64,000 nt of DNA from Cymbomonas tetramitiformis. Its lineage: Eukaryota; Chlorophyta; Pyramimonadophyceae; Pyramimonadales; Pyramimonadaceae. Of this stretch, positions 1 through 64,000 are shown in pieces. How positions within the stretch are numbered: position 1 is the stretch's first letter; each line of letters opens with the position of its first letter. The position numbers and the translations under genes were made by a program. The notes beneath the pieces were generated by a model that made no database searches, was not told the origin of the DNA, and saw nothing but the letters and a program-made list of their open reading frames with translations. The DNA lies in the NCBI GenBank assembly GCA_001247695.2, contig LGRX02028911.1:36398-100397 (forward strand). The letters run 5' to 3'.

Positions 1-1894
1 CACGTGCTCCATCTGATGAACTCCTACCTCTACCAAGTCCTCGTACCAGCGAGCCTGACGTCGGCTGAGCTCCCTAGCTGGGGCGAAGAGCCACTGAAGG
101 GGTTTATGGTCTCCCATGAGCTTAAATGATGTGAAAATCAGATAATGTCTCCAGGTGACCGTGGTGCAGTGATGGATGGCACAAAGCTCCCGTTCCCCAG
201 CGTGATAGTTCTGCTCTGCGCTGGAGAACTGCCGGCTTTCAAAGGCCAAGGGCTGTAAGCCTCGTCCCTGATCCTGCATGAGTACACCCCCTAGTGCTAC
301 TCCACTGGCATCTGTCTGCACAAAGAAGGGTCTGGAGCCGTCTGCTGCACCCTTTTGATCGGGTAGGGCCAAGGCTGGGGAGGAGATCAAGGCAGTTTTT
401 AGCTGTTTAAATGCTGCCTTTTCATTCTCGCCCCAGGTCCAGTCCACGCCGGATTTGGTGAGGCGGGTCAACGGGTACGCGATATCTGCGAAGTTCTGGA
501 TGTACGTACCTCCGGTAGAAGCCACACATGCCCAGAAACTGTCGCACGTGTGTGACAGTTTCTAGGTCTGGCCAATCGCGTACCGACGCAACCTTATCCT
601 GCTGTGGACGACATCCATCCCGATCCACCACATGCCCTAGGAACCGGACTGATCGCTTGCACAATTTGACTTTCGACTTTTTGAGGTAGACTGAATTCTT
701 TCGGCATGCCTCCAGGACCTGGCGGAGGTGGTCGAGGTGTACCTCATGGGCGCTCTTACCCGGAACCTCAGCCGAGAAAATCATGATGTCATCTACAAAT
801 ACTCTGCAAAAGGGTAGGTGCCCGAGGTACTGTTGCATCATCCTTTGCCAGGTACTTGGGGAGTTTGACAATCCCATAGGCATGACCAACCACTCGTACG
901 CTCCAAAGTGCGTAGTCATTGCGGTTTTCTCCACGTCCTCTGCTTTCATAGGGACCTGCCAAAATCCCCAAAGGGCATCCATCGTAGAGAAGACGGTAGC
1001 CCCTTGTAGATCATCTAAGAGACTCTGGACATCCGGGAGGGGGTACTTGTCCTTGACTGTGATCTCATTGATCTGTCTGTAGTCAATGACTAGACGCAAC
1101 TCCTTGGGATTACTCGGCTTGGGGACCATCAGCACAGGGCAGCCCCACGGAGAGGCCGAGGGTCGTATGTACCCTTTGGCTAAGAGCTCATCTAGCTGTT
1201 GCCGGAGTTGCCGCAACTCCTCCTGCGACAGCTTGTACCCTCGCCGGTGCAAGGTGTTCCCATTCCAATCTGGCCTGAGCCGGACGCCGGACTTGAATTC
1301 CCTTGACTGGACTGATTCCGGCAGCTCTGTGCAAATGAAATCTGCGAACTCCTTTTCCAGGTCCCTAAGCTGCTGCCAGATTTCCGGCGACACCGTCTCG
1401 TCTATCTCGTCCTCCGGCGGTTCCGGGGAGGCCTGAGCAGTCTGTGGGGCTGGCGGCGAGGTAGTACCTGGCGGGGCGGCCGGTACCGGCGGGTCTGTGG
1501 TCTGCGGAGCTGGCGGCGGGACTGGTGCCGAGGCTCGCGACTTCTGACTCTGAGGACTCGGGACAGTGGGGACTTTTGGTCCCGGTGGCTGCTCGGTGGA
1601 GGGGCCACTTTCAGCACCAGGCTGACCGACTGCTGCGACCTGGTCACGCCAACGCACTCGCTTACGCCGTGCTCGGGGTCGTCGCTCCGCGACCAGACCC
1701 CGGCCCTGCTGGAGCGCCGCGGCTGCCTGCGCGTGCCAGGTGGGTGGCTTCCCGGCCGCGTGATCCTCTATCGCCTGTCTACGCACCGCTGGCGGAAGCA
1801 ACGCAAATGCTCCGTTCGCCTCCTGTTTGCTAGCGAAAAAGCTGAGAGGGTCAGGGTGATCCCCGGCCTCGTCGACCGTACTCGCAAATCCCAT
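1..1894 (-). pseudogene. Ty3/gypsy pol: reverse transcriptase and RNase H (element A)
   Basis: Part of a retrotransposon polyprotein that copies element RNA into DNA. The long frame (490 codons from 1894) opens with about 170 residues rich in Pro, then a Ty3-type RT with KGYIRPSASPWG near residue 240 and the catalytic box FVDDIMIF near residue 365, followed by the thumb and FLGMCGFYRRY. A single-base frameshift at about 503-512 moves the frame; the RNase H domain then continues in another minus frame to the window edge (QTDASG, GERELCAIHH, GDHKPLQWL), so the right end of the gene in transcription terms is off the window. No ATG context decides the start because the protein is expected to be made from a longer polyprotein. 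The orientation and order fit the protease at 13.6-15.7 kb as the upstream part of the same element. The frameshift and the interruptions mark it as dead. Confidence 0.85.
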
Positions 1895-1978
1895 CTGGAA
1901 AATGGCGAGGCGATCCGGGATCGTTCTTTTCGTGATCCGGAACGGGATCGATCCCGGGAGGGAAGTTTCTTACGGGAT

Positions 1979-2100
1979 CGATCCTGGAACGCCCCGGGTA
2001 CGGGAACGATCCTGGAACGCTCCAGGTACGGGAACGATCCTGGAACGCTCCAGGTACGGGAACGATCCTGGAACGCTCCAAGTACTGGAACGATCCTGAA
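1979..2100. repeat. 28-bp tandem repeat, about 4.3 copies
   Basis: A 28-bp unit beginning CGATCCTGGAACGCTCCAGG is repeated head to tail at 1979, 2007, 2035 and 2063, with a partial fifth unit. It lies just upstream (in the minus sense) of the RT fragment, where the pol frame is lost. Related but less regular GATCC-rich sequence fills 1905-1978. The unit contains a short inverted symmetry (GGAACGATCC, GGAACGCTCC). Confidence 0.85.
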
Positions 2101-2889
2101 TCGATGGGGGGACACTCATGATAAGTCCAAGGGTCGATTCAAGCATTCAAGGCAAGTACCATGAACCGCACATTAAAAAAAAGGTAGACTTTCACAAGGC
2201 TAGAAAGCAGGAGGCAAATTCAAAAAGAAAAAAATCAACAAATCCACATAAATAGATACACCTTTGAGTACACAAGCTACTTCATTTGCATATGTTCATA
2301 CGGTCTCCACTAAGATGGTATCACTGGCTATTATACTCTTCTTCTTTCTCATCTATACTTCCCACTCCTATAGCGTTTTGGTGTTGGGGTATTTTTGTCT
2401 AAGTTGCAAGCCACTTGGTTGGTTGCGCAAGCTTCACACGCGATTGTGTCGTATTCCATCTTTTAACTTGGGTAAACATTCTTGAATACTCCTTGCTGAA
2501 GGTGTTTGGCACCTCTGTCTGCACATGCGATAGTGCCACAGTGAGTAGCAGTTGAAAAGAACTTATGCGCAAAAAACAACAAAGGGTAAATAAGTACTTA
2601 CCACAGCTTGTGACTTCGTGCATGAGTTCTCATTTATTTCATACTCGACGGCCTAGTCTTTCAAGCTTGGGCCACTGGCCATCTGGCTTCTAGAGTTTTC
2701 TTTCCCTTTTCTTCTATTGCTCGTGCTGATTTTTTTGTCTTATTATCCGCATTTTTTTCTTTTTGGGAAGGTGATGCTTGCTTGTTGGTCTCCGAGTAGC
2801 GCACGTCCATGTTTTGAGTGGCCATCCTGAGGAACGAATCGTGGTAAAGCTCAACACACATAAGCTGACATGCTGAGCTCAACTGAGAA
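2101..2889. other. no recognisable gene
   Basis: Moderately AT-rich sequence with only short open frames on both strands, none with a motif or codon pattern I trust. It belongs to the 1.9-6.48 kb block that separates the RT fragment from the pol fragment ending at 6484. Confidence 0.5.
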
Positions 2890-3260
2890 GCAAAGCAAAG
2901 CAAACAGCAAAGTTGGGCAAAGCTGAGTCGAGTTGAGCAGAGCTTAGTCGAGTTGAGCTAAGTTGAGCTAAGTTGAGCTAAGTTGAGCTTAGTTGACACG
3001 CGGACAGGAGCAAAGCTGACACGCTGAGCTGATATAAGCTAACAAGCTAAACTAAGCGGAGCTGACAAACCGAGTTGAGCTGACACACAGTTACAGGTAC
3101 GGGATAATACAACATAGACTGGAATATGTGTGTATATGTGTGTGCCTGTCGTGTTATTCCTATGCTAGGATACGCGTGTACCTCTCTGTGCGTGTGCTAT
3201 GCCTGTGGTAGGATATATGTGTATCTCTATACCACTGTTATGCCTGTGATAGGATATGTG
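2890..3260. repeat. simple-repeat tract (TTGAGC/TAAGTTGAGC) and GGATATGTGTG-type repeats
   Basis: 2905-3075 is built from degenerate AGTTGAGCT and GCTGACACGC words. 3120-3260 holds about three loose copies of a unit of about 60 bp containing TATGCCTGTGATAGGATATGTGTG. These words recur in the larger tandem array that follows. Confidence 0.7.
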
Positions 3261-3292
3261 TGTTTTTTTTTCAAAAGCTAAGCTAAGCTAAG

Positions 3293-3905
3293 CTCAAAAG
3301 CTAAGCTCAACTCAGGCGTTGAGTTTGGCGCTAAGTGCTGAGCTAAGATAAGCTGAGCTGAGTTGTTTTCACTCATAGAGTTGAGGTGAGTTGAGTTGAG
3401 TTGAGCTGAGTTGAGCTTAGCTGACACGCTGACGTGAGCGAAACTGACACGCTTAGCTGATATGAGCTCAAAAGCTAAGCTCAACTCAGGCGTTGAGTTT
3501 GGCGCTAAGTGCTGAGCTAAGATAAGCTGAGCTGAGTTGTTTTCACTCATAGAGTTGAGGTGAGTTGAGTTGAGTTGAGTTGAGTTGAGCTGAGTTGAGC
3601 TTAGCTGACACGCTGACGTGAGCGAAACTGACACGCTTAGCTGATATGAGCTCAAAAGCTAAGCTCAACTCAGGCGTTGAGTTTGGCGCTAAGTGCTGAG
3701 CTAAGATAAGCTGAGCTGAGTTGTTTTCACTCATAGAGTTGAGGTGAGTTGAGTTGAGTTGAGTTGAGTTGAGTTGAGCTTAGCTGACACGCTGACGTGA
3801 GCGAAACTGACACGCTTAGCTGATATGAGCTCAAAAGCTAAGCTCAACTTTGGCGTTGAGTTTGGCGCTAAGTGCTGAGCTAAGATAAGGTGAGCTGAGT
3901 TGAGT
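3293..3905. repeat. tandem satellite with unit lengths 174, 184 and 179 bp
   Basis: Copies start at CTCAAAAGCTAAGCTCAACT at 3293, 3467, 3651 and 3830. Each unit contains GGCGTTGAGTTTGGCGCTAAG, a (TTGAG)n run and GCTGACACGCTGACGTGAG. Unit lengths differ by multiples of 5, and the difference lies in the number of TTGAG pentamers, so length variation comes from an internal microsatellite. Minus-strand open frames through this array are repeat read-through, not genes. Confidence 0.9.
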
Positions 3906-4240
3906 TGAGTGAATGCGTAATAGAGTGAGTAATGAATTTTTAGTGAGTGGTCCGGAGTGTGGGTTGTGAGGTTATGAGAGCGAATACAATTACCTTAATG
4001 CACGTTCGTTCTTCACAGTCCCGCTCCTTTGAAGTTTCTGCCTTACCATACCCAACACCCCATGCTGTGTGAGAATGGCTTGGTTCCAAAACCTCAAAGA
4101 ACATAGTGAAAAATAACATGCTTATCTTGATCTTATGTAAGACCAGAAAGTGCGCAGTACCATACCATACTTTTATAGTAATCACACATATCCTAAAAGA
4201 TCTAAAACACGGGAGCACATATGTGGAAAATTATTTTTGC

Positions 4241-4527
4241 ATCAAAATATTACACCTCTTTGTGGCGCAACGGGAGACAAGTGGTCACAGACACAAGAGT
4301 GTCAGACCTACTCAAACCCAAGATGCCATACATCACAACAAGGCCAATACCTTGTTGCTCGCGGATTAAGGGCGCTCCAAACAAACCCGCAGACCAAGGG
4401 TGCAGGCGCCTTCTTCTACAAGAGTAGAAAGCGTGACCACAATGGTTCCTTCAATGGCGCAATCACCAATGTGTGGCCAAGGGAGTTCGTTTTTGCAACG
4501 CCACAAAGGAGGTGTAATATTTTGATA
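4241..4527. mobile_element. MITE-like element with about 30-bp terminal inverted repeats
   Basis: ATCAAAATATTACACCTC at 4241 is matched in reverse complement by GAGGTGTAATATTTTGAT ending at 4527; the match extends inward to the TTTGTGGCG region with one length difference. The 287-bp interior has no conserved coding signal. I see no clear target duplication. Confidence 0.55.
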
Positions 4528-6483
4528 CCTATGCTAAATAAAATATTTCTCATAGGGTTGCAGGATTTGCACCGACCAAATAAGATATGCAAACAGCTTA
4601 TGTGAAAACCGAGCTTACAGTTGATATTCGTTATAGAATACTAAAAGTCAATAGCTAAAATAAGTCTATACATTAAAACAAAACAGTTTGATAAAAAGAA
4701 AATAAAGAAAATAAAAAATAAACCACCACTCTAAGTGGGGAAGGATTACCTAACTATTACCCAGCAGTTCAATCGCAATGGTTCCACCGCGAGCTGCGAG
4801 CTGGTTCAAGGCACAAAGGATTGCACAATAACAGTGTCCTCCCCACTAAATCGCATATTTAGACTGAGGAACTCTAGGTTCTACCTACAGTGAAGGCAAG
4901 GAGCGATGTTGCTGTCCTAGGCACAGCAGTTCAATCGCAATGGTTACCTGGCACGATATATCATTTAAGTAATATATCAGGTATACGAGGCATATACCTG
5001 TGTTGACTATGCAAGGCCATCCCTCATCGAGTCGTTGAACAAGTGAAAAGCTCCCTGCCGTCACTATCCCGACACACACCCGACTCTCTTAATTAAAAGA
5101 AAGACTAAACCAAGTGCGATGCAATAAAAAGCTCAAACAAGGACAAGAGCGTACCTTAAATTGGCTGGGTTGGGTTTCACCCCAGGGCGTGCCGAAGGCT
5201 AACGCACTCCCAGCCTCATTTGAGCGAACTGTCTATCTAAAACAAAGTTCGCATCGTCGGACCTTAAAAACTACAAGCACCTATATCACGATACTCGCAA
5301 TTTATGCAAGTGCAAATCGCGCTACAAGTTGCACTGCTACTAACTGTAGTAGCAATGACTGCAAAAGACATGCTACGGAAAGCATGGAGACATACCTTAG
5401 ATTCCCAGTGTTTCCACACCACCAGAGCCCAAAAGCAATTGGGGTGGTAACTGGGATCGGTGCGTCGGATATTTATATCCCGCCTCCTCGCCAAGAGCCA
5501 TGGGGCGGTTGTCATGCAATTTTGAGTTGCGACACTTGGAACCTAGACTGGGCCTTTTTAGAAGCTAAAAAGGCCCAGTTTTTCACGATCCAGTAAAAAC
5601 AAGCAAACAGGCACACACACTTGTAAAATTCTATCGAAGAATTCAATTTGAAAGCACATTTTTCCAACTAGCTAGCCTAAAGGCAGATAACGCACACAAA
5701 ACAAGTACTTAAAAATCACTTAATCATCACGTAACGTGGGAGCTCCTAGCCCCACATCAAATGTCGCGCGTCCCTATACCAACTCACCTGCCCTTCAAGA
5801 TATCACTATGATTCAAGGTGCGCAGGTTGATCCAGCTTTCCGATCTTACTAAAAGGTTGTGAGCGCACCTGGCGGGAATGATGTCCGCTCATTCCGTGTG
5901 TGACCAACTGCTTCCAACCATTTTCGAAAACGTGCTCATGGACTTCATCTGCGAACACTGTAAGTGAATTACGAAAGGAAAATAGGTGCGCAGGCAGGAT
6001 CTACTCTCAAAATCTCGCACGAAAATTATGGGGTAAATCATAGTTTTGGGCAAGCGACAAAGTGCGTGGGTGTGTGGGTTACGTAAACACCAAACGCATC
6101 TTGCTTGCGGCGACCACGCTATGACCAACCACCTGCGGAAAATATACGGTACGCGAAAATATCAGAAACTATTTTATACTAGCAACACAATACATCAAAT
6201 TATCTAGGCTGATCTAATCAGAGTTTGCAGTATGGTTTTCGGCTCACGTGCTTTCAAAATTCGGAGACGCACGTAAGACTAAATGGGAAGTCAAGAGCTC
6301 ACGATACTGTGTCCATGCGCCATGGCGCGCCAGTGACATTTCTGCTGACATCCGATGTCATTGACATTTCTGATGTCATCGATTACTGGAACGCGAAGAA
6401 ACGGTGCAGTGCGTTCGGGATTTCCGATGACGGTTTACGATCCAAAGCGAAACGAGAACGCGGATCGCGGATCATCACCATCG
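4528..6483. other. no recognisable gene; one perfect hairpin and scattered short repeats
   Basis: No supported gene. Visible items: the 21-bp word AGCAGTTCAATCGCAATGGTT occurs as a direct repeat at about 4762 and 4924; a perfect 15-bp-stem hairpin lies at 5547-5579; TGACATTTCTG/GATGTCAT words repeat at 6339-6382. The right edge (about 6400-6480) is rich in GATCC/GAACG words, as is the left edge of the block near 1905-1978, so 1.9-6.48 kb may be one inserted element, but no target duplication was found. Confidence 0.4.
5547..5579. other. perfect hairpin followed by T-run
   Basis: ACTGGGCCTTTTTAG and its exact reverse complement are separated by 3 nt and followed by TTTTTCACG. In the absence of a neighbouring gene its role is unknown; it could be a recent small palindromic insertion. 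Confidence 0.6.
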
Positions 6484-6928
6484 TTATGAGCACGCTCTCA
6501 GGCGATGCATGAACGGGGATCGTGACGTGTCGTCTTTGTTACACGAGCGCTCCGCAACGGGGGGGAACGGGGAACAGTCGATTACGCATTCAGAACTGAA
6601 CGCCGAATTCCAGATGCCCTGTGGCCTAATATCCTCGACCACCGCCCCTACTCTCTGCAAATGACACGCTCCTTCCACGTCACTGTAGCCGGACTCGGAA
6701 CTGTCCGAGACCAACCCTCCCGGCCCCTCAGACTCATCAGCTCCGTCCGGCACCGTTGCGCTGGGACGCACGCTGACTTCACTATCCTCGGACCCGGAGG
6801 AGGGTTCTGACGCTAGGCCTGCTACAACATCGTTGGGGGAATCTCCGTCGGAGTCTCCCCCCCCCTTGCTGCAGGCCAACGCGCCAAAAGTCCCATCGGG
6901 GCCGAGGTAGACGACGAAAGCCTGCTCC
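6484..6928 (-). pseudogene. element A pol fragment downstream of the CACTA insertion
   Basis: Minus-strand frame of acidic, Ser/Pro/Gly-rich sequence (DSDGDSPNDVV, SSGSEDSEVS). When the CACTA element at 6929-13627 and one copy of its TCC target duplication are ignored, this frame continues the protease frame ending at 13631 with no stop at the join. It therefore represents the linker between protease and RT of element A. It ends at a stop at 6484; the RT resumes only at 1894, so a second interruption lies between. Confidence 0.7.
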
Positions 6929-6971
6929 CCCTACAGATCTGCAACCCTTGGGAAAGCTTTCCATAGGCATG

Positions 6972-8170
6972 GAAACGGGTGAAAACCCTATGGAAAAGCC
7001 CTATGGAAAAGGGAAAATGAATACTGGAGGTTATCTCGAAAACAAAAAATTTGAGTTTCCATCCCTATACTCACCCTTGGGAAGGTTTTCATTATTTTCC
7101 AGGGCATTCCATAGGGTGATTGTGCTTTCCATAGGGTTTTCCAAGGCATTCCATAGGGATGATTGTGGCGTCCATACCTATGGAACGTTTTCCATAGGGA
7201 TGGAAGGAATCGTATGGAAAATATCGTATGGAAAACCCTATGGAAACCCAATGGAAAGTCCTGGAATATCAAGCGTTTTCCGTACCTATGTCATCCCTAT
7301 AGCATTCCTATGGAAAGCCGTATGGAAAACCCTGTGGAAAAACACACGGATATGTTCCATCCCTATGATCACCCTATGCTGGCCCTATGGAACCTAATAG
7401 GTCATACCTATGGAAATCTTTTCCCCAGGCATGGTACCCCTTGGGAAACCTGTTTCCATACGGACGGTGTACCTATGGAAGCGAATTCCATAGGCATGGT
7501 ATCCCTTGGGAAGCAATCTTCCATACGGTCGATATACCTATGGAACATTTTCCACAGGTATGGTATCCCCTGGGAAAGATCTTTCCATACGGACATTATG
7601 CCTACGGAAGACGGGCCCATACACTTAGCGTCCCTTGGGAAATAGGTTTCCATACGGCCGACATACTTATGGAAAGGTTTTCCACTGGGTGGCTCACCTT
7701 TGGGAAAGATTATTCCATAGGATGGCTATACCTATGGAAACACAATTCCATACGTGCTGTATACTTATGGAAAGGTATTCCATACGGTTATTATACGTAT
7801 GATTCCGTTAACAGCATCAGGAGTATACCTATGGAAACGCTTTCCGTAGGGTGACCCGCCCTATGGAATTCATATTCCATACGGTTATTATACTTATGGA
7901 GAGCATTTTCCGCAGGTGTACTATACCTACGGAAAGCTTTTTCCCCAGGGATACCATGCGTATGAAAACCGTATATTATAGGTATGGAAAACATCTTTCC
8001 CTACGTATGTTATCCGTATGGAAACTATTTACTATAGGCATAGTATAGGTATGGAACCAGTAGATATATATGGTTTCCATAGGCACGATATAGGGATAAT
8101 ATCGGGATGCTATACGTATGGAACTTAATTAATATTTACTTTCCATAGGCACAGTAGTGGGGCAGTATAG
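6972..8170. repeat. left subterminal repeat region (TTTCCATAGG / CCTATGGAAA)
   Basis: Dozens of copies of a 10-bp word, in both orientations and often as close inverted pairs, with variants such as TTTCCATACGG and CCTTGGGAAA. Spacing is irregular, mostly 15-45 bp. The many open frames here (on both strands, with recurring MENP, YGKP, HRYG peptides) arise because the repeat lacks stop codons; they are not genes. Confidence 0.9.
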
Positions 8171-8949
8171 GGATACTGTACGTGTAGCACTGACTGTGTA
8201 GCATACATATTGCACATTAGCAACATGCAGTGTGTTCACTATGTTTCCACTATGCGAGATAAACAAAATACTCGAGCATCTTTACTACGATTAACATGTA
8301 TCTAGCTAGGCAGAAAGGAATACGAATGGGACTATCAAATTTTATCATACCAACGAATACACAAAATTATGTTCTACTCGTGCACTTTCTATTTACAATA
8401 CGCAAAATAATGTTCTTCTCGTGCTCTTTCTATTTACAAGATGCCAACCTAAACGTTGACGTTGTACTCGAGGCCGTCGATTTTCTCCATCTCGCTTCGC
8501 TCCAAAACAACCGATCTAAAATGGAAAGTAAAGAGCCAACACTTAGTAAAAAAGCGGAAACGCACAAAAGAATATTCTATTGAAAACATAAAGGACTTAT
8601 CAACCTAGAATGTTTGAAGGGATGCTTGAAGTTGACGTTGTACTCGAGGCGGTCGATTTCCTCCATTTCGCCCTCCTCGAAAACAGCCAATCTGAAAAGG
8701 AAAGTAAAGAGCCAACACTTAGTAAAAAGCGGAAACGCACAAAATAAACCTTTATTGAAAACATAATTAACAACCGAGCAACCTCAAATAAATGCGAATA
8801 TCAACGCGAGATGAAAACCTAATATGACTTCGCCACGCGAACGTTTTCAGCGGATCTGAAAAACGAAACCAACCAACTAACGTTTAGTAAAGAAGAAAGA
8901 AAATAGCAGTCGTCAACGAAAGAAGCAAAGGAAAGTAAAAGGGGGATGT
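8171..8949 (-). repeat. duplicated exon-like unit with splice-acceptor signature
   Basis: Two units of about 179 bp (around 8453-8607 and 8632-8786) share GTTGACGTTGTACTCGAGG and GAGCCAACACTTAGTAAAAA; a third diverged piece lies near 8840-8910. On the minus strand each reads as branch-point-like TACTAAG, a pyrimidine tract (CTTTACTTTCC), an AG, then a short open frame containing EIDRLEYNVN or KIDGLEYNVN. That is the order of an intron end followed by an exon. The open frames are short (about 25-40 codons) and I do not recognise the peptide. They may be 3' exons of an ORF carried by the CACTA element or captured host exons. Confidence 0.45.
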
Positions 8950-9016
8950 GGAGTGAGTTGGATTTGAACCAACTATTTCGAGTGCAAAGGACTCGCGGGA
9001 ATTTCCCGTTCACTCC
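8950..9016 (-). tRNA. tRNA-like gene, 67 nt, reduced D arm
   Basis: On the minus strand the sequence folds as a near-complete cloverleaf: acceptor GGAGTGA pairs with TCACTCC (7/7), anticodon stem CGAGT with ACTCG (5/5) around a 7-nt loop CCTTTGC, T stem GTTGG with CCAAC (5/5) around TTCAAAT, and a 5-nt variable loop. The B-box GGTTCAAATCC is canonical for RNA polymerase III. The D arm is very short (GGGAAATTCCC), and position 33 is C rather than T, so a normal cytosolic tRNA is doubtful; the anticodon by position would be TTT. It lies inside the CACTA element. Alternatives: a tRNA-derived SINE head, an organelle-type tRNA copy, or a pseudogene. Confidence 0.4.
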
Positions 9017-9640
9017 TAGTCAAAGTTTCACGCATGCCAAGTATGAGCGCGCGAAGCACACACAAAATAATACACACGCATAACCAAAACATGCACTGCA
9101 AACCAGTGCCATATTGCAACCTGTGAGAATTAAAAATATCACAGCACGCAACTCACTGGCGAGGCTGCTGCAACATTGCTGACGGCGAACTGTGAAGAGT
9201 GCAATAACGTGAGTTTGAACTTGACCGTTCAGAAAAATCGAAGTGCTCAAAAACTTTGCCGTTCAGAAGTCACATCGGATCGACTCGTCATGCGAGCACG
9301 ATCGACGATGACGACGATGATGACGATGCGATGCGATGTCTCAGACTCTCTCACATGACATTGCATCGGAGATAATCGACTTATAAAATTTAAACTGGGA
9401 TTAAATGTAATCGACCCTTCGTAATGGTCTAGAGGTGGCCGTCGTTCTCAGTCTCAATCGAACCTATGAGATCCCGATTTTTTTTGAAGTTCCAGAAATA
9501 AAATCTCGACTAGCCAAAACAGCGCATACAGGCCGCAATTTTGTTTTTTTGCCCCCCTCGTCAGTGAACAAATGGTTTGTTTTCTTGGGGGTGATCGAAC
9601 AAGCTCATTTTATTTGGGGGGGTTTTTGGCGGCGGTAGGG
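9017..9640. other. interior of CACTA element without recognised gene
   Basis: Free of the TTTCCATAGG motif. Holds short open frames only, a GACGATGATGACGATGCGATG simple tract near 9306-9336, and AT-rich sequence. Nothing supportable as a gene. Confidence 0.5.
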
Positions 9641-10470
9641 GGTCTTCCATAGGGGTTTCCATAGGGATAGGCTCTGGATTTCCCATAGGGCACACCACTT
9701 TTTCCACAGGCTCCGGATTTTCCATAGGGTACATTGGTGATGTTTTTTAACCTGTTTCCAGGCCATTCCACAGGTATGGACGCCACAATCATAGGGATGA
9801 TCTCTGTGGCATTCCTTAACAGTGTAATTCTGCATTTTCCATAGGCATTTTCCAAGTGCGGCGTGTTGCTGTTGTAGGGTCCAAAAAGGGCCTGTTTTAA
9901 CCTGCCCTATTTTTCATTTTTTTAATTCCATCCCTATAAATAACCTATGGAATCCCGAAAATGGGGTGAGCCAACCTATGATCACCCGGTGGAAACGATT
10001 TCCATTGGGGCCTGTGGCAAATTTTCCAGAGCCATTCCATACGATTTTGAGATAGGGGATTTAAAAGTGCCCTATGGAAAGGTTTTTGCCCTATGGAAAG
10101 CCAATGGAAATGCGTTCCCATAGGTTTTACATAGGGTTTTTCCATCCCTGTGTAATTATTTCCAGCCCTACGGACGCCACTATTATAGGGTTAACACCTC
10201 GACCGTTCATAGAATATCAACCCAATATCCCTATGGAAAGTTCAAGTTATTTTCCCATAGGTTGTATAGGGTGGGCATCCCTATGGAACCAGAATACAGC
10301 ATTCCTAACGTATGTCCACCCTATGTCCACCCTACGTTCATGGTATGGAAGGTATTGAACACCTTCCATAGGGATGTCATTGGGCGGACCGCCCTATGGA
10401 ACACATCGTATTGTTTCCATGCCTATGCCCACCCTACGCCCACCCTATGACCACCTCATGATCACCCTAT
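9641..10470. repeat. internal block of TTTCCATAGG / CCTATGGAAA and CCACCCTATG words
   Basis: Same motif family as the subterminal regions, in both orientations, with a run of CCACCCTATG-type direct repeats from about 10310 to 10470 directly upstream of the transposase fragment. Confidence 0.85.
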
Positions 10471-10892
10471 GCCTAGCAAATGAAAAGTTAAAAAGGAAGC
10501 AACGGTTCCAAGTAGTCATGCGTGCTGGTATGGATGGTGTGTTGTGGGCCAGTATTAAACAACCACGGGGTCGACATGCCACCATGTCCTTGCACCGTGT
10601 GCCGACTACAAGTTGAAAAACCTCTTCGAACGATACAACGACATACGAAGCTATACAAGAGATGGCAAGGAGCGGTATACATGGGGAAAGTAGTAGTGAA
10701 GACGATACTTCAAGTGATGACGGGGGTGACCGTAATGGTGGTGATGGTGGTTCCCTTGGAGGTGATGATGACATGGAAGATGCCAATGCAGAAGCGGACG
10801 AAATTCTCCAGGATCATTTGAGAAAGCTGGAAGAACATTGTGCCCGTCTCCTAAGTCCTGCTGCCAACGATGAGGATATGGATAACCAAGAG

Positions 10893-11280
10893 GTACCCCT
10901 CTTTCTGTATTTCCCAAGGGTGGGCGTACGTATGCCAACAGGTGGGCATAGGTTGGGAAATCGTTGAACGTTTCCATAGGGTGGGAACAGGCATTCCCAG
11001 AGGCGGGTATAGGTAGGGCGCTGGGTAAGTATGCCTATGGAAAGCATTGGACGTTTCCAGTGGGTGGGCATAGGGCGAGCATTGGGCGGGCATAGGTTGG
11101 GAAAACATGGAATGTTTCCATAGGGTGGGCCTGAGCATTCCCAAGGGCGGGTATAGGTGGTTCACTGGGTAGGCATGCCTATGGAAAGCATTGGATGTTT
11201 CCATAGGGTCGGCATAGGGTGGGCATAGGACGGGCATAGGGTGGACATGCGGAGGGAAATGCCTTTTTTTTATTTTGCAG
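10893..11280 (+). other. putative intron 1 of the Tnp2 gene, made of element repeats
   Basis: Begins GTACCC after an acidic exon and ends in a strong pyrimidine tract plus TTTTGCAG at 11280. The interior consists of GGGCATAGG, TTTCCATAGGG and TTGGGAAA words, that is, the same family as the subterminal repeats. Confidence 0.5.
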
Positions 11281-11835
11281 TTCCTGTAAAGTTGGGGATG
11301 CCTCTCGTGATTTCACAGGTCGTTGATCACGTCTATGCCGAGAAGGTTTCAACAATGCATCGTCTTGTCATTGATCTGCTGGAAACGAAATCCGAGCACA
11401 ATGCTACCCAATCCATGTTTGATCAAATCTTCAATCTCATGCGGCAAACGGTGATTGGCAACGTTGACATCATCGGCAATTAGAGACGAAATGGTTTCCC
11501 GACCTCCTTCAAACAAGCTTTGTCTATGTGGAAGGATTTTGCCCTGCCGTACCATACCGCCGACGTTTGCAGGAATGAATGCATGATCTTCACTCCGGGC
11601 CGGCATGACGACCTTACCCAGTGCCTCCATTGCCACAAACTTCGGTGTCACCCCAGCTCTCGACGTAACGGACGGCTTATTCCGGGAAAGCCGTACAAGG
11701 TATTTAGGTTTTGGCGCTTGGACGAACTCCTGCCGATGCTATATTTGATACCAGAGATGGCCGAGCTCTTGGTATCATGGAAGATAACTACACCCGCGGA
11801 GAACGACGATCTGCCGGTTGTGACTACGTTTCATC

Positions 11836-12068
11836 GTAAGTGTATCCCTCCCACATGCTCACCCTATGCCCACCCTATAACATCCCTATGATCACCCTAT
11901 GTCCACGCTATAACATCCCTATGATCACCCTATGTCCACCCTATGCTCACCCTATGCCCAATTCACAATTGCCTTGCATCCTATGTTGACCCTATGCCCA
12001 CCCTATAGCCGCCCTATGTCCACCCTGTGCCCACCCTATGCTCACCCTTTGGAAAGTATGTGTTGCAG
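11836..12068 (+). other. putative intron 2 of the Tnp2 gene, made of element repeats
   Basis: Begins with a consensus donor GTAAGT and ends TGTGTTGCAG; the middle is a run of CACCCTATGCCCACCCTATG-type direct repeats. The codon phase is off by one with these sites, so either a nearby donor (11840) is used or the gene is decayed. Confidence 0.5.
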
Positions 12069-12465
12069 GTACGGCGAGCTTCTGAAAATTTATAGCATCC
12101 CGATTGGCAGGAAACAATTTGTTTTCCTCAAAGTAAGATGGTTTCCATTGAAGGCAGCATTTCAAGATACCGTGGCGAACAATATGATGTTGAGGTCGGA
12201 CTTGCCATGGGACCTTTCCGAGGTTTTCATCCAAGCATTTGAGATTGAGTGCTTGGTGTGCATTGTACCCATTCCATGGAACTTTGACCGGTTCATCACG
12301 ACCAAGAGAATTCCAGCTGGACGACCCGATGCAAATAGGTTGGTATATTATCTCGGCGAGCACAAACTCGGTTTCAATGATCCACCATGGAGATATGATA
12401 AAGACAAGATGATGCTCATACTAGATAGGCATGTAGATTTTGTGGGCGACTTACATGACGAATAA

Positions 12466-13584
12466 CTTGTTCATTTCATAGATGGAATTATTCTGTATAT
12501 TAATATGTATATATGTAGTAAAAGCCCTATGGAAAGCCTGGATATATCATGAATCATCACCCTATGCTCACCCTATGAAACCTGAATGGTTATACCTATG
12601 GAAACCCTTTCACAGGTACGGTATCCCTTGGGAAACATGTTTCCATACGGATGATATACCTACGGAAGACCTTTCCACTGGGTGGCTCACCCCTGGGAAA
12701 GCTCATTCCATAGGCTGGCTATACCTATGGAACTCGGTTCCATACGTACGGTATACGTGTGGAAACGTATTCCATATGGATACTATAGGTATCGACTTTG
12801 CCACCTGTATCAGGAGTATACCTACGGCATGCTCACCCTGTGTTATCCCTATAGCTAACCCTATGGAAACCCCTATGGAATTACGTCTTTATTGACCGAG
12901 AATACGCAGAATGAATTGTATATTTCCATAGGTATACTATCCCTATGGGGGCCCTATGGAAAGCCCTATGGAATTACGTTGATATTCCCGAGAATACGCA
13001 GAGTGAATTATACGTTTCCATAGGCCTACCATACCTATGGCATCCCTATGGAAGGCCCTATGGAATTACGACTTTATTCCCGAGAATACGCAGGGCGAAT
13101 TGTACATTTCCATAGGTGTACTATCGCTATGCCCGCCCTATGGAAAACCTTGTGGAAAACTCATAGTATACGCTAAGTTTCCATAGGTGCGCTATCCGTA
13201 CGCCCGCCCTACGCCCGCCCTTGGACATGCCTATGGAAAGCGTATGGGAAAGTTATATTTTCCATAGGGCTTTCCATCGGCCCCCTATGCCTATAGCCGC
13301 CCTATGGAAGGGTTTACATTTTCCATAGGGTTTTCCATAGTCCTGGTTATGCCTATAGTCGTCCTATGGAAATGTTTACTTTTCCATAGGGTGATTATAC
13401 GGCCTTCCATGCCTATGGAACGTCCTTTTCCATAGGCATACAGCCCTATAGAAACCCTATGGAAACTCCAAAAGGGGGTATCCCTATGGAAATACCCTAT
13501 GGAAAACTTTCCAAGCCTTTGGAAAATATTTCCGGATTTTCCCGAGCGTTCCCAAGGGCGGGCATAGGGAGGGCACAGGGATGA
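12466..13584. repeat. right subterminal repeat region (TTTCCATAGG / CCTATGGAAA)
   Basis: Mirror of the left region. From 12880 to 13110 there are also three longer near-repeats of about 70-75 bp containing CGAGAATACGCAGA and GAATTGTA(T/C)ATTTCCATAGG. No coding signal. Confidence 0.85.
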
Positions 13585-13627
13585 CATGCCTATGGAAAGC
13601 TTTCCCAAGGGTTGCAGATCTGTAGGG

Positions 13628-15708
13628 TCCTCTCTGTTTCGGAGGGTCCGCAGGTCCCGGCGAGCCCGACGTTGGCTCAAAAGGACTCCCTGTACCAGTG
13701 CCATTGCCGTGTCCTTGGACCGACTGGGGTCCGGTGACCCCGGCGAACAGCCGGTGATGACGACCTCTTCCCTGCCCTTGGTGAACCGGACCGAACCCCA
13801 GTTCTTATAATCCAGCGTAACCGGGGAAAGGTTCGCCAGCCAAGGACCCCCCAGGATGACATCCACCTTGAGGTCGAGTGGCATTACCCGAAGCTCAACC
13901 TGCTGGCCGTAAGACCCCTTCGACGTCTCAGCAAGGAGCTTGGGCCTGATGCAGGAATTAGCATCATATGTGGTGCCGTCAGCCACTCGAACCCGCATGG
14001 CTTGCTCGTGGCGCACCGGCTTGACGCCGGAGAGCCTCTGCAGTGTACTCTTTGCGATGATATTGGTGGATGCTCCCGAATCCACTAACACCTTGACTCT
14101 GACGCCCGCAATCCAGGCCCAAAACAGCAACAACGTCGGTGTGCGACTGTGCCTGTCGAAACTCCTCGGGCGCGCTCCCATCGAGGACACCGCTGCCAGG
14201 GACTCACACCAGCTCGGACTGATATCGCCGTCCTGCATTATGCAGTCCAGGCGGGTGACTGACGTTTCTGCGTCGGAGTCACAGTCCGGGAGGCAGTAAG
14301 TACACGCGTCCGCTAGCAGGCCGATGGCGACTGCTTTCTGAACTGCGCTGCGCTCTGGGAAGTCTGGGGGGGACACCGCGACTTGGACTGACGCTGCAGC
14401 CAGTTTAGCCGCTATGTGCTTTCTGACTTGCTCGTCCCGGTGCATCAGCTCATTGTCTTGCTGAAGTTCCCTATTCTCCCTTTCCAACTCCTCCTTTACG
14501 AAGGCGTGGAAGTCCGCATGGCGTTCTGTTGAGGTAGAAGCCGGGTCCCTACCCTCCAACTCGTACCTGCGCTGCAATCGAGAGGTTCGAAGCGCCTTGT
14601 CTTCAGGAGTCAGCCATGGTCTGCGTTTCGGGCCCAAAGCCTGGCGAGCCCTGCTTCGGGTCAACCACGGCCGACTGGGCTTTGAAGTTCTCTCTGGTGG
14701 TGAGAGTTCTTCTCCCTCGGCAGGCTTGGGTTTGGCAACGCGAACAAACCGTCCGAACTCCTGATCCAAGATGGCTTTGCGTCGGCGATTGAACTCGCGC
14801 ACCCTGACGAGCCGCTTCAAGCGCTTATCTAACTCTTCTCGATTCAACTGGGGCTTACTAGTCGTGGGTCCAAGCTTCTGGCTCATCCGCCTTTGCCCTG
14901 CCCTCCAAAGCGCAAGGGACTTGACCGGCCGGACCTCCGACTCTTCCAGCTTTAGATACCTTTCTAGCGCCCTGATGGCGGAACGCAGGCGAGCACTTGG
15001 CTGCTGGGCCTGAAAGGCTTTCCTAACTCTGGGGGGTAAACGCTGAGCTCTGAACTTCCAGTGCCCGCGAACTCTCGCAACATCCGACCCCTGGTTCTCC
15101 AGGTGCTGTTGGTAGACTGCCCGTGGCTCAACTGTGTGGCTCGACCGGTTTTTACCCCGGGTGTCCGCACCGGTGATCCAACAGAGCAGCTCCCACGGCT
15201 CCTCGGGACGCGGAACTGAGGCGGTTGCTGGGGTTCTGGCGGACTTCCAGAAGTTTGCCTGCTCTCTTTGGACGCGCTGCTCGACCTGTTCCCGCTCAGG
15301 AGGCTCTGGGCTTTCCGTGCGGGTGGCGGCTAGCATGTCTAAACCTTCCTGCTCATACCTCTCGACTCGACTCTGGCTCTTGAGGTGGCGCCTGGCGCTG
15401 CCACTAAGGTGTCTCCCACACCTTCTCCACCTATCATGCAGCACCTGCATCGCTGTGGACGCCGGCGCGGGGCCCTTTTGTCCCCCTGACCCCGCAGTGA
15501 CGGGGCCCGCGCCCTTTACTGCGGGGAGGACGCCCCGGGCTGGGGAGCGTCCTCCTGGACAAAATCCAAACCGATGGCAGCCAAAGCTTCCTCCACCGAC
15601 TCGTCCCCTATCAACGCCAGGGTGTCCTCCAGGAGGCACTTGGCCCACTCCTTCGGGCGCTGGCTCGCCTGCGGACAGTCGCGGGCATAATGGTCCATGC
15701 TCTTGCAC
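13628..15708 (-). pseudogene. element A pol N-terminal part with aspartic protease
   Basis: Minus-strand frame, interrupted at its distal end by the CACTA element (the annotated open frame runs into the CACTA repeats to 13291). It overlaps the end of gag in another frame by about 190 nt, so a frameshift would be needed to reach it. The first 470 residues are basic and coiled-coil-like (ELERENRELQQDN) without a motif I know. The retropepsin-like protease has VLVDSGASTNII at about 14095-14065 and VDVILGGPWL near 13860, typical of Ty3/gypsy proteases that process the polyprotein. After the protease the frame reaches the TCC duplication and resumes at 6928. Confidence 0.8.
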
Positions 15709-17504
15709 AGACGGCAGCCCTCGTACTCTGGGGAGCCGAGTCGTTGCCCTGTGGGTGTCGGAGCGCCAGCGGATGTCGCCATGGCTAGCAGCTCCTCCGT
15801 GACATCTACGTGGGCCAGCAGCTGGACCGAGCGGCTCGTCTTATCCTGGCTCTGCCGCAACTCCCGCTCAGCCTCTATGGCCCAAGTCAGGAGTTCGTGG
15901 CGGCCTTTACTGGCCGTCCGGCTCAGAGTCAGGACCGAAGCGCCTTTTCTCTCGGCTATAAGGAAGACCTTCCTCCTTATCTCCGGTATCAATCCCGTAA
16001 GGAATATCTCCAGCAGCTCCTCTTCCGGCACCGGAGAGGTGAGCTCGTGGGCAGCCAGCATGCTCACGATGTCGTGAGCAAGGTGCACCCCGTCCCAGAA
16101 CTCGCGGACCGTGCGAGTCTGTCTGTCCTGACTTTGACGCACGCGACGCAGGAACGGACCGATCGACGCCATTTCCCCCTTGTCGGGCATCACCAGCTGC
16201 GCCAAGGGAACCACTATGACGTCCAGGGTGAGGTTCTTACCTTCCCGAGCCTCTGTCAACACCGAAGAAAGCTCGCGGTACTCGGAGCTGAGTTTGCCGA
16301 AGCAGTGTCTGGCCACTTCTGACAGCAGGGAGTGGTCCGACAACACCTTCTCCTCACCAGGGTAGAAGTCTTCCAAATTTCTTTACGGCCCGCAAATGAT
16401 ATTTCCGCTGGCCCGCTTTCGGCCAAAACGGTCAAGGAAGAAAAATGCCCGCCGCAGGCGCGAAATTTTAAAATTAAGTATGGGGGTTTGATAAAAAGTG
16501 GCATAAAATGCCTATATTTTTGGCCGAAGTTTGGCCGGCTCATATTTTTGTGCGGCCCTGGGGCGAAAGCCCCTTCGGCCCGCTTTCGGCCCGGAGCGAG
16601 CTTCTGCGGCCCCGGGCCGGCCCGCCACGGTAAGACTTCTACCCTGCTCCTCACCCCCGCTCTCTAGTGGTCCCAGACGCGCCATCTCCATGGCGTAGCG
16701 CACCGGCTCCAGTTCCCGAACCTCCCTGACCTGCCGAACAAATCGGAGGAGCCGACCAAAGACGTGGGACGACCCCTCCACCTCTGTGTGGTATTTGTCC
16801 ACTGCCTTCTCCATGGCTCTGGTGGCCTCCTTGAGAGCGTGCTGCTCGTCCTTACGACTGTAATGGCTCCGGGGCTCCCTGTAACGAGAGGAAGACGAGA
16901 AGGTGAACTGGCTGTCGCCATCCCCGTCTTCGCCATCGCCGCCAGGGTCCTCGTCCGGACTCCCCGGGCCTCCCGGCCCTCCAGGGTCACCGCTCCCCGA
17001 GCCACCAGGACCACCATGACTGCTGGCACCGGGCATCTCCGAAAGCTCGTTTGGCTCCGAGTGCTCCAGTTGAGGGACCATCCCCCCCCCGTCTCCCGGT
17101 GTGTCTGCCGCCTTAGGAAGCGGAGGTGGCATCACAGCCGGAAAGTGGTCGAAAGCACCGGGCCACACGTCCGCGGCGCAAAACCCACACACCGGCAGGT
17201 ACACCTTTTTCATGAACGCCACCACACTTCTCTTAGCGCTTGCCTGACACGCCCACATACGCACCGGGCTCTCCTCGTGCCCGCACCCACAGCGAGCGCA
17301 GCTCTCTGCGACGGACGCCAAGGCCGTCGTGAGACTGTGAATCACCTGGGCCCCGAGGACCCTGTCCTCGTCCGAGAACTTTGCCTTCAGGCACTGCCTG
17401 ATCTGGTTGGTAGGGTGTAAGCACCCGGCGACCTGACCAAGGGCGCGATACCTCAAGGTACGGCTTACGCGGAGGCGATTTGAGACAAAAGTGTCAGAGC
17501 TCAA
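15516..17504 (-). CDS. element A Gag with candidate intron
   Basis: Nucleocapsid-type protein of the retrotransposon. Exon 1 (17504-16643) has a Cys-rich N part (SCARCGCGHEE, VCGFCAADVW), a Gly/Pro/Asp-rich linker and the start of a helical capsid-like region. Exon 2 (16369-15516) continues the helical region and ends with a CCHC zinc knuckle CRLCKSMDHYARDC followed by an acidic tail. The two frames are separated by a 273-nt segment (16642-16370) that begins GTAGAA and ends GGAAG on the coding strand; removing it keeps the frame exactly (split codon G/AC). This segment is a TIR element (see separate entry). The first ATG is at the beginning of the open frame and may not be the true start, because Gag may continue from ORF1 upstream. 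A GC-rich imperfect hairpin lies just upstream of the stop (about 15529-15555), close to the gag/pol overlap. Confidence 0.75.
16359..16645. mobile_element. introner-like TIR element 1 in gag A
   Basis: Ends are AGGGTAGAAGTCTTCC (16359-16374) and its near-exact inverse at 16629-16645. Flanks are TCTCCTCACC (16349-16358) and GCTCCTCACC (16646-16655), a 10-bp target duplication with one mismatch. The interior is GGCCGAA/CGGCCCG-rich with an AT-rich centre and is clearly related to the element at 36996-37262. On the gag (minus) strand, GT 3 nt inside one end and AG 11 nt before the other end form an intron of 273 nt. Element plus one duplication is therefore seen as a DNA insertion that became, or acts as, an intron. 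Confidence 0.8.
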
Positions 17505-18696
17505 AATCGCGAGATACAGGCGATTAAAGTTTAGGTTGTGGCTTAGGGCAGAATTGGGGTTGTGACGAATCCACGCGACACAACCATCCTATGGCCAAAT
17601 CCAATATCTCATGATCCCCTATCGCGACAGTGCCCTGAGACGACCCAAACTCGAGCATGGACACATGTTACAGTCCGATCAAAAGAATTGCGACGGCTGA
17701 AATTGGTCCAGAAAACAGCAAATATTAAATATGAGCTATCTGAAGCAAAATATTCCTACCGTATCCATCTTCCATCCCTACTATTGGCGAGTAGAGGTCT
17801 GAAATATCAGACGTCCGACATGTCTGTCGATGTGGCGCAATAAACTGCCGTTTTTTACTATTAGTCTAATGCTCTATAATTTGATCCATCTTGACCGTAA
17901 ACAAAAATTATTATAATGTTTGATTCAATCCTGTGTACAGTAATAAAGCGATCGCGGGTGGCGTACGCTGCATTTGGTATGGAATGGCATTTATACAAAG
18001 CTTTTGGGTCAAGTAAGATTGCGAGAGTGAGAAACGCTAACCTTCTTAACCTGGACAGCGCCCCGTAAGTTACTCTCCAGCGGCTGCTGTTTTCGGTATA
18101 CTCGCGTATACCAAACACAGCATAACTTTGCATATGAGTTCTAATACGTGTTAGAAACAACATATTTTTTGCGCGAGCAAGATCCGTGCAGTAATCAGGA
18201 TGCTGAACGGTTCTTGTGAGGGTAGGGGGGGGTAATGGGCGTGGGTCGAGCCAGCCATCTCGACTCACGCCCAGCAGAGACGCATACAGCACTGCACAAC
18301 ATGTCACATATATCACATACGCATATGCAACATATTTTGAGCAGCTCACAGTGCGCCGTTACCTCTAGCGGAAACGCGGATGGCAACCGCGTCCACATTT
18401 CCGCAAGGATTTATTCCATCCGCGCTCTCGCCTGCAAGCGAGTATGCGCATGGGATGAGGGGAGCGTTAGCAAAAATAGTATTTCGTATGCGTTATCTTT
18501 CCGGAATAAATTGCACAGAGTGAACAGTCAGCCACACATTTCGCAGTGGGCTGACGCATTCATTTGGGTAAAGCGGGCAGAATTTCAGGATTTTGAAACC
18601 TCCAAAGATGCGATATACGTTATCATCCTAGGCGAAACGGGTACCAACCCACTCAGTATGATTATGTGATAATATTTAATAGCAATAGTCCTAGAA
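17505..18696. other. no recognised gene between element A ORFs
   Basis: AT-richer than the flanking retrotransposon ORFs and without a supported frame. It separates ORF1 from gag and may be an inserted sequence or an intron; I see no convincing target duplication. A short inverted word (CGATTTGAG ... CTCAAAATCG) sits at 17477-17511. Confidence 0.4.
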
Positions 18697-21174
18697 TTAC
18701 GGGGCTGCCGAACGGGGCTGTCGAGCAGCGTCGTAAAACAGGCGCTGGGCTTCGATCCCCGAGTTGGCATACCCGACCACGTGTTTCCGGAGGGCGTCGC
18801 AGACCTGTATAGGAAGGGAAATAAAGTCCCATGAGTGCGGTGGAGACGCTGTCACGTCCGCGCGCGACTCCTCCGGAGGGCTTTGAACGTCCCGGTTCTC
18901 GACGTCACAGGTGACGACGGAAGTCGGCGCTACCAGCTCATGTCCCTCTCGGGAGATGGGCGTCTCCTGAACCGGACTCGACGCTGCCGCTGAGGGCCCC
19001 CGAGCGTCTGACTCCACGGGCCCTGGGGGCGAGGCCTGAACCAGGGCGAGCCTTTGGACTTGTGACTCTATGACCGCCTGCAGCCTCTCCTCCAGCTGGG
19101 CCTCAGCTGCCGCTCGCCGCTCCTCGGCGGCTACCTGCTGAGCGACGCTCTCGTCGACAGCCAACTGCCGGGCAGTCTCCCGGGCTTCTGCGGCCAGCCG
19201 GTCTGCAGCCCAGCGCTCTTCGACAGCGCGTCGCTCGGAGACCCTGCGTTCCTCGGCAGCGCGCTGATCGGAGATCCTGCGCTCCTCGGCAGCTCTTTGA
19301 CTCTCTTGGAGTTGCCGAGACAGCTGTTCCAGGCGAGCCTCGGCAGCTGCCTCCCGAGCTTGCGACTCCTTCTGCCAGGCTTCCTTCAGCTCTTGCAGGT
19401 CCTGACTGTTCCTGCTCGAAGTGGACTCCGGGGACGACGACGTGTTCCCTGAGGAAGTCGGACCGGGGTGCGGGGCCGATGGTGCTCGACTGGGCTTCCG
19501 GGTGCGAGGCACCGGGCGACTGGGGCCGCTCGGCTTAGGCGCCTGAGTCCTGGGCCTCGGACGTTCCGCGGGATGCTCTTCCTCCGATGAGGACGAGAGG
19601 GGAGCAAACCGGTTCGACCAGTTCCCACCGGGGGCTGCGGAACTCGGAGGTGCTGCACCTGACTTCCTAAGACCCCTGTGTGACTTCCGGGTGCGGCCGC
19701 TCATTCTGACGGCCGCGATGACCGCTCTCCTTACCTCCTGGAGGTCCGCCCCTTGGCGTACCAGCTCCCCTGGTCTGCCGGCGTTGATGGCAAAGACAGA
19801 GAATCTACACCTCCCAAGGGAGTTGTGAGGGTCCTCGCGCTTTTGTTGCATCAACACCCTGGACTCGGAGACTGACTGCTGGTGGATCTCCAGGCGATAA
19901 GTGCCGTCCTCGGAGAGCCCATAGTCCTTGAGCTGGAACCACATTAGCCCTGACAGCGGGTGGTCTTTCCCCAGGCGCTTTAGGCCTCGACGGATGTCCT
20001 GCCACATAGACTCCTGGTCGGAATCCGAGCAAGAGCTGACACCGGATGAGGTTCCCGCCTTCCTTACCGGACGGCGGGCACTCGTTCCCTGGGACGAGTC
20101 CGAGCTGACTGGGGTCGTCCTGGGGAGCCGGCGCCACTCGCGAAGACACCTCCTGCCCATCTGGGTCATCCGGTGTCTCCGGGCTCCAACCCACCAGGTG
20201 CTCCTCTCCTTGGCGAGCATCGTCTGCTGGTGCCATGCCATGAAGACAGCTCCAGCTTGACGTCTGCCTCTGCGCCACAGACCCTGTGTCTGGACGACAT
20301 GCTGGCGCCATGCTGCGAAAGAGGACTCGACCCGGCGCCGACTGCCTTTGTCAAACAGGCCTTGAAGTTGGGCGACCTGTTGGGTGACGTCATTCCACGC
20401 TTGGAATGCCAGGCGCTGGAGCTCGCGCTGATGCGCTGACTGGTCCGTCCTGGCCCTCCATGCGACCCACGCAAGCCGCGCTGTTGCGCGCTGACGAGAT
20501 GGCAGGGAGACTCTCGCACGTCGTTGCGCTGAATTCAGCGCCCAGGTGCTCCATTGACGGAGGGCCAATGCGAGCATGGATTGACGTCGCTCTCCTCGCC
20601 AAGCCGGATTGGGCTGGATGCGAGACTCGCGCCCCCGTGACTGGACGACGTCTAGCTGCTCTGGGCGCCGGACATCATCAGACTCCCCTTCTGCCGGGGG
20701 ACTCCAGTCACTGGCTCGGTAAACCTCAAAGCGCCCTGGGGCACTGATGAGATTCCCTTGCTCGCTCCCCACGAGGGAAGAGAGGGAGGATGCTGCCGGT
20801 CCCGACGTCGGTTCCTGACGGACGACCCTACTACTCGCACTCCTGCTGGACGCAGGGAGTGGGGAGAAGGGAGCTGCCGAGGGGTTCAACCCCTTAGCAG
20901 AGCGGTCCGAGTCCGACCCGGAGCCGGCGCCTGCCGCCGGCGGTGCCGGAGCCTCGGGCGACGCACGCTTCCGGCGCGCCGGCTGCCGTAGCGCCGAGCT
21001 CAATGCGAGCTCGGACACTGGCTCAGCTCCACTGACCCTCGCTGGTGAAGGGGCTTTTGGTGGCGAGGCCCTGGGGGGCCCACCAGACAACCCTGGAGGG
21101 GCTCTCAGGGGCGTGCGCGCCGGTGTAACCTCGAGGGCTTCACCGCCGTATTGGCGCGCAAGCGCACGCCGCAC
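18697..21174 (-). CDS. element A ORF1, coiled-coil protein of 825 residues
   Basis: Long GC-rich minus-strand frame upstream of gag in the same orientation. N-terminal 200 residues are Ala/Pro/Ser-rich and probably disordered; the middle (about 210-400) is Trp/Arg-rich with repeated AWRxW-like segments (AWRARTDQ, AWHQQT, EWRRLPR); residues about 590-710 form a highly charged coiled coil with repeated AEERR units; the tail is acidic then ends near SAAP. No enzyme motif. By position it is an N-terminal Gag-like or accessory protein of the retrotransposon. I do not recognise a named family. Composition is similar to the gag and pol pieces of A, which supports co-membership. Confidence 0.6.
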   Translation of the reverse strand: MRRALARQYGGEALEVTPARTPLRAPPGLSGGPPRASPPKAPSPARVSGAEPVSELALSSALRQPARRKRASPEAPAPPAAGAGSGSDSDRSAKGLNPSAAPFSPLPASSRSASSRVVRQEPTSGPAASSLSSLVGSEQGNLISAPGRFEVYRASDWSPPAEGESDDVRRPEQLDVVQSRGRESRIQPNPAWRGERRQSMLALALRQWSTWALNSAQRRARVSLPSRQRATARLAWVAWRARTDQSAHQRELQRLAFQAWNDVTQQVAQLQGLFDKGSRRRVESSFAAWRQHVVQTQGLWRRGRRQAGAVFMAWHQQTMLAKERSTWWVGARRHRMTQMGRRCLREWRRLPRTTPVSSDSSQGTSARRPVRKAGTSSGVSSCSDSDQESMWQDIRRGLKRLGKDHPLSGLMWFQLKDYGLSEDGTYRLEIHQQSVSESRVLMQQKREDPHNSLGRCRFSVFAINAGRPGELVRQGADLQEVRRAVIAAVRMSGRTRKSHRGLRKSGAAPPSSAAPGGNWSNRFAPLSSSSEEEHPAERPRPRTQAPKPSGPSRPVPRTRKPSRAPSAPHPGPTSSGNTSSSPESTSSRNSQDLQELKEAWQKESQAREAAAEARLEQLSRQLQESQRAAEERRISDQRAAEERRVSERRAVEERWAADRLAAEARETARQLAVDESVAQQVAAEERRAAAEAQLEERLQAVIESQVQRLALVQASPPGPVESDARGPSAAASSPVQETPISREGHELVAPTSVVTCDVENRDVQSPPEESRADVTASPPHSWDFISLPIQVCDALRKHVVGYANSGIEAQRLFYDAARQPRSAAP

Positions 21175-21386
21175 TCCCCCCCCCTCTCACGGGAGCGCCA
21201 ATCCCGGCTGTCTGACCCGCCCGCTGCGCCCCAGAACTCCCCAGAGCCTGGGCCGACCGACAGGCCCGCAGCGCGAGACCCCGACCGACCGGACCCCACG
21301 GCTGAGCCGGGGGCGGCGCCGGCCCGACCCCCCCCACGCCGGCCCGACCGACCGAGGCATTCCTCTTCATCTGAATACATGGGCAT

Positions 21387-22581
21387 AGTATGCGTGCTAT
21401 GCGTGAGACCTAATCTTAGCTAAAGCCGAAAGTGTACACGACACACGTGGCAACTAGCACCCGCCGATCTAGAAATTTACCACTTGCGCCCGAGCACAAG
21501 TGGCTACACCGGCCGAGGCGCGGAGATTTCCGGAAAGGAAGATCCTAGAAAGCTAATAAAGCCCCATGGGGGACATCAAACGTTGCACGCTCGCAATTTA
21601 ACCAATCGAAAAGCGGTTGGTGTGGCAACTAGCACCCGATCCTAGGAATACGCCACTTGCGCGCGAGCACAAGTAAGCACACCGGCCGAAGCGCGGAGAT
21701 TCCCGAATAGGGGGGACTAGAAGGCTAAATTAAAGGTAGGGGAAACCCCGAACCAACCCCGAATTTCAGCAAAGGCTTACGCAAAATTGAAAAATTTGCG
21801 CAGCGCTTCCGCCGCGAAGGGTCGGAATTGCCGAAAAACGGAGGCGATTTGGTTTTCCCGCACCTGCGAGTCCAAAAGCACGGATATGCGTGCTATGCGT
21901 GTATGCGTGCTAGGACTAAGGCAACGCGCGCACCTCAAAAGATTGTCGTCGAGCTAGATTTCTCCACACCGACGCGGCCCCAAGCAACCTGGAACCCTCA
22001 ATCCCACACACCACCGCGCAACAAGAACGAGAGCACAGGCATTCTCGATTTCGTAGTGCAAGTACTCGCTAACTAATCGCACAAGGCGGGGCGGGTTGAT
22101 CAGAATTTGCGCAAGAAAGACAAGGAAGCAACGTGAAAACACGAACTAATTACCATTTTGTAGGAGTCTACACTTTGACTTCTTCTCTTCTTTACGGTTT
22201 CGGACTTATACTATTCTACACTTATTAAACGACCGCACGAGGTATGCTTACGGTTGGTCAACTACAAGACTTCGGTTTCGTAAATCTTAATAGCTATGCT
22301 TTTGCTTTCAAGTGTATGCTTTCAATACACAATATACAGCGGATACGGCTCTTACTTTTTATGTTACAATTCTCAGTTCAGTTCATCTCTCCGAAACGGG
22401 TTACTCTTAGAGTTCTTATACATTCAGGAACTCTTTCCATAACTCAACTGTACTGAGTACTCCGTACAACAGTCTAGGCACCTCACATCAACATCATTCT
22501 GATCGGTCCTACTGTACTCCGTACTGAGTACTCCTGCGTTTTATACTTAGCCGTTTTTCTTGCTCTTGTGCTTGCCTCCTA
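21387..22581. repeat. likely leader/LTR region of element A with a 176-bp duplicated module
   Basis: GTGGCAACTAGCACCCG at 21447 recurs at 21622, each followed by CACTTGCG, CGAGCACAAGT, CACCGGCCGA and GCGCGGAGATT, so a module of about 85 bp is present twice, 175 bp apart. No gene is visible. The region lies upstream of ORF1 in the minus sense and is a candidate for A's 5' control region, but I could not define LTR ends. GTATGCGTGCTATGCGTG words occur at 21390 and 21885. Confidence 0.4.
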
Positions 22582-22586
22582 GCACA

Positions 22587-23038
22587 GGCTCAACGTTCAA
22601 TTCCCGATCCGATCTCATTTCTAATTCCGATTCGTCATTCTCGATTCAGATGATATATCGACAGACTGACACGATGACTGCCCCACAGTACTGTCATACT
22701 ACTGTACTGTCATACTGTCATAGTGTCATAGTGTCATACTGTCATAGCCCCGACATCTGATATTCGATTTCATTGTCTTTTCAACCCCGATGCGAATCTG
22801 ACCATTCTTCGAGGGTCTGACTGAGTGCCACGATGACACCCCCCACAGTACTGTCATACTACTATAGTGTCATAGTGCATAGTCATAGTGTCATACTGTC
22901 ATACCCCGGACATCTGGTATTCATTCTCATCGTGATTTCAAGCCCAATTTCACTGTCATCGTGCCAATCCCAGATTACCCCCGATGACACACATATAGAC
23001 GCATAGGCATATCGGCTCACGCTGTGCCTCCGGGCACA
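22587..23038 (-). repeat. 3' LTR of element B
   Basis: Near-identical to 35787-36241. Contains runs of TGTCATA(C/G) heptamer-like words (22689-22746 and 22853-22904) whose copy numbers differ between the two LTRs, and the conserved stretch CAACCCCGATGCGAATCTGA. Confidence 0.85.
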
Positions 23039-23040
23039 AC

Positions 23041-23053
23041 TCTCCCCCCCTTA
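23041..23053 (-). promoter_or_regulatory. polypurine tract of element B
   Basis: On the minus strand AAGGGGGGGAGAG lies immediately 5' of TTGTGCCCGG, the start of the 3' LTR. In LTR retrotransposons this purine run primes plus-strand DNA synthesis. Confidence 0.6.
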
Positions 23054-23183
23054 GGAGTGGTCTACCTCCTGGGATCACTCCGCTAAGGTACCCATCTAAG
23101 TTCCAGTTCTTAGGTTTTCTGGTTCCTTTCTGTTTCCAGTTCTTAGGTTCTCTGGTTCCTCTTCGAGCACAACTTGCCTGCCG

Positions 23184-25489
23184 CTACCAGGGCACCACTT
23201 TCACGAAGGAGGGTGCCGCTTGGAATCTAAAGCGGGTCTTCAGTCTTGCGGAGGCGTAAATGTCGAAAAAGATGTCGCAGCAGGGGCGCTGGCACGCACG
23301 GGATATACGCTCGCGGATTGGCCCGCTCCAGTCTGCTGCGGATGAGGTCCCAGCTGAGCAGTCTCTGGATGAGCACCGGTTGCCCATCTGCACGCACATG
23401 GTGTCGAAGCAGTACAGCGTAGCAGGGGCGTGGGTGGTGCTGAATTCGTCCATATGCAGGTGGGCTTCATGTATTGCGTGCCGTACATGCAGTAGGTACA
23501 CACCAGCGGGGGAGGAAGTTGACGCATCATGGGGCGAAGCCGCAGCGCGTTGGGGAAGCGACCTCTGGGGTTCTCCATGAACCAATGTTTTGGCTCCAAG
23601 TAGTCAATGATCTGCAATGCTCGCCGTACGATTTTGTCAGCCTGGGGAAGATCAGGGGGTCCTCCAGTGGTGCGCGCTTGACTGTACTGCCTACAGGGGG
23701 GACTTGCCCAAACGACATCGAAGAATCCAGGCGGGTATTGTTTGTAGTCCCACTGTAGGATGTCATCCACATGAGTGGGATGCCAGATGTGTTCGGAGTC
23801 GAGGGTCACCACTGAAGCGGAGGGGAAGCAATTCAGGAATTCTCTCTCTACTAAGCCAGTGCCGATGAAAAGTACAAGAATTCTGGGCATGCGAGTTACT
23901 TCCGTCTGTATTGCCAGCAGCTCTGTCACCAGTGCCAACGACCCATCTTCCGTACGCTCTTGACGTTCCCACGGCAGAGGGATATCATGTTCCATCTGTT
24001 CGAGCTGGTCCAGTTCATCGCAGGGGTTAGTGATGAGGTGAGCCAGTGTCATTCCAGCTTGAGCAGAGTGACGGCCACGTTGCTCGCGTCGCCGAGTGGC
24101 TTCGTCGCGAACTTGTGCTTCCATGTGCAGTCTCGCTTGCTCGAATTCACGAAGCTGTTGAAGTGGACCTCCGCGTTCGAGTTTGTCACGCGTCCTCCAT
24201 TGGTCGTGAGCTTTGGAGTAGCCAGTCCAGCGAACCTTCCACTCTTCCACCTCTTTTCCTCGAACAGACCGCACCCGACGTGCAAGAATACGCTCAACGT
24301 GTGCTTCCTTCTGACCGTCCACTACCACCTCTTCAGGTACTGCTAGGTGATCTCGCGCGGCGAAAGCATCTTGACCGCTGGTGTACGGTTTGAGGCGGTG
24401 TTGAGCGAACACGTCGTGTATCCGCCAGTGTGGAGGGAGGCGTAGGCGGTAGGCTACTGGAGCTCCCCTGTCAGCCTCTGGCATGGTCATCTGCACATCA
24501 CTGAAGAAGCGTTCGGTCACAGGGACCGGTCCATGCCAGCGCTTGGTCAACTTCCTGCAGATGGAGCGATCCATCACCTTCTCTGTAAGATGTTTCGCTT
24601 CTATCCAGACTAGATCTCCAACAGCATACTCCCGCTGTCCGTGCCTGCGATCAAACTGCTCGCGCTGTCGCTGTTGAGCCAGCTCCAACCGCTGCCTGGC
24701 GTCCCGCAGCTGCGACGAAAATTTCGCGGCCACCTCGTGTGCGGTACCTACTCCCCCTGTTCGTCGTCCAGCGGTGGACTGCGCGGCCTCCAGGAAAAGG
24801 TCCAACTGCGACAGCGGCGAGAATCCAAACACCAGCTCAAACGGCGTGAAGCCAGTAGATTCACTTCTGGAGTCATTGATCGCGAACTCCACGTTAGTGG
24901 TGAACAGGTCCCAGTCTTCCACATTGGCGTCTACGAAGGACCTGAGCATGTCTTCAATAACTCTGTTGCTGTGTTCCGCTTGGCCGTCAGACCGAGGGTT
25001 GTACGGCGTGGTGCGAGCCACTTTCACACCCATCAGTCTCATGAGCTCCTGCCAGAAGGCATCTTGAAACCGCGGGTCACGGTCAGAGACAATCTTCATA
25101 GGTGCGCCATGCAAGCGCCACACCGAGTCAAAGTAGATTCTGGCCACCACAGCTGCAGAACTGTCGCCGAAGTTCATCGGTATAACGTGGACCATCTTCG
25201 TCAGCTTGCACGTGAAGGCCACGAAAGCGTCATTACCTCTCTCTGATACCGGCAGGCCGGTGACGAAGTCCACCGCGACATCTTGCCATGGTCTGTTCGG
25301 GATGCTGTGAGGGTTTAGCAGCCCATCCGGGTAAGTTCCCCGCGGTCTCACTGATTGGCACACCGCGCAGGATGCAACCCAGGTGCCCACATCCTCTGCA
25401 GCACCACGCCAATAAAAGCGTCGCAGCACTCTTACTTTCCAGAGTCTTGTCTCGCCCAGTGTGACCTGAGGACAATGACTCGTGAGCAT
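23184..25489 (-). pseudogene. element B pol part 2: integrase, chromodomain, C5-cytosine-methyltransferase-like domain
   Basis: The frame from 25489 starts inside the integrase zinc region, out of frame with pol part 1 (frameshift near 25430-25445). The integrase core follows (VDFVTGLP, KIVSDRDPRF, NRVIEDML: D, D, E). At about 24290-24190 comes a chromodomain (VEEWKVRWTGY), which in chromoviruses guides integration to modified histones. Residues about 535-640 resemble a C5-cytosine methyltransferase core: LFIGTG (motif I), ASPPCRQYSQ with the catalytic PPC (motif IV), ENPRG (motif VI). After KPTCIWTN near 23450 the frame breaks; continuation is spread over other minus frames down to 23184. 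Motifs for target recognition and the late QxRxR motif are not visible, so activity is uncertain even in an intact copy. Confidence 0.85.
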
Positions 25490-28400
25490 GACGAATCACT
25501 ACCTCCCGAAGTGGAGAATCCTCCCCCAGCACCAACTGATATCTCCCTGCTGCGGTTCTCCAAACTACCTCACCCACCAGCCTGAAGTCCTGTAGGCATT
25601 GGTGTGGCGCCGCCTTCACCTTCTCTCGCAGCGAACGGAGTGATCCCTCTCGGGTGTACTCCGTTTTCAACGCACGCAGGAACTTCGAGTCCGACTGCTG
25701 GGAGATTGTGTCCCTGAAGGCTGCTGCCTCACCCGTCCTTATCACAGCGGGAGCCGTTCGCGGATGTCTCACGCGTGCCGGCTGTGGTTTGGCGGGAGGG
25801 GCGTGCACTATCAGAACAGGCCAGCGAAGGTCCAAGGCCTTCCCATCTGGGTTCTCGAAGAACTGATTAGGCTCGCCCTTATCATCGTGAGTAGGGACGA
25901 CCTCCACGATCTGCATATTGGCCTTCCTGAAAAGTTTGCGCCACGCGGGGAGCTTGGACTGGTGATCTGGCAGGACGAAGACTGCTGAGGTGTTTTCTGG
26001 GTCCGCCTTCCATTCTGCGATATACTTGTTCAGAATCGCCTCCACAGTAATGTGTTTGGAGTTATATGGAGGGTTACACCAAATCCGAAGGCCCCTCCAT
26101 TTCTCTGAAAGGCAGTCTGTCCAGAATCTATCCGCCTGTCTGTTGCGGCCGCCAAAGTCACAACAGGCGTCCACATCGAAGGGTCCAAACTTCTCGGCGT
26201 ACTTCGAGGAGTACTCTGCTCGGACACGCCAATTCTGCGAGTCCTCTGGGAGGGAAGCCTGTCGTTTCTGTGGGTAAAGGACCGGGGATGGAGCTGACTG
26301 CTGGGGCGCCTTCTGCGGGGGTGGTGAGCTCGCTGGCACCTTCTCAGTGGGCGCCGCCGATGCGTCAGCTCGTGATGTAGGCGTTCGCGTCTTCGGTGAC
26401 ACCAACTGTGGGGGCGCTGGGGTCGTAGAGGCTTTCCCAGCGCGTGACATACTCCTCGTTATCCTTATCTGAGGTGGAGCTCGGTCAGGGGGTTCGTGTG
26501 GAGCTTCTGTCGGCTTCGCGCTATCAGCTTCAGGCCAGTCAGGCATGTCGAAGTCGAGGTGATCCTCCTTCATTCCCTTATAGAGCTTCGGATTAACGAG
26601 AGCGATGGTCTCCCCCATGTCCATGGCCTGTTCTGCCACGGAGAGGGTTTCCACTGCTGAGAGCCAACAGTCAACCGTCTGGGCCCAGTGGGGATGAGCC
26701 GCGGGTGGTGAGCTGGAGAAGCATTCAGACTCCAGCGTTGCCAGAGGGTCTTTCGGCAGGTCTGAGGTGGGGTCGATCACTCCTGCTTCCTTCAACCCTT
26801 CGCGAACGTCCTTGTCTTTGAAGTCGGGTCTTCTGGACAGGGCGTCTGGTACCAGCAGTAGTGCCCCCTTGATGTACTCCATTCGCGGGACTCCCACTTC
26901 CACCAGATCCATGTACCAGCGTGCCTGTCTGCGGCTGAGCTCTCTGCCAGGTTCCATCAGCCATTCAAGGGGGCGGTGATCACCCTGGATGCGGAAGTTG
27001 GTGAAGATGAGGTAATGCCGCCAGGTGACGGTGGTACAATGATGCAGGGCACCTAGTTCACGCTCGCCGGTGTGGTAATTCTGTTCGGCGGCTGAGAACT
27101 GGCGGCTCTCGTATGCTATCACGCGCAGCCCAAGACCATCTCCATTGTCTTGCATAAGTACTCCCCCAAGAGCGATGCCGCTAGCATCCGTCTGCACCAC
27201 GAAAGGCGCTGTGCCGTCTGCGGCACCCTTAATGTTGGGCAAGGCGAGCACTGGCGCTGATGTGAGGGCCTTCTTCAGCTCCTCGAAGGCCCACTGCTGC
27301 ATGGGGCCCCACTCCCAGGGTACGTCCGACTTGGTCAACCGGGTGAGGGGCTGGGCGATCTCGGAGAAACAGTGAATGAATCTGCGGTAATACCCCGCCA
27401 GGCCCAAGAACTGCCTGACGTGGGTAACCGTCTCCAGCTCGGGCCAGTCCCTCACTGCAGCCACCTTGTCGTGTTGGGGTCTGCAGCCATCCGCGGAGAT
27501 GCAGTGACCAAGGAACCGCAAGGATTTCTTCAACAGTTGACACTTGGATCTCTTGAGGAAGACGCCCTTCTCCCTGCACGTCAGGAGCAATTGTTTGACG
27601 TGTTCGTAGTGCTCTGCAGCGGTGTTGCTGAAGACGACCACGTCATCGATGAAGATCCGGACAAATGGGAGATGGCCCAAAGCCCGCTGCATCCGTCGCT
27701 GGTACTGAGACGGCGAATTCTGCAGCCCCTGCGGCATGACCAACCACTCATATGACCCCATCTGGGTGGTGAAGGCGGTCTTCTCGACATCCCCTGGAGC
27801 CATCGGAACTTGCCAGAAGCCATCCACCGCGTCGAATGAAGAGAAGAACTTCGCACCCTGCATCTCGTCGAACATCATCTGGATGTCTGGGAGAGGGTAC
27901 TTGTCCTTAACTGTCTGGCGGTTGAGAAGCCGGTAGTCGATCACCAGTCGCAGCTCCTTGGGGTTCCCTGGTTTGGGGACCATCAGACAGGGAGCTGCAT
28001 AAGGGCTGGAAGAGGGTCGGATGTAGCCCTTGGACATCAGGGTCTCGACGCGTTCTCGAAGTTGGCGGAGTTCCTCTGCAGACTTCTTGTAGATGCGCTG
28101 GCAGGGCGGCCCCTTCTTGCTCAGCTCAGGGTCCAGGTTAATGTTGGCTTCATCTTGGGGGTCATGTCTGAGTCCATCAATGTTCGGTAGAGCAGTCGTC
28201 ATCTCCTTCTTGTACTCCTCACCCCAGAAGTCCTGAAACTTGAGGGTCCACTCAGGGCCCACTTCTGCGTCTTCAGTATCCGCAGCGGGTTCGGCGTTCT
28301 CAGAGTCGATAGCCGTGGCTGCAAAGGCAGAAGTAGTATCATCGGGGGACTTCTCGGCCATCATGAGCCAGGCGGGTTGTATCCCCGGGTCGTCATTGCC

Positions 28401-30848
28401 GCGCAGCTTCTGCGTCTCCGCGTACACCAGGTACTTCTTCAACTGGGCGGGGGTCAGGAACACCTCATCCACCAATCCCGCACAGGCCGTGCCCTTCGGA
28501 GACTTGTCTCCAGATGCTTTCCCAGGAGAACAGCCTGTGATGGTGACGCGATCTCCAATCTTACCACTGCGGGACTTCCTGAGGAAGGAGACGGAGCCAT
28601 TCCCTTCATAGCCCAGAGTAACAGGAGAGTGACTGCGCAACCACCTTCCGCCAAGAATAACATCCACCTGTATGCCCAGTGGTAGGATTCGAAGGGCAAG
28701 GGCGTTCTCTGTATAGGTGCCCGTGGTGGTGTGCGTGTTAAACTTGGCGTACGCGGTGGCGCCAGTGATCTTTACAGATCCATCCGCCAAGGTGACTCGC
28801 ATCTCGGAGCCAGCTCGTGTCGTGAGGCCACATCGCTTGGCGCTCTGCTCCGAGATGAAGTTGTCAGAGGCCCCCGAGTCGATCAGCACCTTGACCGTGT
28901 GCCCTCTGAGGGTTGCATAGAACACCAGCAGCAGCGGTCCTTCTTCGTCATGTGCCGCTGCGAGGGTACCCTCAATATCGGTCTTCCACTGAACTCCCCC
29001 ATCTGTGCGTATACTTTTGCACTTAAGGTTGGGGAGGAGGTTGTCCGAGGCCTCGCGGCATTCCTCCAACGTCTGCCTACACGCGGCGTAGAACTCCTCA
29101 TCCAGCAAGTCAACATCTTCAGTCGGGTGACTGACGAGGTTGTCCACACTCGCCGTCAACAGGGTACCCGCTGAGGTGCTTTCGCTCGAAGTGGGGCTGA
29201 CATGAGTGGTGTCGCTGGTGGTAGGGCTCACATGGGTGGTGTCGCTGGTGGTAGGGCTCACGTGGGTGGTGCCGCTGGTGGTAGGGCTTACATGAGTAGT
29301 GCCGCTTACTGTGGGGCTCACGTGGGTAGTGCCGCTTGCTGTGGGGCTCACATGGGTAGCAACACTGCTGGTGAGACTGCTATGGGTGAGGGGACCCTCG
29401 TCATGCTGAGGGCTGCTAGTGGGGAAGTTGTGGGCGAGTTGGTGGGAGCTCTGATGATCAGTTCTCGCCTCAGGGGTCCCAGCTGCTGCCATCTGCTGGG
29501 TGTAGCAGAGCGAATCAACTGAGGGCTCCTCTCCCATAACCTCGGGGTCTTCAGCGATGGGGTGGCTGTCGAGGCGGGGCGGCGCTTCATCTGCTTCGTG
29601 CGTTCTGACGGTGGTCATCTGTTGGGTGAAGCAAAGCGAGCTGGATGTAGAGGTTTCCTCTGTCTCTACGCAGTCGGATGAACCTTCAAGGTTTCCTCCC
29701 GGGGTAGCCGGCGCGTTGTCATGGTGCGAGGATGTCGTCTTTGTCGTGGGTTCGACCAGTGAGGATGATGGAGGGGATGCTCCCAAGGGGCTGGGACCCA
29801 GCTTCCTCATCTTGTACTGGTGTACTGCGTGTAGACTGCACCAGGCGCCAGGTAAGCCCACGTCTCCCGCTGTCCCGGGTATCGTGCCCACCTCAGTGTC
29901 CAAGGTGCAGAGAGAGGTCGAGGATCTTGCTGCTGCTCTTCGTCCGCCCTCCTTTTCCCACAGCCTGCTACCGGGGAAGGAGTCTGGGCTCGAAGTGGCG
30001 ATCGCCTCCAGCTGCTCGGCGGGCGACAGCTCTCTCCAAGCCGCGTAGAGGTCGGAGGGGCTGGCGTTAGGGGACTCGAGGGCCTGCTGGTGACCGTCGT
30101 GTGAGAGGAGGTGCCACAGTGCTATGCGCTGATGGCCCTCTCTGCGATCTTGAGGTTCACGGGCAATGCGTACCCTCTCCGCCAGCTGGTTGGCGCGGTT
30201 CACGTGCTCCTTCGGCGATCGGCTCCCAGAGCGTATGCGGCTACGGGTGCGCTCCCACATCTTATCCACCAGGTCCTTGGCAGCCTCCGGGGATTTGCGC
30301 AGAGCTCTGCGAACCTTTTGCATGGCGACTTCGAGGGGGAGAGAATATAGATCTCTCTTCCAGTGCCACGCAGTCAGCCTCTTCCGCGGATCTGCAAGGT
30401 TGGACTGATAGTTGGGTAATGGTAGGACAACACGTGGTTGGGGGCGAAGATCGCGGGGCTCTCCACGGTTGCTGCCCATAATGGGGCGTCTGTGCCGGGG
30501 AACTCGCCGCCCCCTCCGACCCTCGATTCTTGCATGTGTGTAAGCAGGGCCGTCATCAAGAGGTAGTGATGGCTCGTCGAAAGAGGCGCTCTCTGCAATG
30601 GGGTGGCTGGTCAGGTCATCCCTCGGCAGCGATGGGGCACCAGCTGAGCGGTAGGTGCGTCGCAAGCGGGTTCCAGAGGTGAAGGCCACGTTCTGGGGGT
30701 GAGGTCGATGGCCCCAAGGGTCTCTGCGTCCTCGTGCGCGTCGGGGTTCCACTGGCTCTGACCGCTTCTCCAGGGCGGAGAGGGTCTGATCATCAGGGTG
30801 TGACCTCACTTCCCCGAAGGGCAGGGTCGGGGACTGGTCGCCGGCCAA
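25233..30848 (-). CDS. element B pol part 1: protease, RT, RNase H, adenine-methyltransferase-like domain, integrase zinc region
   Basis: An 1871-codon open frame directly following gag in the same frame after one TGA (30851-30849). Residues 1-500 are a low-complexity linker with six 10-residue repeats (TTHVSPTTSG type; 30-bp units at 29190-29370). Protease: VLIDSGASDNFI near residue 655. RT: KGYIRPSSSPYAAPCL and FIDDVVVF near 1066. RNase H: QTDASGIALGG to GDHRPLEWL. Then, after a Pro-rich spacer, residues about 1560-1670 resemble phage/DIRS-type Dam N6-adenine methyltransferases: FGPFDVDACCD, RIWCNPPYN (motif NPPY near residue 1594) and AVFVLPDHQS. The frame ends in the integrase H2C2 region (HAHESLSSGHTG), where it shifts to the next frame. 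It has no initiator ATG, as expected for a Gag-Pol product. Confidence 0.88.
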   Translation of the reverse strand: MAGDQSPTLPFGEVRSHPDDQTLSALEKRSEPVEPRRARGRRDPWGHRPHPQNVAFTSGTRLRRTYRSAGAPSLPRDDLTSHPIAESASFDEPSLPLDDGPAYTHARIEGRRGRRVPRHRRPIMGSNRGEPRDLRPQPRVVLPLPNYQSNLADPRKRLTAWHWKRDLYSLPLEVAMQKVRRALRKSPEAAKDLVDKMWERTRSRIRSGSRSPKEHVNRANQLAERVRIAREPQDRREGHQRIALWHLLSHDGHQQALESPNASPSDLYAAWRELSPAEQLEAIATSSPDSFPGSRLWEKEGGRRAAARSSTSLCTLDTEVGTIPGTAGDVGLPGAWCSLHAVHQYKMRKLGPSPLGASPPSSSLVEPTTKTTSSHHDNAPATPGGNLEGSSDCVETEETSTSSSLCFTQQMTTVRTHEADEAPPRLDSHPIAEDPEVMGEEPSVDSLCYTQQMAAAGTPEARTDHQSSHQLAHNFPTSSPQHDEGPLTHSSLTSSVATHVSPTASGTTHVSPTVSGTTHVSPTTSGTTHVSPTTSDTTHVSPTTSDTTHVSPTSSESTSAGTLLTASVDNLVSHPTEDVDLLDEEFYAACRQTLEECREASDNLLPNLKCKSIRTDGGVQWKTDIEGTLAAAHDEEGPLLLVFYATLRGHTVKVLIDSGASDNFISEQSAKRCGLTTRAGSEMRVTLADGSVKITGATAYAKFNTHTTTGTYTENALALRILPLGIQVDVILGGRWLRSHSPVTLGYEGNGSVSFLRKSRSGKIGDRVTITGCSPGKASGDKSPKGTACAGLVDEVFLTPAQLKKYLVYAETQKLRGNDDPGIQPAWLMMAEKSPDDTTSAFAATAIDSENAEPAADTEDAEVGPEWTLKFQDFWGEEYKKEMTTALPNIDGLRHDPQDEANINLDPELSKKGPPCQRIYKKSAEELRQLRERVETLMSKGYIRPSSSPYAAPCLMVPKPGNPKELRLVIDYRLLNRQTVKDKYPLPDIQMMFDEMQGAKFFSSFDAVDGFWQVPMAPGDVEKTAFTTQMGSYEWLVMPQGLQNSPSQYQRRMQRALGHLPFVRIFIDDVVVFSNTAAEHYEHVKQLLLTCREKGVFLKRSKCQLLKKSLRFLGHCISADGCRPQHDKVAAVRDWPELETVTHVRQFLGLAGYYRRFIHCFSEIAQPLTRLTKSDVPWEWGPMQQWAFEELKKALTSAPVLALPNIKGAADGTAPFVVQTDASGIALGGVLMQDNGDGLGLRVIAYESRQFSAAEQNYHTGERELGALHHCTTVTWRHYLIFTNFRIQGDHRPLEWLMEPGRELSRRQARWYMDLVEVGVPRMEYIKGALLLVPDALSRRPDFKDKDVREGLKEAGVIDPTSDLPKDPLATLESECFSSSPPAAHPHWAQTVDCWLSAVETLSVAEQAMDMGETIALVNPKLYKGMKEDHLDFDMPDWPEADSAKPTEAPHEPPDRAPPQIRITRSMSRAGKASTTPAPPQLVSPKTRTPTSRADASAAPTEKVPASSPPPQKAPQQSAPSPVLYPQKRQASLPEDSQNWRVRAEYSSKYAEKFGPFDVDACCDFGGRNRQADRFWTDCLSEKWRGLRIWCNPPYNSKHITVEAILNKYIAEWKADPENTSAVFVLPDHQSKLPAWRKLFRKANMQIVEVVPTHDDKGEPNQFFENPDGKALDLRWPVLIVHAPPAKPQPARVRHPRTAPAVIRTGEAAAFRDTISQQSDSKFLRALKTEYTREGSLRSLREKVKAAPHQCLQDFRLVGEVVWRTAAGRYQLVLGEDSPLREVVIRHAHESLSSGHTGRDKTLESKSAATLLLAWCCRGCGHLGCILRGVPISETAGNLPGWAAKPSQHPEQTMARCRGGLRHRPAGIRER
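29190..29372 (-). repeat. 30-bp minisatellite inside element B pol linker
   Basis: About six in-frame copies of a 30-bp unit encoding TTHVSPTxSG or variants. The nucleotide copies are nearly identical, so the array is recent. Confidence 0.85.
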
Positions 30849-30851
30849 TCA
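30849..30851 (-). promoter_or_regulatory. in-frame UGA between Gag and Pol of element B
   Basis: On the minus strand the gag frame ends AAA TGA and is followed in the same frame, without any gap, by TTG GCC and 1871 open codons. This is the arrangement used for stop-codon readthrough in gammaretroviruses, here with UGA. The alternative is one nonsense mutation in a single fused Gag-Pol ORF. Confidence 0.55.
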
Positions 30852-33802
30852 TTTATCGTCCTCAACCGGGGGAAGACCGTCACCCTCCACAAGCTCGATA
30901 CCAGCGAGGGCCGCCAGGGTCTGGTAGCTCTGCTCGTCCTCACAGGTAGCAAGTGCCAAGACCTCCTCGGAGAACTCCTCTGGGACGCCATCCACCGAGG
31001 AGATGTCCTCCTGCTGCTCGATGGCCCAGACGACGGCGGCCACGAACCCAGGAGAATTTGCCAATCGAGCAGGTGCATTGGCCCTCCACTCCTTGAGCTT
31101 GGTATCATCCGTGCAGTTACGGACGATGTGCTCCGCGGAGCCGCAGGCGAAACACCGGCGGACCTTCGGAGCGTCAGGGCGGGAGAGACCAGGTGGTGGT
31201 GGCAATGGGGTAACTGCCGCGGCAGCGGTGGTGGTGGGCCCATTCTCCAGTATGGCGAGTGCTGGACGGTTCGAGGAAGGGGGACGCCTGAGGAAGGGGG
31301 TGCGAGGTGAGGGGTTGGCGAAGGAGACAGTGCGGGGAGGACGATCTTGAGTGCGCCTCTGCGCCGCCTCCGTGTCAATGTCATTCTCCACCTCCTCAGC
31401 AACCTCCCGTATCTTCAACAGGGCGCCGTGGGTGCCTGGGATATCGTCATTGACGGCCTTCCTCTCCCACTCCTCTGGTTTGGAGACATCCAGGTGGATG
31501 GCTCTCAGGCGCCGCATCACCTTGGGTGCATACCTCAACCCTCGGCGGTACGTGGAGAGCATGGACAGGTTAGACATCTCCACGCAATTGGGGACTCTGC
31601 CAGCCAGGAAGTTGACGGAGGCCATGCGGGTCTCCAACCGCGAAAAATACTCCGCCGCGGTCTCGTTCGTCGCCTGCCTCAATGCAATGGCCTCTCCGTG
31701 TGCGTTCTCCAGGTAGGCCTGCGTTAGAGAGCACACCGCCAGATCGCTGAAGAACACGTCCAGCTCCACGTAGCGCCGGTGCCAAGCCTGGTCAGACCCG
31801 AAGGTCCCCGCCGCACGCTCCAAGAATTTCTTCTGCTGGTCCTGAAGAGTGTGCTCCTTAAAGCTCCAAAGGAGGCTCGACACGCTCGCCTGGTACGTCG
31901 ATACAGATGGCGTACAGCTGGGAGTGGTCAGCGCCTCGATCACGATGGCCTCTTGGAATATCTTCCGCACCATGTTGGAGTATGTAGTGCTCCAACTGCG
32001 TCAGGAGGCCATCCTTGTCGGCCGATTTAGTGCTGGACGCGGAGCGAGGGAATCTGGTCACACTCTTGATCAGCTTCAGCACCATCTCCTTGGTCTTGTG
32101 CTCCAGGCGGACCTCGTCCGGGGATGCTCGCAGATTAGTGCCCTGCGGCAGTCGGACGATGCCTGGTACAAAGGGGGTGGCGCTGGGAGAGAGTACGGGG
32201 TTCGCAGCAGCGGCAGAGTGAACGGGGTTTGCGGCAGCGGCAGAGTGAACGGGGTTTGCGGCGGCGGAGTGGGGGAAACGGGCTGGAGGTGGTGGTCCCG
32301 GGGCATGCGCGGGCGGGAGCGCAGGCGCGGGATTTGTGGGGACTGCAGTCGAAGTGGGCGGTAATGCAGGGGCTGATGGTGGAGCGGGGAGTGGAAGAGG
32401 TGTATGGAAGGGCAGGGGAGGGGATGGTTGTGCGGCCACCACGCTCATGCTTCGGTACCAATCGGAGTTGCTGACTTCCGACCACGCGGCGAGCCCGTCC
32501 TGGTCGAAGTTCTGCATCTCCGACTCCCGCGCAGTGGCAGGGATCCACTCCCACACTGGCTGCCCCATGCTCGCGTAGACCGCACATTGGCTGCGGCTGG
32601 GTCCCCCATTGCCATATCCATGACCTCGCGGTCGACCATGAGGACCCAGGTCTCCACACGAGCGGTTGGTAAGTGGTAGGGGTGCATGGTGTAGGCGGCC
32701 TCCCATGCGCGCATATGCAGTCAGCGGCGCTCCCAGCAGGTGCATGATCCTGAACAGGATGGCGTCGCCCTGCACCCCAGCCCGGCGGCGTTCATCCCAT
32801 GACAGGGAGACGGTTGCCGCGCCTCGCACCCCCGCTGACTGGTGTACCCACAATGACCCACCGTCATGGGTGACGAAGAGAGCCCGAACCTCTGGGTACT
32901 GAGGGTAGGAGGGCTCTGGTCCTTGCGCGGGGTCGTCAGGGGGATCTTGAGGTGGATCACTGGGGGGGCCTGGAGGCGAGTCGCTTGAACTGGGGTCTCT
33001 GAGCTCCGAGTCAGGGTTGCCACCGCCGTGCACTACCGTCTCCATCGACTGCCGCCGGCGAGCCACCATCATGTTGAGGGGATTTGGCCGACCCTGAGTG
33101 GGAGGTTCGGCGGGGGCGGTTTCAGCGACAATCTGAGACACTGTGGGGGTTACGCTGTCAGCGGCGTCCGCCTCGAGTGGATGGTCCGCCGTCAGGGCCC
33201 CCTGTACGCTGCTCTGAGGGTCGCCTGGTGGAGAGGCTCCTGCAGATGTCGTCGCGCCAGGCAGGGAGAGTCCAGGGCCACCGCGGAGATGTCCAGGGCC
33301 TGTACTGCCGCCAGGACTTCCCTGCGAATGTGCTCGCTTCGGCTGCTCGCGTCCGAGTCAGAACCGGACCTGTGGGCGGCCCTCCGCCTGCGCTCAGCCC
33401 GTGCCTGCGTGCTTCGGCTGCCTCTGGACCCCGTGCTGGTGCGGCTGACATCCGTGCCGGAGTCGGGTTCGGAGTGATCAGGTGCATGGCTTAGACCTGG
33501 GAGGTGCCTACCATGTGTCGCAGGGCCCGAGGATACTCTTCGGGAACGCCGGCGCCGGCGGGTCTCTGAGGTTGCTGCCACCGCGGGGAGGTGACGCACC
33601 AAGAGCTGGGTCCCGCCCGAGACGCTCTGCTGAGCTCCGCTGTCAAGGGGTACCTGCAGAGGGTCTGGCAGGGCTGCGGCGCCGATACTGATGAAGTGCT
33701 GCAGCGATGAGAGATCCGCACCAGAGTCATGAAGCGCGGAGGTAGCTGGTACCAGCTGATGGGGCTGCTGTGGTCGATGCTGTGGCTGTTGTTGCGGCTG
33801 CG

Positions 33803-33833
<31 letters not shown>

Positions 33834-34290
33834 CTGCTGTAACTGCTGTTGCTGGAACTGCTGCTGCTGCAACTGCTGCTGCATCGGTTCCAGTGGCTGC
33901 TGCTGAAGCCACTGCTGTTGTTGCTGCTGGTACGCGAGCCACTGCTGCTGTTGCTGCAGCTGTTGTTGGAATGGTGTGTGTGGGATATGAGCCCATGGGG
34001 TGGTGGGTTCCCAGTGTGAACGGCACTGGTGACACTCCCCCAGCGAGGGGCGCTGATTGGGGCAGTACCCAATTGACGCCGTTCCATACAGCCTGTGTGG
34101 GGGTGCCATCCGGCATGGTATATGGGCGGGGCACCGCAGTGTAGGGCATGGTGGTGCCTGGATGTGGAAGGGGGTGAGCGGAAGCGTATGCGGTGGGAGA
34201 TGGGAAGGTGATGGGGGAGAACAGTGGGTGGTGTAACGGCTCTGCGCTGACACCCATGCTGGGAAAGGATTCTGATGTCTGCTGTGACAT
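30849..34290 (-). pseudogene. element B Gag, frameshifted
   Basis: Starts at ATG 34290 (MSQQTSESFP), runs through a Pro/Thr-rich part into a CAG/CAA tract (about 33960-33770) readable as poly-Gln in one frame and poly-Ala in another, and then continues in the Gln frame to a stop at 33192. The next part (33230-31858) lies in another frame, and the last (31973-30849) in a third. At about 31985 the join requires a +1 shift. The final part has a capsid-like helical region and a CCHC knuckle CFACGSAEHIVRNC, and ends KTGA-like: ...EDDK, then TGA. Each frame change could be an indel; one at the gag interior could be programmed, but three argue for decay. Confidence 0.7.
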
Positions 34291-34375
34291 TCTGACTGCT
34301 GAGCTGGTTGAGTTCACAGACTGGGTGTGGCAATAGCCACAGGTGAGCAAAAGTAGTGAGTGCTCGCCTTTTTAT

Positions 34376-34616
34376 TTAGTCAGACTCGTCCTCGTCGATG
34401 TCACTCTCTGGGGGCGAAGGAGGAGGAGAAGGAGCGGGGCTTCCGGGTGGAGATGGGGGAACGCCTTCGATCACGTGTATTAGGAATGCACCAGGGGGCG
34501 CGGGAAAGACTGCTAGGTCTTGAGTGTGCGGGTAGTGGAAGTGGTAGTTCCCCTGGTGGTGCCACACGTAGTCGTGAGCCGCTGGTGGGATCGCCAGTGT
34601 GACTCTGTCCAGGCGT
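34376..34616 (-). CDS. small Pro-rich, acidic-tailed leader ORF (second)
   Basis: Open frame containing DYVWHHQGNYHFHY and ending PPESDIDEDESD. It follows the 55-residue ORF below in a different frame and ends 86 nt before the gag ATG. No in-frame ATG is visible; it resembles the first small ORF in pattern (aromatic centre, PPSP, acidic last residues), so the two could be diverged tandem duplicates. Confidence 0.35.
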
Positions 34617-34784
34617 TCAGTCGCTGTTCTCCTCTTCGTCGTCAGAGGAAGAAGGGGAAGGAGGGCCGCTCTGCCAGAAAGCGCCTGCTGGTGGGTAGGT
34701 AGGGTCTGGAGGGAATACCCACTTAATAGGTCCTTGCTTCCACCACGCTCTTCTGTATTTGTCTGGATCTGGGGGTACTGCCAT
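34617..34784 (-). CDS. small 55-residue leader ORF of element B
   Basis: ATG at 34784, stop TGA at 34617-34619. The product is Trp/Pro-rich (MAVPPDPDKYRRAWWKQ) and ends in PPSPSSSDDEEENSD. It lies between the 5' LTR and gag. Function unknown; could be an upstream ORF that tunes gag translation. Confidence 0.4.
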   Translation of the reverse strand: MAVPPDPDKYRRAWWKQGPIKWVFPPDPTYPPAGAFWQSGPPSPSSSDDEEENSD

Positions 34785-35786
34785 ACACCAGCGAACTCAA
34801 AATTTGGCCAGGGCTCCGCGACACGATTTTTGAGTGCCTAGGTGCGCGGGCAAGAGTCAAGCAGCAGCGAAAGGAAGGGTGTCAGGTCCAATACAGGGGT
34901 CCAGTAAGGTCCCAGACGATATTTATGCTCCGTAGGTCCCAAAATGCTCCAGTCAGGGTACTGCTGGAGGATACCAGAAGGTGCTGAAGAACTGCCAGAA
35001 ACGTCCAGAAGCTGCTGAAAGCGCTGTTTGGAGGAGCTTTCCCCGCTGCTGATGGCCGTGAGGGCGGTATCAGGGGTTTCTAGGCTGTCCTATGGGGTCT
35101 AAGGAAGGAGTTTTTGGTGGTGGGGGCTACTGTGGAAGGTTTTGGGGTAGGCTGAAAACTGGCTAAAACTGCTGTTTTTGGCTGTTTTTGGCTGTTTTTG
35201 CTGCTTTTAGGGGTCTGTAACTAGTTGCATGCCTGGAACGAGGCCATGATAGACCCTAGTATCCAACCTTACTGCTCGAAATCGGTCGGAACTGGCCTCA
35301 GACGAAGTTTGGTTTTAAGATCTTGTCAGGCATGCTTGGGTCGAAAAGCCGTTTTGAGCCCCCAGTGTTAAGGGAGCCGGATACTGCTTTTTAGTGACTT
35401 TTGGAGGTATTTACAGGAGTCCTTCTACAAAAAAATGGTTTTTCTGACGTAGAAATTGCGCAAAGGTAGCCAAAAGTACAGCCTCTCCCCTGCAGTATTC
35501 CGTAAGTTTTAACAGGTCCGTGGTTGAACGCAACGGAGGCGTTCAAAGTAACGCAAGATACCAAATGTGCCAGGGGCACTACGACAGATGCTCGGAAATA
35601 TGTTTTTGATTGAACGTGCAAAGGTACACAATTCGGATTTTATAATATACTGGATCAGGGCCAGATTGAGGTACAAACGATAATTCGGTTCCGAGTTCTG
35701 AAGGCTAAACACTTCTCAAGTGCTCCACTTATTCACTCGTCACTCAGGTTGCAGGGTCAACCACTCGAGAGCCGATGTCACACTTC
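34785..35786. other. 5' leader of element B, no gene seen
   Basis: Sequence between the 5' LTR and the leader ORFs. Contains a GGCTGTTTTTGGCTGTTTTT repeat near 35180-35200. I could not identify a primer-binding site with confidence beside 35787. Confidence 0.5.
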
Positions 35787-36241
35787 GGCTCAACGTTCAA
35801 TTCCCGATCCGATCTCATTTCTAATTCCGATTCGTCATTCTCGATTCAGATGCTATATCGACAGACTGACACGATGACTGCCCCACAGTACTGTCATACT
35901 ACTGTACTGTCATACTGTCATACTGTCATACTGTCATAGCCCCGACATCTGATATTCGATTTCATTGTCTTTTCAACCCCGATGCGAATCTGACCATTCT
36001 TCGAGGGTCTGACTGAGTTCCACGATGACACCCCCCACAGTACTGTCATACTACTATAGTGTCATACTGTCATAGTGTCATAGTGTCATAGTGTCATACT
36101 GTCATACCCCGGACATCTGGTATTCATTCTCATCGTGGTTTCAAGCCCAATTTCACTGTCATCGTGCCAATCCCAGATTACCCCCGATGACACACATATA
36201 GACGCATAGGCATATCGGCTCACGCTGTGCCTCCGGGCACA
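35787..36241 (-). repeat. 5' LTR of element B
   Basis: Near-identical partner of 22587-23038. The TGTCATA-type repeats differ in copy number between the two (35905-35938 and 36045-36107 here), so the copies have diverged mainly by microsatellite slippage, suggesting a fairly young insertion. Confidence 0.85.
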
Positions 36242-37823
36242 CGTGGGCTCAGCCGGCACAAAGGAATGTGCCGACAGCTCGACCACCTCTGGGCGACCTT
36301 CCATCGTGCAGAGCGACTCGAAGGCATGTTCATCCCCAGCGTCATAGAAACGCTGGAAACGAACAGCCAGGCAGTCAGTCTCATAGTCCTCAACTGCACC
36401 ACAGTAGTGGGCAGACTGAGGACCACCGTTGGGGCATTCAGCATGCCAGTGTTTCAAACCACTTTGTGCACACTCCGCATTTCTGCAGTGAGGCACGAAG
36501 GCACCGCTCTTCTTGTCAAACGAGACAGGAGGAGCGGTGCCAAGTGGCTTAACACCAGCACGATGATGCTTAGCAGCAGAGCGGGTAAGGTGCTTGCCCG
36601 CAGGCGGTGCCCCTTCCCGCTTCTGCCGCTTTAGGTCACGAATGTCCTGCTGCATGCGCTCCAGCTGCTTCTGCAGACTGGACAACGCCGCAGCCAGGTC
36701 AGACGCGCCATCGCCGAATGACAGAGCAGAGACACGGGTGTCAGAGACTTTCAGGCCGTGGCGGAACTGCTCCCGCACACGAGCCTGAATAGTCAAGAGA
36801 GGCACGCCCTGCCGCTGGTCAGCTCGAGCCAAGGAATTAGCCAAGTCACGGTACAACGCCCAATTGCCGAGAGCCTTTAGAAACTGCCGCTTCACCGCGT
36901 CCTCTGGCAAGTTGTGGGAACGCTGAACGTCCCGCAACAGGCCATTGAACTCACGGATGCCACGGTCAGGATCTTCGCTGCCGGGGATGCGAACCAGGGA
37001 AGACATCTTCCTGGGATTGGCCGGCCCGGGGCCGTGTCACGGAGGCCCGGGCCGAAGGCGGGCCGAAGGAAGAGTTGCGGATGGGCCGAGTCGCACTGAG
37101 GGGAAAATCGATAAATTTCCAAAGTTTTATCGATTTTTGACAAATTGTCATACTTAAAATTAAAATTTTGTTAATTAAAAGTTCGGGCCGAGACGGGCCG
37201 AAATGTGGCCGAAGTAAATTCCCAATGCGGGCCGAGTCACCTCCGCGGAAGATATCTACCCTGATGCGAACCGCCAGCAGCGACTCAAAAGAGTCAAAGG
37301 GCTCTGAGCGTTCCTGGAGCATGCGTACCACCTCAAGGGCAGCACGCTTGCCATCTCCAGGAACGTCAGACCCAGAGGCCTCAAGCCAGTCACGAGCAGG
37401 CGAGCCAGGGCGAGCCAGAAACGTCAGAGCCGAGAGCAGCAACTCGTTGCCCTCATGCCTAGCCGCAACAGTCATGTCAGTCAGGTCAAAGAGGGGAGCA
37501 AATGCTTGTGACTGGAGCAGGAATTGCGTGCGCAACTCATGCATGAGCTGCGAAAAAATGTCGACTGCGTCGGTTACCGTTCCAGCGAAGCGTTTTGATT
37601 TGTCCCCAAGTATTTTCGTGGCAACGATCTTGGCAACCCTCCTGTCAAAATTTTCGCGAGCAAGCTGCTGACATTTGTCAAGAACCTCTCTCGCAGCTGC
37701 GGTGGTCGGAGCTGGCAGCTGCGGTGTGTGCGGTGTAGCAGCGTGCTGCGCACCCACGTCATCAAAAATCGTCTCTAATCTACGGACGCGAGACCGCGTC
37801 ACTCTATTCGCTGTAGCAACCAT
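36242..37823 (-). pseudogene. Gag of element C, truncated by element B, with candidate intron
   Basis: ATG 37823 (MVATANRVTRSRV). Exon 1 runs to 37260, exon 2 from 37006 to the junction with the B LTR at 36241. The protein is homologous along its length to Gag of element D (for example ETIFDDVGAQHA against ATIFDSAAARHA; HWHAECPNGG against HWHRDCPNGG). A non-standard Cys-His motif (C-x4-C-x7-HWHxxCP) replaces the usual CCHC knuckle. The intron candidate 37259-37007 (GTAGAT...GGAAG) is phase 0 and its removal keeps the frame; D has no insertion at the matching position. The C-terminal end is lost where B is inserted. Confidence 0.8.
36996..37262. mobile_element. introner-like TIR element 2 in gag C
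   Basis: Ends AGGGAAGACATCTTCC (36996-37011) and GGAAGATATCTACCCT (37247-37262) form imperfect 16-bp inverted repeats. The flanks are identical 10-bp copies, GATGCGAACC, at 36986-36995 and 37263-37272. The interior shares GGCCGGCCCGGGGCCG, GCGGGCCGAAGG and CATACTTAA words with element 1, but it is inserted in the opposite orientation relative to gag. On the coding strand the TIRs again supply GT (3 nt in) and AG (11 nt from the end). 267 bp. Confidence 0.85.
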
Positions 37824-39514
37824 GATGGAGAGACAGTGGAGAGAGTTGAGCTAATCAAGGGTGGTGGTATAAAATTGTCACGGCGGCCAGATAATCCGTA
37901 GAAGCCTCAGCGCAATAGATCGAAACCCACAGGTCGTGAGCGGAAAATGAGAGCGGCCAAAATGTACAACGTGTGGAGCGACCTCGCCAGGGCCAGTGGC
38001 GCACGATGCAAATAAACCCTCGCTGCGACGATACTGCCGTAAAAAAACAATCCGTCAACTGCCGATCTCCTGCGCAGCGAAGGCGAGCACAACGTGTGCC
38101 GCCATCACTGCCATGCTAAAAGGCCATACCGCGAGAACGATACACCACCGCCCAAGTGGGCGCTCAACCCCTCCTACGTCCTACTTAGCCGAACATGGCA
38201 ACAGCAAGGCGCTGTGCCATCATCAGAATCACCGGAAAGCCGGTGCGGGCCATAACCTGCGAGAAAGACAGATCCGCTGTCCGGCTAAGCTCGCTGAACA
38301 TCAAACTGATAATCACATAAACAGTGTCTGGCCGAGGCTTTATGCTCTCGGAAACCCAGACAGTGAAGCAAGACTGTACTACTGTACTGTACTACTGTAC
38401 AGTACAGTGCTAGGATGTCACGGACACGATACGGAAGCAGGGTCAGGCTAGGGGCTAGTCAGAGCCCATAATAACTAAGCCTAAACCCGAAGTCCAGCAC
38501 GGACTACGTTCGGGCTTCCAGTAGTGGGCCAAGGTAGATAATAATATACCGGATAGTGTTTTATTGCCTATATGAGGGACAGACAGACAGGCTGGCAAGA
38601 TGCAAGTGACACTACACGGCGAGGGGTGACACAGGAAGAGACAATCACCCCCAATTTATGGGGAGGCGAAAGTCAGTCTCTCCATGACACCACCTCACCC
38701 CGAAGGTGTGAGGTGCCACGATGCCAACTTGCCAGGCCAGGCCTAACATCCTACGGCAGGCACGAAGGCAAAACCCTAAGGAAACATACATCATGTGAGA
38801 CCCATGGGGTCTTTCCAACCCAACTAGCGGTGGCTCCGCCTGCGTTGGTCTCTAGATGCGTGCTCTAGGGGCTTATGCCCATGCATGTGCTCTTGTGCTG
38901 CGGGGATAACTACTCCCGCAGGCCGACCGCTGACACTAGGCTCCAGCTGTCGAGGGTGGATGGCGGCGGCGTTCTCGATTGCGGAACAAGACGAGCGCCG
39001 CCAAGACGAGGTCAACCAACGCCCACGCGGTGTGGGGCAACGGCGGGTGGCACCACCAGAGCGCATGCGTCAGTGAAGAGGAGGCAGGGAGGTGGAAGGT
39101 GAAAAATGCGGCGAGGGGGCGTGATTGTGCGAATGGGAGCAAGGTCGAGAGGAATGATATGGAGGGGGGACGAGGCAAGTGCGATGGCACCACCAGGCGC
39201 CACTAGGTGGCGGCCAAGGGGTGTGCATGGCGAAGGCGACGAAGGTGGAGAGGCGAAGTCGCACGAGTCAAAGCGCGTGTCGCCGATGATGCAGGTGTTG
39301 GAGTCATAATTGGTGCTTGGCGTGGAAGCACCACCAAGCACACCAGACCATAGCCAGCAGTAAAAAGTTGCCGATGTCCTCGGAAAGACGCTAGGGCAAC
39401 ACGAATAGCGGCCACGCGTGCACGCTGGTGCGCGGTGGAAGCGTGGTGGGCCCATAACCTGTCAGATATATAGTGCTAACTATATATTGTGGTGGTAGAA
39501 CACATAATGCTTTC
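37824..39514. other. leader of element C and unassigned sequence
   Basis: No supported gene. Contains a (CTGTACTA)-type tract at 38373-38410 and GTGTGAGGTGCC-like words. CCCATAACCTG-type words recur near 38247, 39450 and 40954, which may mark related element ends. A C/G-rich stretch (38940-39450) has minus-strand open frames without recognisable motifs. Confidence 0.35.
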
Positions 39515-39517
39515 ACT

Positions 39518-40352
39518 TAACCCCTATGGAGCGGTTTGTACCGTATACGGGCACTTTGACCGCTCAGATCATAGTACATTCACAACTCGAACTGACATGA
39601 CTCGTTGCAATCGCACATCCAAGCTTCGCACGCCCACCGCGATAGGTATCATTAATGCTCAAGAATGGATTTGGCACATATACCTATTATATATACCTTA
39701 CGCACGGGGCATTTCGTTGTGAGCGAATCCCCAAAGTTGCTCGTGTCATGGGATGTAATATGTGTAAAATCCATCCTAAAGTGTGAGAAATCGCGGTGTT
39801 GGTGATATACATCGGCATGGGTATGCCGGTTCAATGGTTTGTATCATATCACATCACCGTGCTCTTCGTACGGGCCATATATACGTTCCCGATATTCATT
39901 TATTGCTTAAAACACTCCATTTACGCCTTAAGTATGGAAAACTTTGAAAAACTAATGTTTTTTTTCTTGTTTTTTGGTGTTTTCTTCGCCTACGTGCTTG
40001 AATACTTCGATATATCGACGCGTTTGACCAAAAATAGAATTACCTATTCCAAAACATGAATAAAGGAGATTGTTTTCTGGTCGTGGGATGACTTATCACT
40101 CGATTATGCGGTTGCGAGAACTCGATTTTCACAAATTAGGTTCCTGGCACGGGGTGTTTTTTTGCTTGTATATTGTCGATATATCGTTGTATATATCATG
40201 TGCGCATGCATGCAATAGCTCAACATGACCTTCTATGGGTTGTGGAACATATGTCGAATCTCGTGCACCTAGCATGATACCATATACCACGAACACAATG
40301 CATTTGTAAAATATATGTTATTCGCAAAAGGTTCCATCCGCTCCATAGGGGT
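39518..40352. mobile_element. possible TIR element with 17-bp ends
   Basis: TAACCCCTATGGAGCGG at about 39518 is matched in reverse complement by CCGCTCCATAGGGGTTA ending at 40352. The interior (about 835 bp) is AT-rich with no gene. No target duplication is visible, so this is a weak call. Confidence 0.3.
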
Positions 40353-41051
40353 TACATAAGACGAGTCCGTTAGATTGAGTGATAGAAACTCGGCTTAAGC
40401 CGGAGACCCTAAACCTGTGACAGCCGTACTGTACGGAGCACTAGTACAGACAAAGGACTATGACACACACGGGGTGTCACATCCAGCAATGGCCGATAGC
40501 AGGCTGCAGAATTCTGCGATACCCTTATAGGGTTCCAAAGCAAAGACCCAACTTTTCGTAAAATTAACAATTTCAAGCGATGAAAAAGTCAAATTGGGGT
40601 GAATTTTGACGGGGAAGATGCCGGTGACGTCAAAAAAGTCGTGCGGCAAGCCAATTCTCCTGCAGAAACGGTGTTGCTGTCCAGAGAAGCAAAGGCGATG
40701 GAGATGATGTCGAACTCGTAGCTTGTGCGTACGCAAAAAGTTGTAGGGTGCTGGTGCTACCCCGCGCTCGGATGGTTCAACGAGCGAAATGTCCTCGGCC
40801 GTGATCGTCAACGGTGGCCAAAGATGAGGAGAGGCTGGTGCCGAATTTGCGAAGCTGGTGCTTGACGCCAAAAAAATGTTGCGAGAGGCGCTGGTGCAGC
40901 CCCAAGGACCAAAGTCGCCTACCAAATGCCACGAAAATAATCCAAGTGGAACAGGCCCATAACCTGATGAAGAAAGAGATATATGTGAATATATATATAT
41001 ATATATACGTCGATCGCACGCATATTTTCACTCACCATGGCCTTACACGGG
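40353..41051. other. unassigned; weak minus-strand frame and (AT)n tract
   Basis: A 155-codon minus frame (40458-40925) has no recognised motif. GTGTCACATCCAGCA at about 40471-40485 resembles the outer end of the element D LTR (GTGTCAGATCCAGCA), so an LTR relic may start here. A (TA)n tract is at 40990-41007. Confidence 0.35.
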
Positions 41052-41249
41052 GTAGGCTATTTAATTTAGAATATATTTTCATGATTTTAGAATAACCCGT
41101 TTTCATGATGATTTTAGAATAAGTTTTCTTGATGTCATCCGGCTATGACCGGTGCATGCATCCATGACGCTGTACTGTACCTGTTGAGCTATCGCCATGC
41201 CATGCGAAATATTACACTGAAGGGTTGTCTTGCCGTGATGTCCATATGT

Positions 41250-41305
41250 CCGAATGGAACCAAAAACCGTTCGATTTTAATCGAACGGTTTTTGGTTCCA
41301 TTCGG
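41250..41305. other. perfect 27-bp-stem palindrome
   Basis: CCGAATGGAACCAAAAACCG ... is followed after a 2-nt centre by its exact reverse complement. It would extrude as a hairpin. A second small palindrome, TTCACGGCCGTGAA, follows at 41311 and CACGGCCGTG recurs at 41334. Confidence 0.85.
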
Positions 41306-41429
41306 AAACATTCACGGCCGTGAATCTAAAAGTCACGGCCGTGAATAACGACCTTGTCCCCGTAATGACTTTTATTATTTGCCATCTTTGCCACAATAGA
41401 CACTCACGGCGTGTTCTGCTTGAAAAAAA

Positions 41430-42510
41430 GTAAGTAACTTGAAGCCTTGAGCTTCAACTTACTGAAAGGTATGTATCTTGGCAGTATGTGTGCCAAGTTT
41501 CGTGCTCTAGGACGCACGGGAAGCCCTCGGCTGTTTGGCATCTTTGGGTTTGGGTGTCACGTTCGAACCCAAACCCAAAACATCTGCCTTAGAAATAGAT
41601 TGCGCGTTTCGCGCACAAGTAACTTGAAGCCTTGAGCTTCTGGTAACTTAAATATATGTACCATGGCAGTATTCGTGCCAAGTTTCGTGCTCTAGGACGC
41701 ACGGGAAGCCCTCGGCTGTTTGGCATCTTTGGGTTTGGGTGTCACGTTCGAACCCAAACCCAAAACATCTGCCTTAGAAATAAATTGCGCGTTTCGCGCA
41801 CAAGTAACTTGAAGCCTTGAGCTTCTGGTAACTTAAATATATGTATCTTGGCAGTATTCGTGCCGAGTTGCGTGCTCTAGGACGCACGGGAAGCCCTCGG
41901 CTGTTTGGCATCTTTGGGTTTGGGTGTCACGTTCGAACCCAAACCCAAAACATCTGCCTTAGAAATAAATTGCGCGTTTCGCGCACAAGTAACTTGAAGC
42001 CTTGAGCTTCTGGTAACTTAAATATATGTACCATGGCAGTATTCGTGCCAAGTTTCGTGCGTTAGGACGCACGGGAAGCCCTCGGCTGTTTGGCATCTTT
42101 GGGTTTGGGTGTCACGTTCGAACCCAAACCCAAAACATCTGCCTTAGAAATAGATTGCGCGTTTCGCGCACAAGTAACTTGAAGCCTTGAGCTTCTGGTA
42201 ACTTAAATATATGTACCATGGTAGTATTCATGCCAAGTTTCGTGCGTCTAGGACGCACGGGAAGCCCTCGGCTGTTTGGCATCTTTGGGTTTGGGTGTCA
42301 CGTTCGAACCCAAACCCAAAACATCTGCCTTAGAAATAATTGCGCGTTTCGCGCACAAGTAACTTGAAGCCTTGAGCTTCTGGTAACTTAAATATATGTA
42401 CCATGGTAGTATTCGTGCCAAGTTTCGTGCGTTAGGACGCACGGGAAGCCCTCGGCTGTTTGGCATCTTTGGGTTTGGGTGTCACGTTCGAACCCAAACC
42501 CAAAGGCAAA
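41430..42510. repeat. 185-bp satellite, six copies
   Basis: The marker AAGCCCTCGGCTG occurs at 41521, 41706, 41891, 42076, 42262 and 42446 (spacings 185, 185, 185, 186, 184). Each unit carries three hairpin-capable segments: TGCGCGTTTCGCGCA, GAAGCCTTGAGCTTC and a 12-bp inverted pair TTTGGGTTTGGG ... CCCAAACCCAAA. The loop of the last includes GTTCGAACCC, which matches a Pol III B-box, though no tRNA fold is present. Confidence 0.92.
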
Positions 42511-42765
42511 GGCATAGGACCGTTTCGTAGATTCTGTCCCGATGCCTTTGCAACCTCGCTTGCTAACTCATATTACAATGAATATTCAACATTCAAGCGT
42601 TGGAGACCCCACGCCAACGGGAAGCGCTCGGCTGATTTGTTATTTGGGTATGCGCACCCAAATGACAAAAAACGCATTTTTGAAACTCGTTAGGTTCAAA
42701 GATGCGTGGCCGATGCCTTCGTGCTTATGTGTGTTAATCCATATGAAATATTCCATGGAATAAAT

Positions 42766-43027
42766 CAAGGTTGGGTTTGCGCGGAGTCGGAAATTGCAAA
42801 AACCTTTCAAAATCTAGATCTCGAGATATAAGCAATTTAAGTATGTCCTTAAGTATGGTAAAGTATGGGAGGCGGCCGGGCGGTAACAGCCATAATTTTT
42901 TCATACCTTGCCCAATTTGCCCCCCGAAGTTCGCAATATGATTACACTGCTTTGATCGACATGTTTATCAAATAAAATATTTTTGAAAAGTTTTTGCATT
43001 TTTCGACTCCGCGCAAACCCAACCTTG
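42766..43027. mobile_element. nested MITE with about 46-bp TIRs
   Basis: CAAGGTTGGGTTTGCGCGGA at 42766 and its inverse ending 43027 pair over about 46 bp with few mismatches. AAAT flanks both ends, possibly a 4-bp duplication. It lies within the foldback-like element. Confidence 0.6.
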
Positions 43028-43101
43028 AAATGTGAATATCCCGCACAAACGGGAAGCGCTCGGCCGTTTTATAAAATTAGGGTGCACCCAAAATACAAAA
43101 C

Positions 43102-43133
43102 GCATCTTTGAAACTCGGAAGTTTCAAAGATGC
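43102..43133. other. perfect 14-bp-stem hairpin
   Basis: GCATCTTTGAAACT, loop CGGA, then its exact reverse complement. Confidence 0.7.
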
Positions 43134-44132
43134 TTGCCGGTCGCGTGCAGCGGTAAAAGGCAAGCCAAAGGGTTTAGGATATAGAAGAAGTACAGGGGCC
43201 TTTTTTTCAAGCAGAACACGCCGTGAGTGTCTATTACAACGGCGCCCACCATTATCACAAGCGAGACAAACCTTCTTAAAGCTTTTTGGAGGCTTCCTCA
43301 TGATGGCACCAGCGGGAACGAGAGCGTTTGACCTGTGTGCACATTATTTGAACACGAGTCGTGAAAAGGACCACCGGTCATAGCCGGATGACATCAATAA
43401 GAAAACTTATTCTAAATTCATCATGAAAACGGGTTATTCTAAAATCATGAAAACTTATTCTATATTAATTATTTTTCCCTTACACGGGACACACATGGGC
43501 TATGTTGGCCGTGTGCGTGTCGTCGAGAATCAAATTGAGTCGCATATATGCCATCCATAACGTGAGCTTGAGAGCAAGCTAGATACATCTTCAATAAAAG
43601 TCGGAGATTCGTATATAACGTGGATATATGTGATGCCAGTGAGGCATTGTCGAGTGTTTAATGGGTCATTTAGAGAGTCTATTAACTATTTTTTCATGAC
43701 GTGTACCACACCTTGGTCGATTAAGAGTACCAACCACAACCAAAGCTTAGGGTGGGTTAACCCACCGTAACTTCGACCTCTTACGGTTGGTTAACCCACC
43801 AGTGTGAGAATAGGCAAAACACATGACAGATCCGTAAGATATTTGGGAGGCGCGCCCTGAAAGTACAAGACATGAATTGAAGCCCAGTGGAGGCTGTTCT
43901 AGCTTGAAGTGATTATTTGGAAGAGCTTTGTCTCACCCTGTTAAAATATTGGTAATCTTTCCTGACATAAAGATATTGCGATTGCCCGATTGTAGCCTTG
44001 TTTAAAGTCACTTATTCATATCGATCGATCATACATAGTTAAAGTCCCGTGATTGGCCAGATCGATTAATCGATACTCGGATCGATTAATCGCGATCTTC
44101 GATATTACCCAAATACTGGAGTCGACTAGATA

Positions 44133-44378
44133 TTTAGAGCGTTGCCTGATGTGTCCCGTGACAGTGACTTGCTTGCCTGGTGGAAAGTCCATAGCAAGGA
44201 CTTCCCGAACTTAGGTAGGATGGCGCGCCAGTTTCTAGTAGCCGTGCCGCCTGCTACCACGGCAGGTGTAGAGCGCGCCTTCTCTAAGGTAGGAGGGGCC
44301 ATGCATTCTGACTTAAGGAAATGCTTGAGTGAAGGCACAATTAAGCGTTCCATGATGTCATGCCTCATCACTGTTTAA
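44133..44378 (+). pseudogene. hAT transposase C-terminal dimerisation domain (remnant)
   Basis: Short frame with the signature of the hAT dimerisation region: DLLAWWKVHSKDFPNLGRMA, LVAVPPATTAGVERAFSKVG and DLRKCLSEGTIKRSMM. It ends at a natural stop at 44376-44378. The frame is closed upstream by TAG at 44127-44129 and no N-terminal BED or catalytic part is present, so only the last exon or a fragment remains. A palindromic MITE begins 8 bp after the stop. Confidence 0.8.
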
Positions 44379-44385
44379 TTTTTCC

Positions 44386-44621
44386 GGGAGCAAATTTTGA
44401 TTGTTTCCGGAACAATTAACTTTTGATTTTCCCCGTAACAATGAAATTTGGCTACGGACACGCATATTTAGGGTGTAGTGAGAGTTTATGGGGTTTATCC
44501 AGTAGCCAGACACCCTAAAAACCTAACACTAAACCCTACATATGCTTTCCAGCGGCCAAAATTCATTGTCACGGGGAAAATCAAAAGTTGATTGTTCCGG
44601 AAACAATCAAAATTTGCTCCC
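44386..44621. mobile_element. palindromic MITE-like element, 236 bp
   Basis: GGGAGCAAATTTTGATTG at 44386 is mirrored by CAATCAAAATTTGCTCCC ending 44621; arms of about 73 bp pair with few mismatches (both carry TTCCGGAACAAT and CTTTTGATTTTCCCCG). The centre contains degenerate CCCTAAA/TTTAGGG words. Confidence 0.7.
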
Positions 44622-44782
44622 AGAATAATATAGTTCCTAGACATATATATTGTTTGTATTTTATTTATTTTCCATTGCCCTTGTTTTTATGCCGCCTTTC
44701 CTGTGATATGCACTCAAGCCAAATTGATATATCATTATATCGATCGGTGCAAAATAGTGTTCACTTATTGTTATTATTTATG

Positions 44783-45075
44783 GGATAAGTCTACATCGGA
44801 GGCCGACATTTGATTTTAATCTACATCGGGGGCCGACATCTCATTGTATGCAATCTACATCGGGGCAGACACTTCATTTCAATCCACATCGGGGGGTGAC
44901 AGCTTATTTTAATCCAGATCGGGGGCAGACATCTAATTTTAATCCACATCAGGGGTCGACATTTGATTTCAATCCACATCGGGGGCAGACAGGCCTACTG
45001 TACGTAAAGGGTGCACATCGGGTATACAGTAGACATCTCATTTCAATCCACCATGGGGGTTGACATTTCATAGCA
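44783..45075. repeat. left terminal array of 30-bp repeats
   Basis: About nine copies of a unit close to ATCTACATCGGGGGCCGACATC(N)8, spaced 29-34 bp. Confidence 0.85.
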
Positions 45076-45112
45076 TGCGTAGACGCACTTACATCTGACG
45101 CCTAACTTGTGA

Positions 45113-46084
45113 ATGCCAATGAAACCGCATTATTTCATGCGGGAAACACGCAGCAATGCTAAAAGACCACCCCCAGATCCACTTCCAACAAAACAGCAGC
45201 CGAAACGCGCTGCGAGATCCACTGCTGCCCGCGAGGTGGAAGAGGAGGTGCGGCCGGCCGCGACTGCTGGCACACCTGACCTAGACGGCCCAGATTTAGA
45301 CAACAATCTTTTGAAGCTTGCGGGTTGCCTGCCTAACGTTTTACAGCTGGCGCAAATAATGGACTTCTTAACCGCGCATTCAGCGGCGTTCCTGATCCCT
45401 AGGGATATATTATTTCATCCAGAACATGGCTTTGGTATCTTTGGGCGCACTGGCAGTCGCACTCGCCCCTCCCTCACAATTCAGAGCTTCCAACTTGGCG
45501 AAGATGTCGCGACATTATATGAAACTTTGCTTCTTTTGCTGCGGAGGCCATGGAGAAGGCACTCACCATCACGAGCGGAATCTCCCGTTTACTGCAATTG
45601 ACAAGGTGGTTGCCAGGGTTGCCTCCACGGTGACACCCGGGGTTCGCTACATTCGCACGCTCAGAGCTGGTGAGCCGGCGCAGTGTGATTGCGGAGTCAC
45701 GGCATTGTCAGGCATGCCTTGTCACCATAAGTTTGCGCATGCGCGGGTGACGGGAAGGAAGTGGGAGGACTATACGTGCACCCCTTGAAGACCACCGCTC
45801 AGTGGAAGATGCAGTATCCTGCGCATATGGGGTTCTCTCCGGTGCCAAACTTACTGGATTGTGAAGCGCACCCTGCTTATGACCCAGACTTGCTGCTCCC
45901 ACCTGTGGCGGCAAAGAGGAAGGGCCGCCCAAAGCTGCAGAAGTGCAAGCTGGGGATCTTGGAGAGGATCGATTCCAAGAAGGCATCCAAATGCAGCAAT
46001 TGCGGTAAAGCAGGACACCACAGTGATAAGTGTAATATAATCCCGCCTTTCCAACTTTGTGCACTTATTAAGTTCAATTGCTAA
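45113..46084 (+). pseudogene. MuDR-type transposase C-terminal fragment with SWIM zinc finger
   Basis: Three overlapping frames together give the C-terminal half of a MULE transposase. Frame 1 (45113-about 45540) is an unrecognised N region with RETRSNAKRPPP. Frame 2 (to 45788) has the SWIM zinc finger CDCGVTALSGMPCHHKFAHA, typical of MuDR proteins. Frame 3 (about 45765-46084) has GRPKLQKCK and a CCHC knuckle CSNCGKAGHHSDKC. Two 1-nt frame changes (near 45540-45600 and near 45770) and the missing DDE catalytic domain show it is inactive. Confidence 0.8.
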
Positions 46085-46184
46085 GTGCTGTTAAGTGTTG
46101 TGAAGTGCTGAAAAACTTCAGACTAAACTAGTGAAAAGTTGAATTCAGTGCTGAGTGCTGATAAGTTAATGCCAATGAAATTAA

Positions 46185-46401
46185 TGGCAGATATATGGTT
46201 CGTCGGTAATATAATTATATCTAACTGAGAGATAAACCCTGAGTTAAGGGTTACGGAATCAGAACGGTGAAAGTGTGATAGATAAATCAGAGTCATACAT
46301 AAATACCTAACGGGTGTTTCCCGTCTACTGGTGACGGTCACCCAGCCTACCATAGGAAGTGACATGTGACAGTTTTGAGTGTCACAGTGTCAGATCCAGC
46401 A
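46185..46401 (-). repeat. 3' LTR of element D
   Basis: Pairs with 49341-49549. Contains an inverted pair GACTACTGG-like core: CTACTGGTGACGGTCACCCAG, whose centre GGTGACGGTCACC is palindromic. Confidence 0.9.
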
Positions 46402-46655
46402 CACCACCTAGGGTGGTGACCGTAGCTAGTAGCGAAACGAAGTAACAAACTCCCTACTCAACTTCAGGAGGAAACTGTAGCACAACTGGGGGCCTGTACT
46501 CTTGGTCAGGGCGGTCCCAGTTCACAGCAAAGATTGTCAGGTACTGATGTTAATTTTGCCAAAACCCTAAACACAGCTCAAATTCAGAGAGCTCTTCTGC
46601 GCATCTAGGAAGTCACACTATAGTTAACCTCTAGGCAGGCACGTTGTGATCAATC

Positions 46656-47285
46656 TCAGCCACTAGAGGTCTTCGGAGCTGGCGGTCCGGCTCGGAGCAG
46701 CGTGATTGTGAAGCAGTTGCCGGCCCCCGGGGCCGTTGGTGAATCATTCGTAGAAGAAATTGACGAATCCTCGATCACAGGAGGCTGCACCGCACCGGGG
46801 TGCTGCCAAGTGCTGCCCGACGGTGGGGCCTCGTCATCTGAAGACGATGCCGGCGACAGCGGAGGACCGTCCTCAAACAACTCGGCAGGCGGCGGCGGCC
46901 CGGGATGCCACGGCACCGGAGCCATATAGAGGCCCTGCCGTCTCTGCTCACGCCGGTGGCGACGAGGTGGAATAGCACACGGCATGTCATGAACCATTTC
47001 AGTTGGCGAAGCCTCCGTGGCCGGGACTGCTGAGGCAGTCCACCAAGCACCACCGACCGGTGGACCCGTGCATGTGCGTGCACCGGCACCACCGACACCG
47101 GCAACGGCGTGCGGCGCGGCGGTGGCACAAATTACAAAGAGTGCGCACACCAAGGAGGAAGTGAGGAGAGACCTCGCGAACCTCGGAACACCGTTCCCGC
47201 AGCCGTACCGTGGCCGCGGCAGTGCCACCGGGTCGTCCTCGTCGTCATCGTCGCTCGTGGCGTAAGTCGCGGGCTTGTAGTCCAT
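46656..47285 (-). CDS. element D ORF2, putative membrane protein
   Basis: ATG at 47285-47283 overlaps the gag stop by one nucleotide (TGATG), a layout that suits termination-reinitiation. The product is 209 residues: an acidic N part (ATSDDDDEDD), one hydrophobic segment of about 22 residues at roughly 38-60 (SLLTSSLVCALFVICATAAP) that could span a membrane or serve as a signal anchor, then a basic patch (PPRRHRREQRRQ) and a Pro/Ser-rich acidic tail. No family recognised. A longer frame starting at 47432 overlaps gag and is less likely to be the true start. Confidence 0.5.
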   Translation of the reverse strand: MDYKPATYATSDDDDEDDPVALPRPRYGCGNGVPRFARSLLTSSLVCALFVICATAAPHAVAGVGGAGARTCTGPPVGGAWWTASAVPATEASPTEMVHDMPCAIPPRRHRREQRRQGLYMAPVPWHPGPPPPAELFEDGPPLSPASSSDDEAPPSGSTWQHPGAVQPPVIEDSSISSTNDSPTAPGAGNCFTITLLRAGPPAPKTSSG

Positions 47286-48958
47286 CACGCGTTCCGGCCC
47301 CTCGCAACCGCGGAGAGCAAATGCATGCTCGGGGCCGGCTCGTCGGGCACCAATGCAACCCCCGTGCTCCCAATGAAATCGGCGAACGTGCGGGTGACGG
47401 GAGGGCAGAAGGGGTTCGGCGGACCGGTCCACGCTCCCCCGGACCCAACCGACGCGGGCGGGGAGTGCGCGGGCGGTTCCGACACCACCGGCAAGTCGGC
47501 AGTGAAGGTGTTGACGTTGAATGTCGAATCCCCCGCCGCGCGCGCCAACTCGGAGAACTCGGTGACGGCGGACACGAGGGCCTCACCGTCCTCCTCGCAG
47601 AAAGAGCACGCGGAGAGGTCGGCGAAGATGTCCGGCTTCTTGCCCGCGAGCATGCAAAGGGCGTCGAACTCCTCGGCGTCGTCGTGGTCGATGGCATGCT
47701 GAAATTTTGCGGCCAACACCGAGTTCTCGGCCTCCTCAGCGAAAGCGTAGGCCGAGAGCCCGGTCCGGCCCCCGTTCGGGCAGTCCCGATGCCAATGCCG
47801 CGCCTTGCCCTTCGCGCACACCTGATTTTGGCAGTACGGCACGGTCGCACCGGTGTCGCGATGGAATGCTACCTTCTTGGAGATGGACTGCGACCAATTC
47901 CCCCCCTTGGGGAGGGGCGAGGCCGCGAAACGCGTCTTAATGCGGCGGTCCGGCTTGTCCGCGCGAGGAGTAAATCCCCGCGGAGCCGGTCCGGACTCGG
48001 CGGTGTCGAGGAATGCGGCCAATTGACGCTTCAAGTCGAGGACCATCGTCCTCAAGTCCGCGAGCTCACCGGGTCCACCGGAGTCATCGGCGGCCCCCTC
48101 CATGAAATGCGTACCGTGGGAGTAGCGGTGCGCGGACGCCGTGGCGGTGCCCGCCCGCACGTGCTCGGAGTAGCATTCACGCACCCATTGTTGAATCGTG
48201 AGGAGGTCGTGAGCGGCTCGTTGATCGTGGAGGAGCAACCGTGACACCACCGGTTGGTAGAAGACGGTGTCGAGGGACTTGATGAACAGCGCCTTCACGT
48301 CCTCATCGTGGAGAGTCGCCCGCGTTCTCGCAGCCTTCAGAGCGGCGTTGAAGTCGCCGATCCTGTCATGCGGATCCACGCCCGCAGAGATGCGGATGCT
48401 CAACATGTCCGCTTGACCCTGAAAGGGGTCACCCGCCGGGATCATGCGGCGGGCAAACTCAAGCAGCACCCGCTTACCGTCATTCGGGAACGTGGAGTGC
48501 GAGGAGTCCATCCAGTCCGCCGCTGGCGACGCGGGGTCAACCATGAGCTCGAGCGTGGAGAACAATAAGGCGTTGGCCTCCACGCGGACGGGGAGGGTAG
48601 CATCGTCCAGTAGGAAAAGGGGTGCGGAACCAATGTCCTCCGTGACAAATGCTGTCTGCAGCGCAGAGACCATCCTGGCGAAGAGCGCGGACGCGTGGCA
48701 CTCAGTCCCGGAAAATCGCCCGTTCTTGTCCTCGAATAACTTTTGGCGAACGGACTTGGAGACCTTCATGTCGAAGTGCTCCCGTTGAATCGTACGCACC
48801 GAGGCCAGGAACGCAGCACCCGCCGAATTGGCAGCTGGCTGAGCTGCCGGCGGTGTGGCTGGAGTGTTGGCGTGTCTCGCAGCTGCTGAATCAAAAATCG
48901 TGGCTAGTGCGCGTCGGCGATTCGCCATGCTAGCGGTGGCTCGAGTAGAAGCAACCAT
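47285..48958 (-). CDS. element D Gag
   Basis: 557-residue frame, start chosen at ATG 48958 (MVASTRATAS) because it matches the start of Gag C; the frame itself is open to 49138. Helical capsid-like region (FDMKVSKSVRQKL, DAKRVLLEFARRM-type helices), then a Cys-His motif C-x4-C-x8-HWHRDCPNGG and an acidic C-terminal part with SACSFCEEDGEALV. It packages element RNA. The frame is intact, unlike Gag in A, B and C, and has no intron at the site where C carries an introner-like element. Confidence 0.85.
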   Translation of the reverse strand: MVASTRATASMANRRRALATIFDSAAARHANTPATPPAAQPAANSAGAAFLASVRTIQREHFDMKVSKSVRQKLFEDKNGRFSGTECHASALFARMVSALQTAFVTEDIGSAPLFLLDDATLPVRVEANALLFSTLELMVDPASPAADWMDSSHSTFPNDGKRVLLEFARRMIPAGDPFQGQADMLSIRISAGVDPHDRIGDFNAALKAARTRATLHDEDVKALFIKSLDTVFYQPVVSRLLLHDQRAAHDLLTIQQWVRECYSEHVRAGTATASAHRYSHGTHFMEGAADDSGGPGELADLRTMVLDLKRQLAAFLDTAESGPAPRGFTPRADKPDRRIKTRFAASPLPKGGNWSQSISKKVAFHRDTGATVPYCQNQVCAKGKARHWHRDCPNGGRTGLSAYAFAEEAENSVLAAKFQHAIDHDDAEEFDALCMLAGKKPDIFADLSACSFCEEDGEALVSAVTEFSELARAAGDSTFNVNTFTADLPVVSEPPAHSPPASVGSGGAWTGPPNPFCPPVTRTFADFIGSTGVALVPDEPAPSMHLLSAVARGRNA

Positions 48959-49340
48959 CTTAAGAAGGACTGAAGGGGCGGAGTGAGGCAATGGAACGTG
49001 AGATGTGCGGCAGTTTCGGGCGGCCAAGAAACGCGTGGGTCGCCGATACGGCAGCCGTGAGAGATCAAATAATTCCGGGAAGTCGTGTGGTAGCGGCGGC
49101 CAATACGCAACGGTGTGGGATCCAACCAGAAAACGCAAACCAATCCAACGTTAAGACCCGTAGAAAATCTCTCTCCAACCGGTGCGGCGTGCCGTAAATC
49201 AACCCATAAAATTTAGGCCATACCCGTGACTGCCGGCACTCTCACGCGTGGAGCACCTCACTCCATCCCAGGCGTCCGAGCTTAGCCACTCATGGTGGCA
49301 ATCTCGCAGTGGCTAAACAAAGCGCAAGTGGGGCCAAACC

Positions 49341-49549
49341 TGGCAGATATATGGTTCGTCGGTAATATATAACTGAGAGATAAACCCTGAGTTAAGGGTT
49401 ACGGAATCAGAACGGTAAAAGTGTGATAGATAAATCAGAGGCATACATAAATACCTAACGGGTGTTTCCCGTCTACTGGTGACGGTCACCCAGCCTACCA
49501 TAGGAAGTGACATGTGACAGTTTTGAGTGTCACAGTGCCAGATCCAGCA
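49341..49549 (-). repeat. 5' LTR of element D
   Basis: Pairs with 46185-46401; outer flank ATTAA. Confidence 0.9.
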
Positions 49550-49996
49550 ATTAAAGCATTCTAACATGAAATAATGCATGCTCACAATTGACATCACTCA
49601 TCATTAAGTGATGCATTTTCACACGGAATATTAATGAACGAATGCTTACGATTGGCGTCACTCATCAGCAATTGATGCATTTGAAAGTACATGATGTAAT
49701 GCATGGGTGCTAGGACATTATGATGAGCATCATCCGGGTTTTTTCGACCCGCATAGCCTACGTAGATTTGTGGGTTTTAGACAGATGCTGTAAATATGCC
49801 TACTATCACTCCGGGTTATGTAAATTTACAACAGAATATAGCTTATGTAAATTTGCCACATTCAAGACATATTTGATATATATGTGGGAAGTAGGCACCC
49901 TTAACATTTCTTTTGTAGTTGAGACAGATGCCGAATGTATATGCAATATATGCGCCCCCCGTAAACATATGAACTATGACTTCACATCCCGTAAGT

Positions 49997-50218
49997 ATGC
50001 AGCAAATTTGCACCTACAGCAAATATGCAGCAAATTTGCACCTACAGCAAATATGCAGCAAATTTGCACCTACAGCAAATATGCAGCAAATTTGCACCTG
50101 CAGCAAACATGCAGCAAATTTGCACCTATAGCAAATATGCAGCAAATTTGCACCTACAGCAAATATGCAGCAAACTTGCACCTGCAGCAAATATGTGGCA
50201 AATTTGCACCTAAAGCAT
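49997..50218. repeat. 28-bp tandem repeat, eight copies
   Basis: Unit ATGCAGCAAATTTGCACCTA (plus 8 nt) at 49997, 50025, 50053, 50081, 50109, 50137, 50165 and 50193. It contains the palindrome GCAAATTTGC. The open frames on both strands here (QQICTYSKYAANLH pattern) come from the repeat. Confidence 0.92.
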
Positions 50219-50289
50219 ATAGGCTGGGCATATGCACTCTTGGCAAAAATACATACATTATGCATAAACTGCAATCATGATGATCTGGG

Positions 50290-50581
50290 ATTGAAATGCA
50301 TACCCCCGATGTGGATTAAAATGAGATGTCTACACCCGCCCGATGTAGATTAAAATGAGATGTCAGCCCCCGATGTAGATTAAAACGACATAATCAATTA
50401 AAATCAAATGTCGCCCCCGACGTAGATTGAAATGAGATGGCTGCCCCGATGTAGATTAAAATGAAGTGTTGTCCCCGATGTAGATTAAAATGAAATTGTC
50501 GCCCCGATGTAGATTAAAATGAGATGTCGGCCCTCGATGTAGATTAAAATCAAATGTCGGTCCCCGATGTAGACTTATCCC
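50290..50581. repeat. right terminal array of 30-bp repeats (inverted relative to the left)
   Basis: Copies of CCCCGATGTAGATTAAAATGA-type units spaced about 30 bp, reverse complement of the left array. Confidence 0.85.
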
Positions 50582-50589
50582 TTATTTAT

Positions 50590-52179
50590 TTATTAGCATC
50601 GTCCCGCGGGGGCTACTAGCACGCACGACAGTGCGCAGAGGCCGGCGGAGTGCCCTCACATACCGGAGTTCTCCAAGGGGATACGAAAGAGCCCTTGATA
50701 CGAAAGGTGGGTGTATGTCGCAGGGAAGGGAAAAGGCGGGAAGGCAAAGGCGGAGCGAGCAGGAAGGGGAGCAAGCGAGGGGCCAGCATATGCCATTCGG
50801 GGAGATGGCGCGGCGCATCACAGAGCTGTTCACTTATTGTTATTTATTGACTAGCATGCCACACTTATTCATATCGATCGATGATCAACATTTTCCTACG
50901 AAAAATATTGTTGTTTATTGATTTGGACACCGTTCTTATTCATATCGATCGATCAGTACGAAGCACTTATTCATATCGATTGCTATTCATTCGAAACTTA
51001 TCGATACCTATCGATACTGTCGAAAAACTTCGATGCCATGCAGCCTTGCTCCAGAGGGGGCCGGTGCGGCGTATAAGTTGGTGCCCCATAAAAGGGAGTT
51101 GTGTAACCCCCTGCAGGATACATTCCCCGCGGGCCCATTTGCAGTAGGTAGGGGATGATTATTTCCCCTCAAGGATTAGCCGTACTGAAGCTGACATCCC
51201 AAGGCAAGGTCATACCTCATACCATATGAATATCTCTCTTTACGCCGAACGTGGTCAAAACCACGGTTCCCATACCAGCTGTTCCGGTGCGCATTTTGGG
51301 AAGCATTGTTGAGATAATGTGCCAGAATCTGTGGTCCTCAAATTCATGACGATGATGATGATGATATATGTATATATAGTAACAACGTTGGTAAACAATG
51401 GTGCTATAAAATGTCTATTACGGCTAGAGTTAGGTGGATGTCTCAACCTTAACATTTCAAGAATACCCTGCTTCACTACTCTTCAGACTTCCTAAATCCA
51501 TCAACATTCCTATTCTGCCACAATAACAAGTTACTGTACAGGCATGCCATGGGCCATCCTACTGGCACCGTCTCCATCAGATCTGATGCACCTAATATCA
51601 TTCTTATCTAACGGTTTTCTTCCATCGATGATGTTGACAACTGTCAACATTCTTCTCCACATCTCACTGTGATATGCGTATGTTGCATCCTTATCAGATC
51701 TTGGATATTACCACATGTAAGTATGACAATCTAGCCCGAACAGGTTATTTCCTGTAGTAATTACTGTACCCCCAGTAACTAGAGAGAGGGGCTGTACTCC
51801 AAACACCTCCGCCCCCGCCGCCGCCTTCGCCGCCGTGCTCCAGGCACATGAATGATTTCTTGTATGAGGAGGACTCCGATGCCTGGATGGGACCTGGCGA
51901 TCTTGAGGAGCCCAAGGCAGCGGCAAATAAATGCATGCTATGAATTGGAAAGGCAGTCGCCACATAAAGACACATTGCCGGAATGAGTAGACAAACTTGT
52001 ATGAACTAATCTGGAAAAGGACATAGCATGCCAACAGCAACCAACTAAAGTGAATTAAAGAAATAAATGTTTCGCCCACGTAGGCCGACAAGAAACACCA
52101 TTAGCATTTTAAAGAAACAATCCAACTAGTCCACGCAAAATCAACATTTGTAATTACTTTACCGATGCCTCTTTTTTGG
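50590..52179. other. no recognised gene
   Basis: Contains CTTATTCATATCGATCGAT repeated near 50863, 50936 and 50966, also seen near 44007; a (GAT)n tract at 51349-51364; and a GCC-rich trinucleotide stretch at 51808-51836. The minus frame over 51745-51975 (Gly/Ser-rich end) could be an exon of a gene downstream of the ion channel, but nothing supports this. Confidence 0.4.
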
Positions 52180-52682
52180 GAGTTAAGGGTAGGGTGCCGG
52201 AAGGCTTCAAAACATTTTCTGGAATTAAAGTTGATAGCAAATCCCATATTTAATCGATAAATAAAATAATTACTTTCAAAAATTCCTACAGGCGAAATTT
52301 GCAACATGACCCCCTATTTTTATTGGCTAGGGTCCAAGAATGGGGTGTCGACGTGGTATCAAACAAATCTGAGGCGATTCTATCGAACCAATTTTGAGAT
52401 CTATTTTTTGTAGAATAAAAACAAGCAGATTAGGTATATACAATTGCCATAAAAATTATATCTCGAAAATGATTCGATAGAATCGCCTCAGATTTTTTTG
52501 ATACCACGTGGACACCCCATTCTTGGACCCTAGCCAATAAAAATAGGGGGTCATGTTGCAAAATTCTGCGCTATAATTTTCAACAGGTGGCATCTTTACA
52601 ATGTAATTTTAATTCTGCTAAGTATGGAAATTGTAATCAGTATTTTTTAATTCGTGGGAAGCTGGCACCCTACCCTTAACTC
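52180..52682. mobile_element. nested MITE pair downstream of the ion channel gene
   Basis: Outer inverted repeat GAGTTAAGGGTAGGGTGCC at 52180-52198 and 52664-52682. Inside it, 52298-about 52390 and 52472-52562 form a near-perfect inverted repeat of about 90 bp (TTGCAACATGACCCCCTATT and inverse; TCTGAGGCGATTCTATCGAA and inverse) around a short centre, so the core could fold into a long hairpin. Confidence 0.75.
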
Positions 52683-52846
52683 AATTAAGATAAACATAGT
52701 AAATATTGTCAACATCACCAGCTTTCCATTTCATGCATAGCTAATCTTTATTACTATGATAGTCACAAATGGATATAAGAAGCTCGATCACAGCGATGCA
52801 ACACTTGTGTTGAAAAGAGAGAATGTGCAAAAGCATCGTCACAAAT

Positions 52847-55800
52847 TTACCAAAGGAGGCCAAACAATATTCTATGAATGTCGATGTAGTCACCCAGTAC
52901 TCCTTGCAGACAAGCAATCCATATGACTGGGAATATTGTCAGGCACATCCGGTCAACCACATCTCCAAGGGGAACTATGTTGTCCACCTTCACATTATAC
53001 TTCACAGCTTCCAGTAGAACATGCGCTTTGCCAAGGGTGAATCCTTCGCATTTCTCTAGAAGAATCAACGGGGTGAAATGCTCAAGGATCTTTATATCAT
53101 CCAAATCCTGGGCCACTAAACTATCGAAGCATTCTGGCATTTTAAGGTCTAGCAATAGATTGTAGAGCTTCCTTTGATCCTCTGCTTTGGCCAATGCCTT
53201 GATACGTTTCAAACCCTTGAAAGACGGTACTTCTGTGTCTGCATTTATGCTGCTGTTCTCTTCAATGGTAGTGACACCATTTTCCTGCATTCGACATCAA
53301 GCAGTAATAATTATATGTAATCACTATTCACTGAGGTCAGGAACGTATCGATCTCAATCGCTCAATAGACTGGTGAGGCCAATCGGCCAAAAACAAGAAT
53401 CCTGGATAGCATGCATCTGGATGAGAATCTCTTCCCTTTGCATGCAGATAAATAGCACAATTAATTGCAGGGATGAGAAAGATTATACAAAGCCCTTTGA
53501 GGGCAAGCATTTCATGATCGATCACAGCATATCCGTTCCCTGAGCAGGGAAAGAAACTATCCTTTCTTCACTGAGGGAGAGGCATTGTAAATAGAGGCAT
53601 ACGTGTTGGTCACTGATGTGATTCCTGCTCCTGTTACAACCAGCAAAATTTGACCGCTCATTCGCCATTCTGGCCGACCCCTATAAGATATCCTGACTTA
53701 GATATTAAATACACGCTGAGGTTCAGGAAAGGAAACTGATGCACAGACCTTCATGTGTCTTTTGGCGGACAAAGGTAGCGTTCATACGAACCTTATACTC
53801 TGCCATGTGCTTTTCCACACTTCTGGGAAGAGTGGGTGGAGGTTAAGACGCCTGATGTCCACATGGATAGAGTAGGTGTCGAGAAGACTGACCGTTGCAC
53901 ACTCAATCATGACACAGAGATTGATCAAGATCATTGCCTGCATGTGGAAAAACTCACATGTCCACAACCACAGATAACCTGTCGTGAATGCAATGCCCTA
54001 ACGCTAGATTGAAATGTTGATGAAATGTTATAAATGCTGCTATCAAAGCAACATGGCGATCATGACCATGCCTATGATGGCCTACTACGTGATGGCTGAG
54101 GGCACCAGGATAGGACTCATCATTTAGGCTACACGAGTTTATATGCTGTTTGAAACAGTATGTGTGCACCCACCACGAACATACTTAAGGGGTGCATGCC
54201 ATCCAATTGAGAGTATCTCAGAAAATCTTCCAGAGGAGAGGGTCCACAGCACTTGACAAAAAATTCCAGTATCCCCTGACATTCTTAAGTAGGCGAGCTC
54301 GTTCTTCTGGGCTGGGATTCAGCATAGGTTTTACGGTCCAAGCTGTTTGGGGGGCTAAGCTTATCTGACATGCTGTGGCACTAAAGCTAAGCCCAGTTTT
54401 GGGATGTAAGATTGAAGTTTGAGCATTCTGTTTCAACAGCTTTTAACAGGTCAAATGATAAAATTTTGTTTCTCATTTCACAAAACGGATCCTTGTATGT
54501 GAGCACAAACAGATCCTCGTGTTTTCTCACTTGCTTGGCTGACATACCGATTCCTCTGTAGCTGTAGGAGTGATAGAAGGAAGGTACGGTAACATGATCA
54601 ATGGGTCAAGAAAAGGGGTTGATTTGAAGTGGTAACAGTGGCACCGCTCCCATACAAATCTCTGTGCAAAATTGGGAAAGAGTCTTCGCTATCCTATCAG
54701 GGTATAACATGACACTCTGACTGGAAGTGGAGACAAGGGCCTGAGAAACACAGAATAAGTTTTGCAAACTTGACTTGTGCAGCAGGCAAATTTCATTTTG
54801 AGGTTCACCTTGTAGAATTTGTCCAGGACAGTCATGTCGTCAGTCTCAGGCACCTTCTCAGCAGTTATGAACATAATAGCAACAACAGTGAGCAGTGAGG
54901 TGATAATCAATCCAGTCCGTTCACCTGCCACCAACAGTGGGTCAGAGAATCTCTAGCAAACAAAGGACTTGAGAATGGAACTTGAGTGTACAATTTCCAC
55001 AAGAGAGTAAGGAGATGGATACAGGCAAAAGGGAATGTGCCAAGCGAAAGATGCACAGAGAATGGCTCCTTACAAGTCCCTAAGCACCTTACAGTGAACG
55101 ACTCGGACAACCGTACCGGAATCATCGGTAAATACACAACATATGCACACCGTGAGCAAAACTGTTTGAAACTGACGGTATGCAGGAAAGGCGAACACCG
55201 AGGAGCTGCCAGCAGCAGAATAACGGAAGGTGTAAACCGGATACAAAGAGCCTAGCTGCCGGCAGCAGAATAATGGAAGGTGTAAACCGAGGAGCTGCCA
55301 GCAGCAGAATAATGGAAGGTGTAAACCGAGCCTAGCTGCCGGCAGCAGAATAATGGAAGGTGTAAACCGGATACAAAGAGCCTAGCTGCCGGCAGCAGAA
55401 TAATGGAAGGTGTAAATCGGATACAAAGAGCCTAGCTGCCGGCAGCAATTGACAGCCCGCAAGGAGCCCATATCAAGAGTAGCCATCGGCAGCACCAATC
55501 GTGCTTAAGTAACTGATCCAAAATACTACGACGGGTTTTTGCGTTTCTACGAGGCAAACCCACCTCCCCCAACTGGTAGCATGAAGGTGACAAAAGTGAT
55601 AGCCACTGTGATAGCCACTGGGATACACGACATGTGAAGGTATGACTCATAGTATCGCTTCACTTCCAATTTGATTTGAAAGCCGCTCAAGCAATACTCG
55701 AAGTATGCATCTCCGAGAGTGCTTTGTGTAGCTGCCCGCAATTGGCTCTTGGAATCTTGCAGTGAGGTGGTTTTAACGGATCCCATGCTATTCCAGCAAA

Positions 55801-58153
55801 TAAAGGTTGCCTCAGCACCCAGGTAAGTTATATTCCACGAGCTGCTCTTAAGGGAGGAGGCATCCGTGTTTGTGTGAGCCAGATACATCAGCTGGTCTGT
55901 AGGATAGTTATAACTCATGACCTGAGCCCCGACAAATACAAATAAATCAGTGACAGTCTGAAAAGCTTCCACAAGTCTCAAGTTTCAGAGGCACCTGGGT
56001 ACACGCTTTGACTTGAACCACTTAGAGCATCATATATCTCTGGAGAAAGCTTCACATACACCCTTGGGACAGTAAAAAAGTATAGAGAACACCGCCACAC
56101 GCAGCATACGGCAGGTGTAATGACCTATTTTAGTTCCAGATAGCAGAAACCAGAAACTGCTGCGTATCGTTATTTGCTTTTCAGGAAACAAGTGAGCTAC
56201 ACTTGTTATGGCAACACAAACACGGTGCAGGCGAGGAGATACACAATACATAAGCGCCATCTTGAGCAAAGATCCAAAGAAAAAGAAAAGAACATCAAAA
56301 GATAACTTTAGCAGTGCTTTTGAGAAATGCCCCAGGATACAGTCAGAATGATAATAGTGTGAGAGGCAAAGGTCCTAGCAAAGGTCTAGGCAGAGGATAT
56401 GCAAAATTCAGGTCTACACCTCTATGTAGCAGGTCTGTGCGTCAAACGGAAAATGTTCAACATTTTGGTCACAGGATGTCGTCACGGTCGCACTTCGGGA
56501 TTCAAGTACCCCTCCATCTGAGGATATTGTACCAATCCAATCTCCACTGCCCCACATAGTTTCGTAAGGGTCTACGGAGTTCCAAAAGGTGGTTGGCGGA
56601 GCGAAGTATGGCTTCTCCCCTGAGAGACTCACTTGCTGCACTCCCCCATACTTGTCGGGATCCCACCTGATAAGACAACCCTAGGCGGTCATAAAACTGC
56701 GAGAAAGCAAACGCTTTGTTTCGAAACATCAAACCCAATACCCGAAAATGCAAACGCAAGAAGATCAACTCACTGAAATCATGCAAACTTTCGGAGAGAT
56801 ATTGGAACTGAAGCAAGTGGCTGCTGCTTAGCTTTGTATTGCAAGCGATCACACTGACGCTGGCACTCTTCTGCAGTGCTAAATTGAGCCTGGTTATCGT
56901 TGGAAGCGCACACTGATCAAGAAACTTGTGCGTTGAGAAGTGAGGATGATGTATTTGTAATTTTGTGTTTATCTTACAGAGAGCTGAGTGAAGCACTCTA
57001 AGCGCAGTCAAATTCAAGTGCTTCAAGCTTCTCGTCCGCTCAATATTCACAGGAACTACAGTCTACAATGTTGAGGTGTGAACAGCCTTGTCAGCGAACC
57101 TTAAGAATTCATCTGTCCAGGTGACTGCGAATCTGACGTTCGACTGCATTTCTTCCCTCGCGCCGTCGAGCTGGATAGTTGTCCCCATGCCAAAAACAAA
57201 GCTGCAAGGTGAGATACGAAATGACACGAGAAACTCAAATATAATCATCACGAGATGGGTATCAACATCTCTCATAACAGTTTCTGAGCTCTCCCTAATA
57301 AAACAATGTCAAAGAAAGATTGTCTCTGCCATACCTCCACAATCTTTGAAACGAGAATCGTTACTGAAACGTTTAGAACTTGCGATTGGTCCAATACAGG
57401 CCGCGTCGTCTTGTCATAGGGAGCGGTGCCGTTGTTTTTCTGCAAGGCACGGGATCACACGACAGCTGTCAGTTTTGCAAAAATAGCCTTACTGCAGACA
57501 TGTTTTTGCGTTCAAGTGCCGACTTGGTCAGCTCGGCGAACGTGCCGCATGTTGCTTGTGACTGAAACACCCACGACCTATTCGAGCATGCATCGATTGA
57601 TTGCTGGGATGGTCCAAGAAAAGTCCTTTCCTTTGGCCGACAAAGTTTTGTTCCCTTGTGCAGCACAGTGCTACAGGGGCGTCTCTCCCTCTTTTTCTCT
57701 CCCTCCCTCTCTCGCTCTCTTTCCACCCCGGAGCTGGTGTGGCGTGTGAAAATATTAGCTTCCACTAGGAGCGAGTTTGTTTCAGGAGTCCACCAGATCC
57801 GTGCAGCAAGGAACAAGAGGAACCGAACTAGGTCATACGGCGTGCGCAGTGGCCATAACGAGAGTGAATGTGCGTACACATTTTCGGAAAGGTGGCCGAG
57901 CAGATCGACCGCCTAAGGCAAAGTGGTGGCTCGACGTGCAACATCAGATGAGAACCTGGTCAGTGGTGCCGAAGAGGTCGGTCAAAAGCACAGAGACGTA
58001 GCGCTCCGACGAAAAGGTGCAGTCCCTTTCTTCTGACTCAGAGACCGGGTGCTTGCACGGCTGGGAATCCTGGCTGCTCGCCAGCGAAACGCACTGCGCG
58101 ATGAATGTCAGCGCCAGGGCGAGTTCGCAGGCCCCCAGCCTCGCCCTCTCCAT
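52847..58153 (-). CDS. Cys-loop (pentameric) ligand-gated ion channel subunit with SAM-like domain
   Basis: Membrane receptor-channel subunit. Exons by GT-AG sites: 58153-57956 (signal peptide MERARLGACELALALTFIAQ), 57439-57335 (YDKTTRPV), 57170-57100 (FAVTWTDEFL), 56666-56420, 55921-55564, 54924-54809; these join in frame to exactly 365 codons. WDPDKYGG at 126 and the Cys-loop C190-C204, with 13 residues between and FPFD inside, are diagnostic. M1 is about 299-322; M2 starts at GERTGLIITSLL with Glu at -1', Leu at 9' (338) and Glu at 20', the cation-channel pattern. Exon 7 from 53937 holds M3 (AMILINLCVMIECATVSLL); its 3' end is uncertain and a further small exon may exist before 53284. Exon 8 (53284-52847) encodes a SAM-like segment (LDLKMPECFDSLV ... 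GFTLGKAHVLLEAV) and then M4 (DRMCLTIFPVIW), stop at 52847-52849. Confidence 0.88.
55190..55450. repeat. minisatellite in channel intron 5
   Basis: GGCAGCAGAATAATGGAAGG (or a one-base variant) recurs at about 55211, 55261, 55301, 55342, 55391, with two unit lengths, about 40 and 50 bp, that differ by GATACAAAGAG. Confidence 0.85.
57676..57735. repeat. pyrimidine-rich tract in channel intron 1
   Basis: TCTCTCCCTC-type tract (purine-rich GAGAGGGAG on the coding strand). Low complexity; accounts for spurious ERERE open frames. Confidence 0.7.
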
Positions 58154-58432
58154 GATTCTGAGAACACTTGCTGACCTCCACCAATGCCAAATCACGCAGC
58201 GACCTCAAACCTCCCTATCAACACCGCTCACATAGGATTCTCTTCCACGTCGTCCACTTACACAGGCGTCCCTTCCACGTCGTGGTGCTCGCCTGCACGG
58301 CAGCCCAGTTGCAGCACAATGTCGGCAGTCACCCGCAGCACAGACTACCGCTGAATACCAGGACATTGAGAGGACATGCGAGCTTGGGGGCTGTCGCACA
58401 AACGGCGAGAGGCACGTGCGCATATATAAAGG

Positions 58433-58440
58433 CACATGTA
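58433..58440 (+). promoter_or_regulatory. TATA-like box between divergent genes
   Basis: TATATAAA about 280 bp upstream of the channel ATG (on the other strand) and about 595 bp upstream of the ATG at 59035, in plus orientation. Could serve the rightward gene with a long 5' UTR. No other promoter element recognised. Confidence 0.3.
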
Positions 58441-59034
58441 AAGGCGCATAACCGTGTGCGTTCAAAGGTTCTGTTCAACGGTTATGTATGAACCCAACGG
58501 AGGGGTGAGGTGTCGAAATCGGAGGTTCCAGACTAGGCGCAGGCTTTCAGTCAGTGTGCATGCATGTAACGCTCTTCACACCCATAACACGTACGCAAAC
58601 ACATCACAACTCCGCTGTGCTGTGCAGTTTCAACAGCACACAACACAAAATTCATCATCCTACGAGGTATCATCCGTTGTTATGTACATATACAGGAATA
58701 CACGTATCAAATACCTGTTCGTTTATCTCCTGTTCTCAATTTCGTTTTATCAAAATTTGAGAGATTTTTTAAAAGCACCCGACACCTCTCCCTACTCTCG
58801 TCTGTCTATCTATGTATCAGTATGTCTGTGACACACTGTTGTACAAAGTGACCCCTTTCTGTTGGGATGGCGAAAAATTATCCACAGTGTTAGTCCCTAC
58901 TGTATTGGGGAAAAATCTGGTTCCCTCGCTTCAGCTTGAGGGAGAACGTTTCTCCCGATCACGCCACACGACAGGCGAAGGTCCTAGAAACGACTGATAC
59001 GGCAGAACGAGGGACTGCAGTTGCCACGCGGTCA

Positions 59035-59997
59035 ATGGCTCAGCTGTCAGAACTAGCTAGACATATTGAAATATTGATAGAAAATTTGGTGGCAGAGGAG
59101 CTGCCGTTCTTGCTACAAGCCGGGTCGTGGGGGAGCTTACATTCCGACAGGGTCCAGTGGTGCGCTGTTGCGCCATATGGTTCGTATGATAACGATTCAA
59201 TAGAACGCAGAACATGGTTTATGGACGAGCTGGGCCATATCACCAACGCCGCAGGTGAATACCTCTATGTGAACGACCAGGGCAGAGTTTGCGTTTGGGA
59301 TGATGATTCAGACGAATTTGAGGACCGTCGCAGATGGAAGTTCGACGGCATGAATCTCTGCCTCGAAGATGGGCGCCGGCTTTACTGCAGAGAAGTCGAG
59401 GGTGACGGCCAGCCGATGCTTGGGGAGGTCTACGTAGCGAAAGAAGGAACTTACCAGGAGAAGCGGACTGACAACGTCCACTGGGGAATCGTGCCTATGC
59501 CAGACGGAGTGGTCACACGGGTGTACAAAGAGCGCAAGGGGCTCAAGCAACCAGCAAGGGGCTCAAGCAACCAGCAAGGGGCTCAAGCAATGTTAAACAA
59601 GCCGTCAAACATATCGGAAACCTATGCGTGTCAGGCTTATTACACGTTCACAGAAGGCATAGGCTGGTCAGAGAGTTCAACTCGTTGTGCCGAAAATTAC
59701 GTGCTGCATGTGGACAGAGCCCAGCAGCGCTTCTTGCTGGAAGTCGGTAAAGGTCAAGTTTACTTTAATAACGAGCCGATCGACATTGTTGGGAGAATCG
59801 AAGGTGACAACTTGTTCATCAATGAGGAGGCTACAGGTGGGAGTGACTACTTTGAATTGAGCCAAATCACGGTCACCTGGAATGCGGACCACAATCTACC
59901 GGAGATCACCGACGAGCATGACTGGCTCCCAACTTCTGAGCAAAGAGAGATTGAAAAGAACATAAGACGCCAACTGATGCACTCAATCTGTGAGTAA
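59035..59997 (+). CDS. unknown 320-residue acidic, Trp-rich protein
   Basis: Single-exon frame, ATG at 59035 (MAQLSELARHIEILIENLV) with G at +4; the frame is open upstream to 58936 but without ATG. Not recognised. An amphipathic helical N terminus (1-30) is followed by a region of regularly spaced aromatic and short beta-like segments (RRTWFMDELGHI, AGEYLYVNDQGRVCVW, RRRWKFDGMNLCL, GRRLYCREVEG, VHWGIVPM) suggesting a beta-rich, possibly beta-trefoil-like fold; this is inference only. A 20-bp tandem repeat (59547-59602) lies in the middle, then a second beta-like half (EGIGWSESSTRCAENYVLHV). No signal peptide or membrane segment, so probably cytosolic. It is transcribed divergently from the ion channel, 880 bp away. 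Confidence 0.6.
   Translation: MAQLSELARHIEILIENLVAEELPFLLQAGSWGSLHSDRVQWCAVAPYGSYDNDSIERRTWFMDELGHITNAAGEYLYVNDQGRVCVWDDDSDEFEDRRRWKFDGMNLCLEDGRRLYCREVEGDGQPMLGEVYVAKEGTYQEKRTDNVHWGIVPMPDGVVTRVYKERKGLKQPARGSSNQQGAQAMLNKPSNISETYACQAYYTFTEGIGWSESSTRCAENYVLHVDRAQQRFLLEVGKGQVYFNNEPIDIVGRIEGDNLFINEEATGGSDYFELSQITVTWNADHNLPEITDEHDWLPTSEQREIEKNIRRQLMHSICE
59547..59602 (+). repeat. 20-bp tandem repeat inside the unknown gene
   Basis: AAGGGGCTCAAGCAACCAGC is repeated about 2.75 times. Because 20 is not a multiple of 3, successive units are read in different frames (GLKQPA, RGSSNQQ, GAQ). Confidence 0.9.
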
Positions 59998-62212
59998 AGT
60001 ACCAAGTCCGGTGGGCTGGCAGTTGGAGCTGGCCATATCTCTCTGCCTCATTGGTGGTACACAATTCGTTATATAGTGGCCTTTCTTTGTTTTTAATCCT
60101 TTCGAAACGTATCATTTAGCTCGCTATCGTCTCTAGCCTTGCAAGTTGCCTTCGTATTGTGCACCCCCGCTTGCAGGTCTCTCGCCTCTCTTATCTTGGT
60201 TCCCATGTGCCGTTGCATGATCTCCCAAAAGAAAACAGGCTCTTTTCTGGGGCTTGCTTGTAGAGCGCCATATTCAGTTATCAACAAGGTGTAACTCATA
60301 CGTGTCAACCGTAGAAGTGTATGCGTGATATTTTTGGCCTCGATGAAGTTTGGACGCATAACCTAGGGATCATGTCTCACGTGCTCAACAGAGTGATAGG
60401 CGGAACGCCAAATATGTAGTTTTTGGGTGCTTGCATACGAGCTCATATGCATTCATTTAACTGGGGCGACCCAACGACTCATTTCCTTGAGGTAATCCGC
60501 CAACGAGTCACCCGCGACGCGATACGCACCAAGTGAGCAGCACGTGGAAGCAACGTTTTGACGACTTCTTCAACACGTATAAGGATACCCTCTGTGTGGC
60601 TCTCCCCGAAGCATCCAAGCGTATTCAATTAGCACAATGTTTTAGGGTAGGGTGCACCGAGGGAATAAGAGAGGCCCGAAGAAGGCATGCCATTTCACGC
60701 CAGTGAGGAATCTGCTTGTAGAAAATATTTCTTATTGTCCTGTCGTCGCCCTCATCCTTGGCAGGCTCGCGACTGTTCACTAGTGCAAAGTTCGCACAGC
60801 ATATGCCACTACTAAGAGGTCTACCGGTTTGCTTACTCCAAGCGGTTCAGGAAATTCCAACAGGATATTATCATCCCGTTTCCGTTTATTATCTGTCATA
60901 AAAATCACACAGATAGACGGTTTCAAAACTGTTCAACTGCAAGTTAGCAACTGCGAACCCAAAAACCCGCAGAAGGCGGTTGTGTGCACTACATGGACGT
61001 GTGACCGCTCAAAATTTTCGTCTCGATCTTTGTAGACCGAATATCGAGATACCGTTGGACGCTCCTTGAGGAGACCTACACAGGGGTATAACACTTGTGG
61101 GGGTAATATATCCAATAAGAATACTGAAATTAGCATCAAAGTATGTCATACGATGCTTAACAATAAATTCTGGTTTGCGATAGTTATTCGGCGTTTTGTC
61201 ACAGAACATCGAAACCTCACTACACCCTACCCTCAATTCGACGATTTGCGACTGAAACCGGCTAACCTCTGCTCTTTATGTTTTAGGACCAAAGCAAATT
61301 ACCTTACTTACACGAAACTGCCGGATGTGCCATACTGTGTGTCACCTCCGTAGTCTGTACTGTGCACTCCTATAGTACTGGATGACAGACCGAAGGGTTT
61401 CGGCTGGGTAGGAGGTACTTGCAGGAGCAATCCAAGTCACGGGGGACTAGATATATAGTACTGCCCCCTGTATGACATTCCTCGATGCATGTGACAGATG
61501 ACTGCATTATTCGGCTCGCGACCGCGAGTCACAGCGATAGTGACCGCGAGCCATGTGTTAGAGTACTCGAGCATCACCGTAGCCGTACTCGTACAGCCTT
61601 ACACAGCGCACGTAGCATAAGCTACTTAGACTCTCAGACTCTCATATGTTATATCTTTACAGACATATTATCACCGTTTGAGCCTCATATTTTTGCGTAC
61701 AGCGATAGTATTAAAACACCGATATACAGAATATTCTACCCTGTATGTGTTTCAAACTATCTATTAGGTTATGATTTACCACGACGCACCACTGCAATTT
61801 CTGATGACACTCCGGATTTCAAACTAGCCGTCAAACCTCAAACGCGTTCGAACTGGCAGTCACCAAAATTACCTGAAAATTGCCTTTTGGACTTGCACTA
61901 ACCCACCGCAGGTCGGGCCGGCGTAAGTTTTAACTTGCCCAAACCTTTTATGAGTGGGAATTCAGCTACGATTGCCCTCTCGGCTTTTCTCTCAACTTCA
62001 ATGTCAAATCGCGTTCGTTAATTATCGCATGGTCTGCTAAATTTTGGGGGACGCCTTAGTTTTTAGCTTCATTACGACCATTTACCGCGGAAGCGCTGGC
62101 AAAATTTTCAAGAATTGACAAAACTTAACAAAAATCTACATCTCCACCCCTACGAGAACGACTTGCGCAACATCGTCACCTCCACCGCCACCAACGGTCT
62201 GGAAGGTCTACC
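59998..62212. other. intergenic and leader sequence, no gene seen
   Basis: Short frames only. 61370-62212 precedes the plus-strand gag and probably contains its LTR/leader (CCGCGAGTCACAGCGATAGTGACCGCGAG inverted words near 61520-61550), but no LTR partner is in the window. Confidence 0.45.
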
Positions 62213-64000
62213 ATGTCCTCGTTCACGCCAACTACAACTCCGGGATCCCAACCACCAACCGAAGAGCGTCAACAACATGCTCAACGACGTTTGTTTACTT
62301 CACGACAACCTCTTTCGCCATCTCCAACAATTGAAGAAATCTCCATCACCATCAACGCCCTTCTTCAAGATGTCCATGCCCTCACCGCCAACGTGGCTGA
62401 GCTCGCCACCACCGTCGCTTCACTTGGATCAGCATTTCGGCGTTCATCTGCCCAATCCGACGAGATCCACGAGAACTACGTCACGAAGGAGGAACTCAAC
62501 GACATCGACCAACTCAACGAGACCATATTCAACGACTTGATCAAAGTCCGAGACGAGTGCGTCAACGCCACCTCACTGGCTCGCACTGTTGCGAGTAGAA
62601 CTACTTCATCTTCGACGCCATCTTCAGTCGTAATTACTTCGGACAAGATGTTCGACACCACCAAGGAATTGGAAACTATTCCAGAGGTAACGCCATTGGA
62701 ACATCGAGATGGACAAGAACTTCCTCCAACCAAGATCAAGCACATCATGGACGACAACACGAGCGCCTACAACACCCGCTCCACTACCCCTGACGTCACT
62801 CCACTTCTGAAGCAGTTGAAGACCGCCTACTACGCCCTCACGGATATCCACGAGCGTCAACAACAACGAGAACTTCAATTAAACTTTCTCACCGCGGGCG
62901 GCGACATTGTCTTCAAGCGGTTCTGTGACGCCCTGACCCGTGTCCTCACCGCCACTCGACCTGGCCACGCCCCAGCACTACTTAATCTTCAACGCCGACT
63001 GAAGGACGAGGCCTACGACGGTATCTCCAACGGTCTTCTGGCTCAACTTCTACTTGCGGCCACTTGTGGCAACACACAAATTGTGTTGTCACAAATTGTG
63101 AAGGACTCCCCGCAGGCTCAGATGGACGGCAGGCTGCTTCTGCTGCACGTGCACTGCCGCCTGATCACCTACCCCCCCTCCACGGACAACTCCTTCCTCA
63201 CCAAGGCCAAGGCCCTCCGTATCTCTGAGTCCGAGGACCCCGCCGTGAAGCTCAACACCTTCACCACCCTCATTGGCAACCACAGGCAGCTCCACCCCGC
63301 ATTCTCTGGACAGCAGGAGCAGGAGGTCCTCATCGAGATCTTACGGGCCTCCCAGGACACGGCCGAGCACCTCTTCAGCATCCCCCTGTACTTCGAGGTC
63401 ATCCACATCTACGAGGAGGACAACCGCATGACCGCCTCTGGCTACCCCGGTGGTCTTCAGAAGTTCATTGAGGCCATCGGGAAGGTATGGTACACCCAGG
63501 GCTCTGCCCACCATTCCCAGCTCCCTGGCTCTTCATCCCGCCCCCGAGCTGCCTCCATGACAAGGGAAGTCCGTGAGGGGGGGCGGGGCTCGGCTGACAA
63601 GCCCAAGCCGAAGGAGAAGCACCCTGGTGGGAGGGGCGGCAAGGGGGGCAAGGGGGGCAAGGACACGCACCCTCGGGCTACCACACCACCCCCATCCAGG
63701 CCCCGCTCACCACTACGGGGCGGCACCAGAGCTGACTTCATGGAGCACGAGAGGGCCCTCTACAAAGCGGCCAAGCTCAAGCACACCGGCTCCACCAACA
63801 AGGACTCCACCCCCTCTGGCACCTGGAATGGCCTGAAGTTCACCCCCTCCGACCCCAATGACAAGTCCATCGGCCACCCCTGCCGCTCCTGCAAGTTCAA
63901 GCACGGCAAGACCGTCACCCACTCCCTCGGCAGGTTCGACTGTCCCTGCACACTGGCTGAGAAGGCCGACATGTGGGTAAAAGCCGGCCCCCCCTCCATC
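62213..64000 (+). CDS. retrotransposon Gag-like protein, partial
   Basis: Open for 596 codons from ATG 62213 (MSSFTPTTTPGSQPP) to the window edge. Residues about 40-150 are helical with likely coiled coil (ISITINALLQDVHALTANV); about 270-430 a helical capsid-like region (LNLQRRLKDEAYDG, EVLIEILRASQDTAEHL); then a basic Gly/Lys linker (GGRGGKGGKGGK) and a Cys/His cluster CRSCKFKHGKTVTHS ... CPC near 570-590 that looks like a nucleic-acid-binding knuckle variant. Orientation is opposite to the other retrotransposons. Codon use changes sharply at about 63060-63110: upstream codons often end in A/T (CAA, ACT, CGA), downstream almost always in C/G. No RT is in view, so the class of element is open. 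Confidence 0.65.
   Translation, partial: MSSFTPTTTPGSQPPTEERQQHAQRRLFTSRQPLSPSPTIEEISITINALLQDVHALTANVAELATTVASLGSAFRRSSAQSDEIHENYVTKEELNDIDQLNETIFNDLIKVRDECVNATSLARTVASRTTSSSTPSSVVITSDKMFDTTKELETIPEVTPLEHRDGQELPPTKIKHIMDDNTSAYNTRSTTPDVTPLLKQLKTAYYALTDIHERQQQRELQLNFLTAGGDIVFKRFCDALTRVLTATRPGHAPALLNLQRRLKDEAYDGISNGLLAQLLLAATCGNTQIVLSQIVKDSPQAQMDGRLLLLHVHCRLITYPPSTDNSFLTKAKALRISESEDPAVKLNTFTTLIGNHRQLHPAFSGQQEQEVLIEILRASQDTAEHLFSIPLYFEVIHIYEEDNRMTASGYPGGLQKFIEAIGKVWYTQGSAHHSQLPGSSSRPRAASMTREVREGGRGSADKPKPKEKHPGGRGGKGGKGGKDTHPRATTPPPSRPRSPLRGGTRADFMEHERALYKAAKLKHTGSTNKDSTPSGTWNGLKFTPSDPNDKSIGHPCRSCKFKHGKTVTHSLGRFDCPCTLAEKADMWVKAGPPSI

Follow-up and report, generated by a model that had tools for sequence, protein, structure and literature searches.

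Whether a transposon-like segment that breaks a reading frame is only an insertion, or an intron carried in by a mobile element, is the question raised by one gag copy (gag C) in a 64,000-nt stretch of the Cymbomonas tetramitiformis genome (contig LGRX02028911.1), here called the window. The gag C frame, on the minus strand, is broken by the segment 36986-37272, which the initial annotation had read as an introner with its own splice sites. Considering all the results below, we concluded, with a probability of about three in four, that the segment arose when a non-autonomous, cut-and-paste, hAT-like MITE recently inserted into one copy of an LTR-retrotransposon gag that is young and present in high copy number; the insert may be a protointron, but routine splicing is not favored.

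The insertion in gag C and its empty sites

The features of the locus are listed below, with a slash at each putative splice junction.

36242..37823, minus strand: coding homology of gag C, broken by the element and ending where a direct repeat starts
36995..37263, minus strand: the element, with edges taken from 79 placed family copies; the strand given is the sense strand of gag C, on which the GT end comes first
36987..36994, no strand: 8-bp target site duplication ATGCGAAC, from the sequence
37264..37271, no strand: second copy of the 8-bp target site duplication ATGCGAAC, from the sequence
37247..37263, minus strand: terminal inverted repeat with GT, CAGG/GTAGATATCTTCC; candidate donor with a putative intron start at 37259 (GT here in 66/69 copies)
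36995..37011, plus strand: opposite terminal inverted repeat CAGGGAAGACATCTTCC; the plus-strand donor place reads GA, not GT (GA in 64/69 copies, GT in 0/69)
36995..37011, minus-strand reading of the opposite repeat, ending GGAAG/ATGTCTTCCCTG; candidate acceptor with a putative exon restart at 37006
37007..37259, minus strand: hypothetical 253-nt GT-AG intron, phase 0, from sequence only
47285..49138, minus strand: gag D, a distant gag relative without the insertion, from sequence comparison

The corrected element is 269 bp long, with ends CAGGG...CCCTG. A 10-bp duplication had been described around it, and the perfect 10-mer GATGCGAACC is indeed present on both sides of 36986-37272, but the edges of the 79 placed copies reject a duplication of that length: the true one is 8 bp, lengthened by a single chance match on either side. 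The G and C added in the 10-mer happen to coincide with the terminal bases of the element, and both extra matches occur in 4 of the 59 copies with a perfect duplication.

Uninterrupted relatives of gag C were found. When the joined flanks (300 nt) were compared with the genome, the best 40 of 1414 first-look candidates were all empty sites of 99% identity (39 over 300/300 bases and one over 299); filled gag C copies would rank lower in such a search, which therefore shows many empty sites and not the absence of other filled copies. No interruption occurs at the insertion site in the annotated proteins P0003, P0004 and P0005. The gag C protein gave six matches, all from C. tetramitiformis and none identical, the best with 84% identity over 76% of the query. 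Gag D, which had been proposed as the empty-site comparison within the window, does lack the insertion, but at 31-37% identity to gag C it is far more distant than the empty sites of 99% identity.

The gag C insert is thus a real transposon insertion, and the mobile family with terminal inverted repeats (TIRs) and a target duplication that had been proposed was borne out by consistent edges in the placed copies. That the segment is a chance repeat or an assembly artefact has a negligible probability; this explanation was refuted by the hundreds of matches to the element head, by the consistent edges of the placed copies, each with its own duplication, and by the clean empty sites.

A high-copy family with hAT-like ends

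The family, with ends denoted CAGGGTAGA-type, is abundant and nearly uniform. A 28-nt head gave 742 exact matches (386 + 356) in the 852-Mb genome and none for the reversed control, and a DNA search with the element scored the best 40 of 1152 first-look candidates. Eighty loci were examined, namely the 30 best BLAST matches (including the window copy), the first 30 pattern matches in contig order and 20 more from the pattern list. A copy could be placed in 79 of them, with the duplication matching at 8/8 positions in 59, at 7/8 in 10 and at fewer in 10. Among the 69 copies whose duplications match at 7 or 8 positions, mean pairwise identity was 97.5%, a length of 281 bp was shared by 30, and the heads CAGGGTAG and CAGGGAAG were present in 65 and 63, respectively. 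No longer relatives were seen among the nine odd copies looked at, and a scan of viral contigs for the head found none. At one locus (L050), four extra bases lie between the perfect duplication and the element head on the left edge, which resembles a transposon footprint or a slipped insertion.

The sampled copies sit mainly in repeated, retroelement-like sequence. At 70 of the 79 loci the flanks are similar to the window or to another locus, and when 50 pieces taken from 43 loci were scanned with Pfam, retroelement-type domains exceeded the cut-off in seven loci (L004, L015, L022, L048, L057, L060 and L076). An integrase core fell just under the cut-off in L007, a domain of unknown function was seen in L059, and most pieces had no match; none of the 50 pieces gave a housekeeping domain. 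A methyltransferase-like frame is interrupted by the element in the GT orientation (GT end upstream) at L036, where six related proteins are uninterrupted.

Insertions shared between loci were clear in only two pairs among the 79 placed copies. In one, L011 and L012, the two sequences do not differ over 3279 bp and may come from a single locus that was assembled twice. The other, L005 and L007, consists of two retroelement copies that have the same unspliced insertion (about 1400-1900), adjoining an integrase frame in the GT orientation. Flank identity between them is 96.5% overall, but no difference occurs in the roughly 500 bp surrounding the element, a pattern suggestive of gene conversion or of gap repair templated by a filled copy.

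A second element in the window belongs to a sister subfamily.

16358..16646, plus strand: copy 1 of the sister subfamily, 289 bp, with the 8-bp duplication CTCCTCAC and a GT near either end; its orientation within its gag is opposite to that of the gag C element

Copy 1 aligned with the family consensus end to end at 73% identity and in one orientation only, scoring 254 against 168 in the other orientation and a maximum of 155.5 over 200 shuffles. Because the homology runs in one orientation only and both gags lie on the minus strand, copy 1 and the gag C element are opposite relative to their genes, which confirmed the related, oppositely oriented copy that had been noted. For the copy-1 subfamily, the best 40 of 2116 candidates were scored, plus two more matches in one contig, and the 20 that were fetched are among the closest.

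The anatomy of the family points to hAT elements. Ends that start with CAGGG and a target preference of nTnnnnAn are both hAT traits, and the ends and duplication bias of this family presumably represent the hAT pattern. The 8-bp duplication was perfect in 59 of 79 copies and in 20 of 21 of the sister subfamily, and the TIRs start with CAGGG. Among 57 distinct perfect duplications, T occupied position 2 in 28 (p = 2e-5) and A occupied position 7 in 24 (p = 0.001), against a background of 23%, and the two occurred together in 12, so the target preference is present as a bias and not as a strict rule. The family resembles hAT-type MITEs, of which the Drosophila family Mar is reportedly an example, in its 8-bp duplication, its CAGGG-starting ends, its short and near-identical copies and the lack of a transposase frame within about 280 bp. 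It differs from them in the GT and AG embedded at frame-neutral places, in the sampled copies lying mostly in retroelement-like frames, and in the lack of an autonomous partner at the hAT places inspected.

Regarding that partner, the hAT dimerisation domain PF05699 was above the cut-off at the best 150 of 2176 first-look candidates, with 0/14 control genomes positive, and none of the 13 places inspected among these 150 had an element with matching ends. For this reason we infer, and do not observe, a hAT transposase as the source of mobilisation. Judged by the anatomy, such a transposase, supplied in trans, would make an 8-bp staggered cut into which the element is pasted, and repair of the cut would produce the 8-bp duplication. 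If the insert is a MITE and nothing more, the locus shows that a young hAT-like family of high copy number, accompanied by a sister subfamily, is present in a phagotrophic prasinophyte genome and lands in retrotransposon genes.

Candidate splice sites and the case for splicing

Read on the gag (minus) strand, the element has GT after its first 4 nt and AG 12 nt before its end; both signals had been noted correctly, at distances of 3 and 11 that the new edges shift by one. When 37259-37007 (253 nt, phase 0) is taken out, an open run of 501 codons results within the 0.9 kb examined to either side, with 24 nt added; the frame restoration claimed at the outset thus holds. A second AG (CCCAG, 16 nt from the end and 4 nt upstream of the first) would shift the frame, and in-frame splicing as the sole outcome was therefore rejected.

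Alignment of the family copies, which had been proposed as a check, showed that the signals depend on strand. On the gag C strand, AG was kept in 64/69 copies and GT together with AG in 61/69, so that candidate frame-restoring splice sites near the ends, as an introner would have, are usual on that strand. Only the end that lies upstream in gag C carries GT in the 69-copy sample; the opposite strand had GT in none and AG in all 69, and one locus outside the sample (L116) has GT at the otherwise GT-less end. It had been argued that both TIRs must encode usable signals on either strand, which fails for this subfamily and holds for the copy-1 subfamily, where GT and AG were present at both ends, and so on both strands, in 21/21 sampled elements. 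In both subfamilies GT and AG lie at the same distances from the ends, and 4 + 12 + 8 gives 24, a multiple of three. Such an arrangement is what a splice-adapted element would be expected to have and would count against a plain MITE, as does the predicted fold of the element RNA, in which the two ends are paired (z = -5.8). If the GT and AG of the near-palindromic ends were used, 253 nt would be removed and 24 nt added in frame, and the insert could be a protointron.

Introners with TIRs, duplications and carried splice sites have been reported, and the closest to the present element are those of Aureococcus (PMC9860276). As described there, they share with it a TIR element, an 8-bp duplication, both potential splice sites on the element and 4 bp + 8 bp added on one side; they add 12 bp where the present element would add 24 bp, and their splicing and gene enrichment are shown by annotations and RNA, whereas those of the present element are hypothetical. 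The introner elements of Amoebophrya (PMC7789003) likewise have inverted repeats able to pair both splice sites and short direct repeats, but these repeats are of 3-5 nt and the splice sites are non-canonical, against 8 bp and canonical GT-AG here. A passage of PMC10228655 cites Huff et al. (2016) for introner insertion in both orientations. The Cymbomonas genome is described as repeat-rich in parts of PMC10675990 and PMC5741210, and no mention of introners was found in those parts.

Several indirect tests bear on splicing. The element sites lay in open runs of at least 200 codons in 43/67 loci, more often than the remaining positions of these loci (48%), shuffles (1.5%) or window positions (40%), and with its clean empty sites this is a family of similar sequences in coding sequence, as introners would form. 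Orientation was even: 58 of 67 usable loci had a stop-free run of at least 100 codons over the joined site, with the GA end upstream in 28 and the GT end in 30 (p = 0.90). For runs of at least 150 codons, the 41 loci in contig order leaned to the GT orientation (20:11, p = 0.15) and the 26 best-BLAST loci to the other (13:7, p = 0.26), neither significantly; two relatives of gag C (L029 and L030) have the insertion with its GA end upstream. The 28:30 split counts against routine splicing because the orientations are even although only one end has GT, and it leaves room for splicing because selection may not act on retroelement frames.

A spliced retroelement transcript that was reverse transcribed would leave a scar, that is, a 16-nt junction between the duplicated 8-mers. 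Exact genome searches gave one match to the main scar pattern CAGGATRTCTWCCCTG, without a duplication, where about 1.6 are expected by chance from pattern length; one match to the copy-1 subfamily scar CAGGACTTCTACCCTG, again without a duplication, where 0.4 are expected; and no match to the alternative-acceptor scar CAGGGAAGATRTCTTCCCTG. The gapped pattern of the mirrored junction gave seven matches, of which two were fetched and proved to be element ends and five were judged to be element ends from the printed match alone. That of the copy-1 subfamily gave six (reversed control, three), none starting with the subfamily head as judged from the printed match. On the gag strand of the present subfamily, these searches covered the donor at position 4 combined with either acceptor (12 or 16 nt from the end), and their power is limited by the need for re-transposition after insertion, which looks rare in the sample. 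The extra 8 residues of a scar were absent from 3/3 paralog proteins aligned for gag C, from 6/6 L036-related proteins examined (of 100 matches) and from 5/5 copy-1-related proteins examined (of 7 matches).

Two splicing explanations have to be weighed against these results. In one, the spliceosome removes the MITE from gag transcripts at CAGG/GT...GAAG/A in the GT orientation, and a gag product with eight additional residues survives. The exactly restored frame, the conservation of GT, AG and both on that strand, the insertions in long open runs and the precedent of Aureococcus introners whose two splice sites add 4 bp plus the 8-bp duplication (PMC9860276) speak for it. Nevertheless, we consider it unlikely, given that no duplication-flanked scar copies were found and the main pattern occurs no more often than by chance, that the stronger-looking CAG acceptor 4 nt upstream (63/69) would shift the frame, that the orientation bias is not significant, and that L005 and L007 share an unspliced insertion by an integrase frame in the GT orientation. 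In the other, the element is spliced in both orientations, with GT-AG or GA-AG according to strand here and GT-AG on both strands in the copy-1 subfamily. The mirror-placed donor and acceptor in all 21 sampled copy-1 elements, GA at 64/69 and AG at 69/69 of the mirrored places in the present subfamily, the even orientation split and introner families with up to 40% GA donors (PMC9860276) are consistent with this; however, mirror symmetry follows from having inverted repeats, and the mirrored-junction scar was absent even with donors within the first 28 nt included, which makes it very improbable.

It also seems rather doubtful that both subfamilies are introners with a mirror-symmetric splice code in hAT terminal repeats, spreading largely through retrotransposon genes. 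If this code were true, a donor 4 nt and an acceptor 12 nt from either end plus the 8-bp duplication would make a frame-neutral addition of 24 nt in any phase, the copy-1 subfamily would be frame-neutral in either orientation, and retrotransposon genes would act as natural intron-loss reporters. If the elements were spliced, they would represent a family of introners that insert harmlessly in both orientations owing to their symmetric ends, and in their retrotransposon setting splicing could be read from DNA, since any re-transposed spliced copy must have the 16-nt scar between its duplicated 8-mers. The spliced intron proposed by the initial annotation was not supported, with no splicing scar for the junctions searched. 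We therefore favor the hAT-like MITE insertion, possibly with introner status: the insert could be a protointron, the indirect tests do not favor routine splicing, and we infer its absence.

Other structures in the window

A direct repeat of about 452 bp (22587-23038 and 35787-36241, with ungapped blocks 98-99% identical) brackets about 12.7 kb, and a short target duplication with TG/CA ends was sought at this repeat and not found. Gag C looks 3'-truncated, because its homology stops exactly where the right copy of this repeat begins. Gag D lies between two 185-nt direct repeats that are 98% identical and 3148 bp apart (46217-49549), and from its sequence it looks like a short gag-only LTR element. 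Elsewhere, palindromic TTCCATAGG/CCTATGGAA repeats are densely arrayed over 6929-13600, between the arms of a perfect 43-bp inverted repeat, and tandem arrays lie at 41432-42656 (period 185 bp) and 49909-50300 (period 28 bp).
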